This document shows positions 1 through 64,000 of a stretch of 64,000 bases of DNA, piece after piece. The notes under the pieces are model-generated. The model was given only the letters and a program-made list of their open reading frames with translations. It had not been told where the DNA came from and ran no database searches. The position numbers and the translations under genes are program-made. How positions within the stretch are numbered: the stretch's first letter is position 1; each line of letters begins with the position of its first letter. Origin of the DNA: Prochlorococcus sp. MIT 1307 (lineage in GTDB: Bacteria; Cyanobacteriota; Cyanobacteriia; PCC-6307; Cyanobiaceae); assembly GCF_034092395.1 (NCBI RefSeq), contig NZ_CP139301.1:1054001-1118000 (forward strand), given 5' to 3'.

Positions 1-117
1 GCTTATACTTCTGAAGCGAATCCACTCTAATCAAGAAGCAAGCAATTACCTAAGTTGATTATATCTAAGCATATCCTTATATTAATTTGAATTGTTTTTC
101 AATGTAAATATCTTCTC

Positions 118-1074
118 TCAAGCATGCACCCAATCCACACGAATTGATTTACGACTATTCAAAAATCGATCTATGGCCATTGCTGCAATACATCCATCAG
201 ATGCTGCAACTACTGCTTGCTTAAAAGGAGTATTACGAATATCACCAATAGCCCAAACACCTTCAGAAGTAGTAGACATAAAGTCATCCACAACAACACC
301 CCCATCTTCTCTTAAAGCAACTTGGCCTCCAAGAAAATCAGTAATCGGTTTAGAGCCACTCATATACACAAAAACCCCCTCTAAAGATAAAGATTGCTGA
401 TTCTCGTCTGAGCGAGATTTCACTTTAATTCCACTAACACCACTTTCATTTCCCTCTATTTGCATCAACCTTGTTTTGCTCCAATGGCGAACATTGTGCT
501 GAGAAATTAAAGCTTTAGCCTCTAAATCATCATCTTTAGGATCATTGGACGTAATCCAATGGACTATCGAAGCAAACTTTGTCAGTACCTGAGCCTCCTC
601 GACAGCCTCCTTATTTGTGCCAACTACTGCAACTTCACGCCCTTTATAAAATGCACCATCACATGTAGCGCAATAACTCACTCCTCGTCCAAGAAAATCA
701 GCCTCTCCCTTAAAGGAAGCTGGTCGGCCCATGGCCCCGCTAGCTAGTACCAATGAACGTCCTTTAAATGTTCCCTCAGGTGTATAAACCGTTTTCCAAT
801 CTCCATTAACATCAACCCCAAAAACCTGGGCGCGACGAAAATCCGTACCGTATTCAATTGCTTGATCCCGCATCAAAGTAAGCAGAGCTTCTCCGCTCAT
901 TTCACTTGATACTCCAGGATAATTAGCAATTTGATGTGTGATGGCCAAGGCGCCCACTGCAGGATTCTTGTCCAGAATCACTGTCTTTAAATTGGCTCTG
1001 GCTGTGTAAAGCGCACAGGTACAACCTGCAGGTCCACCTCCCACAATCACAACATCAGCTTCTATTGTTTCCAA
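118..1074 (-). CDS. thioredoxin-reductase-like flavoprotein (DTR/DDOR-like)
   Basis: 318-residue FAD-dependent oxidoreductase of the thioredoxin reductase fold. The FAD motif GGGPAG is at residues 12-17, the redox-active pair CATC at 135-138, and a second FAD motif (GDI) near 277, so flavin binding and dithiol chemistry look intact. The NADPH domain is unusual: the usual GGGNSA-type loop reads GTNKEA (about 152-157), and the HRRxxxR motif that grips the NADPH phosphate is replaced by a stretch starting HWITSND (about 172). Related families without these motifs (DTR, DDOR, ferredoxin-dependent FFTR) are described; I infer an electron donor other than NADPH, possibly ferredoxin. Starts with ATG and stands alone on the minus strand. 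Fold assignment is firm; donor and substrate are unknown. Confidence 0.85.
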   Translation of the reverse strand: METIEADVVIVGGGPAGCTCALYTARANLKTVILDKNPAVGALAITHQIANYPGVSSEMSGEALLTLMRDQAIEYGTDFRRAQVFGVDVNGDWKTVYTPEGTFKGRSLVLASGAMGRPASFKGEADFLGRGVSYCATCDGAFYKGREVAVVGTNKEAVEEAQVLTKFASIVHWITSNDPKDDDLEAKALISQHNVRHWSKTRLMQIEGNESGVSGIKVKSRSDENQQSLSLEGVFVYMSGSKPITDFLGGQVALREDGGVVVDDFMSTTSEGVWAIGDIRNTPFKQAVVAASDGCIAAMAIDRFLNSRKSIRVDWVHA

Positions 1075-1273
1075 TGGGAAGGTCTCCTTAAGAGCTTTGA
1101 CTTATGGCAACAGAATCAGCATATGAAACTAGGAGAGGAAGTGCCTTAAAAAAATCCGACTTCTCCCCTCATTAGCTTCATTTCTTATCCTCTCAGAACT
1201 TTAGTGAAGAAAAGATCCCTTAAAGAAAATTTTCAAGCTCCTCAGTGGCACTTAGACAAAATGTAAAAAGCCA

Positions 1274-1285
1274 ATTCAGCTGAAT
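1274..1285. repeat. 12-bp perfect palindrome ahead of an unknown gene
   Basis: ATTCAGCTGAAT is a perfect palindrome lying about 40 bases before the start of the gene at 1327, within the 252-base divergent spacer (1075-1326). It could be an operator for a dimeric regulator, but one 12-bp palindrome is weak evidence. Nothing else recognisable was seen in the spacer. Confidence 0.25.
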
Positions 1286-1326
1286 CGAGCTATTACAAGC
1301 TTACAAATGGAGCATCACAGGTAAGT

Positions 1327-1827
1327 GTGCAATTACAAATGATGGCGCAAGAAAAAACGAAAAAAATTTCAAGCTTCTGGATTAGCCCACTCTTGGTGGG
1401 ATGCTGCTTAGCGGCAGGATATGAAGTCACTCATAGAGCCATGCTCAATAAACACAACCAAAACCGACCAAAAATAAAATTCTTGTCTATCCCTCACACG
1501 TTCTCCAACAGAAAACGGGAAGCATTCCAAAGTTCTAATCAAGGCATGGCTTCGGGCTTAAAAACGAATGGAAATTTAGGAAATATAAAGCCCAAGAAAG
1601 CAGAGAAAAAACAGATTTCAAAATTTGCAGAGCTTCAAGAAGCAGAAATGCAAACTGCTTTAGAAGCTCTGGAAAACAATGAGACCCAAGATAAGGAGAT
1701 GAAACTAAAGAAACCAAAAAGAACTAGAAACACACCTAAACCAAAAGAGTTCCCAAGCTCAAATTCACAATTAATGGCCAGAGAAAAAAAATTTGATGAG
1801 CTTTTTAAAGCACTTCTTGAACCTTAA
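1327..1827 (+). CDS. unknown lysine-rich protein with one N-terminal membrane segment
   Basis: I do not recognise this 166-residue protein. It starts with GTG, with an AGG five bases upstream (CAGGTAAGT before the start), which favours this start over the in-frame ATGs at 1339 and 1342. Residues about 16-31 form one hydrophobic segment; the remainder is strongly basic and hydrophilic, rich in Lys, Glu and Asn, with no Cys or His cluster. It looks like a membrane-anchored or exported basic protein, or a disordered tail on an anchor. It precedes another small unknown gene and the ABC1 kinase on the same strand with a 43-base gap, so it could be co-transcribed with them. No function is proposed. 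Confidence 0.6.
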   Translation: MQLQMMAQEKTKKISSFWISPLLVGCCLAAGYEVTHRAMLNKHNQNRPKIKFLSIPHTFSNRKREAFQSSNQGMASGLKTNGNLGNIKPKKAEKKQISKFAELQEAEMQTALEALENNETQDKEMKLKKPKRTRNTPKPKEFPSSNSQLMAREKKFDELFKALLEP

Positions 1828-1870
1828 CCAAGCCATGGTCTATCACTGTTTCTTGTAGGAGAGATAACTA

Positions 1871-2185
1871 ATGAGTGCTTCTGACAACCTTCTAAAAGCC
1901 ACCCTTAACCGCCTAGGAGTGCGAATAGGGGAAAAGCTTATAAAATCAGTTGCTGAACTAGCCGTCATCGCGCAAGACGCGCCTGAGAGGCTTCGAACCG
2001 AATGGGAACTTTTCCAAGAGGAAGTAATGGAAGAGGCCAACCGACTCGATAAAGAAACAAATCACGAGAGCTCAGATACCAAACAAAAACCTAACAATCC
2101 AAATTTTGAAACGCCTCAAGAAAGGATTGATCGAATTAGAGCAAAAGCAGCTGAACTCAATAGCAAGCTAGAGGCCAAAAGCTAA
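1871..2185 (+). CDS. small conserved-looking acidic protein, unknown function
   Basis: 104 residues, starting ATG behind a clear Shine-Dalgarno sequence (AGGAGAG, seven bases upstream). The first 60 residues look helical and amphipathic, with alternating acidic and hydrophobic residues (LLKATLNRLGVRIGEKLI is typical). The rest is a charged, probably coiled or disordered tail with repeated Glu/Lys/Asn. There is no signal peptide, membrane segment or metal site. Its TAA shares one base with the ATG of the ABC1/UbiB-type kinase gene, so the two are surely co-translated and a partner role is plausible. I cannot name a function. Confidence 0.75.
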   Translation: MSASDNLLKATLNRLGVRIGEKLIKSVAELAVIAQDAPERLRTEWELFQEEVMEEANRLDKETNHESSDTKQKPNNPNFETPQERIDRIRAKAAELNSKLEAKS

Positions 2186-3861
2186 TGGCTTTTTGGAAAT
2201 TCCTTGATTGTCTTAGGCGGGGTTTCCGTGCACTTCGCATTTGGAAAGCAGTTGTATCTCTGTTGTTTTTTATTTGGTGGGATAGACGTGCCTGGAGCTA
2301 CCCACTAGGCAGGAGTTTTGAAAAGAAACAAGCACGACAGCAAATTAGAGCTCGCTGGTTAACTAAAGAATTGGTTCATCTGGGATCAGCCTTCATCAAG
2401 CTGGGCCAACTTCTTTCAGCCCGCCCAGACGTATTGCCTTCCGGATGGGTAACAGAGCTGGCTGATTTGCAAGACAAGGTACCCGCTTTTAGCTTTCAAA
2501 AAGCTCAAGCTGTAATTGAACAAGAATTAGGCTCAAAATACAAAGAAATTGTTGATATTGATCAAGAACCTTTAGGAGCAGCGTCACTGGCACAAGTGCA
2601 TCGTGCTCAATTAAAAAATGGTCGCCAGGTTGTATTAAAAATTCAGCGCCCAGGACTTGAAAAGTTATTTCGTCTTGATCTGGAAGTCATGCAACAAGTA
2701 GCAGCTGTCTTTCAACGAAACCGGAACTGGAGTAATGGCAGAGACTTTGTTGGAATTGCGAAAGAATGCCAAAAAGTATTACTTAGAGAGCTAGATTTTC
2801 GATTAGAAGCTCAATATGCAGCAAGGTTTCGTCAACAATTTCTTGAACAGCCAGACATACGTATTCCAGGAGTTGTATGGGAACTAAGCACACAAAAAAT
2901 TCTCTGCCTTGACTACCTCCCAGGCATAAAAATCAATGACCGCATATCACTAATAGAACATGGTATAGATCCATCTTCAATAGCAAAAACTGGAGCTACT
3001 AGTTATCTAAAACAACTGGTGCAATTTGGTTTTTTTCATGCTGACCCACATCCAGGAAATCTCGCAGTAGCAACTGATGGAGCTTTGATCTACTACGACT
3101 TTGGGATGATGGGATTGATATCTAGTGGACTTCGCAGCAGATTAGGTTCAATGGTTACCGCTGCTGCTGGAAGAGATGCTGCCAGACTGGTAACAGAATT
3201 ACAAGCAGCGGGCTTAATTGCTTCTGGGATAGAAGTAGGGCCTGTCAGAAGGTTAGTAAGAATAATGCTAAAAGAAGCACTAACTCCTCCATTTAGTACG
3301 AATGTAATCGAGAAACTTTCAGGAGATATTTACGACCTTGTCTATGGGAAACCCTTTCGAATCCCAGTAGAATTAATTTTTGTTATGAGAGCCCTATCAA
3401 CCTTTGAAGGGGTAGGGCGTAGTCTTGACCCAAGCTTTAATTTGATAGATATAGCAAAGCCATACATTCTGCCTCTAATGAATTCAAGCAATTCCAATCC
3501 AAATGACCTGATCAATGAACTGGGACGACAAGTTGGTGCTTTAGGGAGCAAGGCAGTTGCACTGCCTAAGCGTTTAGATGAAAGCTTAGAAAAATTAGAG
3601 CAAGGTGACCTCCAACTTCAAATTCGCATGGGGGAATCTGACAGACAATTACGTCGAATGATTAATACTCAAAGAGCGATGAGTCAATCTATATTGCTAG
3701 GTTGCCTTGGTATTAGTGCAGCACTTCTAGGATCTAGCCATAAACCTATCCTTTCATTTATACCATTATTTATTGGAATCCCACTGAGTGTTGGATGGTT
3801 AAAATTACAATTTAGAATTAATCGCGACAACAGGATCGATCAAATCCAAGATAGAAAATAA
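2185..3861 (+). CDS. ABC1/UbiB/AarF family atypical kinase
   Basis: 558 residues with all hallmarks of the ABC1 (UbiB) family: the family-specific motif IKLGQLLSARPDVLP, the Ala-rich nucleotide loop PLGAASLAQVHRA, the lysine in VVLKIQRPG, the catalytic stretch FFHADPHPGN and the metal-binding DFG in YYDFGMMG. Two hydrophobic segments at the C-terminus (about residues 505-550) suggest membrane anchoring. Family members act as ATPases or kinases in isoprenoid quinone and prenyl-lipid metabolism; in cyanobacteria plastoquinone, tocopherol or phylloquinone metabolism is a reasonable guess. It overlaps the preceding small gene by one base. The family call is certain; the substrate is not known. 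Confidence 0.9.
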   Translation: MAFWKFLDCLRRGFRALRIWKAVVSLLFFIWWDRRAWSYPLGRSFEKKQARQQIRARWLTKELVHLGSAFIKLGQLLSARPDVLPSGWVTELADLQDKVPAFSFQKAQAVIEQELGSKYKEIVDIDQEPLGAASLAQVHRAQLKNGRQVVLKIQRPGLEKLFRLDLEVMQQVAAVFQRNRNWSNGRDFVGIAKECQKVLLRELDFRLEAQYAARFRQQFLEQPDIRIPGVVWELSTQKILCLDYLPGIKINDRISLIEHGIDPSSIAKTGATSYLKQLVQFGFFHADPHPGNLAVATDGALIYYDFGMMGLISSGLRSRLGSMVTAAAGRDAARLVTELQAAGLIASGIEVGPVRRLVRIMLKEALTPPFSTNVIEKLSGDIYDLVYGKPFRIPVELIFVMRALSTFEGVGRSLDPSFNLIDIAKPYILPLMNSSNSNPNDLINELGRQVGALGSKAVALPKRLDESLEKLEQGDLQLQIRMGESDRQLRRMINTQRAMSQSILLGCLGISAALLGSSHKPILSFIPLFIGIPLSVGWLKLQFRINRDNRIDQIQDRK

Positions 3862-3891
3862 ACAGAAATATCAATCAAAAAAAGAAAGCTT

Positions 3892-5202
<1,311 letters not shown>

Positions 5203-5214
5203 TTATTGAAATCC

Positions 5215-5230
5215 TATGGGTCTACCCATA
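5215..5230. promoter_or_regulatory. short inverted repeat between eno and gloA
   Basis: Two 7-base arms, TATGGGT and ACCCATA, are separated by two bases in the divergent spacer between eno and gloA. This is the shape of an operator for a dimeric regulator, but I cannot assign one. No convincing -35/-10 pair was identified beside it. Confidence 0.3.
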
Positions 5231-5331
5231 AGTTGGCTGTGAGTTGTTTTGCACTCCTGCTATTTCAGCAAGTCATCTGAGAGCAACCTTGGCTCACAAT
5301 CAACCATTCTGTGATTTTCAAATTCCCAATC

Positions 5332-5733
5332 ATGCGAATCCTTCATACCATGCTTCGAGTTGGTGATCTAGATAAATCTCTAAAGTTCTACATCGACATT
5401 CTTGGTATGAAACTATTACGCCGCAAGGATTATCCTTCAGGACGTTTCACTCTGGCTTTTGTTGGTTTCAGTCCAGAGGATGAAAGCACAGTCCTTGAAT
5501 TAACTCACAATTGGGACATCAATCAATATGAAGTTGGAGAAGGCTATGGTCATATTGCTGTAGGAGTGGACGATATTTTTACCACCTGCAAATCCATCAA
5601 ACAAAACGGTGGCCTTGTTGTAAGAGAACCAGGTCCAATGAAACATGGCAGCACAGTGATTGCATTTGTTCAAGACCCAGATGGTTACAAAATTGAGTTA
5701 ATTGAAAAGGCCCCTAGTAGTAATGCGAATTAA
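5332..5733 (+). CDS. gloA: lactoylglutathione lyase (glyoxalase I)
   Basis: 133 residues from the ATG at 5332, where the protein begins [14 protein letters not shown] as glyoxalase I normally does; an in-frame GTG at 5311 would add seven residues. It isomerises the methylglyoxal-glutathione hemithioacetal to S-lactoylglutathione. The two beta-alpha-beta-beta-beta modules each supply metal ligands: His5 and the Glu in VLELTHNW, then the His in [11 protein letters not shown] and the Glu in GYKIELIE. Placed after enolase (divergent) and five bases before the ClpB-type gene, with which it is probably transcribed. Fits a cell that makes glutathione (gshB lies at 36908). Confidence 0.95.
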
Positions 5734-5738
5734 TTTCC

Positions 5739-8522
5739 ATGTCTTTTGAGACTCTCAGCAAAAATTCTATGCAGGGGAGCCTCACCTCAGAACCTGATTG
5801 TTTTAGTGATGAAGCCTGGAATTTATTATTAGCTGCTCAGTCCTTAGCAAAAAGATGGAGACATGGACATTTAGATGTTGAGCATCTACTTCAGGTCCTA
5901 TGCAGCGATCGTGCTTACATAAATTTTCTTGAAGCTTTACCAATTGATCATTCAGCGTTACTTGAACGCTTAGAAGGCTTTCTCGCAGAGCAGCCAATGT
6001 CGCGTGGAGAAAGCCTGATTATTGGTGATGACCTTGAAGATCTTCTTGAAAACGCAGATCATTTCCGGAATCGTTGGGGATCCCGATTAATAGAGGTTTC
6101 GCATATTCTCATAGCAATAGGACGGGATCAACGGATAGGCGCTCAATTGTTTGAGGAGCTCGGTCTGCCAAGTGAACTTCTTGAAGCGGAACTGCAACGT
6201 TCCCCAGTACCTGCTCTTCCTTACTTGGAACAATCAAAAAAACAATATGTAGCATCCAAGTCAATTTCAAAATCAGAAGCTAGAGATCAAAGGAATCAAA
6301 ACTCTTCCTCCGTTTCAAAATCTGAAAGAAGCGAAGAAGTCATAACTACAAGCCCTCAAGATTCTTTGCAAATAAAAGAAGAGCCAAAGGCACTTGAATC
6401 ATATGGACGAGACCTCACCTCAGCTGCTCAATTAGGACAATTAGATCCTGTAATTGGCAGAGATTCCGAGATAAAAAGCCTAATAAAGGTTCTATCTCGC
6501 AAAGGTAAAAACAATCCTGTTCTCATTGGAGCTCCAGGAGTAGGGAAAACAGCCATTGCCGAATTATTGGCGCAGCGAATCGTTGCTGATGAGGTTCCTG
6601 ACTCTCTAAAAGGTTTAAAACTAATTTCCCTTGACTTAGGAGCATTAATTGCTGGGGCCAAGTTTCGTGGTCAATTCGAAGAACGATTTCGTTCTGTCCT
6701 AGCAGAAGCCAGTCATCCTGATGCTGGCGTGGTGTTGTTCATGGATGAATTACATACTGTTTTTAGTACAGATCGTTCAAATGCAGATGCTGGAAGCTTG
6801 ATCAAACCATTTCTTGCTAGAGGCGACCTCCGTTGTATTGGAGCAACAACCCCTGAAAACTTTCGTAGAACTGTTGAAAAAGACCCTGCACTGAATCGAC
6901 AATTTCAACAAGTTCTTATCAAAGAACCAAATCTTGACTTGAGCATACAGATTCTTCGTGGTCTCAAAGAGCGATACGAACTTCATCACGGAGTGAAAAT
7001 TTCTGATGATGCAATAACAACTGCTAATCGATTAGCAGATCGCTACATAAGTGACCGATGCCTGCCTGATAAGGCAATCGATTTAATCGATGAAGCATCT
7101 GCCCAACTAAAAATAGAAATCACTTCTAAACCCCAAATCATTGAAGACGCAGAATCACAACTCAAAAACCTTGAACTTGAATTACTGGAAGCAGCAAAAG
7201 CACCTAAAGAAGAGCTGACAAGATTACAAAATGATCGAGCAATAGCCGCTAGTCATCTTCAGGAATTGACAGAGTATTGGCAATTAGAGCGTTCGCAATT
7301 AGATGAACTGAGAGACTTAGAGCAACAAAACGAAGAACTACTAGCCGCAATTGCCGATAAAGAAAGTATCGGCGATCTTGAGACAGCTGCTCGCCTGCAA
7401 TATGACCAACTGCACCAGTTGCAGCAACGAAGAAAAGATCTTGAAGATTCTCTTGCGGAAGCTCAATCATCTGGGAAAGCAATCATTCATGACCAAGTTG
7501 CAGCAGAGGATATTGCTGATGTTGTTGCCCGATGGACTGGCATACCTGTTCAAAGAGTCCTTGCAGGTGAAAGACAAAAACTTTTAAACCTAGAAAGTGA
7601 GTTAGGAGAGAGAGTTATTGGTCAAAAAGAAGCTGTGCAAGCCGTATCAGCTGCTATACGCAGAGCTCGAGCAGGAATGAAAGATCCTCGTCGTCCCGTT
7701 GGGTCATTTTTATTTCTAGGCCCAACAGGAGTAGGTAAAACAGAACTAGCAAAAACTCTTGCTGCTTCTCTATTCGATGAGGAAGAAGCGTTGGTCCGAC
7801 TAGATATGAGCGAGTTCATGGAACGGAATGCCGTAGCACGTCTTCTGGGCGCCCCTCCTGGATATGTGGGCTATGAAGAAGGTGGGCAACTCACGGAAGC
7901 AGTGAGTGATCGTCCTTATGCAGTTTTGCTTTTGGACGAGATTGAAAAAGCCCATCCAGATGTATTCAACTTGCTCCTTCAAGTTCTTGATGATGGTCGC
8001 CTTACAGATTCACAAGGCAGAACTGTCGACTTCCGGCACACTGTAATTGTTATGACAAGCAATCTTGCCAGTAGAGCAATCCTAGATACCGCAAAGCTAT
8101 CTAAAGAGCAAGGCAGTGGAACGAGAGAACTTGAGCAAAATCTAACCAAACAAATTGATGAAGCCCTAAGAAACAAATTTCGACCCGAATTTTTAAATCG
8201 CGTTGATGAAGTCATTAGATTCCGCCCACTAAAAACAACAGATCTTCAGCAAATAATTAGGCTCTACTTGAAAGATCTGACAAATCTTCTAGCGGAACAA
8301 GGTCTTGAATTACGAGTTGATCAATCAGCAATTGAAACTTTGGCATTACAAGGTTACGAGCCTGAATATGGAGCTCGCCCCTTAAGGCGTGTGTTAAGAC
8401 GACAACTTGAGAACCCTCTTGCAACGCAACTGCTGGAAGAACAATTCAAGGGTGTAAGTGCTATTCGCGTCCAAACTTCAAATAAAGATTCAGAATCACT
8501 GCAATTTTTTGCAGAAAATTAA
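5739..8522 (+). CDS. clpB2: ClpB-type AAA+ disaggregase, second-type paralogue
   Basis: 927 residues in Hsp100 order: N-domain (about 1-150), a long Ser/Lys/Glu-rich linker (about 165-215), AAA-1 with Walker A GAPGVGKT near 264 and Walker B FMDELHT, a coiled-coil middle domain (about 464-585), and AAA-2 with Walker A GPTGVGKT near 660, pore loop GYVGYEEGG, and sensor-2 GARPLRR. The middle domain and the lack of an IGF/IGL ClpP-docking loop mark it as ClpB, not ClpC. It deviates from canonical ClpB: the paired arginine finger of AAA-1 (ERRF) reads NRQF (Arg387, Gln388), the AAA-1 pore tyrosine is Phe (near 309), and the linker is long. Cyanobacterial ClpB2 fits; the role of such paralogues is poorly defined. 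Confidence 0.85.
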   Translation: MSFETLSKNSMQGSLTSEPDCFSDEAWNLLLAAQSLAKRWRHGHLDVEHLLQVLCSDRAYINFLEALPIDHSALLERLEGFLAEQPMSRGESLIIGDDLEDLLENADHFRNRWGSRLIEVSHILIAIGRDQRIGAQLFEELGLPSELLEAELQRSPVPALPYLEQSKKQYVASKSISKSEARDQRNQNSSSVSKSERSEEVITTSPQDSLQIKEEPKALESYGRDLTSAAQLGQLDPVIGRDSEIKSLIKVLSRKGKNNPVLIGAPGVGKTAIAELLAQRIVADEVPDSLKGLKLISLDLGALIAGAKFRGQFEERFRSVLAEASHPDAGVVLFMDELHTVFSTDRSNADAGSLIKPFLARGDLRCIGATTPENFRRTVEKDPALNRQFQQVLIKEPNLDLSIQILRGLKERYELHHGVKISDDAITTANRLADRYISDRCLPDKAIDLIDEASAQLKIEITSKPQIIEDAESQLKNLELELLEAAKAPKEELTRLQNDRAIAASHLQELTEYWQLERSQLDELRDLEQQNEELLAAIADKESIGDLETAARLQYDQLHQLQQRRKDLEDSLAEAQSSGKAIIHDQVAAEDIADVVARWTGIPVQRVLAGERQKLLNLESELGERVIGQKEAVQAVSAAIRRARAGMKDPRRPVGSFLFLGPTGVGKTELAKTLAASLFDEEEALVRLDMSEFMERNAVARLLGAPPGYVGYEEGGQLTEAVSDRPYAVLLLDEIEKAHPDVFNLLLQVLDDGRLTDSQGRTVDFRHTVIVMTSNLASRAILDTAKLSKEQGSGTRELEQNLTKQIDEALRNKFRPEFLNRVDEVIRFRPLKTTDLQQIIRLYLKDLTNLLAEQGLELRVDQSAIETLALQGYEPEYGARPLRRVLRRQLENPLATQLLEEQFKGVSAIRVQTSNKDSESLQFFAEN

Positions 8523-8598
8523 CAAGCATCCGGTAGTCTGTGACTTTGTCACCTAGTGCATTTAATTGTGCACAGGCGTCAGCCTCCGGCTTTTTCTT

Positions 8599-8841
8599 GT
8601 GACAAGCCCCACTCCCCAAGAGCCCACAGAACCAACTCAAATTTCTACTGGGGTAGAACCCATCAGAAAAAATGGTTTTTTTACCGCAACTCTTGAAGAG
8701 TTGAAGCTAGTTGTTTGGCCAAGTCGTCAACAACTCTTCAGCGAATCAATTGCTGTCATTCTGATGGTGACACTATCGGCAGCATCAATTGCTGCTGTCA
8801 GTCGCTTTTACGGATGGGGAGCGTCCCAAATTTTCCGTTGA
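8599..8841 (+). CDS. secE: preprotein translocase subunit SecE
   Basis: 80 residues from the GTG at 8599; an in-frame TTG at 8566 would add eleven unlikely residues. It has the short SecE form: a conserved amphipathic stretch (LEELKLVVWPSRQQL) followed by one membrane helix (about residues 45-65). SecE clamps SecY in the plasma and thylakoid membrane translocon. It opens the canonical secE-nusG-rplK-rplA-rplJ-rplL cluster. The 76-base spacer before it holds two weak hairpins (GTGAC/GTCAC near 8541; GTGCA/TGCAC near 8556) but no tRNA. Confidence 0.92.
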   Translation: MTSPTPQEPTEPTQISTGVEPIRKNGFFTATLEELKLVVWPSRQQLFSESIAVILMVTLSAASIAAVSRFYGWGASQIFR

Positions 8842-8895
8842 CTTCTTCAAAGCTCAACACAATTTCCTCAAACATTTCACCTAATCAATTCCCAA

Positions 8896-9567
8896 GTGTC
8901 AGAGTTCGATCCCACACCCAAAACACAAAAAGAGGTGATGGATCTACCTGCTCCTAACCCTGGAGAGGACAACATCCTTACAACATCATCCATGGCTAAA
9001 ACATCCATAGCCAGATGGTATGCAGTGCAAGTGGCATCAAGCTGTGAAAAAAAAGTAAAAGCAACACTCGAGCAACGTGCAGTCACTCTTGGTGTCAGCA
9101 ACCGAATTCTAGAAATAGAAATTCCTCAAACCCCTGCAGTGAAATTAAAAAAAGATGGTAGTCGTCAATCCACTGAAGAAAAAGTTTTCCCTGGTTACGT
9201 CTTAGTTCGCATGGTCCTTGATGAAGACACCATGATGGCTGTAAGGAGCACGCCAAATGTAATTAATTTTGTAGGAGCTGAAGATCGTCGAGCAACAGGC
9301 AAGTCACGAGGACATATAAAGCCTAGGCCGCTGAGCAGACAAGAAGTGGATAGGATCTTTAAACGTGCAGCAGAGAAAAAGACTGTTGTCAAATTAGATC
9401 TAACAGAAGGTGATCAAATCGTTGTGACATCAGGACCTTTCAAAGACTTCCAAGGAGAAGTAATAGAAGTTTCTGGTGAACGCAGCAAGTTAAAAGCCCT
9501 ACTTTCTATCTTCGGACGAGAGACTCCTGTCGAGCTGGAGTTTTCTCAAATCACCAAACAAAACTAA
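8896..9567 (+). CDS. nusG: transcription termination/antitermination factor NusG
   Basis: 223 residues from a GTG start; an in-frame ATG at 8938 (MDLPAPNPGED) is an alternative. After an approximately 35-residue extension comes the NGN domain (beginning ARWYAVQVASSCEKKV), then a linker, then the C-terminal KOW domain (EGDQIVVTSGPFKDFQGEV). NusG binds RNA polymerase, affects pausing, and couples transcription to ribosomes or Rho. It sits between secE and rplK. The N-terminal extension seems usual for marine picocyanobacteria. Confidence 0.96.
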   Translation: MSEFDPTPKTQKEVMDLPAPNPGEDNILTTSSMAKTSIARWYAVQVASSCEKKVKATLEQRAVTLGVSNRILEIEIPQTPAVKLKKDGSRQSTEEKVFPGYVLVRMVLDEDTMMAVRSTPNVINFVGAEDRRATGKSRGHIKPRPLSRQEVDRIFKRAAEKKTVVKLDLTEGDQIVVTSGPFKDFQGEVIEVSGERSKLKALLSIFGRETPVELEFSQITKQN

Positions 9568-9573
9568 ATCAAA

Positions 9574-9604
9574 GGAGACCACCTCCCTGTGGAGGGTGGT
9601 CTCC
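9574..9604 (+). promoter_or_regulatory. strong hairpin between nusG and rplK
   Basis: Arms GGAGACCACC (9574-9583) and GGTGGTCTCC (9595-9604) pair perfectly over 10 bp around an 11-base loop that can pair further. It begins six bases after the nusG stop codon. There is no T-run after it, so it is not a standard intrinsic terminator; it could be a processing or pausing element, or part of the ribosomal-protein leader. Confidence 0.7.
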
Positions 9605-9650
9605 GAGGTAAGTTTGTCACCTCGCTACACCTGTCAAATGAAGTCAGGTG
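9604..9650 (+). promoter_or_regulatory. candidate rplK-rplA leader (L1 autoregulation site)
   Basis: Two further hairpins follow: CGAGGT (9604-9609) with ACCTCG (9619-9624), and CACCTG (9628-9633) with CAGGTG (9645-9650). They end 30 bases before the L11 start codon. In many bacteria L1 represses the L11-L1 mRNA by binding a stem with an asymmetric loop upstream of rplK. The second stem, with ATGAAGT in its loop and GATCC after it, resembles such a site by eye. The match to the L1 motif is inference. Confidence 0.45.
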
Positions 9651-9680
9651 ATCCACAGTCTTCCAATTCAACTCGCCCCG

Positions 9681-10106
9681 ATGGCCAAGAAAGTCGTAGC
9701 TGTTATTAAGTTGGCCCTCCAGGCCGGCAAAGCCAATCCTGCCCCTCCTGTTGGTCCTGCCTTAGGTCAACACGGAGTAAATATCATGGCATTTTGCAAA
9801 GAATACAATGCCAAAACTCAAGACAAAGCAGGTTTTGTTATCCCTGTAGAAATATCGGTCTTTGAAGATCGAAGTTTCACCTTTATAACCAAAACACCAC
9901 CTGCATCGGTATTGATTACCAAAGCTGCTGGTATAGATAAAGGTTCAGGTGAATCAGCAAAAGGCCAAGCAGGTAGTATTAGTCGTGCCCAACTTGAGGA
10001 AATTGCCAAGACAAAGCTTCCTGACTTGAACTGCTCTAGCGTTGAATCTGCAATGCGAGTAATTGAAGGAACAGCGCGGAATATGGGCGTTTCCATCAGC
10101 GACTGA
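9681..10106 (+). CDS. rplK: 50S ribosomal protein L11
   Basis: 141 residues from the ATG at 9681 ([11 protein letters not shown]), the standard L11 length; 11 extra codons are open upstream. It contains the conserved flexible-lobe motif [25 protein letters not shown] and the C-terminal RNA-binding domain ending [11 protein letters not shown]11 forms the GTPase-associated centre with L10 and L12 and is needed for ribosome-dependent stringent signalling. It is preceded by a structured leader and followed by rplA after 84 bases. Confidence 0.97.
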
Positions 10107-10190
10107 ATATCAGTTCTAGTTCATTTCTAAACTAAACTTTTAATCAATTCCAGGGGAAGACATTTTCTGTCGCCAGCACCCCAAAAAATT

Positions 10191-10898
10191 ATGGCAAAAA
10201 ATTCAAAACGTATGGCTAGTCTCTCGTCGAAAGTCGAGGATAGAACATATGATCCTCTTGAAGGAATCAAACTCGTCAAAGAAAACGCCACAGCGAAATT
10301 TGATGAAACTATCGAAGCGCATGCCCGGTTAGGTATAGATCCTAAATACACTGACCAACAACTCCGAACAACCGTTACGCTCCCTCAAGGAAGTGGGCAG
10401 ACTGTTCGAATTGCAGTTATAACCCGCGGCGAAAAAGTTGCAGAAGCCAAGTCAGCAGGAGCAGAGTTAGCAGGTGATGATGATCTAGTGGAAATTATCA
10501 ATAAAGGCGAAATGAACTTCGACCTCCTCATAGCAACGCCTGACATGATGCCCAAAGTGGCCAAACTAGGAAGAGTACTTGGGCCACGAGGTCTAATGCC
10601 CAATCCCAAAGCAGGTACTGTCACTACCGACCTCATAGGTGCAATAAAGGAATTTAAAGCAGGAAAACTAGAATTCCGTGCTGATCGAGCTGGCATCGTT
10701 CATGTGCGTTTCGGAAAAGCGAGTTTTTCACCAGAAGCCTTACTCGAAAACCTAAAAACTTTGCAAGAGGTTATTGACCGTAACAAGCCTAGTGGTGCCA
10801 AAGGTCGTTACTGGAAAAGCCTCTACCTATCATCAACGATGGGGCCATCAGTAGAGATTGATGTCACTGCACTCCAAGAAATACAACAAGAAGTATGA
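10191..10898 (+). CDS. rplA: 50S ribosomal protein L1
   Basis: 235 residues, standard for L1, with the signature region [20 protein letters not shown] and the second-domain segments expected for the L1 stalk. L1 guides deacylated tRNA out of the E site and usually acts as the translational repressor of rplK-rplA. Its stop codon lies in the loop of a 13-bp hairpin (see 10881-10912). ATG start within CAAAAAATTATGGC; weak ribosome binding site. Confidence 0.97.
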
Positions 10899-10912
10899 CC
10901 TTCTTGTTGTAT
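10881..10912 (+). terminator. hairpin straddling the rplA stop codon
   Basis: Arms ATACAACAAGAAG (10881-10893) and CTTCTTGTTGTAT (10900-10912) are perfectly complementary over 13 bp, with a six-base loop holding the TGA stop of rplA (10896-10898). CTTTATTA follows, so the T-run is poor. It may be an attenuator, an RNA-processing site or an mRNA-stabilising end that separates rplK-rplA from rplJ-rplL. A ribosome ending translation of rplA would melt it. Confidence 0.6.
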
Positions 10913-10920
10913 CTTTATTA

Positions 10921-11136
10921 GATGGCGAAAGCCAACGGGCAGGCGCCCGGCCAAAGACAATAGGTATCAAAATTACTTACTTCCCATTGGATTAAGTAAT
11001 GCTTGTATAAATCCTATCGAGGCATACGCAAAAGTTTTTCTAATCCAAGGATTGAATCACAAGCGGCCTCGCCTCTTAGGAGTATTTGCGGTCGTCGCGT
11101 GTCCGGCATCTCTTCCCCCGATTCGATCCAATCCCT
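10921..11136 (+). promoter_or_regulatory. probable L10 leader (L10-L12 autoregulation)
   Basis: The 238-base spacer before rplJ holds the pieces expected of the bacterial L10 leader: a GC-rich stem (CGGGC/GCCCG near 10935-10950), then GGCCAAAGACAATAGGT, whose TAGG can pair with CCTATCGAGGC, and GAGGC that can pair with GCCTC about 50 bases later. The L10-L12 complex binds such kink-turned leaders to repress its own mRNA. The motif match is by eye. Confidence 0.6.
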
Positions 11137-11664
11137 ATGGGCCGCACGCTGGAGAGCAAAAAACAGATCGTCGAAGAGCTCAAAGGACTTCTCGACAAGG
11201 CAGAAATGGCATTAGTTCTGGACTATCAGGGCTTGTCTATCAAAGAAATGTCTGACTTGCGGACTCGTCTGCAAGCCAACAATGGAGTATGCAAGGTAAC
11301 TAAAAATACCTTGATGCGTCATGCAATTGATGGAAATGGTGCCTGGGCAAACCTCGAATCATTACTGACTGGTACTAATGCATTCGTTCTGGTAAAGGGC
11401 GATGTTGGAGGTGCGGTTAAAGCCGTACAAGCCTTTCAGAAAGACACCAAAAAATCTGAGACCAAGGGCGGTCTATTTGAAGGCAAGCTCCTAACTCAGG
11501 ATGAAATCAAGGCCATTGCAAGCATTCCTACGAAGGAAGTTCTAATGGCACAGATTGCTGGTGCACTTAATGCAGTGACCACCAAAATCGCTGTTGGTAT
11601 TAACGAGGTTCCTTCTGGCCTTGCCAGATCTTTAAAGCAGCACGCCGACAATGGCGAAAGCTGA
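11137..11664 (+). CDS. rplJ: 50S ribosomal protein L10
   Basis: 175 residues from the ATG at 11137 ([19 protein letters not shown]), matching the usual L10 start; the longer frame from 11086 lies in the leader. The N-terminal domain binds 23S rRNA with L11, and the C-terminal helix carries L12 dimers. It is followed by rplL after 53 bases, the classical pairing. Possible translational control by the leader upstream. Confidence 0.96.
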
Positions 11665-11717
11665 ACCCATCACTTCGATTCGACTTTTCTCCCTAACTTA
11701 GTTGCTGAATTCCAACC

Positions 11718-12116
11718 ATGTCTGCAAAAACCGACGAAATTCTCGACTCGCTCAAAGCACTCTCGCTACTTGAGGCTTCTGAGCTGGTAAAACAAATTGA
11801 AGATACTTTTGGCGTATCAGCGGCAGCTTCTGCTGGTGTTGTAATGGCCGCTCCTGGGGCCTCCGCTGGAGGTGGTGGTGGAGCCGAAGCAGCCGAAGAG
11901 AAAACCGAATTCGATGTTGTGCTGGAAGGTTTTGAAGCTTCCTCCAAAATCAAAGTCCTTAAGGCAGTGCGCGAAGCTACCGGTCTTGGCCTTGGCGACG
12001 CCAAAGCTATGGTCGAAGCAGCTCCAAAAACCATCAAGGAAGGTATTGGCAAAGACGATGCAGAGAGCCTGAAAAAGGCAATTGAAGAAGCAGGCGGCAA
12101 GGTCAGTCTGAAATAA
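11718..12116 (+). CDS. rplL: 50S ribosomal protein L7/L12
   Basis: 132 residues. N-terminal dimerisation helices (about 1-35), an Ala/Gly-rich hinge (about 38-58), then the compact C-terminal domain ([21 protein letters not shown] and the conserved [15 protein letters not shown]). It forms the flexible ribosomal stalk that recruits translation factors. As last gene of the cluster it is followed by an intrinsic terminator at 12161. Confidence 0.98.
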
Positions 12117-12160
12117 TCACTATTGAACTAAGTCAAGTCAATTAACTCCCTCTAACCCTT

Positions 12161-12198
12161 AATAAAAAAGCCGAACTTAGGAGTTCGGCTTTTTTATT
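12161..12198. terminator. intrinsic terminator after rplL
   Basis: A GC-rich stem GCCGAACT/AGTTCGGC (12170-12177 with 12182-12189, loop TAGG) is extended by AATAAAAAA pairing with TTTTTTATT, giving 17 paired bases in all. The T-run on the plus strand makes it a textbook Rho-independent terminator. The A-run means it could also work on the minus strand. Confidence 0.93.
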
Positions 12199-12590
12199 AA
12201 GCCTACAAACAAGCCCCTCAAAGGTTATGCAAATGCAAAATATTGAGGGATCTATCCTAAGTTTAAAACCTGAATATTACTTTAAGGGATACTCACAAAA
12301 GCGAATATATTTACCCATTTATTTCTAGTGGTCTTTATAAAACCTACTTCTATTCAACAAATATTAGGCCAGCCAAGGTCAAATAAAACTTGACTTTTAG
12401 AGTCACATAATATTCAAAGCCATTTCTTAGAGAGTTAAGTTTAAGAAGCTATTCTAAGAAAATTAAGACAGGTCTTAGCAGGATAAAAAGCATCATGCAG
12501 TAATAACTCGTTTTCAAACAACCTTCAAAGTTGATTTCTCAACATTAATAGACTATCAAAGGTCAAACCGTATCTAAACAAAATACTAAA
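12199..12590 (+). other. 392-base spacer before rnhA, little seen
   Basis: This AT-rich stretch holds no tRNA, strong hairpin or conserved gene that I recognise. One short open frame (12227-12328, 33 codons, ATG start, no well-spaced ribosome binding site) is at chance level. It presumably contains the rnhA promoter, but I could not choose a -10 box with confidence. Confidence 0.5.
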
Positions 12591-13391
12591 ATGAATGATG
12601 ATCGCAGCCGTGTTATAAGCGCTGCCAGTGATGGTGCATGTAGTGGAAATCCAGGGCCAGGTGGATGGGGCGCACTAATACGTTTTGAGGATGGCACTGT
12701 TAAGGAATTTGGGGGGCATGAAGCACAAACAACAAATAATCGGATGGAACTTCAAGCAGTACTAGAAATTTTGAACTGTCTAAAAAATCTACCTCTTCAT
12801 CCCAACCTCACTATCAGAACCGATAGTAAATATTTGATCAACGGTATGAATAATTGGATGCAAGGCTGGAAACGAAATGGATGGCGTACTTCATCAGGTA
12901 AGCCAGTACTCAATCAAGATCTTTGGCAATTATTAGATCGTGCTCGACTTTCAAATGTTGCTCTCGAATTCGTGAAAGGCCATAGTGGTGATCCCGACAA
13001 TGAAAGAGTTGATCAAATCGCAGTCAGCTACTCCAAAGGGACCTATTCAGAGCTGAATTCTGAGCAAAAGTTAAGTCCTAATAAAACAATCGCAGGCAAA
13101 CGAAACTTGAGCGCAACAATCGCCTCAAATAAACCTGGTCCAGAAACATTGCAAAAATTACTGACCCGTCTCGACATGGCAAGCCATATAGCAAAAAATG
13201 GATATGGTCTGGATTTAGAAGAACTTGCAGAACTAATCGAAACTCCTATTTCTGAACTGAAAAAACAGAAAAAGTCTTGGGAATGGAGGGATTGGTTGGT
13301 AGAGCCAATTGGGAATTCCAGATGGAGGTTGAAATTCCTACAACAAAAAACAAGTCACTCTGAGGAGGTACAAAATGGCCGGAGCATATAA
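12591..13391 (+). CDS. rnhA: ribonuclease HI with an extra C-terminal domain
   Basis: 266 residues, where RNase HI is normally about 150. The catalytic acids Asp14, Glu53, Asp78 and Asp141 are all present (in [26 protein letters not shown] and NERVDQIA). It cleaves RNA in RNA-DNA hybrids such as R-loops and replication primers. Residues about 150-266 are additional: a polar linker, then a roughly 80-residue helical piece with a helix-turn-helix look ([20 protein letters not shown]) and a Trp-rich end. I do not know its role; nucleic-acid binding is a guess. It overlaps pyrD by 17 bases. Confidence 0.9.
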
Positions 13392-14559
13392 ATCCAAGCT
13401 TCTTTCACCAGGCAAGATTTATAAATATTGCTTTAATCCAATCCTGGCCAAAGATGAAGGAATAGATGCAGAAAATTTGACTCAAATCGCACTATCTATA
13501 CTCGGCCAAGCATCAAGACAAAGAAAATGGCCAGGAATTAAATGGTTACTGGAATATTTAGCTAGAGATCTACAACGTCATGATGTTCGCTTAGAGCAAA
13601 ATCTATTTGGTTGTAAATTCCAAAATCCTATAGGCCTAGCTGCAGGATTAGATAAAAACGGAATAGCTGCAGCGATATGGAATATCTTTGGTTTTGGTTT
13701 TGCAGAGCTAGGCACAGTCACTTGGCATGCTCAACCAGGCAATCCTCGCCCAAGACTCTTCCGTCTTGCTGCTGAACAAGCAGCTTTAAATCGAATGGGT
13801 TTTAACAACAATGGCGCAGAGTCGATGAGAAAAACTCTTGAGAGACAACAACTAAACCCACCTGGCCAAAGAGCTACTCCAATTGGACTTAACTTTGGCA
13901 AATCGAAAATAACCCCAATAGAGGAAGCTCCAAATGACTATTCCTCATCACTTGAAGTACTTTCTTCACACGCAGATTACGCTGTAATTAACGTCAGTTC
14001 ACCAAATACACCTGGTCTAAGAGATCTTCAACATTCCAAGCAATTACTTCGGCTAGTTAGAGAGCTAAGAAAATTGAACAATTGCCCTCCTTTACTAGTA
14101 AAAATTGCGCCAGATTTAAATAATAAAGCTATTGATGAAGTAGCCAGGCTCTCTTTCGAAGAGGGATTAGCTGGGTTGATTGCAGTAAATACTAGCCTTG
14201 ACCGACTCGGATTAGAACAAAGAGTTCTTTCCCAAACAGGACGTCCTATCAAAGAAGAAGCCGGCGGACTTAGCGGTGCCCCTCTACGGGAACGTGGAGT
14301 TGAAGTAATTCAACGACTACGTAATGCTGCTGGACCAAATTTGCCTCTTATAGGAGTAGGAGGCATCGATTCTCCAGAAAGTGCATGGGAACGAATTAGT
14401 GCTGGAGCCTCCCTAATACAGATTTACACAGGATGGATTTTTCAAGGTCCAGATTTAGTGCCCAATATTCTTGAAGGGGTTCTAGCTCAATTAGATCGCC
14501 ATGGATTCGAGAATGTCGCTGAAGCTGTAGGTAGCAATGTCCCATGGTTAAAGGACTAA
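13375..14559 (+). CDS. pyrD: dihydroorotate dehydrogenase (quinone-type, class 2)
   Basis: 394 residues. It oxidises dihydroorotate to orotate in pyrimidine synthesis and passes electrons to membrane quinone. Visible motifs are [10 protein letters not shown], the catalytic-serine segment [14 protein letters not shown], the FMN-binding GVGGIDS and the N-terminal helical extension typical of class 2. The start inside the rnhA end is supported by an excellent Shine-Dalgarno sequence, AGGAGGT at 13362-13368, six bases before the ATG. Translational coupling to rnhA is likely. Confidence 0.96.
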
Positions 14560-14731
14560 ATTCTCCAAGAAAATAAGCATCCATCTGAAAAGACTCTTTC
14601 ATAAGTCCGACTTCAAAGAAGTGACTCCACTTCAGCCCCAAAAAGCTAATCAATCAATTCAAGAGCTTCTTGGTAGGACCCAGTTAAAGTACAAATGGAA
14701 AAGAATTATTTGTATCTATCCAAGCACCAAC

Positions 14732-15814
14732 GTGAATTCAGCCAATCAAACACATGGTGGAAATATCACTGAAGAAGCTCGAAAATTGAGAATCAAAGAA
14801 AGTAACATTCTAGATGCAAGTGCCTCAATAGTTCCTTTTCCACCACCTAAGTCAATTCATCATTGCCTTCTTAAAACTTTTTCAGGCACCTCTCTCAGAA
14901 AATATCCAGATTGCACATACCAGAACTTCCGAGAAGCAATAGGTAGATGGCATGGCATCCATCCATCCATGGTGCTCCCTGGGAACGGAGCAGCGGAACT
15001 TTTGACATGGGCTGCTCGTGATGCAACCGAAAAAGGGACCAGCATATTGATTGCTCCAGGTTTTGCTGACTATGCCAGAGCCTTAAATTGTTGGAATGGA
15101 AAATATCGTTATATACACCTTCCCCTGGTCTGGTCATCTAAAACACCTCAAACATTCCCATTAACAACAAATAGCAATGTAATTTGGATCACAAACCCAC
15201 ATAATCCAACAGGGCAACTATGGAGTCGAGCTTCTTTAGAATTACTACTGCAGCGTCATAGCTTAGTCATATGTGACGAAGCTTTTTTATCATTAGTTCC
15301 TGATGGAGAAAAACAATCTCTGGTTCCCCTTGTAGAAAACAACTCAAACCTAATTGTTATTAGAAGCCTCACCAAATTATTTGCTGTGGCTGGTTTAAGA
15401 CTAGGCTATGCAATTAGTAAAGCTGAAAGATTGTATCGATGGCAAAATTGGCGCGATCCATGGCCTCTTAATGGACTTGCAGATGCTGTAGGCATAATGC
15501 TAATGAATGATCATAAAAAGCTCCAGAAATGGACAAATAAAGTTCATAGCTGGATATTAAAAGAAGGTCCTTGGTTACAATCTAAATTAAGCAGTCTCCC
15601 AGGGATACGAGCTCATCCATCCGCAACAAATTTTCTATTAATTGAAAGTGAAAACTCTCTATTACAATTAAGAGCCTTGCTCAGAAAACATCATATCCTA
15701 GTTCGAGAATGCGCCTCATTCGAGGGTTTAGGAGATAATTGGTTACGCATTAGTCTACAGAAAAAAAAAGATAATAAAAGAATAATATTAGCCATGAAGA
15801 ATATCTTAAATTAA
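14732..15814 (+). CDS. PLP-dependent aminotransferase, CobC/CobD- or HisC-like
   Basis: About 360 residues from a GTG at 14732 (an in-frame GTG at 14621 would add 37 residues). Fold-type I aminotransferase with the early [12 protein letters not shown] motif typical of the threonine-phosphate decarboxylase/CobC-CobD group, [10 protein letters not shown], the Asp-Glu in VICDEAFL and the PLP lysine in [17 protein letters not shown]. In the cobalamin pathway it would make aminopropanol phosphate for the nucleotide loop; many picocyanobacteria make a pseudocobalamin. No other cobalamin gene lies here, so the pathway is inferred from the N-terminal motif only. Its end overlaps the murG end by nine bases, convergently. 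Confidence 0.8.
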
Positions 15815-16879
15815 TTTTTTTAATCTCTCAACTAAAACCTTTTCAGAGTTTCTTATAGCCAATATATTCATACCTTTTTGCATTTCTAGCAAGGGGTCAT
15901 AGTCAAAAGTTTTTCCAGATAGTCGACTATTTAACAAGCGCAATAAAGTATTGCGAAGAGTATGAATTCCAGGTTCATGCTGATGAACAATTACAGCTGC
16001 GCCTAGCTCAGCAGCATAAGAAGCATTGACTTCTTGATGTTGATCTTGTGCTAAAGGGTATGGAACCAAAATGGCTGGTGTGCTGCAGATTGCCAACTCA
16101 CTCAACGCACCAGCTCCTGATCGACTTATCGCAAGATCAGCATGCTGAAGCAATGCAGGAATTTCATTACTAAAAGGTTTAGCTACAAAATTTTTATGCC
16201 TTAACTCATCTTTATTAGGGTCATTGTGCCCTGTTAAATGCACTACTCGACAGCCTTTTTCAAGAAGAAAAGGAAGTACTTCTCGGACCATATTATTTAG
16301 CCCTACAGCCCCCTGGCTTCCGCCCATAACAACTATCAGTGGGCCAAGATCTAACGGCACCCAATCTGGCAAAAGTTGTGGAGTAAGAAATGATGTACGC
16401 ACAGGGGTCCCTGTAACAACCGTTCTACATCTTTTAAGAGTTTTGGCCGCAGGCGGTAAGCCTAAAGCAATTAAATTGCAAAACCTTCCCAATAAGCGAG
16501 TCACTCTGCCGGGATAAGCATTTGATTCATGCAAAATGACAGGTAGCCCGCACCAAACCGCACCTAAAATCGCAGGCGCAGCAATATAGCCACCAGTAGT
16601 AAAAACAGCATCAATTTTTTTTTGCCGATTAACTTCAATTACCTTCCTAGAAGCGGCAAGCAATTGGAAGAGCTGTAAGAATTTCCTCAATCCATGGGAT
16701 TGGACTCCCCCAGCCCTAACAGTTATTAACTGATAACACTTTGGCAAAATTTCTGTTTCTAATCTATTTGGAACTCCAAGCCAAGTAATTTCCCACGAGG
16801 AAGGCAATTCATCTGCAATAGCAATTGCAGGGAAAAGATGTCCGCCAGTCCCACTAGCTGCTATTAAAACCCTAGGCAT
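15806..16879 (-). CDS. murG: UDP-N-acetylglucosamine-lipid II synthase MurG
   Basis: 357 residues, full length for MurG. It adds GlcNAc to lipid I at the cytoplasmic face of the membrane, the last intracellular step of peptidoglycan precursor synthesis. The donor loop [16 protein letters not shown] opens the protein; the second Gly-rich loop ([13 protein letters not shown]) and the UDP-GlcNAc site ([13 protein letters not shown] and [10 protein letters not shown]) are present. ATG start. The 3' end overlaps the aminotransferase gene by nine bases. Confidence 0.97.
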
Positions 16880-16925
16880 AAAAAAAGCACAGCGCTGGTG
16901 TCGCGCTTAAGTTATCGGTATTACT

Positions 16926-17681
16926 GTGAGAACAAAGGTGCACTATTTACTAAAGGTTGCTTTAGCCTCCATTCTATTGAGCTTAATCACACCTCACTAT
17001 CCAACTTTTGGGAATAATTTACGCACAAGCTCTCTGAGCAAGCGTCTAGAACATGCATTTAATACACAAAATATTTCTCCAATAATCAAACTTTTCCTTG
17101 AAAAAGATGGATTAAACTTAGCTAGTCGATATAAAACATTCTTAAAGTCTTTTCCAAATGCGACTTGGACTATTAAAGAAACTCAGCTTTTGAATAATGG
17201 GCATCAATCTTTTGAAATTCTTATTAAAGGCCAAAAACAGCTTGAAGATATTCACTACTTTATGGAAGCCAAGCAATTATTAGACGTAAAAACTATGCAA
17301 GGAAGAATTATTGATCAAAAACTTATAAGCGAGCAGACCATAGTGCAAAAAGGAAACAACTATTTACCAATTACTGTCAACATACCCGAAACAGTGTTAA
17401 CAGGCGCAAATTACGATGTTGATATTATTTTAGAAAAGCCTCTAGGAAATGCAATGATTGCTGGAGGGTTAAGCAACATAACAGCTAAACAAATCAGCAA
17501 CAAATCAACCCCCAATATCAAACTCAAACCCCTAGGTGGAGGAGGATTGTTCAAGTCTGTAAAAGCTCCATTAAATGTTGGAATACAAAACTGGGCTGCA
17601 ATCCTGGCGCATCCAGATAGTCTTATTTCTATCACTAAGCGTGTAAGCGTAGTCTCAGAAAAGTCTGAACTTAGACCTTAA
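16926..17681 (+). CDS. unknown exported protein
   Basis: 251 residues from a GTG start, with a signal-peptide-like N-terminus: a short basic start, then a hydrophobic core (about residues 8-23, LLKVALASILLSLI) and polar residues after it. The mature part has no Cys and looks beta-rich. A Gly-rich stretch (KPLGGGGLFKSVKAPLN) comes late. I do not recognise the family; a periplasmic or thylakoid-lumen protein with no enzyme signature fits what can be seen. It is divergent from murG (46-base gap) and convergent with pgk. Confidence 0.75.
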   Translation: MRTKVHYLLKVALASILLSLITPHYPTFGNNLRTSSLSKRLEHAFNTQNISPIIKLFLEKDGLNLASRYKTFLKSFPNATWTIKETQLLNNGHQSFEILIKGQKQLEDIHYFMEAKQLLDVKTMQGRIIDQKLISEQTIVQKGNNYLPITVNIPETVLTGANYDVDIILEKPLGNAMIAGGLSNITAKQISNKSTPNIKLKPLGGGGLFKSVKAPLNVGIQNWAAILAHPDSLISITKRVSVVSEKSELRP

Positions 17682-17777
17682 GTTATGACTCAAAAATAAC
17701 CAAAAAATATAATCTATATAGCAATACTTACTGTATTTTAATTAAATCAGTCTCTCTTAATAAGGAAATTTTACCCT

Positions 17778-18986
17778 CTATATTTCTTCATCTAGCGCAG
17801 CCACACCAGGAAGAACCTTCCCTTCCAATAGTTCCAAGCTTGCTCCGCCTCCAGTAGAAATATGCGACATTTTCTCAGCAAGCCCTGCTTTCTCAACTGC
17901 AGCCACTGAATCTCCTCCTCCAATAATTGTGCAACAGCCTTTAGTACTCAATGAAGCCAAAGTAGTTGCTATGGCGTTAGTGCCATGAGCAAATTGATCA
18001 AACTCAAAGACACCCATAGGTCCATTCCAAATAACAGTTTGACAATCACTTAACGCCATCTGAAAAGTCTGTACTGAAGCAGGACCTATATCTAAGCCCA
18101 TCCACCCTTCAGGTATCGCATCAATTGAAGCAATCTGATGATTGGCATCTGGCGCAAAGTTATCAGCTAGTACAACATCTGTAGGCAAAAGTAATTGCAC
18201 GCCCTTGGACTTTGCTTTTTCCTCCAAGGCTTTAGCAAGACTCAATTTATCTTCTTCAACCAAACTCTTGCCGACAGATAATCCTCGAGCCTTGTAAAAA
18301 GTAAAAATCATGCCTCCACCAATTAAAACCTTGTCACACTTATCAATCAGAGATTCAAGAACCCCTATCTTGCTACTCACCTTGGAGCCACCAACTATTG
18401 CTGCCAAAGGTCGCTTCGGCTCATCAATCGCTCCCTGTAGATACTGCAATTCTTTCTCCATCAAATGACCTGCGACATTTGGGCTCAGGAACTTCGTTAC
18501 ACCTTCAGTAGAGGCATGAGCACGATGAGCCGCGCCAAAAGCATCATTCACATACAAATCAGCTAAAGACGCTAGATTTTTTGCAAATGCTGCATCATTC
18601 GCTTCTTCCTCAGCAAAGAAACGAACATTTTCAAGCAAAACAACATCTCCATTTTGCATAGAACTAACTTTGATATTTGCATCAGAACCCACACAACTCT
18701 CAGTCTTCTCTACATTTTTTCCAAGTAATTCGCTCAATCTATTTGCAACCGCAGTCAGGCGCATAGCTTCATTTACCTGTCCTTTGGGCCTCCCAAAATG
18801 AGCAGCAAGAATGACGCGAGCATTCTTCCCAATCAAATCATTGATAGTTGGAAGAGCGGCTCGAATTCGAGTGTCATCCGTAATAGAGCCCGTTTCATTA
18901 AGAGGAACGTTGAAATCAACACGCACCAAAACACGCTTACCGGAGAGCGCCTCTGCACTGAGACTAGACAGGGAACGCTTAGCCAT
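17778..18986 (-). CDS. pgk: phosphoglycerate kinase
   Basis: 402 residues from the ATG at 18986 ([20 protein letters not shown]), the normal length; the frame stays open 35 codons upstream but that part does not look like PGK. It transfers phosphate between 1,3-bisphosphoglycerate and ATP in glycolysis and the Calvin cycle. Motifs: RVDFNVPLN, the substrate site AAHFGRPKG, the hinge region and the nucleotide loop [15 protein letters not shown]. It ends opposite the unknown exported protein. Confidence 0.97.
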
Positions 18987-19120
18987 GATGATGTGTCGTG
19001 AAATAAGAAACCGCCGTGAGACTACCGCTTGATAAGCATCATTGGTTGATTTTGAGGGCAGACAAACCGACTGGCCGTGGTTACGACACAATTACACCAA
19101 AACATAGTTAACAAAAGCCA

Positions 19121-19504
19121 ATGTTTAAATCACTGCTTTTCCCAATCGATCAAAGCAGACAGACATTTGAAACAGCTAAGGCAGCTATACAAATTGCCCA
19201 AAACCACCAAAGTCAAATCACCTTGCTCTCAGTCCTTCAAGTAGAAGGTACTGAAATGGATAGGACACAATTAATCACATCTCTTCTAAATCGAGTCAAA
19301 GAACAAATAGAGCAAGCGGGTGTGTCATGTAATGTTTTAGAAAAACAGGGCACACCAGCCTTTGTAATCTGCGATGTTGCCGATGATTTAAATATGGACC
19401 TAATCGTGATGGGTACTAGAGGGATAAATCTTGAGAAAGACAATAAAAGCACCGCAGCACGTGTAATACAGCTAGCACCTTGCCCAGTACTTGTAGTTCC
19501 GTGA
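19121..19504 (+). CDS. universal stress protein (UspA family)
   Basis: 127 residues with the Usp fold: an N-terminal strand FKSLLFPIDQS, a variable middle and the C-terminal nucleotide-loop region MGTRGINLEKDNKSTAARVIQLAPCPVLVVP. The usual GxxGxxxS reads roughly G-T-R-G-I-N-L...STA, so ATP binding is plausible. Role in stress or dormancy is inferred only from the family. Its TGA overlaps the GTG start of the rbgA gene (GTGA), so this gene, rbgA and rluD form one operon. Confidence 0.9.
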   Translation: MFKSLLFPIDQSRQTFETAKAAIQIAQNHQSQITLLSVLQVEGTEMDRTQLITSLLNRVKEQIEQAGVSCNVLEKQGTPAFVICDVADDLNMDLIVMGTRGINLEKDNKSTAARVIQLAPCPVLVVP

Positions 19505-20361
19505 AAACAGGCACAATTCAGTGGTATCCAGGCCACATTGCTAAAGCAGAAAAACAACTTGCTAGAAATCTCGAAAAAGTAGATCTAGTAATCGAAGTAC
19601 GTGATGCGCGGATACCAATATCCACTTCGCATCCACATTTAGAACGTTGGATTAAAGGGAAGCAACATCTATTAGTCATTAATCGCCGGGATATGATCTC
19701 TAGTCAGGCTCTTCAAATATGGGATGCATGGTTTCGAAAAGAAGGCCAAAGCCCATTATGGTGCAATGCCAAAGATGGAACTGGGGTTAAACAATTACAA
19801 GAAACAGCCATTCGCACTGGAGCAAAATTAAACGAGCGCCGACAAGCACGTGGCATGAAAAGCAGACCCGTAAGAGCTCTCACATTAGGTTTTCCAAATG
19901 TAGGAAAGTCTGCATTGATTAATAGACTAGTGCGAAAAAAAGTAGTTATGAGCTCTAGGAAGGCCGGTGTAACACGTTCGCTTCGATGGGTTCGTGTAGG
20001 ACAAGATCTTGACCTTCTGGATGCACCAGGGGTCTTGCCTCCTCGCTTCGATGATCAGCAAGTTGCTTTCAGACTGGCATTATGTGATGACATTGGCCAG
20101 GCTGCATATGACGTCGAGTTAGTAGCCATTGCTTTTATAAAGACACTACATAAATTAGAAATAAACAAAATGGCAGGCGTACCACAAGGCCTACTTGGGC
20201 AAAGATATAAACTTCCTTTCCACACTGAAGATGCTGATCAATGGTTAATTAAAGTTGCAGAACGCCATACTTCAGGAGACAAGAGACGGATGGCACAAAG
20301 AATTTTAGACGATTTCAGAAAAAACCTATTAGGCCCAATCTCCCTTGAACTCCCCTCATGA
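19501..20361 (+). CDS. rbgA: ribosome biogenesis GTPase RbgA/YlqF
   Basis: 286 residues from the GTG at 19501, which overlaps the Usp stop codon. Circularly permuted GTPase: the G4 motif comes first and reads NRRD instead of the usual NKxD, followed by a G5-like SP/CNAKDG stretch, G1 as FPNVGKSALINRL and G3 as DAPGVLPP. RbgA helps late assembly of the 50S subunit. The C-terminal helical RNA-binding domain is present. It overlaps rluD by four bases (ATGA), and both gene products act on the large ribosomal subunit. Confidence 0.93.
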   Translation: MKTGTIQWYPGHIAKAEKQLARNLEKVDLVIEVRDARIPISTSHPHLERWIKGKQHLLVINRRDMISSQALQIWDAWFRKEGQSPLWCNAKDGTGVKQLQETAIRTGAKLNERRQARGMKSRPVRALTLGFPNVGKSALINRLVRKKVVMSSRKAGVTRSLRWVRVGQDLDLLDAPGVLPPRFDDQQVAFRLALCDDIGQAAYDVELVAIAFIKTLHKLEINKMAGVPQGLLGQRYKLPFHTEDADQWLIKVAERHTSGDKRRMAQRILDDFRKNLLGPISLELPS

Positions 20362-21320
20362 CAGAGGAATTTACTCAATCCTTTGGAGAAGGGAAAGGAC
20401 AGCTATTAAAACTGTTTTATTCCAAATCATTACCAATGCGTTTAGATCGTTGGCTTGTTAGCCAACGACCAGAGCAAAGTCGAACGAGAATTCAAAAATT
20501 TATTGACGCAGGGTTTGTACGAGTAAATGGGACACAAGCACAAGCAAAAACTCCACTACGTCATGGAGATGAAGTTCAATTATGGGTGCCACCTCCAGAA
20601 CCACTTCCTTATCTAAAGCCAGAGGAAATGAACTTAGATGTACTCTTTGAAGATGAGCATCTAATAGTAGTGAATAAGCCTGCTGGACTAGCAGTGCATC
20701 CAGCTCCAGGGAATAAAGATGGAACGTTAGTTAATGGTCTTTTACACCATTGTCCGAATCTCCCAGGAATCAGTGGCAAACTCCGACCTGGAGTCGTACA
20801 TCGACTGGATAAAGACACTACAGGTTGCATTGTGATCGCTAAAAGCCAAACAGCACTCGTGAAATTACAAGTTCAAATTCAAAAACGAATCGCCTCACGT
20901 CATTATCTCGCAGTAGTTCATGGAGCACCAAAAAGCGAAGCAGGCACCATCGTTGGTGCTATCGGAAGGCATCCCACAGATAGAAAAAAATACGCTGTAG
21001 TCAGTGATGAAAAAGGTCGTCATGCTTGCACTCATTGGCAATTAGTAGAGCGACTCAGCGATTATTCTCTTATGAGTTTTAAATTAGATACAGGACGTAC
21101 ACATCAGATTAGAGTCCATTGTGCTCATGTAGGACATCCGATTGTTGGAGACCCTACTTATAGTAGGTGTCGCAAATTACCCATCAATCTTTCAGGACAA
21201 ACACTTCACGCGATAAAGCTTATTTTAAATCATCCAATTACAAATATTCGTATGGAATTTGAAGCTCCAATACCAGATGTCTTTCACAACCTCCTAGTTG
21301 TCTTGCGTAAAAGGAAATAG
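20358..21320 (+). CDS. rluD: 23S rRNA pseudouridine synthase RluD-like
   Basis: 320 residues: N-terminal S4 RNA-binding domain (about 28-85), then the RluA-type catalytic domain with the intact motif GVVHRLDKDTTG, whose Asp is the catalytic residue. RluD modifies helix 69 of 23S rRNA. Compare the second family member at 47216, which lacks this Asp. Begins with ATG overlapping rbgA and ends one base before the convergent ABC ATPase gene. Confidence 0.93.
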   Translation: MTEEFTQSFGEGKGQLLKLFYSKSLPMRLDRWLVSQRPEQSRTRIQKFIDAGFVRVNGTQAQAKTPLRHGDEVQLWVPPPEPLPYLKPEEMNLDVLFEDEHLIVVNKPAGLAVHPAPGNKDGTLVNGLLHHCPNLPGISGKLRPGVVHRLDKDTTGCIVIAKSQTALVKLQVQIQKRIASRHYLAVVHGAPKSEAGTIVGAIGRHPTDRKKYAVVSDEKGRHACTHWQLVERLSDYSLMSFKLDTGRTHQIRVHCAHVGHPIVGDPTYSRCRKLPINLSGQTLHAIKLILNHPITNIRMEFEAPIPDVFHNLLVVLRKRK

Positions 21321-21321
21321 T

Positions 21322-22947
21322 TCAACTCAATGATGACGTAATCGTAGGGCATGCCGCAACCAGTTTTTTAGTAATAGCTGCTTGAGGAGAGATTAAAAGT
21401 TCTTTCCCAGAGCCTTCTTCAGCAACTCCTCCATGTTCCAAAACGATAACTCTATGGCAAAAGCCAGTTGCAATTGAAAGATCGTGAGTAATAAACAAGA
21501 TAGCTACTCTCAATCGTTCTTGTAAGACTTGCAAAAGGTCTAAAACTTCTGATTGAATCTCAGCATCAAGCATACTTACACTCTCATCACATATGAGAAC
21601 CGAAGGTTCCATAGCCAAAGCTCGAGCTATAGCAACTCTTTGTTGCTGACCACCTGAGAGCTCATGAGGCAAGCGGTCTTGAAAGTTCTCGGGTGGGACA
21701 AGGCCAACCTGTCGCAAAAGGTCTCTGGCCTTTTCATGTGCTTCAGCAACAGAAAACAAGTTATGGATTAAAAGAGGGTCTGCAATTGCTTCTGCAATAG
21801 TCATTTTGGGGTTAAGTGATGCCAATGGATCCTGGAAAATCATCTGCAAAGACCTGCGGGCATTAGTTAAGGCTTGGCCTTTCAAGCGCAGAATATTCTG
21901 ACCTTTTAAGTTCACCTCTCCACCTCTAATAGGAGTCAAACCCATCAAAGCCCGGCACAAAGTACTTTTTCCACAGCCAGACGCACCTACGACGCCAAGA
22001 GTTTCCCCAGCACGAAGAGAGAAGCTCAGTTCATCAATAGCCTTCAGCCACTTCAATTGCCATGGCAAACCACCCAAAGCATGCCAGCATCTCAATCTTG
22101 AAACTTCCAAAACCAATTCTGGATCATGTTTTACGATTGCTCTCCCTTCTTCCCTAGTCCTTGCAGCATTCAAAAGACGATTACCTATCAACGATTGTGG
22201 ACTAATTACAAAGTTTTTACTATCAGTATCCTCGACAATTTGCCCTCGCTCCATAATGTTGATCCGTTCACACCAACGTGATGCCACAGCTAAATCATGA
22301 CTAATCAGAAGCAGCGCACTACCCATATCCTCACAAAGACTGCTTAATTCCATCATCACCTGATCAGCTATAGCAACATCAAGACTTGTGGTGGGTTCAT
22401 CAGCAATAACTAACTGTGGGTCTAAGGCAATTGCCAAGGCAATTGCCAAGCGCTGACGCATCCCACCACTGAATTCATGAGGGTAAGCATGAAAACGAGC
22501 TTCACTAATACCCACCCGACCGAGCAAAACTTCTGCCTTAGTCTTCATACACGCAGGTTTTTGATTCGGTCTATGAGCCTTCAAAGTGTCAACAAGATGC
22601 TCACCAATGGTCATTAACGGATTGAGTCGGGTCATTGGATCTTGAAAAACAAGCCCTACAGCTTCGCCTCTTAGTTTTCTCAAATCGGCTGAGTTCAATG
22701 TTCTCGGATCCTCGCCAATCAGCCTCAACCCGCCTTTAGTCAGACTTCCTGGTGGAAGTAATTGCAGAGCAACTCTTGCAATAGTGCTCTTTCCACAGCC
22801 TGAAGGTCCAACAAGAGCTAAGCGCTCTCCACAAGCAACCTTGAAATCCAATTGATCCAAGGTCCAAGTCATGCTGCCTGGATAGCACATGCAAAAGCTT
22901 TGAAGCTCTAGGACATGTTCTAAAGAACTGGACCTAGGGAGTAGCAC
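21322..22947 (-). CDS. double ATPase of a peptide/nickel/glutathione-type ABC importer
   Basis: About 541 residues from a GTG at 22947; the frame stays open to 23049 but that would overlap the divergent spoT gene. Two complete ABC domains are fused: the first with GPSGCGKST, signature FSGGMRQRLAIA and Walker B VIADEPTTSLD; the second with GASGCGKST, signature LSGGQQQRVAIA and Walker B VLICDESVSMLD. This is the DppD-DppF or GsiA layout that powers oligopeptide-type importers. No permease or binding protein is nearby, so the substrate cannot be read from context. A short in-frame tandem repeat (22424-22447) encodes LAIALAIA. Confidence 0.9.
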   Translation of the reverse strand: MLLPRSSSLEHVLELQSFCMCYPGSMTWTLDQLDFKVACGERLALVGPSGCGKSTIARVALQLLPPGSLTKGGLRLIGEDPRTLNSADLRKLRGEAVGLVFQDPMTRLNPLMTIGEHLVDTLKAHRPNQKPACMKTKAEVLLGRVGISEARFHAYPHEFSGGMRQRLAIALAIALDPQLVIADEPTTSLDVAIADQVMMELSSLCEDMGSALLLISHDLAVASRWCERINIMERGQIVEDTDSKNFVISPQSLIGNRLLNAARTREEGRAIVKHDPELVLEVSRLRCWHALGGLPWQLKWLKAIDELSFSLRAGETLGVVGASGCGKSTLCRALMGLTPIRGGEVNLKGQNILRLKGQALTNARRSLQMIFQDPLASLNPKMTIAEAIADPLLIHNLFSVAEAHEKARDLLRQVGLVPPENFQDRLPHELSGGQQQRVAIARALAMEPSVLICDESVSMLDAEIQSEVLDLLQVLQERLRVAILFITHDLSIATGFCHRVIVLEHGGVAEEGSGKELLISPQAAITKKLVAACPTITSSLS

Positions 22948-22990
22948 GGGTTCCTCAGCCTGAATATCATGTATTAATCCGGTGAATCGG

Positions 22991-25321
22991 ATGCTTAATG
23001 CAAGCTCTACGACCAATTTGAAACAGACCGATATGGTCTGCAAGTCCAAGCTGCCTTCTGAACCGCACCTCAGGCCTGATCCAATACGTTGTATTGAAGA
23101 TTATGGGATAGATCTACCAAAGTGGTTAAAAGATTGCTTAACCAACAGTCCTCCTGCTCTTGGGAAGACCTGTCCTAGGGATGCAGAGGGGCTACTGGCT
23201 GGGGCTTTTGATTTAGCTTTCCAGCTACATGATGGACAATTTAGAGCAAGTGGAGAGCCATACATAGTCCACCCACTAGCAGTGGCCGATCTTTTAAGGG
23301 ACATTGGGGCGAGTCCAAGTGTTATTGCAGCAGGATTCCTACATGATGTCGTTGAGGACACAGACATTACGCCAGAGCAATTAGAAAGTTTTTTTGGTAG
23401 TGAGGTACGGGGTTTAGTTGAAGGAGTGACAAAATTAGGCGGTATCCATTTTACGAATCGCACCGAAGCACAAGCAGAAAACCTGCGCAAAATGTTTCTA
23501 GCTATGGCTAGTGATATTCGAGTTGTTCTAGTCAAGCTGGCTGACAGATTGCACAATATGCGAACGCTAGGTTCCTTACAGTCAGACAAGCAAGAACGCA
23601 TTGCTCGTGAAACACGTGAGATTTATGCTCCATTAGCCAATCGTCTTGGTATTGGCCGTTTTAAATGGGAGCTCGAAGATTTAGCTTTTAAGCTTCTTGA
23701 GCCTGATGCATTCCGTAAGATCCAGCAACAGGTGGCTACCAAACGCAGTGAGAGAGAAGATCGTTTAGGGGTAACAGTGCAATTACTAAAAAGTCGTTTA
23801 GCTGCAATTGGGCTAGAAGACTGTGATGTAAAAGGTAGGCCCAAACATCTTTATGGCATTTGGAGCAAAATGCAAAGGCAAGAAAAAGCCTTTCATGAAA
23901 TTTACGATGTAGCTGCACTCAGGATCATTGTGCCAAGTGTCGAGGCCTGCTACCGCGCACTTGCAGTCGTTCATGAAAGCTTCAGACCAATTCCAGGACG
24001 TTTCAAGGATTACATCGGGCTACCTAAGCCAAATGGGTATCAATCTCTACATACAGCTGTCATTGGTAGACATAGGCCCATCGAAGTTCAAATTAGGACT
24101 GAAGAAATGCATCGAGTCGCAGATTTTGGTATAGCAGCTCACTGGAAGTACAAAGAAGGTGGTTCTCCAGCAGCTGGTGATACTGAACGGTTTAATTGGC
24201 TGCGTCAACTAGTAGATTGGCAACAAGAAGGTGCAAGTAAAGACCATAATGATTACCTAGCGTCTATCAAAGAAGATCTTTTTGACGAAGAAGTTTTTGT
24301 ATTTACTCCCAAAGGTGATGTGGTTGGCCTTCGAAAAGGTTCTACCGTAGTTGACTTTGCATATCGAATTCACTCAGAAGTAGGCAATCATTGCCATGGT
24401 GTGCGTATTAACGATCGTCTGTGCACGTTATCAACTCCTCTACAAAATGGTGATTTTGTTCAGGTGCTGACAAGCAAAACAGCACATCCAAGCCTCGATT
24501 GGCTAAATTTTGTCGCCACTCCTACAGCTCGCAATCGTATTCGTCAATGGTACAAAAAAAGCCACCGAGATGAAACCATTCAACGTGGAAAAGAGCTCTT
24601 AGAAAGAGAAGTAGGCCGTAATGGCTTCGATGCACTACTCAACAGTGATGCAATGAAAAAAGTGGCCGAGCGATGCAACTTACAAACCACAGAAGATCTA
24701 TTGGCAGCACTTGGATTTGGTGCAATCGCACTTCAACAAGTGCTAAATCGCTTTCGAGAAGAGGTACGGCTACAAAATCTGACTTTAGAGAGTCCACCGA
24801 CTAATACAGATGTTGCTAAACAACTAATAGAGCAACAAGATACATCTCCTGCAAGAGAACACTCTACCCAGCATACTCCAATAATTGGAGTAGAAGGACT
24901 TGACTACCGGCTAGGAGGCTGTTGCAGCCCCCTTCCTGGTGAGCCAATACTAGGGACTGTTGCTTTAGGTAATCACGGCATAACTATTCACAGGCAAGAC
25001 TGTACAAATGTGACATCAATACCCAGTGAAAGGAGGTTACCAGTGCATTGGAGTCAAAAATCAGATATAGAAAATGCAAGGTTTCCCATTCAATTACGCA
25101 TTGAAGTCATCGATCGTGTAGGCATACTCAAAGACATCCTGATGCGCCTTTCAGATGGTGGAATTAATGTAAGTGATGCCAGAGTTAAAACTTCTTTTGG
25201 AAAGCCTGCCTGTATCGATCTCAGGGTAGAACTGAAAAGTGCCATCCAATTAGATAAAACCATGGATCAAATTAGATCAATGGCAGACGTGATTGATATT
25301 GCACGTACAGGCTTAAGTTAA
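22991..25321 (+). CDS. spoT: bifunctional (p)ppGpp synthetase/hydrolase
   Basis: 776 residues from the ATG at 22991 (a GTG at 22982 and an ATG at 23033 are alternatives). The order is the HD hydrolase domain (HPLAVADLL and FLHDVVEDT), the synthetase domain (EIYDVAALRIIV and GLPKPNGYQSLHT), a TGS domain (EVFVFTPKGDVVGL), a helical/zinc-finger-like region with CCSPLPGE, and a C-terminal ACT domain. Both active sites look intact, so it probably makes and degrades the alarmone. As the usual single Rel protein in such genomes it would run the stringent response in starvation or darkness. Confidence 0.97.
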   Translation: MLNASSTTNLKQTDMVCKSKLPSEPHLRPDPIRCIEDYGIDLPKWLKDCLTNSPPALGKTCPRDAEGLLAGAFDLAFQLHDGQFRASGEPYIVHPLAVADLLRDIGASPSVIAAGFLHDVVEDTDITPEQLESFFGSEVRGLVEGVTKLGGIHFTNRTEAQAENLRKMFLAMASDIRVVLVKLADRLHNMRTLGSLQSDKQERIARETREIYAPLANRLGIGRFKWELEDLAFKLLEPDAFRKIQQQVATKRSEREDRLGVTVQLLKSRLAAIGLEDCDVKGRPKHLYGIWSKMQRQEKAFHEIYDVAALRIIVPSVEACYRALAVVHESFRPIPGRFKDYIGLPKPNGYQSLHTAVIGRHRPIEVQIRTEEMHRVADFGIAAHWKYKEGGSPAAGDTERFNWLRQLVDWQQEGASKDHNDYLASIKEDLFDEEVFVFTPKGDVVGLRKGSTVVDFAYRIHSEVGNHCHGVRINDRLCTLSTPLQNGDFVQVLTSKTAHPSLDWLNFVATPTARNRIRQWYKKSHRDETIQRGKELLEREVGRNGFDALLNSDAMKKVAERCNLQTTEDLLAALGFGAIALQQVLNRFREEVRLQNLTLESPPTNTDVAKQLIEQQDTSPAREHSTQHTPIIGVEGLDYRLGGCCSPLPGEPILGTVALGNHGITIHRQDCTNVTSIPSERRLPVHWSQKSDIENARFPIQLRIEVIDRVGILKDILMRLSDGGINVSDARVKTSFGKPACIDLRVELKSAIQLDKTMDQIRSMADVIDIARTGLS

Positions 25322-25382
25322 ATACCAGAAGAATTTCTTATCTTTCCATACAATTCAATCAAGTTAATGTGCGTTCAATACT

Positions 25383-26891
25383 TTGAATAATCCTTTGCTA
25401 TCGCTCCCATTTGAACCCTATCTAGAAGAGCTAGGAGACTCTTATTGGGACGTAGTGAAAGCAGCTGAGTTTCCCTTCACAAAATTATGTTTTCGAAATG
25501 ACGCAGTACTCAAACAACTAGGCCTGGACTCTACATCAATCCAAGACATCCATTTTGAAGAAGCTTTTGGCACCTTTAAAGGGCGCACTCCATTCCTTGC
25601 CTTGAGATATCACGGCTATCAATTTGGGACCTATAACCCTTGTCTTGGAGATGGTCGTGGATTTCTTTATGGTCAGCTAAGAGATCGGGATGGGAATCTA
25701 CAAGATCTAGGGACCAAAGGCTCTGGAACGACTCCTTGGAGTAGAGGAGGTGATGGACGTCTAACATTAAAAGGTGGTCTTAGAGAAATCATCGCGAGTG
25801 AAGCACTGCATAGACTTGGAGTAAAGACAAGCAGAACCCTTTCCTTAATAGAAACAGGAGAAAGTCTGTGGAGAGGAGATGAACCATCACCAACAAGGAG
25901 TTCGGTCATGGTTCGAGTCGCCCATACACACTTACGTTTTGGCACATGCGAAAGATTGCTTTATCTAAGGCAACCCAAACGACTGGAACGATTACTTCGT
26001 CATATAATTACTATCTACTATCCAGATATTGCCATTTCACATCCTTATCAATCTGGAGACTCTCATTCCGTACTGGAATCCCAGATTCTTGCATTTTACG
26101 CAAGTCTCATTGAGAGAGTTGCCAAGCTTGCGGCTGAATGGATGGCAGCAGGATTTGTCCATGGTGTTCTCAACACTGACAATATGTCTATCGCAGGGGA
26201 GAGCTTCGACTACGGGCCTTTCGCATTCATTGAAGAATTAGATCCCAACTTTACAGCTGCGTACTTTGATGAAAATGGCATCTATTCCTTTGGCCGTCAG
26301 CCAAGTATCTGCAAAAGCAATCTTCGACTACTGCAAGAACCACTCGCAATGCTTCTGCCAAAGGAAGCAATGAACGAACTATTAGATCGTTTTGGCCCTA
26401 TTTATGCAAGTCACTACCAATTTTGTATGAACAGGCGTATCGGCTTACCTCCTAATCTCAAGTACCTAGACAATCCGGCTAATTCTGGAGACATTAATAA
26501 TCGTGACCTACTGCAAAAAACCCTGAATCTATTAGGAACGTGGTCAATTTCGTATGGTTCGTTTTTTACAGGCTTAACTAACCAAATCAATACATATGGT
26601 CTTCCTCAGGAACCTGAAGCTTTGTCGCACATGCTCTTTAGTGACTCAGCTCCCCCTCGAACCACCTGGTTAGAATGGCGAGATAGCTGGTGGAATCATC
26701 AACATTTAGCATCAGTAGCTGATCCAGAAGAAATTCGAGCTATCCCTAAACGTCTACAACGTTGGAATCTTTCTCAAACTCCAATAAGGTCAAACATAGA
26801 AAATATCTGGACATCAATTGAACAACATAACAACTGGGAGCCATTCCAATCTTGGTTAAAAACGATCTGCCTACATAAAATGAATGATTAA
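25383..26891 (+). CDS. selO: SelO/YdiU family pseudokinase (protein AMPylase)
   Basis: 502 residues from a TTG start; no better start was seen. Motifs of the SelO family: CLGDGRGFLYGQL, GTKGSGTTPWSRGGDGR, LREIIASEALHRLGV and the metal-binding HGVLNTDNMSI...DYGPFAF. SelO proteins transfer AMP to Ser, Thr or Tyr of target proteins and act in oxidative stress. It stands between spoT (61-base gap) and a convergent DUF2062 gene. Its presence in such a small genome suggests a useful role. Confidence 0.93.
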   Translation: MNNPLLSLPFEPYLEELGDSYWDVVKAAEFPFTKLCFRNDAVLKQLGLDSTSIQDIHFEEAFGTFKGRTPFLALRYHGYQFGTYNPCLGDGRGFLYGQLRDRDGNLQDLGTKGSGTTPWSRGGDGRLTLKGGLREIIASEALHRLGVKTSRTLSLIETGESLWRGDEPSPTRSSVMVRVAHTHLRFGTCERLLYLRQPKRLERLLRHIITIYYPDIAISHPYQSGDSHSVLESQILAFYASLIERVAKLAAEWMAAGFVHGVLNTDNMSIAGESFDYGPFAFIEELDPNFTAAYFDENGIYSFGRQPSICKSNLRLLQEPLAMLLPKEAMNELLDRFGPIYASHYQFCMNRRIGLPPNLKYLDNPANSGDINNRDLLQKTLNLLGTWSISYGSFFTGLTNQINTYGLPQEPEALSHMLFSDSAPPRTTWLEWRDSWWNHQHLASVADPEEIRAIPKRLQRWNLSQTPIRSNIENIWTSIEQHNNWEPFQSWLKTICLHKMND

Positions 26892-26915
26892 AATGAATTC
26901 TGAGCTGAAGCCACT

Positions 26916-27365
26916 TCAATAAGAACGAGACTTTAAGAAACAATAAACAATGAGTCCTGTCAATACCCCCAAAAAGGCACCTACCACAGCAGAGCCCAAT
27001 AATAATCGGCTACAGACGATCAAACCCTGACTCCAGATTTCTCGCCAAGCAAATTGACTAACTTCGCTCATCTGGATCTCATAACCTAAGAGGACTGAGC
27101 CAACCTGATAGTTCAACCAATAAAGCGGCAAATAAGTTGCAGGGTTGCTAATCCACGTTCCACTAATGGCAAACAAATAATTTCCTCGGAAAAAGCTTGC
27201 CAACGTTATGCCCAAGATTGTTTGCAAGCCAAACAGGGGAAAACATCCACAAAAAATACCTATGCCTAACCCTCGCGCTTTATATCCAGGAGAACCTTCC
27301 TGCTGCAAAAGCCAACGAAAAAAGCTACGAAGTAAATGACTCAAGTATCGTCGTATTTGAACCAT
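26916..27365 (-). CDS. DUF2062 membrane protein
   Basis: 149 residues with two or three hydrophobic segments and the family-like stretches GLGIGIFCGCFPLFGLQT and FAISGTWISNPATYLPLYW. DUF2062 proteins are small inner-membrane proteins of unknown function, sometimes attached to glycosyltransferases. Here it is a stand-alone gene, divergent from mnmE and convergent with selO (24-base gap). ATG start. Confidence 0.85.
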   Translation of the reverse strand: MVQIRRYLSHLLRSFFRWLLQQEGSPGYKARGLGIGIFCGCFPLFGLQTILGITLASFFRGNYLFAISGTWISNPATYLPLYWLNYQVGSVLLGYEIQMSEVSQFAWREIWSQGLIVCSRLLLGSAVVGAFLGVLTGLIVYCFLKSRSY

Positions 27366-27436
27366 AACAAAGCCAACTGAGCTGCGAAGTTACAGACTGG
27401 AGGAAATTGCAAGAAAGAGCAAAGGATTAGTTATTA

Positions 27437-28831
27437 ATGACTCTGCCATTTCCTATCGAAGAAACAATCGCTGCAATTGCTACCGCAATAGCAGCTGGGC
27501 AAGGAGGAATTGCTGTAGTACGTATCTCAGGGCCCAAGGCATTAACAGTGTGCGAAAGCATCGTATCTGTACCAGGAGAAAAACTTTGGACCAGTCATAA
27601 GGTTTTTTATGGCCATGTCATGAATGCAGAAAAAAATGAACATATTGATGAAGTCTTGATATTGATTATGCGCGGGCCAAGAAGTTTCACAGGAGAAGAC
27701 GTCGTAGAAATTCACTGTCATGGTGGCTTAATAGCCGTCCAGCGTGTATTGGAAAGAGTTCTAACCCACCCTGAGGTTCGCAGAGCATTACCAGGAGAAT
27801 TTTCTCAGCGCGCAGTACTTAATGGTCGTCTTGATCTCACTCAAGCAGAAGCAATCAGTGAACTAATCGGAGCGCGCAGTCGTAGAGCCGCACAACTTGC
27901 GATGGCCGGAATTGATGGAGGAATCCAACGACGTATCACTGCACTTCGAGAAGCGTTATTAGATCAACTATCTGAATTAGAGGCCAGGGTGGATTTTGAA
28001 GATGAATTACCTCCCCTCGATGGAGATGAAGTGTTAAAAGAAATACTAAAAGTTCAATCCAAGCTTTATGAGCTGTTAGATGACGCAACACGAGGTGCTT
28101 TGGTACGTCAAGGACTAAGGGTTGCAATCATCGGATGCCCCAATGTTGGGAAAAGCTCCTTATTAAATAGGCTCAGTAGAAGAGAGCGAGCGATAGTCAG
28201 CAATATCCCAGGAACTACAAGAGATCTTCTTGAAAGCGAAGTCTTATTTGAAGGTGTCCCAATCACCCTCCTTGACACCGCTGGTATGCGCCCAACAGAA
28301 GATGCTGTAGAGCAACTTGGAATAGCAAAAAGTCAAGAAGCCTTGTTAACAGCGGATATCGTTGTGTTGCTTTTTGACCTGAGTCAAGGCTGGACGGAAG
28401 AAGACGCTGCCCTTCTCGCCAAGGTTCCAAATGAGATTCCAAGACTAGTGGTAGGAAATAAGGCCGATATCAAAAGCAAATTGACTATTACTCAGCAAGC
28501 CAAAAAGATTGCTGCTATCAAACCTGATCTGATTTTTAGTGCACTTACAGGCGAAGGAGAAGAACCTTTTATTCAATCCTTACTGCACATTTGTGGTGCC
28601 AATGAAACTCAGGGACTGCAAATTGCCCTAAATGAAAGACAAAAGGACCTTGCTGCCTCTGCTGCTGCTGCGTTGAAGAGAACTGAAGAAGTCGCAAATC
28701 AACAATTACCCTGGGATTTCTGGACTATTGATCTCAGAGAAGCTATTCATAGTTTAGGTGAGATCACAGGAATTGAAGTGACAGAAGCTTTATTAGATCG
28801 AATCTTTTCACGATTTTGTATTGGTAAATAG
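27437..28831 (+). CDS. mnmE: tRNA modification GTPase MnmE
   Basis: 464 residues: an N-terminal folate-binding domain, a helical domain and an inserted G domain with GCPNVGKSSLLNRL (G1), IPGTTRD (G2), DTAGM (G3) and VGNKAD (G4). It ends with the FCIGK motif carrying the essential cysteine. With MnmG it makes the 5-carboxymethylaminomethyl group on wobble uridine. The nadC gene starts ten bases after it, so they are likely co-transcribed. Confidence 0.97.
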   Translation: MTLPFPIEETIAAIATAIAAGQGGIAVVRISGPKALTVCESIVSVPGEKLWTSHKVFYGHVMNAEKNEHIDEVLILIMRGPRSFTGEDVVEIHCHGGLIAVQRVLERVLTHPEVRRALPGEFSQRAVLNGRLDLTQAEAISELIGARSRRAAQLAMAGIDGGIQRRITALREALLDQLSELEARVDFEDELPPLDGDEVLKEILKVQSKLYELLDDATRGALVRQGLRVAIIGCPNVGKSSLLNRLSRRERAIVSNIPGTTRDLLESEVLFEGVPITLLDTAGMRPTEDAVEQLGIAKSQEALLTADIVVLLFDLSQGWTEEDAALLAKVPNEIPRLVVGNKADIKSKLTITQQAKKIAAIKPDLIFSALTGEGEEPFIQSLLHICGANETQGLQIALNERQKDLAASAAAALKRTEEVANQQLPWDFWTIDLREAIHSLGEITGIEVTEALLDRIFSRFCIGK

Positions 28832-28841
28832 AAAGTTGCAA

Positions 28842-29774
28842 ATGATGGCTAAGGCTCATGACTGCATAAGCTCTTTTAGACATACTTGCCTGCCAAAAGC
28901 CATCGTGGATATCAATACCCCGAAATTGAATAATCTCTTAGACAGCTGGCTAGATGAAGACTTAGGTCGTGGAGATCTCACCAACATTGCACTTGTAGAT
29001 CGAACAGGATCCGCCCACTGGATTGCAAAACAAAACGGGATTTTCTGTGGAGGAAAATTGGTTGAGCGAATTTTCAAGAGAATGGATAAATCTATCGAAG
29101 TCAATTTGCTCATCAAAGATGGTGAATCCTTCGAAAGCGGACAAAAGTTATTAAAAATCCAAGGCCCAGCAGCAACTCTGGCTTCAGGGGAAAGAACCTC
29201 ATTAAATCTAGCCATGCGTCTATCAGGTATTGCAACTGCCACAGCAGCTTTAGTAAACGAACTCAAAGGAACAGGAATCCTCCTTGCTGATACGAGAAAA
29301 ACAACACCTGGACTTCGTGTTCTTGAAAAATATGCATTTAGATGTGGCGGTGGTATTAATCATCGCCTTGGCCTTGATGATGCAGCGATGCTTAAAGAAA
29401 ATCACATTGCATGGGCTGGAGGTATTAAGCCAGCGATGCAAGCTATAAAGGCAACAACCCCGTGGCCTTCACAAATAATTGTTGAAGTTGAGTACCCAGA
29501 ACAAGCAAAAGAGGCCATCCAGGCGGGCGCTGACGGAGTGCTACTTGATGAACTCACTCCTGCACAACTTGACAACCTCGTTCCGCAGTTAAGGAAGTTA
29601 GCGTCAACAAGAACACAATATGAGGGCTCTAATCAAATTGTCATTGAGGTCTCAGGTATAGATCCTATGAATTTGAAAGCATATGCCGGGACTGGGATTG
29701 ATTTGATCTCAACCAGTGCTCCAATGACCCGTAGTAGCTGGATCGATTTCAGCATGCGTTTCGAAACAAGTTAA
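28842..29774 (+). CDS. nadC: nicotinate-nucleotide pyrophosphorylase (carboxylating)
   Basis: 310 residues from the ATG at 28842 (a TTG at 28821 overlaps mnmE). It makes nicotinate mononucleotide from quinolinate and PRPP in NAD synthesis. The motif TRKTTPGLRVLEKYA, the stretch GGGINHRLGLDDAAMLKENH and the barrel strands (VEVEYPEQ, ISTSAPM) are all present. It ends 70 bases before argS. Confidence 0.95.
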   Translation: MMAKAHDCISSFRHTCLPKAIVDINTPKLNNLLDSWLDEDLGRGDLTNIALVDRTGSAHWIAKQNGIFCGGKLVERIFKRMDKSIEVNLLIKDGESFESGQKLLKIQGPAATLASGERTSLNLAMRLSGIATATAALVNELKGTGILLADTRKTTPGLRVLEKYAFRCGGGINHRLGLDDAAMLKENHIAWAGGIKPAMQAIKATTPWPSQIIVEVEYPEQAKEAIQAGADGVLLDELTPAQLDNLVPQLRKLASTRTQYEGSNQIVIEVSGIDPMNLKAYAGTGIDLISTSAPMTRSSWIDFSMRFETS

Positions 29775-29844
29775 TCAATGAAACAGGTTTACCTACTAGT
29801 CACAAGCAACGTCCTTCTGCTCAAAAAGTAGCCAATTAACACCC

Positions 29845-31656
29845 ATGCTCAGACTTTCTAATATCCTCAATATTCAGCTGAAAAAAGCTCTAGAAAGAGC
29901 GTTCCCAAATGCAGCAAACGCAGCCCGAGTATCAGGCTCAACTCTCGACCCAGTACTAGTTCCAGCAAGTAAGCCCGAATTTGGTGACTTTCAAGTGAAT
30001 GGGGCATTGAACTTAGCTAAAGCCTTAAAACAATCACCTCGCGATATTGCCTTAGCGATCGTCGCACAATTACACGAAGATGAAGAATTTTTAAACTTAT
30101 GCAAGTCTCCAGAAATCGCAGGCCCTGGCTTTATAAACCTAACTCTCACAACCCAATGCCTCATAAGAGAAATAAACAACCAAATGAACGACCACCGACT
30201 TGGTGTTCCATTAATAGATTTGTCAAAAACATCAGGGGGAAGTGCCCCAATAGTCATTGACTTTTCTAGTCCAAATATTGCAAAAGAAATGCATGTCGGT
30301 CACCTACGATCAACAATTATTGGTGATTCACTAGCAAGAGTACTGGAATTTCGAGGCCATTCTGTATTGCGCCTCAACCATGTAGGAGACTGGGGGACAC
30401 AATTTGGAATGCTGATATCTCATCTCAAACTTGTTGCTCCTGAAGCCCTGACAACCGCTGATGCAATTGACTTAGGTGATCTTGTTAACTTCTACCGTCA
30501 GGCAAAGCAGCGCTTTGATGAAGATGAGCTTTTTCAAGATGAATCTCGTGAAGAAGTCATAAAGCTACAAAACGGAGACCTTCAAGCTTTGAAAGCTTGG
30601 AAATTACTTTGTGACCAATCAAGACAAGAATTCCAAAAAATTTATGATCGATTAGATATTCGTCTCAATGAAAGAGGCGAATCGTTCTATAACCCTTATT
30701 TAAAAAATGTACTAAATGATCTTGATGACTTAGGACTGTTGGTCACTGATGAGGGAGCCAAGTGTGTATTTCTAGAAAGCATAACTGGGAAAGACGGTAA
30801 GTCACTTCCAATGATCATTCAAAAACAAGATGGCGGCTTTAATTACGCTACAACAGATTTAGCGGCCATCAGATACCGTTTGAATAGCTATCCCGATGGA
30901 GATGGAGCTCAACGTTTGATCTACGTAACCGACGCAGGCCAATCTAATCATTTTGCAGGAGTATTTGAAATTGCGGAGCGTGCAAAATGGATACCAAATG
31001 GTTGTCACATTGAACATGTACCATTTGGCCTTGTTCAAGGTGAAGATGGTAAAAAGCTAAAAACTCGTTCAGGTGAAACCGTACGACTACGAGACTTGCT
31101 GGATGAAGCAATAGATCGTGCTGAATCAGATCTTCGAATTCGACTAAAAAAAGAAGGGAGAGACGAGAGTCAAGCCTTTATCAAACATGTGTCTACCACT
31201 GTAGGGATAGCAGCAGTCAAGTATGCCGATTTAAGTCAGAACAGAATAACGAACTATCAATTTAGTTTTAATAAAATGCTTGCCTTGCAGGGAAATACCG
31301 CGCCATATTTACTTTATGCCTTAGTACGAATAGCTGGTATTGCCAGGAAAGGAGGTAATCTTGGAATTAATATAGATACTCTTGAATTTAATCAGCCTCA
31401 AGAGTGGTGCCTTATTAGAGAACTCCTGAAATTTGATGAAGTGATTATCAAAGTAGAAGAAGAGCTACTGCCCAATCGTCTCTGTAGTTACTTATTTGAC
31501 CTGAGTCAAGTATTTAATCGCTTCTACGACAAAGTGCCTGTCTTAAAAGCCAATGAACCAAACCGAAGTTGCAGATTGGCGCTCTGTCGAACAACTGCTA
31601 ACACTCTAAAGCTAGGAATGACACTACTAGGCATTCCTACTCTCGAAAGGATGTAA
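29845..31656 (+). CDS. argS: arginyl-tRNA synthetase
   Basis: 603 residues, class I synthetase. The N-terminal Add1 domain, the HIGH-like [12 protein letters not shown], and the helical DALR-type anticodon domain at the end are visible. The KMSKS site is present only as [11 protein letters not shown], as in many arginyl enzymes. It shares one base with hisC (TAATG). Confidence 0.97.
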
Positions 31657-32774
31657 TGGGATTTTTAGAAAGACCTCAAATATTTAAAGGGCCTTCACCT
31701 AGAGGTGAAGTAGAAAGAATGTGTGCCTATAAAGCACCATTAGAAGGTCGGCGTAAATTGCTTCGACTTGATTTCAATGAAAATACAATTGGACCAAGTC
31801 CTCTTGTAGTAAAAGCACTTCAAAACATTCCACCACATCACATCTCTATCTACCCAGAATATGATGGGATGAGAGAAGCACTGATAGCCAATCTCAATTC
31901 TATAGAGACTTCCAAAAACTTAGAGCCTGAACAAGTTGGACTCTTCAACGGAGTTGATGCAGCAATACATGCAACTATTCATGCTTACGGCGACCGAGGT
32001 GAGCAACTAATTACAACATCGCCAACTTTTGGTTACTACACGCCCTGCGCCCATATGCAAGGAATGGAAATAGTCGCAATCGAATATGAAGGAATCAACT
32101 TCAAGTTCCCCACACAAAAGGTCACAGTCGCATTGCTAAAGCAAAAACCAAAGCTCTTATTGATCTGCAATCCAAATAATCCAACTGGTACAAGGTTAGA
32201 AGCACAAAAAATACTGAACTTTGCAGCAATTGCACCTAACACTTTGGTGATAGTTGATGAGCTCTATGAAGCCTTCACAGGTGACAGCGTCTTATCAGAA
32301 GTTGATTTTGATAAGACGCCAAATCTTTTAGTACTCAGGTCTCTCTCCAAAACAGCAGGCTTAGCTGGCTTGCGAATTGGATTTGCAATTGGGAACGCTA
32401 ATGTTGTAGAACGAATTTGTCGTGTGACTGGTCCTTATGATGTCAATAGCTTTGCTATAACAGCAGCTTTAGCTGCTCTTGAAGACCAAGCATATACAAA
32501 TGATTATGTCGAAGAAGTATTACGAGCACGAGAATGGCTAAAACATCAGCTAATCACAAGTGGGAAACGTCATCATATCGACGGGGGTAATTACCTTTTG
32601 ATTTGGCCTGACAACGAATCATCAAAAGTAACAGAGTCTCTTAGGAAAGAAGGCATTCTAGTTAGGGATATGGATAGGAAACCACTACTAGAAGGAGCCT
32701 TACGAATAAGTATCGGCACAACTGATCAAATGAAGCAATTTTGGAAAACTTTTTTAAAAGTCGACTGCAATTGA
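31656..32774 (+). CDS. hisC: histidinol-phosphate aminotransferase-like enzyme
   Basis: 372 residues, fold-type I aminotransferase of the HisC family: LDFNENTIGPSP, NPNNPTGTRL, VIVDELYEAF and the PLP lysine in LRSLSKTAGLAGLRIGF, and a late Arg in ALRISIGT. It would convert imidazole-acetol phosphate to histidinol phosphate; HisC-like enzymes may also act on aromatic amino acids, so the substrate is inferred. It begins at the last base of argS. Confidence 0.85.
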   Translation: MGFLERPQIFKGPSPRGEVERMCAYKAPLEGRRKLLRLDFNENTIGPSPLVVKALQNIPPHHISIYPEYDGMREALIANLNSIETSKNLEPEQVGLFNGVDAAIHATIHAYGDRGEQLITTSPTFGYYTPCAHMQGMEIVAIEYEGINFKFPTQKVTVALLKQKPKLLLICNPNNPTGTRLEAQKILNFAAIAPNTLVIVDELYEAFTGDSVLSEVDFDKTPNLLVLRSLSKTAGLAGLRIGFAIGNANVVERICRVTGPYDVNSFAITAALAALEDQAYTNDYVEEVLRAREWLKHQLITSGKRHHIDGGNYLLIWPDNESSKVTESLRKEGILVRDMDRKPLLEGALRISIGTTDQMKQFWKTFLKVDCN

Positions 32775-32788
32775 ATGAAAGTTGGTCT

Positions 32789-33532
32789 CTATCGCATAAC
32801 GTTGATAACAGTTTGATCGGAAAGTTTATTTTTGAGGTAAAGAGTTTTTCCTACTTTTCTTACCTCATTTCCTTGCATAGCATCTAAAAACGGTTGAACA
32901 CCTCCTTGATCACAATTACTCAAAGATGTATTGGTTCCCCGTTGATAGTGAACTGGAATAACCCGCTTAGGACGTAAATCTCTAACAACCTTTGCTGCTT
33001 CAATCCCGTCATAGACTTTTGCTCCGCCACCAACTGCAATAATCAATACATCAGGGCGACCCAACAAGACCTTATCTTCGCCAGAAAGAGGCGCTGCACT
33101 GCCACCCAAATGAGCGAAGCGCAAACCACCCTGATTCCACACCCAAAGAGTCGCAAGTCCATATCTACGCCCTCCAAAACGATCATGAGGAGCAGTAAAG
33201 CCTTCCAAAGCCAATCCGTTGACTCGATATGACCCGGGCTTGACAAGAAATACTCCTTTAGCAACTCGTGCGCCCTCATCAGCCAATTCCGAGCTGGCCA
33301 GAATCACATTGGCAGTCAATCTTGGCTCCTTTAGTCCTGCTGCACATCCCACAGCCTTGAAAGGATTTAACAAAACAGATTGTCCACCCCCTTTAATCAA
33401 GAGAGAGCTATGGCCATGATTAGTGATCCGGACCCCTCCAGCCATAGCAGAAAGGCCTGAAGAGCTCACTAAGGCAAATGCCAGTAAAACTCTTTTAAAA
33501 AAAGAGCTCCAGAAACAAAATTTGATTGGCAT
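32789..33532 (-). CDS. exported metallo-beta-lactamase-fold protein with degenerate metal site
   Basis: 247 residues. Residues 1-32 form a signal peptide with a hydrophobic core (VLLAFALVSSSGLSAMA). The rest follows the UlaG/UPF0173-type MBL fold: early NHGHSSLLI (38-46), then His116, FAHLGG (His141) and VIPVHYQRG (His195). The HxHxDH motif that should be near residues 81-86 reads SSELADEG, so three of its His ligands are gone and only the Asp remains. Zinc hydrolase activity is therefore doubtful. It ends the minus-strand run from prfB. Similar proteins in other cyanobacteria probably exist, but I could not check. Confidence 0.75.
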   Translation of the reverse strand: MPIKFCFWSSFFKRVLLAFALVSSSGLSAMAGGVRITNHGHSSLLIKGGGQSVLLNPFKAVGCAAGLKEPRLTANVILASSELADEGARVAKGVFLVKPGSYRVNGLALEGFTAPHDRFGGRRYGLATLWVWNQGGLRFAHLGGSAAPLSGEDKVLLGRPDVLIIAVGGGAKVYDGIEAAKVVRDLRPKRVIPVHYQRGTNTSLSNCDQGGVQPFLDAMQGNEVRKVGKTLYLKNKLSDQTVINVMR

Positions 33533-33580
33533 TAATTAAAAACCTATAGGCCCAGGAAATTAGCAGTTTCCTTAGCTGAA

Positions 33581-34168
33581 TTAAATGAGGCCCAAAAAGT
33601 TGCTCAGCAACTTATGCCCACCTTCTGTTAGCACGCTCTCAGGGTGGAATTGAACTCCCTGAAGGTGAGGGTATTTACGGTGTCTTAATCCCATTATCGT
33701 TCCATCCGCTAACCAGGCAGTAATTTCAAGGCAGTCAGGCAGAGTCTCCTTGTCTGCAATAAGGCTGTGATATCTAGTCGCAATAAATGGTTGAGACAAA
33801 CCTGCAAAAACGCCTAATCCTTGATGAAAGACTTGTGATGTTTTCCCATGCATCAATTCATGAGCCCTCACAACCCTCGCTCCATATGCCTGAGCTAAAG
33901 CTTGATGGCCTAAACAAACTCCAAGAGTAGGAATGCTAGGAGCCAGGCTTTTCAAAACTTCTAAGCAAACTCCAGACTGGTCTGGATCACCTGGACCAGG
34001 TGACAGAAGAATTGCTTCAGGTGCAAGATCACTAATCTCACTAATTGAAAGAGAATCGTTACGCTCTACTTTTACATCAGCCGCAACAGGATGTTCTTGG
34101 GCTAACTCCCCCAAGTACTGAACAAGGTTAAAAGTAAAGCTATCGTAGTTATCAATAACAAGAATCAT
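33581..34168 (-). CDS. trpG: anthranilate/para-aminobenzoate synthase glutamine amidotransferase
   Basis: 195 residues of a class I glutamine amidotransferase: [14 protein letters not shown] at the start, oxyanion loop LLSPGPGDP, nucleophile Cys in [14 protein letters not shown] and the His-Glu pair in [12 protein letters not shown]. It passes ammonia to TrpE or PabB; in many bacteria one protein (TrpG/PabA) serves both pathways. The partner gene is not here. ATG start. Confidence 0.93.
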
Positions 34169-34181
34169 GAGCCTACTGAAT

Positions 34182-34667
34182 TTATGTCCCCAATTGGGTT
34201 AGTAAAGGTGGTAATAAAAGAAGAAGTGCAACAATCAAAGAACTAAATGAGGCTACTAGAACAGCTGCAGCAGAACAATCCTTAGCAATGCGTGCCAAAG
34301 GGTGAAAACGACGCCCAATAGCCAGATCGACAACAGCTTCGATAGCAGTATTTAATAACTCTAATACTAAAATAGCAGTTACAGTTAACACCAACACAGC
34401 CATATGGTTGGCATTAAGTTTTAAATAAATTCCCAGAGCAAATACAAAAATGCCAATAACTGCATGAATACGAAAGTTCCTTTGGCTCAAAAAGCTATAA
34501 ACAATTCCTTGAGCCGCATAGCGAAAACTGGAAGGAAGGTCTTTAGAGATTCTCCAAGAACCACGTTTTCTAGTCCTTCTGAACCGAGTCGAAAGTGGAG
34601 TAATTTTTCCTGCCAAAGAATTGGCTCGTTCAAGTGGCGTCATTAAATTCTTACTCGTTACCTCCAT
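34182..34667 (-). CDS. dgkA: diacylglycerol/undecaprenol kinase
   Basis: 161 residues with three membrane helices in the second half and the family motif [17 protein letters not shown]. Prokaryotic DgkA phosphorylates diacylglycerol or undecaprenol. The first 50 residues form a basic cytosolic extension. The ATG start lies inside the end of ybeY (17-base overlap), an arrangement common next to ybeY. Confidence 0.92.
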
Positions 34668-35226
34668 TTGTTGGAAGATTACCGTCGATACACAAAAGTT
34701 GCTCTTGACAGCAAAGCATCGCTTTTAAACTCTGAGGATTGGGATGTTCCCAGCCCAATAAGTGCAAGAGTCCATGACTGACCAACCATCTAAGTTCCTC
34801 TTCTAAAGTATGCTTTTGTTCCATAGCTTGTTGTTCTGCTGTAATTAAAGAAACAACAATATCTCCCAACTCTATAGATTGATCTTTTGGAACAATAATC
34901 TTGTCATCAATGATAGGGAATGAAAGAACATCTGTTTTTTCTGATTTACCACACCAGGTAGAATTTAAAAAAGTGATATTTTTATCGTCCGTAAATTGCA
35001 ACCCCATACTTACAACTAGTGTTTTCCTAACTGATTCAGGGCAATGTAAGGAATTATCAGACCGAATAAAATGTATCCATTCTCTTAGGGCCTTTTCCCA
35101 AGGAGCAGCTTCAATAAGAGAACTTTTTGTAGGTTGATCTGAAAGTTGCGCCAACACGTCCTGATTGGCTCCAGTAAAAGACAAGTCAAGCTGAAGATCT
35201 ATCCCGCTAGTTAAAGATCTTTTCAT
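34651..35226 (-). CDS. ybeY: endoribonuclease YbeY (16S rRNA maturation)
   Basis: 191 residues from the ATG at 35226 (a GTG lies two codons upstream). The zinc motif HGLLHLLGWEHP (HxxxHxxxxxH) is intact. YbeY processes the 3' end of 16S rRNA and takes part in ribosome quality control. A long N-terminal extension before the core is likely to be lineage-specific. It lies seven bases after the small DUF3285-like gene and overlaps dgkA. Confidence 0.94.
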   Translation of the reverse strand: MKRSLTSGIDLQLDLSFTGANQDVLAQLSDQPTKSSLIEAAPWEKALREWIHFIRSDNSLHCPESVRKTLVVSMGLQFTDDKNITFLNSTWCGKSEKTDVLSFPIIDDKIIVPKDQSIELGDIVVSLITAEQQAMEQKHTLEEELRWLVSHGLLHLLGWEHPNPQSLKAMLCCQEQLLCIDGNLPTNGGNE

Positions 35227-35233
35227 TATCACT

Positions 35234-35407
35234 TTATTGCGGAAGTGTAGGACGCCCTAATGAAGCAACAACAACTATAAACACAACAAAGCCAAAGGCT
35301 GTTAAGGCAAAATGTGTCAGGCTCTGATTACCCTTTTGAACCATATTCTTCATCGCCAATTTCACAAAACTGGGGGAAGGTGTTTTCTGCGAATCTGAAT
35401 TCTTCAT
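35234..35407 (-). CDS. 57-residue single-pass membrane protein, DUF3285-like
   Basis: A small gene between prfB and ybeY, read from an ATG at 35407 to a TAA at 35234-35236. The protein starts MKNSDSQKTPSPSFVKLAMK, then has one hydrophobic helix (about residues 32-50, ending FVVFIVVVASLG) and finishes RPTLPQ. From memory this pattern (PSPSFVKLAM...GRPTLPQ) is the DUF3285 family, conserved in cyanobacteria. Function unknown. Same strand and tight spacing to both neighbours indicate one operon with prfB and ybeY. Confidence 0.85.
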   Translation of the reverse strand: MKNSDSQKTPSPSFVKLAMKNMVQKGNQSLTHFALTAFGFVVFIVVVASLGRPTLPQ

Positions 35408-35434
35408 TGATGAATTTTTATTGATGTGAGCTTT

Positions 35435-36563
35435 TTAATTATCTAAGTTGATATCTGAACGATCTAAACCTTGCCTTAAAAGAGATTGAATAAATGGGTC
35501 CAACTTTCCGTTCATTACAGCTTGGACATCCGTCGTCTCATACTCGGTTCTTAAATCTTTGACCATTTGATAGGGATGAAAGACATAGTTTCGAATCTGA
35601 TTCCCCCATGCTGCCTCAACTATGTCACCCCTTATATCAGCAATCTCAGCAGCACGTTGTTCCTCGGCAATGATCAGTAATTTAGCTTTCAACAAAGCCA
35701 TTGCCTTCTCCTTATTTTGTAATTGAGAACGCTCTTGAGTACAACGAACCGCTAAACCAGTAGGAATATGCAAGATACGTACGGCAGTTTCAACTTTATT
35801 GACATTCTGACCACCAGCTCCACCAGAACGACTTGTCGTTACTTCTAGGTCTTTTTCAGGAATTTCCAACTGAACTTCATGGTCGAGTTTGGGCATGACC
35901 TCAACACCTGCAAAACTTGTTTGACGCTTGCTATTCGCATTAAAAGGAGAGATCCTGACCAACCTATGGGTCCCTTTCTCATTCTGAAGGTAGCCATAAG
36001 CATGCCGCCCCTCAATCTCAACAGTTGCACTTTTTATTCCAGCCTCTTCTCCTTCAGACAATTCATCGACGGTGACTTTCATACCATGATCTTCGGCCCA
36101 TCGTGTGTACATCCTCAAGAGCATCTGCGCCCAATCCTGAGCATCAGTCCCTCCTGCTCCTGCATTTATAGATAAAACAACTCCTTCATTATCATAAGGG
36201 CCACTTAAAAGACGTTCTAATTCCCATCGATCGAGGTCTATCCTCAACTGAGCCAAGCCATCTTGGGCCTCATGAAGCATCTCCATATCGGGTTCTAGCT
36301 CGTAAAGCTCAAGTGTGGCTTTTGCGTCTGCAATAGCGCTTTGCCATCTCACTAATTCTGATAATCGGGCCTTCACCTCGTCCAACTTTCGCATTTGCTT
36401 TTGAGCGTTCTTCTGGTTGTTCCAAAAATCCGGCTGTGCTGCAAGTTGTTCAAGATCTTTTTTTCGAGCATTTAACGCAGGAACGTCAAAGACAGTCCTG
36501 AGCATTGCCCAGGCGGTCAGTGAGCTCAGACAGATCTCTTTTAAAGTCAGTTAGGTCGAGCAA
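35435..36563 (-). CDS. prfB: peptide chain release factor 2, programmed +1 frameshift
   Basis: RF2 releases peptides at UGA and UAA codons. The main frame (from 36505 down) gives only a truncated start. In the zero frame upstream, a TTG at 36563 opens 25 codons ([14 protein letters not shown]..., first Leu read as Met) ending at an in-frame TGA (36486-36488) in CTTTGAC, the classical RF2 slip site, with AGGA four bases before the CTT. A +1 shift joins it to [15 protein letters not shown], so the full protein is about 382 residues. The SPF discriminator (RISPFNA) and GGQ ([10 protein letters not shown]) are intact. Divergent from grxC. Confidence 0.93.
36485..36497 (-). promoter_or_regulatory. 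RF2 recoding site
   Basis: On the minus strand the sequence reads AGGACTGTCTTTGAC: a Shine-Dalgarno-like AGGA, a short spacer, CTT, the stop TGA and then C. This matches the known RF2 autoregulatory element, where low RF2 lets the ribosome slip +1 at CTT-TGA. Recognised directly in the sequence; function is from the well-known family mechanism. Confidence 0.92.
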
Positions 36564-36639
36564 TCGTCAAGTCTCAAAGCACAAAGACGCTATCAGTTTA
36601 AGAAGCCTCATAGGATCTTCAACAACTAAAAATGACCCA

Positions 36640-36903
36640 ATGGCAAAAGTTGAAATTTACACCTGGCAATCATGCCCATTTTGCATGCGTGCAAAAAGCC
36701 TACTAACAAGCAAAGGTGTCGATTACATTGAATATGCAATTGATGGAGACCAAGCAGCTCGTAGAGCAATGGCTGATCGAGCAGATGGTCGGACCACAGT
36801 GCCCCAAATTTTTATTGATGAGAAAGGGATTGGTGGATGTGATGAGTTACACGCTCTTGAAGACAAGAAACAACTCAACACTCTGCTTGGTTTCGTGAAT
36901 TAA
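36640..36903 (+). CDS. grxC: glutaredoxin 3-like
   Basis: 87 residues from the ATG at 36640 ([18 protein letters not shown]); the upstream open frame covers the prfB start and is not coding. The CPFC redox motif, the TVP cis-proline motif (TTVPQIFI) and GGCDEL are all present. It reduces protein disulfides and mixed disulfides using glutathione. The glutathione synthetase gene starts four bases later, which is a tight functional pair. Confidence 0.95.
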
Positions 36904-36907
36904 GGCT

Positions 36908-37846
36908 ATGAAACATCTTTTTGTACTCGATCCAATTAAGAACATAAATCCTGAGAAAGATTCGTCAGCTGCTTTGATGCAAGCAGCACAACGCGCATCC
37001 ATTGAAGTTTGGACCTGCACTCCCTCCGCTTTACAAGCTCATGGAGATAAGGCTTGGGTAGTGACAAATCCTGTTATTCCAGAGCCATGGATCGATATAG
37101 ATAAACCTCAAAGTAAACCATTAACTGATTTCCATTGCATCTGGATGCGCAAAGACCCTCCAGTAGATGAAGCCTTTCTATATGCAACACATTTACTTGA
37201 AGTAGCAGAACGAGAAGGCGTTGTCATTTTGAATAAACCAGCTTCATTAAGAGCCTGGAATGAAAAATTAGGAGCCCTGAGATATAGCAAATTGATGGCA
37301 CCTACACTTGTAGCTAGTCGAGTTGTTGAATTAACAGACTTCGCAAGAGAGCAAGGAGAAGTTGTAGTGAAGCCTCTAGGAGGAAAAGGTGGTCAAGGAG
37401 TAATTCGAGTCGCCAAAAATGCTCCCGGACTGGAGGCTTTAATCGAATTAATGACTGATCAAGAACGCTTGCCAGTAATGATGCAATGCTTCTTACCAGA
37501 TGTAGTCGAAGGTGACAAAAGAATCTTGCTAGTAGATGGCGAACCTTTGGGAGCAATAAATCGTCGCCCTAAGTTGGGAGATTTTCGAAGTAATCTTGCT
37601 TTAGGGGGCCAAGCAGAGGCAACAAAACTATCTATTCGTGAACAAGAAATATGTGAAGAACTAGCGCCAGACTTAAAAAGTCAAGGCTTATTCTTCGTTG
37701 GGATAGATGTAATTGGAGGAATGTTAAGTGAAATCAATGTCACTAGTCCAACTGGCATTAGAGAAGTTGAACGCCTTATGACTATTCCTTTAGCCGATCA
37801 AGTAATGGAACGACTACTAGATCGTTTCGAGCGAATGTCAAGTTGA
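36908..37846 (+). CDS. gshB: glutathione synthetase
   Basis: 312 residues, ATP-grasp enzyme that adds glycine to gamma-glutamylcysteine. The ATP-grasp lysine regions ([16 protein letters not shown]), metal-binding acids ([13 protein letters not shown]) and [17 protein letters not shown] are typical of prokaryotic GshB. Co-transcribed with grxC. Its 3' end overlaps the end of menF, on the opposite strand, by 49 bases, one of the longest overlaps in the window. Confidence 0.95.
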
Positions 37847-39207
37847 TCAGCTAAGACTGCCAATTTAAGCCCAACCTCTTGAAGCTCTCTTTGAGCTATC
37901 GAGCCTCTTACAAGCCCTGCTCCTGCAGTCAACTCTAGCGTTCTACCTCTTGCCATACCACAACGAATAGCAACTCTAAACTCAGCATTCCCTGAGTTAT
38001 CAATCCACCCAATTGGAGCAGCATAACTACCTCGCTCAAATGGCTCCAAAGTTCGCAGCCAAGTCATTGCCTCTCTTCGCGGGAAGCCAGCAACAGCAGG
38101 TGTAGGGTGCAATGCACCTACTAAAGATAAAGGTGATTTATCTCCAGCAACAGCATTAATCGGAGTATGTAAATGGACTAGATGACCATGTCGAGCAAGC
38201 TGAGGACGCCTTGGCCGTCTTGGAACAAGACCTTCACTAATCAATTGATTGGCAATTGACGCAACCACGAGCTCATGCTCTCTCAAATCCTTATCAGACC
38301 GAAGTAAAGACCTTTCATCATCTTGTCGAGTTGCAGTGCCTGCAAGTGCATCAATTTGGAGATTCCCTTTTCGAAGACTAAGGAGTCGTTCAGGTGAAGC
38401 GCCAAAAAACACTTCATCTGGGGTTCTCTGCCAGAGGAAACGGCAACTTCCTGTTTGCTGCCTACGAAGACGAGAAAGCATTCCCAATGGATCTAAAGGA
38501 GTTTCAAGCCAGATCGATTGACGAACAGCAAGAACTAATTTGTCAAGAATTCCATGATTGACCAGATCAATCCCACGAATTAATGCAGGCCGATAACAAT
38601 CTTGCCATTGCTGAGGAAATGAAAGGACAGAACCGATATTCGTCAAAATTCTTTCTTTTTGCTCTGAGATTTGTGTGACGCTTTGACTCATTAGCCACAA
38701 CTTTTCAGCAAGTACACGTGCTTCCGCCTCATGAGTAGCCACAGCCGTCAAGCGCAACCAGCTCTGACTACCTTGTTGGCAAAGTTGCCACCTTGGCAGT
38801 ACAGCCTGTACCGCTGGAGGAAGTCCATGCGTCCTCTGGCACTCTGAAGTTTGTTCAAAAAAGGAAAATGCCAACAATATTCGAGGGTTGGAATATGGAG
38901 GCGCTTCTGGAGTGATCTCTATAAGCCGTCCAAGCGTGACATCGCTGAAGCGTTGGGCTAGTTCAAACCTCCTAGGTCCAGAAATATCTAAAGACTGACA
39001 TCTTCCAGAAGCCGCAAAACAACGTCCTGGAGAGCCATCCCAGAGAAATCGAAATTGCTCTTTCTCAGCAATTAAAGGCAACTGACATAGTGGGTCAACT
39101 CCTTTGATTCGCACAGCTAAGCTCAAAACTGGCTCATCAGCCTTCCTTGCGCACCAGCCTTTGGCTGTTGCGGTCAAAATGTCACTAAAAGTGGGTCCAG
39201 CTGTCAT
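37798..39207 (-). CDS. menF: isochorismate synthase
   Basis: 469 residues from the ATG at 39207 (11 more codons are open upstream but would run into the divergent menA spacer). Chorismate-binding enzyme: [27 protein letters not shown], the C-terminal [18 protein letters not shown] and the Gly-rich [12 protein letters not shown] are characteristic. It opens the pathway to phylloquinone, the photosystem I cofactor. Divergent from menA; the 3' end overlaps gshB. Confidence 0.92.
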
Positions 39208-39279
39208 ATGGGATTCGAGCTGATCACACATACTGCTCAAATGTATAAACCGTCACCAGGCAAAAAAGGGGTTAATTCC

Positions 39280-40254
39280 ATGCAAAACCAACAGGATGTT
39301 GCATCCCTTTACGCCTCAAATGCTGAAAAACGTCTCCTTTGGAAAGCCGCAATCAAGTGGCCTTTATATTCAGTTGCTGTGATGCCAGTGCTTTTAGCCG
39401 CTGGATGGAGATTTAATGCAGGCCAAATTGTGCGATTAGACCAATTAGTTGGTTTTTTGATTGCTTCAATACTACTTTTGCTATGGGAAAACTTAACCAA
39501 TGACCTTTTCGATGCGGATACTGGCATAGATGAATTCAACAAGCCCCATTCGGTTGTTGCATTACTAGGGAACAAGCAGCCTGTTCGTCGTTTGGCCTAC
39601 GCCGCACTCTTCTTAGGTTTAGCTCTAATAATGCTACTGGCCTTTCGAAGCAACCCCTCGGTACTCTTTTTAGTCCTAGGTAGCTGTGCACTCGGTTACC
39701 TCTATCAAGGGCCACCTTTTCGACTTGGTTACCATGGGTTAGGAGAACCTCTTTGCTGGATCGCCTTTGGACCGTTCGCTACCGCAGCAGCACTATTAGT
39801 ACTATCACCAAGCGGGATTAATCCCTCCAACATCCCTTGGAGAGTAGCTACAACACTGGGGGCCGGCCCTGCACTCGCAACAACATTAGTTCTTTTTTGC
39901 TCACATTTTCATCAAGTTGCTGAAGATTCTGCACACGGGAAACGATCTCCTTTAGTCCGATTAGGGACTAAACGTTCAGCCAAACTAATTCCCTGGTTGT
40001 TAGCACTCATAATGACTTTGGAATTAATTCCAATAATGCAAAGGCATTGGCCCATAACAGCACTCCTAGGTTTGATTGGGTTACCTTCAGGGATTGCACT
40101 TGTACGTTTACTAAGTAGGCATCACAATCATCCTGAGAGAGTCAGTGGTAGCAAATTCTTAGCGTTACACTTCCAAGCCTTAAATGGATTGGGTTTGAGT
40201 GTCGGCCTTGCACTTGGCCCAGTTTTCGGAATTAGTTTAGTTAATCAAATTTAG
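39280..40254 (+). CDS. menA: DHNA phytyl/prenyltransferase MenA
   Basis: 324 residues from the ATG at 39280 (in-frame ATGs at 39208 and 39241 are alternatives). A UbiA-type membrane protein with about eight or nine helices. The first Asp-rich motif NDLFDADTGID and the second (EDSAHGKRSPLVRLG) hold the prenyl diphosphate. In cyanobacteria it adds phytyl to 1,4-dihydroxy-2-naphthoate to give the phylloquinone precursor. First gene of menA-menC-menE. Confidence 0.93.
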   Translation: MQNQQDVASLYASNAEKRLLWKAAIKWPLYSVAVMPVLLAAGWRFNAGQIVRLDQLVGFLIASILLLLWENLTNDLFDADTGIDEFNKPHSVVALLGNKQPVRRLAYAALFLGLALIMLLAFRSNPSVLFLVLGSCALGYLYQGPPFRLGYHGLGEPLCWIAFGPFATAAALLVLSPSGINPSNIPWRVATTLGAGPALATTLVLFCSHFHQVAEDSAHGKRSPLVRLGTKRSAKLIPWLLALIMTLELIPIMQRHWPITALLGLIGLPSGIALVRLLSRHHNHPERVSGSKFLALHFQALNGLGLSVGLALGPVFGISLVNQI

Positions 40255-40258
40255 ACAA

Positions 40259-41227
40259 ATGCGTCTGAGCATTCATATAAAACCATTCTCATTTCGGCTA
40301 ATTAAGAGACTCAAAACATCTCAAGGCATTATTGAAGAAAAAAAAGGATGGTTAATCCATCTTGAAAATGCATTAGGCAAAAGCGGTTGGGGGGAAGTGT
40401 CTTCCTTGAGTCACTCAGAAATAGCTATATCTGGAAATCTATTAAAAAGCCTTGGCAATAAAATTTCCCATGATGAGTTAGAAACTAATTTACCTTTTTG
40501 GCCAGAATCTTTAGCTTTTGGGGTAGGTGCAGCTTTAGGAGAACTTAATGGTCTAATTGGAATAGGAAGCGATGCAGATTGGCTCCCAGCACCTAGATCA
40601 GCAATCTTGTTATCAAACAATCAATCAGTTCTCAAAGAAATTGATATTTTATTGAATAACCTCGAGACAAATCAACATCCATTAACCTTAAAATGGAAAA
40701 TAGGTCTTGAGGCAACACAGAAGGAAGAAGCACTACTATTTCAAATCCTGGAGCGTTTACCTAACAACGCACGTTTAAGGCTGGATGCCAATGGTGGCCT
40801 TGACCGCATTCAATCTAAACAATGGGCACAACATTTTCTTACAGAGCCACAATTAGAATGGTTAGAACAACCGCTTCCAGCAGATGACCTGGAAGGGCTT
40901 GCAGAACTAGCAAAAAATATACCCATTGCCCTTGACGAATCGCTGTTAATGCAGCCATCTCTGCGAAAAAGTTGGCAGAGTTGGCAAGTCCGACGTCCGA
41001 CTCTGGAAGGTGATCCAAGAGCCCTGCTACAAGAACTAAAAAAGAAGGCCAGCTACAAAATGATAAGTACGACTTTTGAAACAGGAATTGGGCTCCGCTG
41101 GATTCACCATCTTGCTGCCTTGCAACAACAAGGACCAACTCCAACGGCTCCAGGTTTTGCACCAGGCTGGTGCCCTAACAGCCTACTTTTTAGTAATAAT
41201 CCTCATGATGTCTGGGAGGCTGCATGA
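40259..41227 (+). CDS. menC: o-succinylbenzoate synthase
   Basis: 322 residues of the enolase superfamily. It dehydrates SHCHC to o-succinylbenzoate. The first acid/base lysine pair KWK (145-147), metal ligands Asp176, Glu203 and Asp226 (RLDANGG, LEQP, LDES) are in place. The second catalytic lysine (in E. coli the K of IKPTL) seems to be Arg246 in VRRPTLEGDP. Position in the men cluster makes the role secure even so. Overlaps menE by four bases (ATGA). Confidence 0.9.
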   Translation: MRLSIHIKPFSFRLIKRLKTSQGIIEEKKGWLIHLENALGKSGWGEVSSLSHSEIAISGNLLKSLGNKISHDELETNLPFWPESLAFGVGAALGELNGLIGIGSDADWLPAPRSAILLSNNQSVLKEIDILLNNLETNQHPLTLKWKIGLEATQKEEALLFQILERLPNNARLRLDANGGLDRIQSKQWAQHFLTEPQLEWLEQPLPADDLEGLAELAKNIPIALDESLLMQPSLRKSWQSWQVRRPTLEGDPRALLQELKKKASYKMISTTFETGIGLRWIHHLAALQQQGPTPTAPGFAPGWCPNSLLFSNNPHDVWEAA

Positions 41228-42465
41228 AGCACCTGATGGCATTGAAATGTAATCCAACAAATTCATCTGCAAATGCCAGCCAATTAGAAGATGCAATTGA
41301 GAAAGAATTTTGGGTGCAATTATTACCCAAAATGGGGGAGGAAGTATGCATCCCCAATCATCTACTACCTAAAGGGCCAGGGGTTGTCATTGCAAGTGGA
41401 GGAAGCCTTGGAATGCCACATCACTGCCTACAGCCTTGCTCAAACCTTGACCAGTCAGCTTTTGCCACAGGGGAATGGCTAATGGAACAGGGTTATGAAC
41501 CGAAGAATTGCACCATTATCAATCCATTGCCCTTTCATCATGTCAGTGGACTAATGCCTTGGTGGCGGAGTCGTGTTTGGGGCTGTAAACATATTTGGTT
41601 AGCAGCATCATTAATGCGTGATCAAATTGCATTAGAGCATTCATACAAATCAATCTTAAGACAGAAGATTAACCCTATAGTTATTTCTTTAGTGCCTACT
41701 CAAATAAATCGCCTACTTGCAAGCAAAATAGGCCTTCTTTGGTTACAATGTTTTGATATAATATGGGTAGGTGGTTCAAAACTTTCTGAGCAGTTATCTG
41801 AAGAGGCCAGAAGAAATAATATTCGATTAGCGCCTTGTTATGGATCAACTGAAACTGCTGCCATGGTAACAGTTCTTCACCCTAATTTATTCCTCTCTGG
41901 TAAAAAGGGCTGTGGCAATCCTTTAGGTGATGTTGAACTCCGTCTTAATACAAGTGGTGCATTAGAAGTAAAAACTAAAAGGCTTGCCGTTGCGCGTTGG
42001 AAAGATGGTCACCTTGAAAGTCTTTGTGATCAAAATGGATGGTGGCAGTCAGGCGACTCAGCGACACTAAATATAGAGAATTCTTTGTGCCAAGTTGAAA
42101 TCCATGGACGTTTAGATACAGCAATTAACTCAGGCGGTGAAACTATTTTTCCTGAGACTTTAGAAGCAAGAATACTAAAATATGCAAAAACAAATAACCT
42201 CCCTATTCAAAATATTATTTTGTTACCAATTAGCGATGATGAATGGGGGCAAAGGCTAATTGGATTAGTTCGATGGCAAGCAAAGCTAACACCTAGCGAA
42301 AAGAGAACGCGATTCAATTTACTCAGACAGGAAGCAAAAACTTGGCGACCTGCTGAAAGGCCTTCTGATTGGTATGAGTGTCCTCAACTCTCAACTAATT
42401 TAGTTGGTAAATGGCAACGTTCTAAATGGAAAAAATGGTGGAAGAATAAATATATAAAGCAATAA
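41224..42465 (+). CDS. menE: o-succinylbenzoate-CoA ligase
   Basis: 413 residues, an acyl-adenylating enzyme. The motifs CYGSTETAAMVTVL, WWQSGDSA, GRLDTAINSGGETIFP and late NLVGKWQR (with the catalytic Lys) are visible. The first ATP-binding motif, usually SSGTTGxPK, reads ASGGSLGMPHH, without its lysine, and the protein is somewhat short for the family. Context (menA-menC-menE operon) supports the assignment. It is convergent with menI, six bases away. Confidence 0.9.
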   Translation: MKHLMALKCNPTNSSANASQLEDAIEKEFWVQLLPKMGEEVCIPNHLLPKGPGVVIASGGSLGMPHHCLQPCSNLDQSAFATGEWLMEQGYEPKNCTIINPLPFHHVSGLMPWWRSRVWGCKHIWLAASLMRDQIALEHSYKSILRQKINPIVISLVPTQINRLLASKIGLLWLQCFDIIWVGGSKLSEQLSEEARRNNIRLAPCYGSTETAAMVTVLHPNLFLSGKKGCGNPLGDVELRLNTSGALEVKTKRLAVARWKDGHLESLCDQNGWWQSGDSATLNIENSLCQVEIHGRLDTAINSGGETIFPETLEARILKYAKTNNLPIQNIILLPISDDEWGQRLIGLVRWQAKLTPSEKRTRFNLLRQEAKTWRPAERPSDWYECPQLSTNLVGKWQRSKWKKWWKNKYIKQ

Positions 42466-42471
42466 TTTGTC

Positions 42472-42939
42472 TCATAATGGCCTTGGGCCTAGATGTAAAG
42501 ACGAGGACTCTAACCAAAGATCAATTTTTTCTGGCAAAGCACAACGTTGTCTAGTTTGAACATTAATAGCAAGATGTCTTATTAGACCTAATGCAACATT
42601 TTCACCATCTCGTTGAAATCGACTTTGAATCTGAAAGCTACTGATATCAATTTTTTCTGGGGAAAGAATGATTTCCAAATGGTCGCCTGTCTTTATAGGT
42701 GAACGGAAATCAGCCTTGCAATGCACAATAGGCAGAGCAACATTCAGTCTCTTGTCGTCCTGAACAGCTCCCGGGAAAAAGTCTGATGAATGTAATCCAT
42801 ATTTTTCAAGACTTTCTTCCCATGCTTCATGGCACCAACGTAGCAAGTTGTGAAAATGAATTACACCTGCTGCATCTGAATCTCCAAAGCGTACAACTCG
42901 GCTCAAAAGAAGCCAATGCTCGGCGTTTTCAGTCAACAA
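42472..42939 (-). CDS. menI: DHNA-CoA thioesterase (hot-dog fold)
   Basis: 155 residues, start TTG (two consecutive TTG codons at the beginning). Hot-dog thioesterase of the 4-hydroxybenzoyl-CoA group: RVVRFGDSDAAGVIHFHNLLRW is the active-site stretch, with the Asp expected for catalysis. In cyanobacteria such enzymes hydrolyse 1,4-dihydroxy-2-naphthoyl-CoA before the MenA step. It lies eight bases downstream of ndhH, on the same strand, and ends next to menE. Confidence 0.88.
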   Translation of the reverse strand: MLTENAEHWLLLSRVVRFGDSDAAGVIHFHNLLRWCHEAWEESLEKYGLHSSDFFPGAVQDDKRLNVALPIVHCKADFRSPIKTGDHLEIILSPEKIDISSFQIQSRFQRDGENVALGLIRHLAINVQTRQRCALPEKIDLWLESSSLHLGPRPL

Positions 42940-42947
42940 AGCGAGAA

Positions 42948-44132
42948 TCAGCGATCTACTGAGCCCATGATGACGTCAATTGAACCAAGAATGGCCATGA
43001 TGTCAGCAACTTTGGCACCTTTGAGAATATGAGGAAGGATTTGCAGATTATTTAAATCAGCAGCACGTATTTTGAATCTCCAAGGGGTGACATCATTATT
43101 TCCTTGCAAAAACACACCTATTTCTCCTTTGCCAGACTCCAACCGGGTATACAACTCACCCTTTGGGATTTTGAATGTAGGAGCTACTTTCTTAGCAACA
43201 TATTGATAATCAAATCCTGCAAACGGACTACCTTTACCCTCTGCCATACGGTGAGCCTCTAGATTTTCTGTTGCCCCCCCTGGGATCATTTCAATTGCCT
43301 GCTTCAGAATTTTGAGAGATTGACGCATTTCCTCAATCCTTACTCGGTAACGGGCATAGCAATCACCTTCTTTCTCCCAAGCCACATCCCAATCAAAGTC
43401 GTCATAACACTCATAATGATCTACCTTGCGCAAATCCCAAGGGACGCCTGAAGCACGAAGCATTGGTCCTGAAAGGCTCCAATTAATAGCTTCCTCACGT
43501 CCAATTGTTCCTAATCCTTCTATTCGCCGACGAAAAATTGGATTATTGGTAATTAACTTTTCATATTCATCAATCTTTGGGCCAAACCAATCACAGAAGT
43601 CTCTACATTTCACAAGCCAGCCCCAAGGAAGGTCACAAGCCACTCCACCAATTCGGAAATAATTATTGTTTATCAAACGCTGTCCAGTCGCAGCTTCCCA
43701 AAGGTCATAAATCATTTCACGTTCTCGAAAAATATAAAAGAAAGGTGTTTGAGCTCCTACATCTGCCAAAAATGGCCCGAGCCAAAGCAAGTGGTTCGCA
43801 ATCCTGTTCAACTCAAGCATTAGAACCCTTATATAACTTGCTCGTTTGGGTACAGAAATATTTGCTAAGCGTTCTGGAGCATTTACTACTATCGCTTCAT
43901 AAAACATTCCAGCCGCGTAATCCATACGGCTTACATAAGGAACAAACATCACGTTCGTTCTGTTTTCAGCAATTTTCTCCATCCCACGATGGAGATAACC
44001 AATCACCGGCTCACAGTCGACAACATCTTCTCCATCTAATGTCACTACCAAGCGCAAGACACCATGCATAGAAGGATGATGGGGGCCAAAGTTGACCACC
44101 ATTGGCTCCGTGCGCGTTTCTAGCTGCGTCAT
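42948..44132 (-). CDS. ndhH: NDH-1 subunit H
   Basis: 394 residues, the 49-kDa-type subunit of the cyanobacterial NDH-1 complex ([14 protein letters not shown] at the start and the late segments [15 protein letters not shown] and [14 protein letters not shown]). It lies near the ferredoxin/quinone site and serves cyclic electron flow and respiration. It is separate from the ndhA-I-G-E cluster at 57.9 kb, as usual. menI follows closely. ATG start. Confidence 0.97.
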
Positions 44133-44177
44133 AGGGGCCTAAAGAAAAGTGAATTAACTAGATCTTAGGAAGAAACT

Positions 44178-45104
44178 ATGCCTCACCAATCGACAAATAC
44201 AACTTCTAGGTTCCAGCATCTTCCTGTACTTGCTCATGAGTTCCTGGCATCAATAAATAATTTGCCTGAAAAAATGCTTAATAACGGATTAATAATTGAT
44301 GCAACTCTAGGAGGAGGGGGGCACTGTGAACTTCTCTTAGAAGCCTACTCAAATTTAAACATCATTGGCTTAGATCAGGATCCGACGGCAAGAGCTGCTG
44401 CCGCACAACGATTAGCTCTTTTTGGATCAAGGGTAAAAATCATAGAAACAAATTTCGCAGATTTCACACCTCCTGAACAAGCAATTGCTGTTTTAGCTGA
44501 TCTAGGAGTAAGCAGCCCTCAACTCGATAATGCAGAAAGAGGGTTTAGTTTCCGCTTCAATGGACCATTGGATATGCGTATGAACCCAAAACAAGGGATA
44601 ACAGCTGCTGAACTAATCCAAGAAATCGAGGAGGCGGAACTTGCAAACCTCATCTATAAGAATGGCGAAGAAAGGTTCTCTAGGAAAATTGCTAGAAAAA
44701 TAAAAACAGACTTACTAAAGGAAGGACCCTACCAAGGGACTCTCTCTCTCGCCTATGCAATAGCCGGCTGCTACCCACCAAAATTACGTCATGGGAAAAT
44801 CCACCCAGCAACTAGAACTTTTCAAGCATTACGAATAGCTGTAAATAATGAACTAGAAGTTCTTGATAAGTTACTCATTAAAGCTCCAGATTGGATTAAA
44901 GCAGGTGGTTTATTAAGCATAATTAGTTTTCACTCACTTGAAGATAGGCGTGTAAAAAAAGCATTTCTGAATGATGAGCGTTTAGAACGAATTACAAAAA
45001 AACCACTTCGAGCACTTCCTGAGGAAATAAAGCATAATCCTCGAAGCAGAAGTGCAAAATACAGGGTTGCACGACGCAAGCTTTCATGCGGTCTATTAAC
45101 ATAA
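44178..45104 (+). CDS. rsmH: 16S rRNA (cytosine1402-N4)-methyltransferase
   Basis: 308 residues, RsmH (MraW). Motifs: [26 protein letters not shown] (SAM site), [34 protein letters not shown] and [13 protein letters not shown]. It methylates C1402 in the decoding centre. Divergent from ndhH (45-base gap) and convergent with the cysteine desulfurase gene. Outside any cell-division cluster here. Confidence 0.97.
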
Positions 45105-45166
45105 ACCGTTCCTTTTAATTAACTAGACTGGCTAATTTTTAGCATCGAAGTTCAATATCCTCTTAA

Positions 45167-46339
45167 CTACCTAAGATCAATAATCACTTTTGAAATTAAA
45201 TCAATAGCTTTTTCTACTTGACTAAGTGTGGTATGTCTACCAATGCTCAGCCTAAGAGAAGCATCCGACTCTTCCTTTGACCTTCCAATTGCTTTTAAGA
45301 CATGCGATGTTGCTCCATTATTACAAGCAGATCCACTACTACAAATCAAGAGTGGTTGTAAAGCGCGATGTAAATGATGCCCTTGAACACCTGGAACAGT
45401 AAAATTCAGATTATGAGATAACCTATACTTAAGAGAACCATTAATGATTAAATCTGGAACTCTTTCTCTTAAACCATCCCAAAGTTTATTACGTAGCTTT
45501 TCCAGTCTATTCTTACGACTATTTAAATCTTTAAAGGCTAATTCTGCTGCTTTTGCAAGGCCAATTACCAGGGGAATTGGAACAGTTCCTGCCCTAATTC
45601 CTTGCTCTTGTCCACCCCCCCATTGTAAAGGAGTGATGAGAACACCTTTGCGAATCACCAAAGCTCCAATTCCTTTAGGCCCATAGATCTTATGCCCACT
45701 CAAAGTCAAAAAATCTATATTTAGCTCATTTAAGTCGAAAGTAAATTGGCCAAATGCTTGAGCAGCATCACTATGAAAACTCACATCTCTTTCACTACAC
45801 AATTTTGATAACTCTGCAAGAGGTTGCAAGACACCTATTTCATTATTTGCCATCATTACACTTACCAAAATAGTGTCATGTTGAAACGACTCAACAAACT
45901 GTTCAATGGGAACTAGCCCATCAGGTAAAGGGTTTATTACTGTCAGACGAAAGCCCTCTCTTTGTAGTTGCCTAATAGGATCTATCACTGAATTGTGTTC
46001 AGTAGAAACAGTGATCACATGCCCTGGCTTACCAAGCTCTAAAGCCTTTGCACGCGCATGACCAAGGAGAGCTAAATTATTTGCTTCAGTTGCACCGCTT
46101 GTAAAGATCAATCTCTCAGGTTCAATCTTCAGGAATGAAGCCAGTTGTTCTCTCGCTAAACTCAACGATGCAGAGGCATATAAGCCAGCTCTGTTCTGAC
46201 GGTTCGAAGCATTGCCGCAAAGCTCTGACCAATAAGGCGCCATTGCATCTATTACCTCAAGCTCACAGGGAGTAGTGGCCTGAAAATCAAAATCAAGAGG
46301 AATTTGTTGATTTATCACGCGAGAATTAACTAACTGCAT
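45167..46339 (-). CDS. cysteine desulfurase, NifS/IscS type
   Basis: 390 residues from the ATG at 46339; 13 further codons upstream are unlikely. PLP enzyme that takes sulfur from cysteine. Key parts: HN/STEHNSVIDP, SDAAQAFGQF, the PLP lysine in LSGHKIYGPKGIGALV, and the active Cys in a group I-type loop SGSACNNGATSHVLKAIG. Sulfur may go to Fe-S clusters, tRNA thiolation or cofactors. It is a lone gene, without iscU/sufE near, so the recipient is unknown. Confidence 0.9.
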   Translation of the reverse strand: MQLVNSRVINQQIPLDFDFQATTPCELEVIDAMAPYWSELCGNASNRQNRAGLYASASLSLAREQLASFLKIEPERLIFTSGATEANNLALLGHARAKALELGKPGHVITVSTEHNSVIDPIRQLQREGFRLTVINPLPDGLVPIEQFVESFQHDTILVSVMMANNEIGVLQPLAELSKLCSERDVSFHSDAAQAFGQFTFDLNELNIDFLTLSGHKIYGPKGIGALVIRKGVLITPLQWGGGQEQGIRAGTVPIPLVIGLAKAAELAFKDLNSRKNRLEKLRNKLWDGLRERVPDLIINGSLKYRLSHNLNFTVPGVQGHHLHRALQPLLICSSGSACNNGATSHVLKAIGRSKEESDASLRLSIGRHTTLSQVEKAIDLISKVIIDLR

Positions 46340-46483
46340 CCTTCCAGAGCTTGTTTTATTCCTTGTTCCAGAAATCACTCTAGAAAAGCCAGCGTAGAGA
46401 TCTAAATCTGCTTAGGCTGTTTTTACGAGATCAGCAACTTACATGGATATAGCCTCTAGATTTCTACAAATCTCCTTCATCGA

Positions 46484-47212
46484 ATGATGATTGAAACTCA
46501 ACCTTCTAATAATGAAGCGGTAAAGCAGCCTCGACTGCTACTAGTTGACGATGAACCAGGACTTCGAACAGCAGTGCAAGCATATCTTCAGGATGAAGGG
46601 TTTGACGTCACAACCGCTGTAGATGGTGAAGAAGGCTGGCAAAAATCTCAACAATTATTTCCTGATTTGGTCATTAGTGATGTGATGATGCCACGGTGTG
46701 ATGGCTATGAACTACTAAAGCGACTACGAGAAGACGAACGCCTAGGGGGAACACCAGTAATATTTCTAACTGCCAAGGGGATGACAGTTGATAGAACCCA
46801 AGGCTATTTAGCAGGTGTTGATGACTATATTTCTAAGCCATTTGACCCTGACGAATTAATTGCACGTGTGCGTAATGTAGTCAATCGCCAAGAAAGGTTA
46901 CTCGCAGAAGCAGCAAGATTTGCCAATGCGGATGTTGGACAAATGGCTAGACAAATCACCGAAATACGTTCAATGCTTACACACGGCGAACCTGCACCTT
47001 CAAGAGATATCACACTGCCAAACTTCACACCCAGAGAAGCAAGCGTGTTGCAACTAGTTGCAGAAGGGCTAATGAACAAAGAAATTGCCAGAAAGCTAGA
47101 AACGTCTATTAGAAATGTAGAAAAATATGTAAGTCGGCTTTTTATTAAAACAGAAACATCAAGTCGAACTGAATTAGTGAGGTATGCGCTAGAAAATCAT
47201 TTAGTAACTTAA
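46484..47212 (+). CDS. NarL/LuxR-type response regulator (Ycf29-like)
   Basis: 242 residues: a receiver domain (about 17-135) with the phospho-acceptor Asp in LVISDVMMPRCDGYE, the switch Thr in IFLTAKG and Lys in YISKPFDPDE, a short helical linker, then a LuxR helix-turn-helix (FTPREASVLQLVAEGLMNKE, IRNVEKYVSRL). It is a typical DNA-binding response regulator similar to plastid Ycf29. No histidine kinase is near. An RluA-type gene starts three bases after it. Confidence 0.9.
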   Translation: MMIETQPSNNEAVKQPRLLLVDDEPGLRTAVQAYLQDEGFDVTTAVDGEEGWQKSQQLFPDLVISDVMMPRCDGYELLKRLREDERLGGTPVIFLTAKGMTVDRTQGYLAGVDDYISKPFDPDELIARVRNVVNRQERLLAEAARFANADVGQMARQITEIRSMLTHGEPAPSRDITLPNFTPREASVLQLVAEGLMNKEIARKLETSIRNVEKYVSRLFIKTETSSRTELVRYALENHLVT

Positions 47213-47215
47213 TAA

Positions 47216-48253
47216 TTGACTTCAGATAAATATCATTATAGGTCCATATGGATTCCAAAAAGCTTCAATAATGGCTGGAAATATGTCGAGAAAATAAAAC
47301 AAAAAGATAACCATACAACTCTATTGGAGCTATTACTATACAAGTATAAACATTCATCTTTAATAGATTGGTCTGAACGAATCAAGAAAGGCGAGGTTAA
47401 GGTCAACAATAAAAAGGCAGAAAATCATCAAATTCTTTCTGAAGGTGATTTATTAACTTGGGACCGTCCACCATGGGAAGAAGCTGGAGTGCCTGCTTCT
47501 TGGGAAATTATTTTTGATAACAATGATGTGATGGTAATTAACAAGCCTGCAGGGCTACCTACCACGCCAGGTGGAGGTTTCTTAAAACATACATTAACAG
47601 AGTTTCTTCACTTAGAATCTAAAATTGCACATAAGGATTTAGCACCAAAACCTATTCATAGACTAGGTCGATATACTTCAGGGTTATTAGTATGCGCAAG
47701 GCAAAAAAAAACTCGTGCAAACCTCTGTGCAGTTTTCCGAAATAATTGTTTCGAGGAAAGTTCTTTCCGCAGAATCTATCGAACACTGGCCAAAACAAAC
47801 TCTAAGCTGGGAATAGGTGAGTCTATTCAGATAAACACTCCAATACAAAGATGCGCCCACCCTAAACTCAACCAAGTTTGGAATATCTACAAAAAAGAAA
47901 AAAACGAGATTCACCAAATTGAGCAAAGCTCTGCCCCTCTAGAAGCTTTCTCTAAGGTGAAATTACTTGAAAGGCGAAGCGACATGGATCTCTTAGAAGT
48001 AACTATATTTACAGGACGTCCTCATCAAATACGCATTCATCTAGCCTCTATTGGAACACCACTAATCGGAGATCCTTTGTTTGGACCATCTGGACTCTTT
48101 TCAAGCGACTCAACTCCGGGGCAGGGAGGGTACTTATTACACGCACACAAGATCCTAAATATACCCATAGAAAATAAAATATATTCTTTTAAGGCACCAT
48201 TACCAAAAGAACTTTGGATAGGAAATTGCAATCTAACAAGCAGCTTAAGGTGA
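47216..48253 (+). CDS. RluA-type pseudouridine synthase-like protein with missing catalytic Asp
   Basis: 345 residues from a TTG start. An S4-like RNA-binding segment (about 35-85) is followed by an RluA-fold domain (NNDVMVINKPAGLPTTPGG, GRPHQIRIHLASIGTPLIGDPLFG). The catalytic motif HRLDxxTSG reads HRLGRYTSG at 148-156: Gly151 stands where the essential Asp should be. Either the family uses something else, it is a pseudoenzyme or an RNA binder. From memory, some cyanobacterial and plant homologues carry HRLG too. Nearly contiguous with the response regulator gene (3 bases). Confidence 0.85.
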   Translation: MTSDKYHYRSIWIPKSFNNGWKYVEKIKQKDNHTTLLELLLYKYKHSSLIDWSERIKKGEVKVNNKKAENHQILSEGDLLTWDRPPWEEAGVPASWEIIFDNNDVMVINKPAGLPTTPGGGFLKHTLTEFLHLESKIAHKDLAPKPIHRLGRYTSGLLVCARQKKTRANLCAVFRNNCFEESSFRRIYRTLAKTNSKLGIGESIQINTPIQRCAHPKLNQVWNIYKKEKNEIHQIEQSSAPLEAFSKVKLLERRSDMDLLEVTIFTGRPHQIRIHLASIGTPLIGDPLFGPSGLFSSDSTPGQGGYLLHAHKILNIPIENKIYSFKAPLPKELWIGNCNLTSSLR

Positions 48254-48325
48254 TCAGATATTCTTCTCACATAAATTACCTAACCTACAAGCTATTTTTA
48301 ATAGTTGCTAGACATTCATATTAAA

Positions 48326-49039
48326 TCAAATTCTTTTAAACTCAATTAATTTTGAAAAATAAAAAGGAGCTTTATTTAATTTACTCTTAGTTAGTTTAAA
48401 GCCACATTCTTTTGCAGCTCTTACTATGCCATCTTCACGAAGAGTGTATGCACGAGTAGTCTTACTTGGTCCTGGAAAAAACTGACCAATTCGTTTTAAT
48501 AATGCAAGCAGAGGCGTAAAAGGGGCAAAACTAACAATCAATCTTTCTTGCGATAAGCTACAAAGATGTCGCACCATTTCTTCCGCTTGCTGTTGCGGAT
48601 AATGAATAAACACATCAAGACAAATAACAGTATGAAATGAGCCCTGAACACTCTCTAAGTCTGAAGTTGTGAACGTTAATTTACTGAGATCAAGGTCTAA
48701 TAATTTTGAACGTCGCTTAGTTTCTTCCACCATTGCCTGAGATATATCGCTAGCAGAAATTGATCCTGCACCCATAGCAGCCAAAGGAAGACAAAGACTA
48801 CCGACACCGCAGCCAGCATCACAAAAACTGATCTGGCTAATACCTCCAGAATCCTTCAACCAACCAAGCACATCGTCAACTGTCTTCTGATGACCTATGC
48901 GTATATTTCGTTGAACTTTATTGACATCAGCACTTTCGCTATAAATACGGTTCCAGCGGTCAAAGCCCATTCCATTGAAGTAGGTTTCAACTGCAGATTT
49001 CTCGGCTTGCTTTAGTTGCTCAAATTTTTCAGTAGACAT
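48326..49039 (-). CDS. chlM: Mg-protoporphyrin IX methyltransferase
   Basis: 237 residues of a class I SAM methyltransferase. SAM motif I is FCDAGCGVGSLCLPLAAMG; other typical stretches are YFNGMGFDRWNRIYSE near the start and VICLDVFIHYPQ. ChlM methylates the propionate of Mg-protoporphyrin IX in chlorophyll synthesis. Convergent with the RluA-like gene; the 72-base gap holds a weak AGCTATT/AATAGTT stem. ATG start. Confidence 0.93.
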   Translation of the reverse strand: MSTEKFEQLKQAEKSAVETYFNGMGFDRWNRIYSESADVNKVQRNIRIGHQKTVDDVLGWLKDSGGISQISFCDAGCGVGSLCLPLAAMGAGSISASDISQAMVEETKRRSKLLDLDLSKLTFTTSDLESVQGSFHTVICLDVFIHYPQQQAEEMVRHLCSLSQERLIVSFAPFTPLLALLKRIGQFFPGPSKTTRAYTLREDGIVRAAKECGFKLTKSKLNKAPFYFSKLIEFKRI

Positions 49040-49065
49040 TGATTAATTGTCAATCCGACGAGATA

Positions 49066-50220
49066 TTAAGCAGCTCGCTGCCAAGACAGCTCATCTTGTT
49101 CAACGTTCATTGTCCATCGCAGCAAGTGCTTCAAAGGCTGGCCAATCAAATAGTCATTTGATTTATCAGTTTTAGCTAAAACCAAACGTGGCGCAATAGT
49201 TGCAGACCAAATTGCAGAAGAAGCCTCTCCACTCCATCTAGCGAGATTTTGACATGCCTTTAACAAGGGAACAGTCGAACCTGCCAGAGTGCCATTCTCA
49301 AGTCTGCAACAACCTTTTTCTGAAATAATTGAGCGTTTGTCCCATGTGTAATTCCCATCTTGCAGTCCATACGGAGCAATAGCATCGCTTACTAAAACCA
49401 CTTGTTTGGAAGCCACCCTTTGGAGAAGAACAGCAATACTTGGATGAATATGAGCTCCATCAGCTATTAAACCAATAGCAATCCCCCCATGATTAATTGC
49501 TTCTCCTATGGGGCCAGGAGCCCTATGCCCTAATCCAGGCATGGCATTAAAACCGTGAGTCAGCATGCTGACACCCTGATCAAATGCAAAGCGGCAAATT
49601 TTTTCATTAGCAGAAGAATGGCCTAGACAAACAATCACTCCTAAATTCTTCAGTCTGGTTATCACCTCTAAAGAACCATCTAATTCTGGAGCCAATGTGA
49701 CGAGATCAATCTCGTCTTCTCTGCCGCCAATAAGTTGGTGTAAAGCTGACAGACTGGGAGAAGATAAGAACTCACGAGAGTGGGCACCACATCGTTCTTG
49801 TGCCAAAAATGGGCCTTCAAGATGGGCCCCAAGCAGTTTGCATCTATTAGAAGAATTTAGTTTCCTTGCTTTGCGAAGTACATCTAAACCTAAATGAAAT
49901 GCAGCGAGTTCACCGCTAATAAATGTGGGACAAATCGCCTCCACACCATCAAGCCAAAGCTTATCCAATAGGTCCAAAAGAATTGGGAGGTCTTGATCAG
50001 TAAGCTCAGGGAAAGCCAATCCCAAACCTCCATTCATTTGAAGGTCTATCCCCATAGGACTAAGCCAATCTCCTCCCCAGTGAGCGCCAGCCATAGAAGA
50101 ACCTCGTTCCATTGGGTGAATTGAGAGCACAATGTCCTGCTCATCCAAGAGAACCCACCACAAGTTTCCTTCACAATTGCCAAGTGGCTCTGGCAAGCGG
50201 ACATGAGTAATCCGACGCAT
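49066..50220 (-). CDS. nagA: N-acetylglucosamine-6-phosphate deacetylase
   Basis: 384 residues of the amidohydrolase superfamily. Visible: LGAHLEGPFLAQERCGAH (metal ligand Glu), the His in CLGHSSAN, LTHGFNAMPGLGHRAPG, IADGAHIHP, the catalytic Asp in LVSDAIAPYG and NGTLAGS. It deacetylates GlcNAc-6-P, linked to amino-sugar recycling. No nagB or transporter here, so recycling of cell-wall sugars is the most likely use. 27 bases upstream of chlM, same strand. Confidence 0.92.
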   Translation of the reverse strand: MRRITHVRLPEPLGNCEGNLWWVLLDEQDIVLSIHPMERGSSMAGAHWGGDWLSPMGIDLQMNGGLGLAFPELTDQDLPILLDLLDKLWLDGVEAICPTFISGELAAFHLGLDVLRKARKLNSSNRCKLLGAHLEGPFLAQERCGAHSREFLSSPSLSALHQLIGGREDEIDLVTLAPELDGSLEVITRLKNLGVIVCLGHSSANEKICRFAFDQGVSMLTHGFNAMPGLGHRAPGPIGEAINHGGIAIGLIADGAHIHPSIAVLLQRVASKQVVLVSDAIAPYGLQDGNYTWDKRSIISEKGCCRLENGTLAGSTVPLLKACQNLARWSGEASSAIWSATIAPRLVLAKTDKSNDYLIGQPLKHLLRWTMNVEQDELSWQRAA

Positions 50221-50275
50221 TGGAAGAATCAGCGATGAATAATGCGAAACAATGCATTTCTAATCATTATTAATA

Positions 50276-50833
50276 ATGAACTCTGCGAGTGGACAATTGT
50301 CTTCAGCTAAAGCTGAACTTCCAACACAAGTTGCAGTTGTCATGGGGAGTGACTCTGATCTCGAGACACTAAAACCAGCCATTGAAGTCTTAACCCACTT
50401 TGGCCTAAACGCTGAAGTACGCATTCTGTCGGCACATAGAACGCCTCTAGAAATGATGAAATTTGCTCAAGAAGCAGAAAAAAATGGTCTAAAAGTAATC
50501 ATTGCAGGAGCTGGAGGTGCAGCACACTTACCTGGAATGATTGCATCCCTTACAACAATTCCAGTCATAGGTGTTCCAGTTAAAAGCCAATCTCTTTCTG
50601 GAGTGGACTCGATGTATTCAATCTTACAGATGCCAGGTGGAATTCCAGTAGCAACAGTAGCCATAGGGGGTGGTCTAAATGCAGGTCTTTTAGCTGCACA
50701 AATTTTGGGAACTTTTAACTCCAAAATCAATAAACAAGTGGCTCAATACAGACAATCAATGCATAATCAAGTAGTCTCAAAAGACAAAAAAATCCAAGCT
50801 TTAGGTGCAATAGAATATTTATCTCAAAAGTAA
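50276..50833 (+). CDS. purE: N5-carboxyaminoimidazole ribonucleotide mutase
   Basis: 185 residues with the class I PurE motifs: VVMGSDSDLETL, SAHRTPLEMMKFA (catalytic His), AGAGGAAHLPGMIA and GVPVKSQSLSGVDSMYSILQMPGGIPVATVAIG. It moves the carboxylate from N5 to C4 in purine synthesis. A short polar N-terminal extension is present. Convergent with cysC (17-base gap). Confidence 0.96.
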   Translation: MNSASGQLSSAKAELPTQVAVVMGSDSDLETLKPAIEVLTHFGLNAEVRILSAHRTPLEMMKFAQEAEKNGLKVIIAGAGGAAHLPGMIASLTTIPVIGVPVKSQSLSGVDSMYSILQMPGGIPVATVAIGGGLNAGLLAAQILGTFNSKINKQVAQYRQSMHNQVVSKDKKIQALGAIEYLSQK

Positions 50834-50850
50834 AAATAAAATGAAAAGTC

Positions 50851-51498
50851 CTAATTCTTGACTCTTACTCTATCAATTATCTTTAACCCCACCAATTTAC
50901 TAATAACAGTTTCAACACATCTCTCCAAATCCTGAATACCAGTATCAATTCTCAATTCTGGGGATTCTGGTTCTTCATATGGACTTGATATTCCTGTGAA
51001 ATCCTTAATCTCGCCTGCTCTTGCCTTTGCATAAAGACCTTTGGTATCTCTTTGTTCACAAGTTTTGAGATCTGCCGCACAAAAAATTTCTAAGAAGTCT
51101 CCATCATTCACTAAGGATCTAGCTTTGTCTCTATCTAAGCGAAATGGAGATACAAATGCAGTTAAAACAATAATGCCTGCATCAAGAAAAAGTTTGGACA
51201 CCTCTCCTATACGACGAATATTCTCCTCTCGATCAAGATTCGAAAATCCCAAGTCTTTACAGAGACCATGACGAATGTTGTCACCATCAAGGACATAAGT
51301 AGACACCCCCATCTCAAACAGAGCCATATTCACAGCATTTGCCAACGTACTTTTTCCAGAACCAGACAAACCGGTAAACCAAAGAATTGCACTGCTATGT
51401 CCTCTTTTTTGAGCAATTGCATCTCTATCTACAGATGCTTGGTGCCAAACAATGTTGGTGGCTTTTGGGGTTATTGCTCCTGCTAATGGTTCGACCAT
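50851..51498 (-). CDS. cysC: adenylylsulfate kinase
   Basis: 215 residues. P-loop GLSGSGKSTLAN near residue 45, then DGDNIRHGLCKDLGF, the APS-binding RRIGEVSKLFLDAG and FVSPFRLDRD. It phosphorylates APS to PAPS for sulfate assimilation or sulfation. No cysH or ATP sulfurylase is adjacent. ATG start; convergent with purE. Confidence 0.95.
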   Translation of the reverse strand: MVEPLAGAITPKATNIVWHQASVDRDAIAQKRGHSSAILWFTGLSGSGKSTLANAVNMALFEMGVSTYVLDGDNIRHGLCKDLGFSNLDREENIRRIGEVSKLFLDAGIIVLTAFVSPFRLDRDKARSLVNDGDFLEIFCAADLKTCEQRDTKGLYAKARAGEIKDFTGISSPYEEPESPELRIDTGIQDLERCVETVISKLVGLKIIDRVRVKN

Positions 51499-51562
51499 TT
51501 GTAAATGATTGCTTGTTTGTTAATCCCATTCTCCATCGCAATGAGAACAAAACTTTCTTAGG

Positions 51563-51883
51563 TTATCCACCAGATTTTTTGGGCCTATACCCCTCTTGCC
51601 TCAAAAGCTCTAAAGCATCTGAAACCTGGTCACCTTGTAGCTCAAGAGCATCTGCTTTTAAGGTCCCTCCAGTTCCACAACGGGTTTTCAACCTCTTTAA
51701 AAGAGACTTGGCTGCTATTGAATCGAGCTCAAGCCCACTAATTACAGTTACGGTCTTCCCACCTTTACCACCTCTTAATCTCTGAACTCGCACGTGACGT
51801 TCCGCTTTGTCTGCAATCGATTGAGATCTTTGCATTTTTGATGTTGAAGGATCATTAAATTCAAGCCAACTTCCTTTAGGCAT
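51563..51883 (-). CDS. SUI1/YciH-like translation initiation factor
   Basis: 106 residues: a basic N-terminal tail, then the SUI1 (eIF1-like) domain with RVQRLRGGKGGKTVTVISGLEL, LLKRLKTRCGTGGTLK and ELQGDQVSDALELLRQEGY. Bacterial YciH may affect initiation fidelity under stress; its cyanobacterial role is not settled. Start at ATG. Same strand as cysC but 64 bases away, and divergent from trpB. Confidence 0.92.
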   Translation of the reverse strand: MPKGSWLEFNDPSTSKMQRSQSIADKAERHVRVQRLRGGKGGKTVTVISGLELDSIAAKSLLKRLKTRCGTGGTLKADALELQGDQVSDALELLRQEGYRPKKSGG

Positions 51884-51925
51884 TGATCTAATTCTTAGGC
51901 TGGTATATATCTTCCCCTCATCACG

Positions 51926-53176
51926 GTGACAAGCACGCTTTCATCTCAACCAAAAGATGTGGATTTAACAGTCAATGCACGTCCAACCTCTCTAGGCCGT
52001 TTTGGTCGGTATGGAGGTCAATATGTACCAGAAACTCTTATGCCTGCTTTGAGTGAATTAGAGCAGGCTGCTACAAAGGCATGGAAAGATAAAGCATTCA
52101 CCAGAGAACTAAATCATCTGTTGCGCTCTTATGTAGGGCGCGCAACACCTCTATATGAAGCAACAAGGCTAACCAAGCATTACTGCCGCTCTGATGGTGG
52201 ACCAAGAATTTGGCTTAAGCGCGAAGACCTCAATCACACAGGTGCTCACAAAATCAATAACGCATTGGGCCAAGCCCTGCTTGCTTTAAGGATGGGGAAA
52301 AAGCGAATTATTGCTGAAACAGGCGCTGGACAACATGGAGTAGCCACAGCAACTGTATGTGCAAGATTTGGCCTTCAATGTGTTATCTACATGGGTGAAG
52401 AAGACATGAGAAGACAATCACTCAATGTATTCCGAATGAAACTTCTTGGAGCACAAGTAGAACCTGTAAGTGCAGGAACAGCAACCCTAAAAGATGCGAC
52501 AAGTGAAGCCATTCGTGATTGGGTTACTAACGTTGAAACAACTCACTACATTCTTGGCTCAGTCGCAGGCCCGCACCCTTATCCAATGCTGGTAAGAGAT
52601 TTTCATGCAGTCATAGGCCAAGAAACACGACAACAATGTTCTGATGCTTTTGGTGGATTGCCCGATGTACTTCTCGCATGTGTAGGAGGAGGCTCTAATG
52701 CAATGGGTCTTTTTCACCCATTCGTAGAAGAAACATCTGTGAGAATGATTGGAGTAGAAGCCGCAGGTGATGGTGTAGACACTGGTCGCCATGCAGCCAC
52801 TATCACTGAAGGGCGAATAGGAGTCCTACATGGAGCAATGAGCCTTCTACTCCAAGATGATGATGGACAAGTTAAAGAAGCACATTCCATAAGTGCTGGT
52901 CTTGACTACCCAGGAGTTGGCCCAGAACACAGTTATTTACGCGAAATTGGCCGAGCTGAATATGCAGCGGTCACTGATCAAGAAGCTTTAAATGCACTGA
53001 AACTAGTCAGTCAACTTGAAGGAATTATTCCTGCTCTTGAAACTGCCCATGCTTTTGCTTGGCTAGAAACACTATGCCCGACACTAAAGCCTGGTACAGA
53101 AATAGTCATCAATTGCTCTGGCCGAGGAGATAAGGATGTCAATACAGTTGCACAAAAACTTGGTACTGAGCTTTGA
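51926..53176 (+). CDS. trpB: tryptophan synthase beta chain
   Basis: 416 residues from a GTG start ([10 protein letters not shown]). The PLP lysine is in [13 protein letters not shown]; the stretches [31 protein letters not shown] and [12 protein letters not shown] are standard for TrpB1. It joins indole and serine. trpA is not adjacent. It ends five bases before the end of hrcA on the other strand. Confidence 0.97.
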
Positions 53177-53181
53177 CACAA

Positions 53182-54180
53182 CTAACTCAAAACTCGAGCG
53201 AGGTGATCTGCGACACTTCGCACAGCGGCCATTGCTGTTGCATAAGCCATACGCATTGGGCCAACTAAAGCAACATGACCAACACCCTCATTAGAACTTT
53301 TATATGTCGCTTGAACCACGGCACAATCAACCAAAGCCTTATGAGGGTGTTCGGCCCCAATCCAAACACCATCCAAACGTGAGTCATCCATAGGTACAAC
53401 TGCGGCTGGGTGACTATCCATTAGTTCTAAAAGAGGTCGCAAACTATTGCTTTGGCTAAATTCAGGTTGAGCCACTAATCGAGACATTCCATGAAATAAC
53501 GCACCAGTCTCTACATTTGAGAGAGAGTACCTATGACTCTGAATTGCCTCTCTTACAATTGTTCCACTCATATGAAGCTGAGGAGGCAAAGCTGACCAAT
53601 CCAAGCTTCCCTTGTCTGATTGAGCCAGTTGCTTACGAATCCAAATTTCCATTGCTTCAAGCTCACCTATGGCCTCAAAAGGGAGACGAACATTCAAGTG
53701 AGTTGCATGATTAGAACTTTCTACAAGCATGACTAAAAGTCTTTCTCCGCTTTGCACCAAACGAACCTCCTCCAACATTTTTTGCTTTCGAACAGGTCTA
53801 GTAATCAAACTCATCAAACCTGTAAAATCAGTAAGACGTTTAGCCAATTGCCATAAGAGATCATCCAATGCAGCTAGTCGAAGACTCATATGCGTCAATT
53901 CACTTTCCAAATGTTGCACAGTCACTCCTGGAGGAGGTAAGAGCCAATTCACATAATGCCGATAGCCTTGTGGACTAGGAATCCTTCCTGCTGAAGGGTG
54001 AGGCTGTGTGAGTAATCCTTTGTTTTCAAGAGCCCCCATATCCGATCGAACTGTCGAAGAACTAGCTTTTAAACTGAAGCGACGTACCAGGGCTTTACTA
54101 CCAACAGGTTCCATTGTGTCCACGTAATGATGCACCGTGGCTCGAAGAACGTCTTGTTGTCTTACGGGGAGAGACTCCAA
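53182..54180 (-). CDS. hrcA: heat-inducible transcription repressor HrcA
   Basis: 332 residues from a TTG start; no ATG or GTG fits better. N-terminal winged helix (LPVRQQDVLRATVHHYVDTMEPVGS, SLKASSSTVRSDMGALENKGLL) followed by the dimerisation/GAF-like domain (VGHVALVGPMRMAY at the end). HrcA represses groEL-type operons via the CIRCE element. No CIRCE-like site is next to its own gene; instead there is a 9-bp inverted repeat (54207-54250). Downstream of the rhodanese gene, same strand. Confidence 0.94.
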   Translation of the reverse strand: MESLPVRQQDVLRATVHHYVDTMEPVGSKALVRRFSLKASSSTVRSDMGALENKGLLTQPHPSAGRIPSPQGYRHYVNWLLPPPGVTVQHLESELTHMSLRLAALDDLLWQLAKRLTDFTGLMSLITRPVRKQKMLEEVRLVQSGERLLVMLVESSNHATHLNVRLPFEAIGELEAMEIWIRKQLAQSDKGSLDWSALPPQLHMSGTIVREAIQSHRYSLSNVETGALFHGMSRLVAQPEFSQSNSLRPLLELMDSHPAAVVPMDDSRLDGVWIGAEHPHKALVDCAVVQATYKSSNEGVGHVALVGPMRMAYATAMAAVRSVADHLARVLS

Positions 54181-54206
54181 TGGATCGAAACAATAATTAG
54201 ATGGAA

Positions 54207-54250
54207 CGAAGACTTATCACCTCACTCCCAACACTATTAAGAAGTCTTCG
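54207..54250. promoter_or_regulatory. 9-bp inverted repeat between rhodanese gene and hrcA
   Basis: Arms CGAAGACTT (54207-54215) and AAGTCTTCG (54242-54250) are perfect complements separated by 26 bases. It is 27 bases before the hrcA start and nine bases beyond the rhodanese stop. It could end the upstream transcript or act as a regulatory site. The spacing is too long and the arms do not match CIRCE. Confidence 0.45.
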
Positions 54251-54258
54251 ATAACTAC

Positions 54259-54612
54259 TCAATAACGAGGAACATTGGGATCAACATTTACGCTCCAGGC
54301 ATCTATCCCCCCTTCAAGATTCCAAACTTCGTTTCCCCATCCTTGCTCTAACAGCCAAGTTGCAAAATTCCAACTACGCACACCTGAATGACATATCACC
54401 ACCACTGGTTGAGTTTTTCCTAGTCTCTCAGGTAATTCTTGAACCCATACAGACGCTTTACTTAAAGGCAAATGAATCACTTGAGAAGGGAAAGGAGCCA
54501 AAACTAATTCTTCATCCTCCCGAACATCTACCAACACCAAATTAGAAGCGTTTGTATTTAGCCAACTATGTAGCTTTTGAGGAGCAAGATTCTTGGGAAC
54601 GTGCTGAACCAT
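54259..54612 (-). CDS. rhodanese-domain sulfurtransferase-like protein
   Basis: 117 residues from the ATG at 54612 (MVQHVPKNLAPQKL); 19 extra codons upstream do not look conserved. A single rhodanese domain: VLVDVREDEELVLAPFP, HLPLS and the active Cys in VVICHSGVRSWNFATWLLEQGW, finishing NLEGGIDAWS. It may transfer sulfane sulfur or bind oxyanions. Upstream of hrcA on the same strand. Confidence 0.9.
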   Translation of the reverse strand: MVQHVPKNLAPQKLHSWLNTNASNLVLVDVREDEELVLAPFPSQVIHLPLSKASVWVQELPERLGKTQPVVVICHSGVRSWNFATWLLEQGWGNEVWNLEGGIDAWSVNVDPNVPRY

Positions 54613-54687
54613 TTGTCCATTGTCAGTCCAATAGGAATTCTGCTCGGTAATGGATAAAAATAGCCACAAGTGTCGTATCGCTAATCC

Positions 54688-56295
54688 ATGAAGGTTCGTC
54701 CCTTCCTACTTAGTTTGACGACTGCATTGGTGTTTCTGCAGTTCATAGTATTTGTCCCTGAGAGGGTTCTAGCCCTCTCAGGGACAAATCCAACTGAGAA
54801 TAATCAACTTGAACTGCCGAAAACAGCTAAATTTTTACCCCAAAATTCATCAGTATCTCTTCATTGGACAATAAAAGAAGAAAAGCTTCCTCAATACCTG
54901 CAATCAACTGAGCCTTTAGAGAAAAAGATAAGCGAAGCTCAAAAAATATCCAGAGAGTTAATAGAAAACTTATTTGCACTTGCAGGTCTAAATTTTTATT
55001 CTGATCTTTCAGAATGGATAGGGCCTGAAATCAGCTTTGCTTTTTTTGAAGCAAATGAAGATCATCAAGATTTTGACTGGGTAATGGCCATATCAAGTAG
55101 AAATGTTAGTGAGAGTAAGAACTTTCTACAGAGTTTTTGGCAAAAACAACGCTTAGACGGAATAGATTTAAATCTAAGTGAGTATAGGGGAGTTACTTTA
55201 ATTAGCGGTAATCAGACTTCAACTGTCAATAGCTACCAACCTGTATCTACAGCTTTAGTAAGTGATAACCTAATTGTCATCGCTTCAAAGAAATCAAGGC
55301 TAGAAGACTCTCTAAGTATTTCCCAATTACCCGGTCTAAATCAATTAGGCAATCAAACTCTAAAACAATCAATTAATCATCTTAATAATGGATTAGGCAT
55401 ACTAACAATTTCCCCAAAATCATTATATTCCTTATTCTCACTACCATTAAAAATAAGTGAGCGTGATGACTTTAATGGTTTTGTAGCGTCCTTTCAGGCT
55501 AATGAATCCTATATTGATATTAATGGATTTTTAGAATTTAAAAACCCTATTAAAAAACAAACACCTCAAAACAATGAGAACATCTCAACTCATAAAATCG
55601 CGGGGACATCAGAAGAAGTAGTCGCATTTTTTAATTCACCTTTAGATTTACTTAGCAAGTCAAGCAATGATCCTCTAAGTCAATTGATAGGTCCAATATT
55701 AGTAGCCAAGCTTCAATCTTTAGAAGGGGTTACAGCTAAAGCTATTATTACTTTTAATGAGGGCCCATTAATTTGGCTAAAAGAAGCCAAGGGTTGGGTC
55801 ATAGGGACCAAAAAAGGAAGTCCACCTATATCTCTTATTGATAAGCTACTCACGAAAGAGAATTATAAGAGGTCAGAGCTATTAATCAATAATAAAATCT
55901 TTCAAGTATGGTCAAAACTGGTCACCGAGCATGTCCAAGATGGTGACAAATTAAAAACTAAAATTGGCGCAATTTTATTGCAAGATTCTGATATTAATTG
56001 GTGGGGGGAGAACCTTTTTGCACTTCAGCAAAAAGAACAAACTGAATCAAGACTAAAGCAAGAAGAATCGGGAGAATTTCATCCAGAAGGCATGAATATG
56101 TCTGCAATGCAAATATCCTTAAATGCAATACAAGCGCAAGAACAACTAAATCAGTGGTATCCTTGGCAGCTTCTAAAAGTAATAGGAAGTGCTTCGATAA
56201 CTCCAAACATCCAGGGAATGGAAATTTCTATCAATACAGATTCGGAAAGAAATCCTAACAGCATCAATCTTAACACAAAGTTGGATATTAGTTAA
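54688..56295 (+). CDS. DUF3352-like exported protein, unknown function
   Basis: 535 residues. The N-terminus is a signal peptide or anchor (MKVRPFLLSLTTALVFLQFI, hydrophobic 6-27). After it comes LPKTAKFLPQNSSVSLHW, which resembles the DUF3352 proteins of cyanobacteria. The mature part is rich in Asn, Ser and Leu, without Cys; a probable periplasmic or lumen protein. The function is unknown. The first 35 codons contain a perfect 17-bp hairpin (54750-54789). Divergent from the rhodanese gene. ATG start. Confidence 0.8.
   Translation: MKVRPFLLSLTTALVFLQFIVFVPERVLALSGTNPTENNQLELPKTAKFLPQNSSVSLHWTIKEEKLPQYLQSTEPLEKKISEAQKISRELIENLFALAGLNFYSDLSEWIGPEISFAFFEANEDHQDFDWVMAISSRNVSESKNFLQSFWQKQRLDGIDLNLSEYRGVTLISGNQTSTVNSYQPVSTALVSDNLIVIASKKSRLEDSLSISQLPGLNQLGNQTLKQSINHLNNGLGILTISPKSLYSLFSLPLKISERDDFNGFVASFQANESYIDINGFLEFKNPIKKQTPQNNENISTHKIAGTSEEVVAFFNSPLDLLSKSSNDPLSQLIGPILVAKLQSLEGVTAKAIITFNEGPLIWLKEAKGWVIGTKKGSPPISLIDKLLTKENYKRSELLINNKIFQVWSKLVTEHVQDGDKLKTKIGAILLQDSDINWWGENLFALQQKEQTESRLKQEESGEFHPEGMNMSAMQISLNAIQAQEQLNQWYPWQLLKVIGSASITPNIQGMEISINTDSERNPNSINLNTKLDIS
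54750..54789. repeat. perfect 17-bp inverted repeat in the DUF3352 signal-peptide region
   Basis: Arms ATTTGTCCCTGAGAGGG (54750-54766) and CCCTCTCAGGGACAAAT (54773-54789) match exactly with a six-base loop (TTCTAG). The stem is unusually strong for this AT-rich genome. It lies in frame within codons about 21-34 and encodes the end of the signal peptide. No T-run follows on either strand, so it is not a standard terminator. Possible roles: attenuator, RNA stability element, protein-binding site or a palindromic repeat insertion. Confidence 0.9.
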
Positions 56296-56713
56296 TATTT
56301 ATGCTTGCACTAAGGTGAAATCCATTGAGCAGTTTTTATCTTTAGCTTTATATATAAACATCAGTTGGACTAGCTCCTTGAGAGAAGAACAAAAATCACT
56401 TTCATAATTAATATTTACTGAGCCAATGAAAATTCCTAAATTTCGCCCTTTTAAAAAAATGTGAAAGCTTTCCTTATTAAAGAGATTTAAATAATTTCTC
56501 TTATTTCAGTTCCTTTCAACTCATATGGTTTATTTCGGCACTTCTCCACTTCAAGTCAAGAGAGGTGGCTTCTATACCTAGTGATGGTTGCATCCATCTA
56601 AAATGAAAAAATAATTCTCAGACCTTCTTGAGCCATGCCTATAACAGCACTTATAGAACCAGTCTTCATTTAGCTCACATAATTTTCTTCATTGGCCCAT
56701 TATCTCTAAAGAT
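56296..56713 (+). other. 418-base spacer before gltA
   Basis: AT-rich spacer after DUF3352. It has a weak inverted repeat, AAGAGA (56480-56485) with TCTCTT (56497-56502), and a small GATGG/CCATC stem near 56583-56598. I saw no tRNA, rnpB, 6S or other known RNA, and no open frame that looks coding. It presumably has the gltA promoter, but no box could be assigned. A small RNA is possible given the length. Confidence 0.4.
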
Positions 56714-57907
56714 ATGCTTGCGGAGCAAAAAACAATAGATCAGCATCTCGACCCCATAACGATCGGATTGCGTCCAGGACTGGAAGGCGTACCAGTCACC
56801 CAGTCTGCAATTTGTGATATTGATGGCATCAAAGGAGAACTTAAATATCGCGGCTACCCTATTGCTGATCTTGCAGCTCAAAGCAGTTTTCTAGAAACTA
56901 CTTATTTACTGATTTGGGGAAATTTACCAAGTCCACAACAATTAAGGGATTTTGAACGAGAAGTTCAAATGCACAGGCGGGTGAGCTTTAGGGTCAGAGA
57001 CATGATGAAATGCTTCCCGGCTTCAGGACATCCTATGGATGCCCTGCAATCCTGCGCGGCATCACTTGGCCTGTTTTATTCCCGAAGAGCAATAGACAAC
57101 CCTCAATATGTCTATGACGCTGTGGTGAGGCTGATTGCCAAAATCCCAACTATGGTTGCAGCCTTTCAATTAATTCGAAAAGGGCAAGATCCAATTCAAC
57201 CTCGTGATGATCTTGCTTATTCGGCAAATTTCTTGTACATGCTCACAGAGCGCGAGCCAGACCCTCTTTCAGCAAGGATCTTTGATAGGTGTCTAATTCT
57301 GCATGCAGAACATAGTCTCAACGCCAGTACCTTTAGTGCACGAGTTACTGCAAGCACGCTGACTGACCCTTATGCCGTAGTCGCCTCTGCAGTAGGCACT
57401 CTCGCTGGCCCTCTTCATGGTGGTGCAAATGAAGATGTAATTAAAATGCTGGAAGATATTAGGCTCCCAGAAAATTCTTCCTCATATCTAGACAAAGCAA
57501 TTGCACATAAACAAAAAATCATGGGTTTTGGCCATCGTGAATACAAAGTAAAAGATCCGCGCGCCTCAATTCTTCAAGGACTTGCAGAAGAACTCTTCGC
57601 ACGATTTGGCAAGGATGAAATGTATGACGTTGCAAGAGCTCTCGAAAAAGAAGCTTCGAACCGTCTAGGTGCAAAAGGTATATATCCAAATGTTGACTTT
57701 TATTCTGGACTGGTTTATCGAAAACTTGGTATTCCTAGAGATCTTTTCACACCAGTATTTGCTATATCTCGAGTTGCTGGCTGGTTGGCTCATTGGCGTG
57801 AACAACTAGGTGCCAATCGAATTTTCAGGCCATCACAAATTTATACAGGTGTAAAAACAAGAAAATGGAAGCCGGCTGAAGAACGTTCTACTCCCGAAAA
57901 CTCCTAA
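56714..57907 (+). CDS. gltA: citrate synthase
   Basis: 397 residues, type I-like citrate synthase of the shorter (dimeric) type. Catalytic residues: His in LHAEHSLNASTF, His in MGFGHREYKVKDPR and Asp in NVDFYSGLVYRKLGIP. It condenses oxaloacetate with acetyl-CoA, leading to 2-oxoglutarate for nitrogen assimilation in this incomplete-TCA lineage. A 2-methylcitrate synthase is possible from sequence alone, but without prp genes citrate synthase is preferred. ndhA follows after 18 bases. Confidence 0.95.
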   Translation: MLAEQKTIDQHLDPITIGLRPGLEGVPVTQSAICDIDGIKGELKYRGYPIADLAAQSSFLETTYLLIWGNLPSPQQLRDFEREVQMHRRVSFRVRDMMKCFPASGHPMDALQSCAASLGLFYSRRAIDNPQYVYDAVVRLIAKIPTMVAAFQLIRKGQDPIQPRDDLAYSANFLYMLTEREPDPLSARIFDRCLILHAEHSLNASTFSARVTASTLTDPYAVVASAVGTLAGPLHGGANEDVIKMLEDIRLPENSSSYLDKAIAHKQKIMGFGHREYKVKDPRASILQGLAEELFARFGKDEMYDVARALEKEASNRLGAKGIYPNVDFYSGLVYRKLGIPRDLFTPVFAISRVAGWLAHWREQLGANRIFRPSQIYTGVKTRKWKPAEERSTPENS

Positions 57908-57925
57908 TTTGAATACATCTCATCC

Positions 57926-59086
57926 ATGCCAATGGTGACATCTACTGGCGCAGCATCCCAGGCCCTAACAACACCAGGGATCGATCTTGAATTGAGCTTC
58001 AATCAAGCTATGGAGGGTCTAGGCCTCTCCCATCAAGTCGCTCATTTACTTTGGTTACCGCTACCAATGCTGCTCGTTCTCGTGGCAGCTGTTGTTGGAG
58101 TGCTAGTAACTGTGTGGCTTGAACGGAAGATCTCTGCTGCTGCGCAACAGCGAGTGGGACCTGAATATGCAGGGGCCCTAGGAATACTTCAACCAATGGC
58201 AGATGGACTCAAACTACTGGTTAAAGAAGATGTAATCCCTAAACGAGCTGATGGACTGCTATTCACCCTTGGTCCCGTGCTGGTTTTGGTGCCAGTAATC
58301 CTGTCCTGGCTCATAGTTCCATTTGGCCAAAATCTTGTAATTAGCAATGTAGGGATAGGCATCTTCCTATGGATAGCCCTAAGCAGTATTCAACCGATTG
58401 GCTTACTAATGAGTGGTTATGCGTCAAACAACAAATACTCACTTTTAGGCGGACTTAGAGCTGCTGCTCAATCTATAAGTTATGAAATTCCTCTTGCTCT
58501 AGCAGTACTAGCGATTGTGATGATGAGCAATTCTCTAAGCACAGTTGACATTGTTGGGCAACAAAATAGTGCAGGCTTTTTGAGTTGGAACATATGGAGA
58601 CAACCTGTAGGTTTTTTAATCTTCTGGATCTGTGCCCTTGCCGAATGTGAGCGCCTACCTTTCGATCTTCCTGAAGCAGAAGAAGAATTAGTTGCTGGAT
58701 ATCAAACCGAATACGCAGGAATGAAGTTCGCCTTGTTTTATCTAGGCAGTTATATCAATCTTGTTCTTTCATCATTACTTGTATGTGTTCTGTATTTAGG
58801 CGGCTGGGGCTTCCCTATCCCTATTGAATGGCTAGCTAACTGGTTAGGTCAGTCTGCAGATGCACCTTTCATCCAAATCATTACTGGATCAGTAGGCATT
58901 GTAATGACTGTAATGAAAACCTACCTGTTAGTTTTCCTGGCAATATTGCTCCGTTGGACTACCCCCAGAGTGCGAATTGATCAACTTCTTGATCTTGGGT
59001 GGAAGTTTCTACTGCCAATTTCCTTAGCTAACCTCCTGATCACAGCATCCCTCAAACTCGCATTTCCTTTGGCTTTTGGCGGCTGA
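57926..59086 (+). CDS. ndhA: NDH-1 subunit A
   Basis: 386 residues with about eight membrane helices. The conserved first-loop region [35 protein letters not shown] and the acidic stretch [24 protein letters not shown] of the NuoH/NdhA quinone-chamber family are present. It ties the membrane arm to the ferredoxin-side arm. First of the ndhA-I-G-E run, 18 bases after gltA. Confidence 0.97.
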
Positions 59087-59204
59087 CTAGACGACAATCC
59101 CCAAGACTAGAATTCTAAAAACATGAGTAATTCTACTTATAACGTTGAAAAGGCTTGTAAGATTTATCACGTACAGGCTTTTCACTCATGGAAGTTCTGA
59201 GCGA

Positions 59205-59849
59205 ATGATGAGTTTCCTCAAAAAAGTTTCTGATTACACCAAGGATGCGTTTGGTGCGGCTAACTACCTTATCCAAGGACTAGCCGTTACTTTCGACCAC
59301 ATGCGCCGGCGCCCGATAACGGTTCAGTATCCATATGAAAAATTAATTCCTTCTGAACGCTACCGAGGCAGGATTCATTATGAATTCGACAAGTGCATAG
59401 CTTGTGAAGTCTGTGTCAGGGTATGCCCAATCAATCTTCCAGTAGTTGATTGGGTAATGAATAAAGAAACTAAGAAGAAAGAACTTCGTAACTATTCAAT
59501 AGATTTTGGTGTGTGCATATTTTGTGGGAATTGCGTTGAATATTGCCCTACTAATTGTCTTTCTATGACAGAGGAATATGAACTTTCAGCATTTGATAGA
59601 CATAGCCTTAACTATGACAATGTTGCTCTGGGTCGACTACCAACCAGTGTTACCACAGACCCTTCAGTCAAAGCTTTACGTGAACTACCCTATCTGCCTT
59701 CAGGAGTAATGGATCCACATGAGCTTCCCGAAGATCAACCAAGAGCAGGACAATTACCTGAAGAAATTTTTGAATCTATGAACAAAAATCCCCCTCAAAA
59801 AAATTTAAAAGAGTCCAACAAAATTGCAAATCAACTAGAAAAGAATTAA
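59205..59849 (+). CDS. ndhI: NDH-1 subunit I (two 4Fe-4S clusters)
   Basis: 214 residues from the ATG at 59205 ([11 protein letters not shown]); a longer frame from 59145 is less likely. Two ferredoxin-type motifs, [12 protein letters not shown] and [12 protein letters not shown], bind the two [4Fe-4S] clusters that pass electrons from ferredoxin to quinone. The C-terminal tail is long and charged. Between ndhA and ndhG. Confidence 0.96.
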
Positions 59850-59851
59850 CA

Positions 59852-60454
59852 ATGAATATTGCTACTTCCACTGAGTTAATTTGTTTTTTAATCCTTGCTG
59901 CAGTGGTAGTAATTGGCAGTCTAGGTGTAATTCTACTAACAAACATTGTTTACTCAGCATTCTTGCTAGGAGGAGTATTTATGGCTGTTGCTGGGCTATA
60001 CCTTCTATTAAATGCCAGTTTTGTAGCAGCAGCTCAAGTACTCGTTTACGTCGGTGCCGTCAATGTACTAATTCTTTTCGCAATCATGCTGGTCAACAAA
60101 AAAGAAGACCTTAAACCAATAAAGAATTTACAAGTTAGACGAATACTTTCTGGAGCAGTATGCATAGGACTATTAGCACTACTTGTCCGAGTTGATTTAA
60201 CTACTCCTTGGGCTCTGCCTGGTCCACCCGCAATAGGAGAACAAGCAACTGTGCGAATTGGCGAGCATCTTTTTACAGATTATCTTTTACCATTCGAGCT
60301 TGCCTCAGTCTTACTACTAATGGCCATGATTGGAGCAATAGTTTTAGCACGAAGAGATGTTCTCGTTAGTGACGTAGGCACAGGAAATTCGGTAGACCAG
60401 AATCTCATAGAAAAAGCTGGAAGTCCTCTTCTGATTGATAAATCCTCACCATAA
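59852..60454 (+). CDS. ndhG: NDH-1 subunit G
   Basis: 200 residues with five membrane helices, the NuoJ/NdhG type (VFMAVAGLYLLLNASFVAAAQ and YVGAVNVLILFAIMLV). Starts two bases after the ndhI stop, so translation is coupled. It is part of the proton-pumping membrane arm. Confidence 0.96.
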   Translation: MNIATSTELICFLILAAVVVIGSLGVILLTNIVYSAFLLGGVFMAVAGLYLLLNASFVAAAQVLVYVGAVNVLILFAIMLVNKKEDLKPIKNLQVRRILSGAVCIGLLALLVRVDLTTPWALPGPPAIGEQATVRIGEHLFTDYLLPFELASVLLLMAMIGAIVLARRDVLVSDVGTGNSVDQNLIEKAGSPLLIDKSSP

Positions 60455-60490
60455 ATTAACTACAATTATTAAATTTAATCATTTATTCCG

Positions 60491-60820
60491 ATGCTAGTAA
60501 CTTCCTCCCTCCACGTCACACTTCAAGCTTATCTCCTTCTTGCTTCTTTTTTATTCTGTATAGGGGTATGGGGACTGATCAATAGTAGAAATGCTGTACG
60601 TGTATTGATGAGTATTGAATTAATGCTAAATGCTGTAAATATAAATCTAATGGCATTCTCTTCGTATCTTGATGGTGAATTAATTCGTGGACAAGTCTTT
60701 ACAATATTTGTCATTACAGTTGCCGCAGCAGAAGCTGCGGTTGGATTAGCCATACTTCTATCCCTATATCGAAATAGAGTAACTGTTGACATGGAAAATT
60801 TCAATTTACTTCGCTGGTAG
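60491..60820 (+). CDS. ndhE: NDH-1 subunit E
   Basis: 109 residues, three helices, NuoK/NdhE type ([24 protein letters not shown] with the conserved Glu in the membrane, and [23 protein letters not shown]). It ends eight bases before the start of the NAD kinase gene. Antiporter-like proton path component. Confidence 0.97.
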
Positions 60821-60827
60821 AAAAAAT

Positions 60828-61760
60828 ATGTTCCTCGATCTGGTCTGGTTGATCTATCGGGCAGGTAACAAAGCTGCAGCAAAAGAAGGCTTAGCTCTTT
60901 CAGGTGAACTAAGTTCAATCTGTTCAGTAACTGTTATTGAAACATGCAATATTTCTAATAGTCCTTTAAATAATCTTCTTAATTCGACAACATCTTTACC
61001 AGATTTAGCTGTTGTCTTAGGGGGTGATGGAACTGTACTTGATGCTGCGCGTCATCTTGCTAAACATAATGTTCCTATTTTAAGTTTCAATATTGGAGGA
61101 CATCTAGGCTTTCTGACTCATAACCGACACTTACTCAATGGTAAAAACCTCTTACAAAATATTATCGAGGAAAATTTTTCTATAGAGAAAAGAATGATGA
61201 TTGAGGCAAAAGTAGAAAAGAAATTTACATCAGAATCAGTCATCTACTCAAAAGAAAAATCTTTTGCAAATGAACATAAATATTGGGCTTTAAATGATTT
61301 CTACCTTCGGGCCTACAACGACGAGATTTCTCCCACATGCACTTTGGAATTAGAGATTGATGGAGAAGCTGTTGATCAATACAAAGGAGATGGGCTGATC
61401 TTATCAACACCAACAGGTTCGACGGCATATTCAATGGCCAGTGGAGGGCCAATTCTCCATCCAGGTATCGCAGCGATTATTGTCAGTCCAATATGTCCAA
61501 TGAGCTTATCTAGCAGGCCTGTGATTGTTCCTGCCACATCAAGACTAGTTATTAAGCCCTTAGGGACGAGAACTCGCAGAGTCAAGCTTTGGCAAGACGG
61601 AGCTAGTGCAGCATTACTTGAGCCAGAAGATAGCTGCGTAATTACACAGGCACAGCTACATGCACAAATGGTGGTACTAAATCAAAGCCCTTCCTATTAC
61701 AGAACACTGGCTCAAAAATTACATTGGGCAGGCAGCCTCAATAAAAATAAAGATTTTTAA
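60828..61760 (+). CDS. nadK: NAD kinase
   Basis: 310 residues from the ATG at 60828 ([14 protein letters not shown]), eight bases after ndhE. Family motifs: [17 protein letters not shown] (GGDG), [18 protein letters not shown], and [23 protein letters not shown]. It makes NADP from NAD. Being placed after NDH-1 genes suggests that pyridine-nucleotide supply and electron flow are expressed together. Cyanobacteria often have two NAD kinases; the other is not in this window. Confidence 0.95.
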
Positions 61761-61771
61761 TTCATATTCCA

Positions 61772-62272
61772 ATGGCACTTGAAATTGAAAGAAGGTTTCT
61801 TGTTAAAGGCCAAGAATGGAAAACAATTGCAAGAAATGCACAACATTTTCGGCAAGGATATCTAGTTACTAGCGTTAAGAGCTGGACAGTAAGAGTGAGA
61901 ATTATCGAGCAAGAAAAAGCATGGCTCACCCTGAAGTCTCCGGCTGGAGGAATAGCAAGACATGAATTCGAATACTTGATACCCCTGGATGATGCTGAAT
62001 CACTTTGGGACCAGGCTTTATATAAGCTCACGAAAACTCGATACGAACTCAGACTGAATGGATTCGACTGGGTTATTGATTGCTTTGAAGATCAAAATGC
62101 TCCATTAGTAATAGCCGAGGTGGAGTTAACTTCACATAATCAAGCAATAGAAAAACCAAATTGGTGCTACCAAGAAGTCACAGCTCTCCAAAAATTAAGC
62201 AATGCTGCGTTAGCTCAAGACCCAGTATCTAATTGGTCAATCGAAAATCGGTTAGCAATAAATCTCAACTAG
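61772..62272 (+). CDS. CYTH-domain protein (triphosphate tunnel metalloenzyme)
   Basis: 166 residues starting MALEIERRFLVKGQEW, where the ExExK-like signature of CYTH proteins reads EIERRF. The alternating basic/acidic strands (WTVRVRIIEQEKAWLTLKSP, FEYLIPLDDAE, WVIDCFED, LVIAEVELTS) form the typical tunnel. Family members hydrolyse tripolyphosphate or other triphosphates; the substrate here is unknown. Eleven bases after nadK. Confidence 0.9.
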   Translation: MALEIERRFLVKGQEWKTIARNAQHFRQGYLVTSVKSWTVRVRIIEQEKAWLTLKSPAGGIARHEFEYLIPLDDAESLWDQALYKLTKTRYELRLNGFDWVIDCFEDQNAPLVIAEVELTSHNQAIEKPNWCYQEVTALQKLSNAALAQDPVSNWSIENRLAINLN

Positions 62273-62368
62273 CAGGCCAAGCAAGCGCCTCGCTCCTTTA
62301 GATTCTCTTTATATTTTCTGCTTCTCTTTCGGGCTGGCAGGAAATCATTTCTATAGGAGTTCCAGCCT

Positions 62369-62554
62369 TTGTATGGTTTATACGATACCGACGGGATTCT
62401 CCGCTATATAGGCGGAGATCGTGAAGCTTGCTTGGCATATGCAGAACTATTTGAGATGCCATCAATTGATTGCTCCTTAATTTCTCTTCCAGAGCCAAGT
62501 GCCTTAGGGATCAGTGATCGGAAGAAATTTCATCGGGCAATGAGCAGCAATTAA
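62369..62554 (+). CDS. 61-residue protein of unknown function
   Basis: Starts with TTG at 62369, nine bases after a good Shine-Dalgarno sequence (AGGAG, 62355-62359). The 61 residues begin LYGLYDTDGILRYIGGDREA (first Leu read as Met); the next stretch CLAYAELFEMPS looks helical. From memory similar short proteins occur in other Prochlorococcus, but I cannot verify this. Its last 44 bases overlap the end of the PedR-like gene on the opposite strand. Function unknown. Confidence 0.7.
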   Translation: MYGLYDTDGILRYIGGDREACLAYAELFEMPSIDCSLISLPEPSALGISDRKKFHRAMSSN

Positions 62555-62789
62555 ATCCATCACGACAAATCTTTCCATGATCCATCGCCCAGTTGAGCAA
62601 AGCTACTCGGTTCTTGGATCCCGTTTTAGTAAACATATTGCTGACATGGTTATCCACTGTTCTTTTACTGATCGTTAACCGCTCAGCAATTTCCTGATTA
62701 GTAAGCCCATCTGCCACTAATTCGATAATCTCCATTTCCCTCGCCGAGAGGTTCATGTGAGCCGCATTGGAGACTTCGCCTGTGGCCAT
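62511..62789 (-). CDS. small LuxR-type regulator (PedR-like)
   Basis: 92 residues, almost only the LuxR helix-turn-helix (NLSAREMEIIELVADGLTNQ, RLTISKRTVDNHVSNMFTKT), with a Cys-containing tail (KICRDGFNCCSLPD). It lacks a receiver domain. PedR of Synechocystis is a similar small LuxR regulator whose DNA binding depends on the photosynthetic redox state through thioredoxin; the tail cysteines fit such a switch, by inference. Divergent from metF, so it may control it. Confidence 0.85.
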   Translation of the reverse strand: MATGEVSNAAHMNLSAREMEIIELVADGLTNQEIAERLTISKRTVDNHVSNMFTKTGSKNRVALLNWAMDHGKICRDGFNCCSLPDEISSDH

Positions 62790-62876
62790 AATCTCCCTCT
62801 CAACTCCTAGGTTTCATAGTAGGCAGACTAAAGGTACATCGATATTCCATAGTTAGTACTCTTCGAGCAAAAAAAT

Positions 62877-63770
62877 TTGCGGTCAGTTTTAGAACGCTCT
62901 CTCTCATCAGAAGGAGTGACAATTACAGCTGAGATAATGCCCCCACGAGGCGCAGACCCATCACGGGCCATTCAAAAGGCCCAAAAGCTTGCAAAGCATG
63001 TTCATGCACTAAATGTGACAGACGGCAGTAGAGCTGTGATGCGAATGAGCAGTCTGGCCTTGTGCAAATTGCTCTTAGACATCGGACTTGATCCTGTGTT
63101 ACAAATTGCTTGTCGAGATCGAAATCGTATAGCTCTTCAAGCTGACCTACTCGGGGCGAATGCGCTAGGGATTAAAAACGTTCTATGCCTTACAGGTGAT
63201 CCTGTGCGCGTGGGCGATCAGCCAGATACAAAACAAGTTAGTGAATTCAATTCTATTGGTTTACTCAAACAAGTAACTTCGCTTAACAAAGGAGAAGACC
63301 CAGTATCTGGAGAACTAGCTGATGGGCCAACAAGCTTGTTTCCAGGAGCCGCAGCAGACCCAAATTGTCCGAGTTTTAATAGTTTGCGTAGACGGCTAGA
63401 ACAAAAAAGGGATGCTGGAGCACGTTTTCTTCAAACACAAATGGTGATGGACCCTAAGGTCTTAGAAAACTTTTGCAATGAAGTCGCTAATCCGTTGGAA
63501 TTACCAGTACTTGCAGGAGTTTTCTTATTAAAGTCAGCAAAGAATGCCTTATTTATTAATCGGGTGGTTCCTGGTGCATGCATCCCCAATTCAATTGTTA
63601 ATCGTCTTGAACAGTCCACCGACCCAGCTAACGAAGGGATTGCTATCGCAGCAGAACAAGTCCAAAGATTTCTTGGTTTAGCAAAAGGTGTTCATGTAAT
63701 GGCTATCAAGGCAGAAGAAAGGGTTGCTGAGATACTCGAACGAGCTGGAGTTAGTTCGCTGCAGCAGTGA
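62877..63770 (+). CDS. metF: methylenetetrahydrofolate reductase-type protein
   Basis: 297 residues from a TTG start; an ATG at 62937 would cut off the first conserved strand (VTITAEIMPPRGADPS). MetF barrel: AEIMPPRG, NVTDGSRAVMRMSSLA, CRDRNRIALQADLLGA, CLTGDPVRVGDQP and FLQTQMV. It makes 5-methyl-THF for methionine synthesis. Its last 20 bases overlap the end of the convergent nucleotidyltransferase gene. Confidence 0.9.
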   Translation: MRSVLERSLSSEGVTITAEIMPPRGADPSRAIQKAQKLAKHVHALNVTDGSRAVMRMSSLALCKLLLDIGLDPVLQIACRDRNRIALQADLLGANALGIKNVLCLTGDPVRVGDQPDTKQVSEFNSIGLLKQVTSLNKGEDPVSGELADGPTSLFPGAAADPNCPSFNSLRRRLEQKRDAGARFLQTQMVMDPKVLENFCNEVANPLELPVLAGVFLLKSAKNALFINRVVPGACIPNSIVNRLEQSTDPANEGIAIAAEQVQRFLGLAKGVHVMAIKAEERVAEILERAGVSSLQQ

Positions 63771-64000
63771 GATCAGTACCAAGTAATTCAGCCATAGCTT
63801 TTTGCTGGGGAGATGGTTCACCTAAGTCTTGTCTTCTGGAATCAGTAATCAACCAATCAAGAGCAGCTTCTTGAAGATCAAAATGATTGCCATTTTTACC
63901 GACACAATAAGTACCAAAAACCAATTTCTCTACCAGTTGTACTCCTGGACCAATTCGGGAATAATCAAAGATAATTGAATTATCTATTGTTGCCCCTTCA
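63751..64000 (-). CDS. 3' part of a sugar nucleotidyltransferase-like gene
   Basis: The last 82 codons of a minus-strand gene whose start is beyond the right edge. They read EGATIDNSIIFDYSRIGPGV and then a C-terminal extension ending LTAAAN. The first part has the left-handed beta-helix rhythm of GlmU/ManC-type sugar-phosphate nucleotidyltransferases. The sugar cannot be told from this piece. The TAA at 63751-63753 lies inside the end of metF. Confidence 0.75.
   Translation of the reverse strand, partial: EGATIDNSIIFDYSRIGPGVQLVEKLVFGTYCVGKNGNHFDLQEAALDWLITDSRRQDLGEPSPQQKAMAELLGTDLTAAAN

Follow-up and report, generated by a model that had tools for sequence, protein, structure and literature searches.

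Quasipalindrome-associated template-switch mutation has been established experimentally in E. coli (PMC7202029). At the E. coli thyA hotspot and in the lacZ quasipalindrome (QP) reporters, a perfect short-loop repeat is formed from an imperfect one (Ripley model; PMC7202029). Template-switch mutations make perfect stems in one step and also maintain them (PMC8794818), and in yeast, template switching has rewritten coding genes, with homogenisation of the two arms (PMC8604942). In prokaryotic coding sequence, an excess of short inverted repeats has been ascribed to sequence-directed mutagenesis (Ladoukakis and Eyre-Walker, 2008, as cited in PMC4060949).

The locus described here, a perfect 17-bp hairpin within a DUF3352 gene of Prochlorococcus sp. 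MIT 1307, resembles these systems in several respects and is most likely a new, near-neutral instance of a known mutational process. It shares with the E. coli thyA and lacZ systems the perfect short-loop repeat, which here too may derive from an imperfect one, and with the QP reporters the setting of bacterial replication and a similar size (an 18-bp QP in the reporters), but the DUF3352 event is deduced from a finished genome together with two sister cases (PMC7202029). The presumed one-step formation of the perfect stem, together with the multinucleotide clusters, the amino-acid replacements in coding DNA and the compensatory changes that keep a stem, as read in the sister cases, are likewise features of the systems described in PMC8794818 and PMC8604942, from which the present case differs in that the DUF3352 gene is bacterial and in that ancestral reconstruction is impossible at this locus. 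As in the prokaryotic survey, an excess over expectation is found within protein-coding sequence, although that survey, as cited, counted repeats of 6–9 bp, whereas the excess reported here lies in the 12–20 bp tail (Ladoukakis and Eyre-Walker, 2008, in PMC4060949).

The hairpin-bearing gene (54688–56295, forward strand) lies in a 64,000-nucleotide stretch of DNA, analysed as a whole and called the window here, of a 2.03 Mb genome that is assembled as a single contig. It encodes an uncharacterised 535 aa protein with an N-terminal signal peptide and a DUF3352 domain (PF11832, Pfam E 1.4e-39); homologues are found across a family of small genomes, and a literature search found no paper mentioning DUF3352. 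Gene content of this kind suggests a picocyanobacterium. A repeat search identified a perfect inverted repeat at 54750–54789, with 17 of 17 bp paired and a 6-nt loop, so that the size of 17 bp and 40 bases and the position given by the original prediction are all correct, whereas its phrase 'rich in G and C' slightly overstates the composition (G or C at 9 of the 17 arm positions). The repeat occupies nucleotides 63–102 of the coding sequence (codons 21–34) and, as had been proposed, falls within the signal-peptide coding region, where it straddles the predicted signal-peptide end and the first mature residues. On the forward strand, the left arm (ATTTGTCCCTGAGAGGG; 54750–54766) runs from the end of codon 21 to the start of codon 27, the loop (TTCTAG; 54767–54772) encodes most of Val-Leu-Ala, the likely signal-peptidase-site residues −3 to −1, and the right arm (CCCTCTCAGGGACAAAT; 54773–54789) covers codons 29–34 at the start of the mature protein. 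The cleavage site was placed by an A-x-A-like motif that is aligned at codon 29 in homologues from the genus.

The DUF3352 hairpin is probably the recent, lineage-private product of a quasipalindrome-associated template switch in a tolerant signal-peptide region, most likely without a selected regulatory role. During replication, a short inverted repeat with imperfect arms around the signal-peptide cleavage codons would let the nascent strand fold back, and the polymerase would copy one arm from the other arm instead of from the template strand before switching back. Up to 17 nt would thereby be rewritten as a perfect reverse complement, with the length unchanged. The rewritten codons, which lie in the signal-peptide h- and c-regions and at the first residues of the mature protein, would be weakly constrained, and the change would therefore be tolerated. 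Template switching, an origin that the original prediction did not consider, is favoured because the arms are perfect, the loop is short, the length is constant, the hairpin is absent in relatives and present in single copy, and the site is tolerant.

A perfect unbroken stem is also expected from selection for structure. The predicted RNA fold of the 40-nt hairpin is very stable (−32.6 kcal/mol, z −10.2; about −20 kcal/mol when folded as DNA), and the hairpin is extended by an outer helix in which 54738–54745 (GCAGTTCA; forward strand, part of L17-Q18-F19-I20) pairs with 54810–54817 (TGAACTGC; forward strand, within the conserved L-E-L-P codons). On its left strand, this outer helix takes in the codon for a Gln that is unusual within the hydrophobic core, and the spacers between the outer and inner stems are asymmetric (4 and 20 nt). 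Since about 1% of cases would show an outer stem of at least 8 bp by chance, a second or wider event is possible, but the signs that the 8-bp helix belongs to one larger event are suggestive only. Stability, perfection, the position over the signal-peptide cleavage codons and the outer helix would all suit an early-coding mRNA hairpin that is selected for slowing translation or protecting the transcript, for example as a ribosome pause during signal-peptide recognition, or as an RNase barrier or processing site. However, such a role is quite unlikely: none of the 31 homologues that share this protein architecture has the hairpin, the genome carries similar hairpins in unrelated enzymes and at unrelated positions, and no Rfam family matches it. 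A translating ribosome is moreover expected to unwind such a hairpin.

The comparison with homologues bears on length as well as on pairing. The distance from the initiating Met to a conserved 'LP' is 44 residues in 31 of 32 homologues (the DUF3352 query included) and 47 in the remaining one, and since the palindrome occupies codons 21–34 of this constant-length N-terminus, it replaces homologous codons and adds none. No stem comparable to 17 bp is found among the 31 other homologues, in which the longest perfect stem of this region is 3–8 bp, and the fold z of the same stretch, which is −8.0 here, ranges in them from −3.7 to 1.6 and is near 0 except in two (−2.5, −3.7). These proteins are therefore kept without the pairing, the pattern that the original prediction had set against a functional hairpin for closely related strains and that is seen here at the distance of genus and family. 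A structure maintained by compensatory changes was not seen in the 31 homologues. The genus homologue L010 has, over these codons but shifted by one nucleotide, a short quasi-palindrome, GGAGT-N6-ACTCC, which may be a seed of the kind that template switching needs or may be due to chance.

Capture of a palindromic repeat, as suggested by the original prediction, would suit a perfect palindrome inside a coding region, on the model of a mobile REP/MITE-like or Rickettsia-palindromic-element-like insertion. This reading is largely refuted by the conservation of length (no extra residues relative to the 31 homologues) and by the single copy (no sequence elsewhere in the genome matches the arm with fewer than 3 mismatches), and its probability is close to nil. 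Elsewhere in the genus, no genome contained the palindrome core, nor did any viral contig, and its one match in 84,980 species genomes is an intergenic hairpin of an unrelated Pseudomonas, which is taken as chance convergence.

The position of the hairpin, 62 nt inside a gene whose start as listed is only 18 nt from that of a divergent rhodanese-domain ORF (54259–54669, reverse strand), could instead point to a transcription terminator or attenuator, or to a protein-binding operator serving the divergent pair. A stall of transcription at an intrinsic terminator, which had also been suggested, is not supported, with no T tract on either strand and no terminator-like site in 54200–56800. With the hairpin absent in relatives and the arm not repeated elsewhere in the genome, a terminator, attenuator or operator is very unlikely.

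The hairpin is also beyond chance. Hairpins with loops of 3–20 nt were counted in a sample of 800 kb of spaced genome stretches plus the window, comprising 697 kb of coding DNA. Four coding hairpins with arms of at least 15 bp were seen (20, 17, 15 and 15 bp, the second being the DUF3352 hairpin) and none in 10 synonymous-codon shuffles of the 697 kb, in agreement with the view that nothing in the coding need of the gene explains it. The same shuffling gave 0.3 expected against 13 seen for coding arms of at least 13 bp, and 1.1 against 21 for at least 12 bp; three Markov copies of 464 kb contained no hairpin of at least 14 bp. The statement that such a palindrome is very unlikely in this genome thus stands against a random model, but several other such hairpins occur inside and outside genes. 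The arm sequences of the coding hairpins are mostly unrelated, and none of the others has more than 6 nt in common with the DUF3352 arm. Part of the excess at 13 bp counts against template switching, being explained by protein sequence and synonymous drift: the 13-bp hairpins in two genes, presumably those of ATP sulfurylase and ppk, largely reflect conserved protein sequence with synonymous drift, so that among its shorter hairpins the excess is mixed.

The other long coding hairpins are informative on origin because two of them lie in better conserved genes, and in these the footprint is clearer. Clustered substitutions that make one arm the reverse complement of the other at constant length are the footprint of quasipalindrome template switching. 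At L060 11611–11654 (G000:C1 about 1211611–1211654), a perfect 20-bp hairpin with a 4-nt loop lies inside a gene that we take to encode an S9 prolyl-oligopeptidase-like protein. In relatives, a segment that varies (RAELAA, CPECPP, RPDLFA) precedes conserved QELTPxPxNL, whereas here the variable segment is SDSSG, coded by TCAGATTCATCGGGACAG, which is the reverse complement of the codons for the conserved P-x-N-L; the arms surround a GAGTTAACTC seed, itself a palindrome, that is given by the conserved E-L-T. This hairpin is a clean template-switch footprint.

The second case, at L073 12764–12802, is a perfect 15-bp hairpin in a presumably SGNH-hydrolase-like gene, and a hairpin is found at the same place in L162 of G005, a sister species of the genus. 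The right arm of L073 has GCG GCT, which completes the stem, in place of the GAA GCA or similar of most other relatives, so that the protein reads E-A-A-C in L073 and G005 and E-E-A/T-C in most relatives. G005 retains 15 of 15 pairs of the stem, a C-G pair having become T-A through a compensatory change that is synonymous. These observations bear also on whether the DUF3352 hairpin is a sequencing or assembly artefact, that is, a consensus into which a chimeric inverted read was joined. Artefacts in the form of palindromic joins are known, but neither the frame nor the length is disturbed over the 535 aa and a comparable hairpin, that of L073, is found independently in another species, making an artefact highly improbable.

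For the DUF3352 hairpin, we infer the same mechanism, a recent origin and near-neutrality. A genome-contig search for near strains carrying the DUF3352 protein found none, and because the closest homologue is only 41% identical, the source arm is not distinguished from the target arm and the event is not seen directly. Codon atypicality, which lies at the 8th percentile in each arm, does not point to one rewritten arm, and this equality counts against template switching. On balance, template switching remains the preferred origin, and the locus is a clear bacterial example of a striking, perfect intragenic hairpin that makes more sense as the trace of a mutation than as a regulatory element, a point of importance for genome scans in which hairpins are taken to be functional. 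The sister cases also suggest picocyanobacterial genomes as material for measuring template-switch rewriting of several codons at once.

The density of coding hairpins of at least 12 bp differs among relatives (none in 259 kb of G046 and 4 in 250 kb of G064, compared with 21 in 697 kb here), and a lineage-specific rate is therefore possible. A tentative and rather doubtful extension is that template switching forms palindromes unusually often in this lineage, so that long perfect coding hairpins accumulate and rewrite protein segments, such as the signal-peptide junction of the DUF3352 protein; if true, the lineage would document, in a free-living bacterium, how several codons of a protein can change naturally in a single step. 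An origin of the excess in the loss of hairpin-suppressing nucleases is not supported, since xseA is present above the cut-off; SbcD gave only a partial match, below the cut-off.

Non-coding DNA of the genome is richer still in perfect hairpins, which reach 32 bp. The intergenic hairpins at L065 1721–1790 and L055 18653–18716 are perfect over 32 and 30 bp, and their arms, A-rich on the 5′ side and T-rich on the 3′ side, are perhaps those of bidirectional terminators. Elsewhere in L065, perfect hairpins of 19 and 15 bp (6820–6866 and 7111–7152) lie less than 300 nt apart in DNA without an ORF of at least 80 aa. In the window itself, a perfect 20-bp hairpin at 12158–12201 with a T-rich final arm follows an ORF that we take to be rplL (ribosomal protein L7/L12), and it looks like an ordinary terminator, perhaps a bidirectional one.
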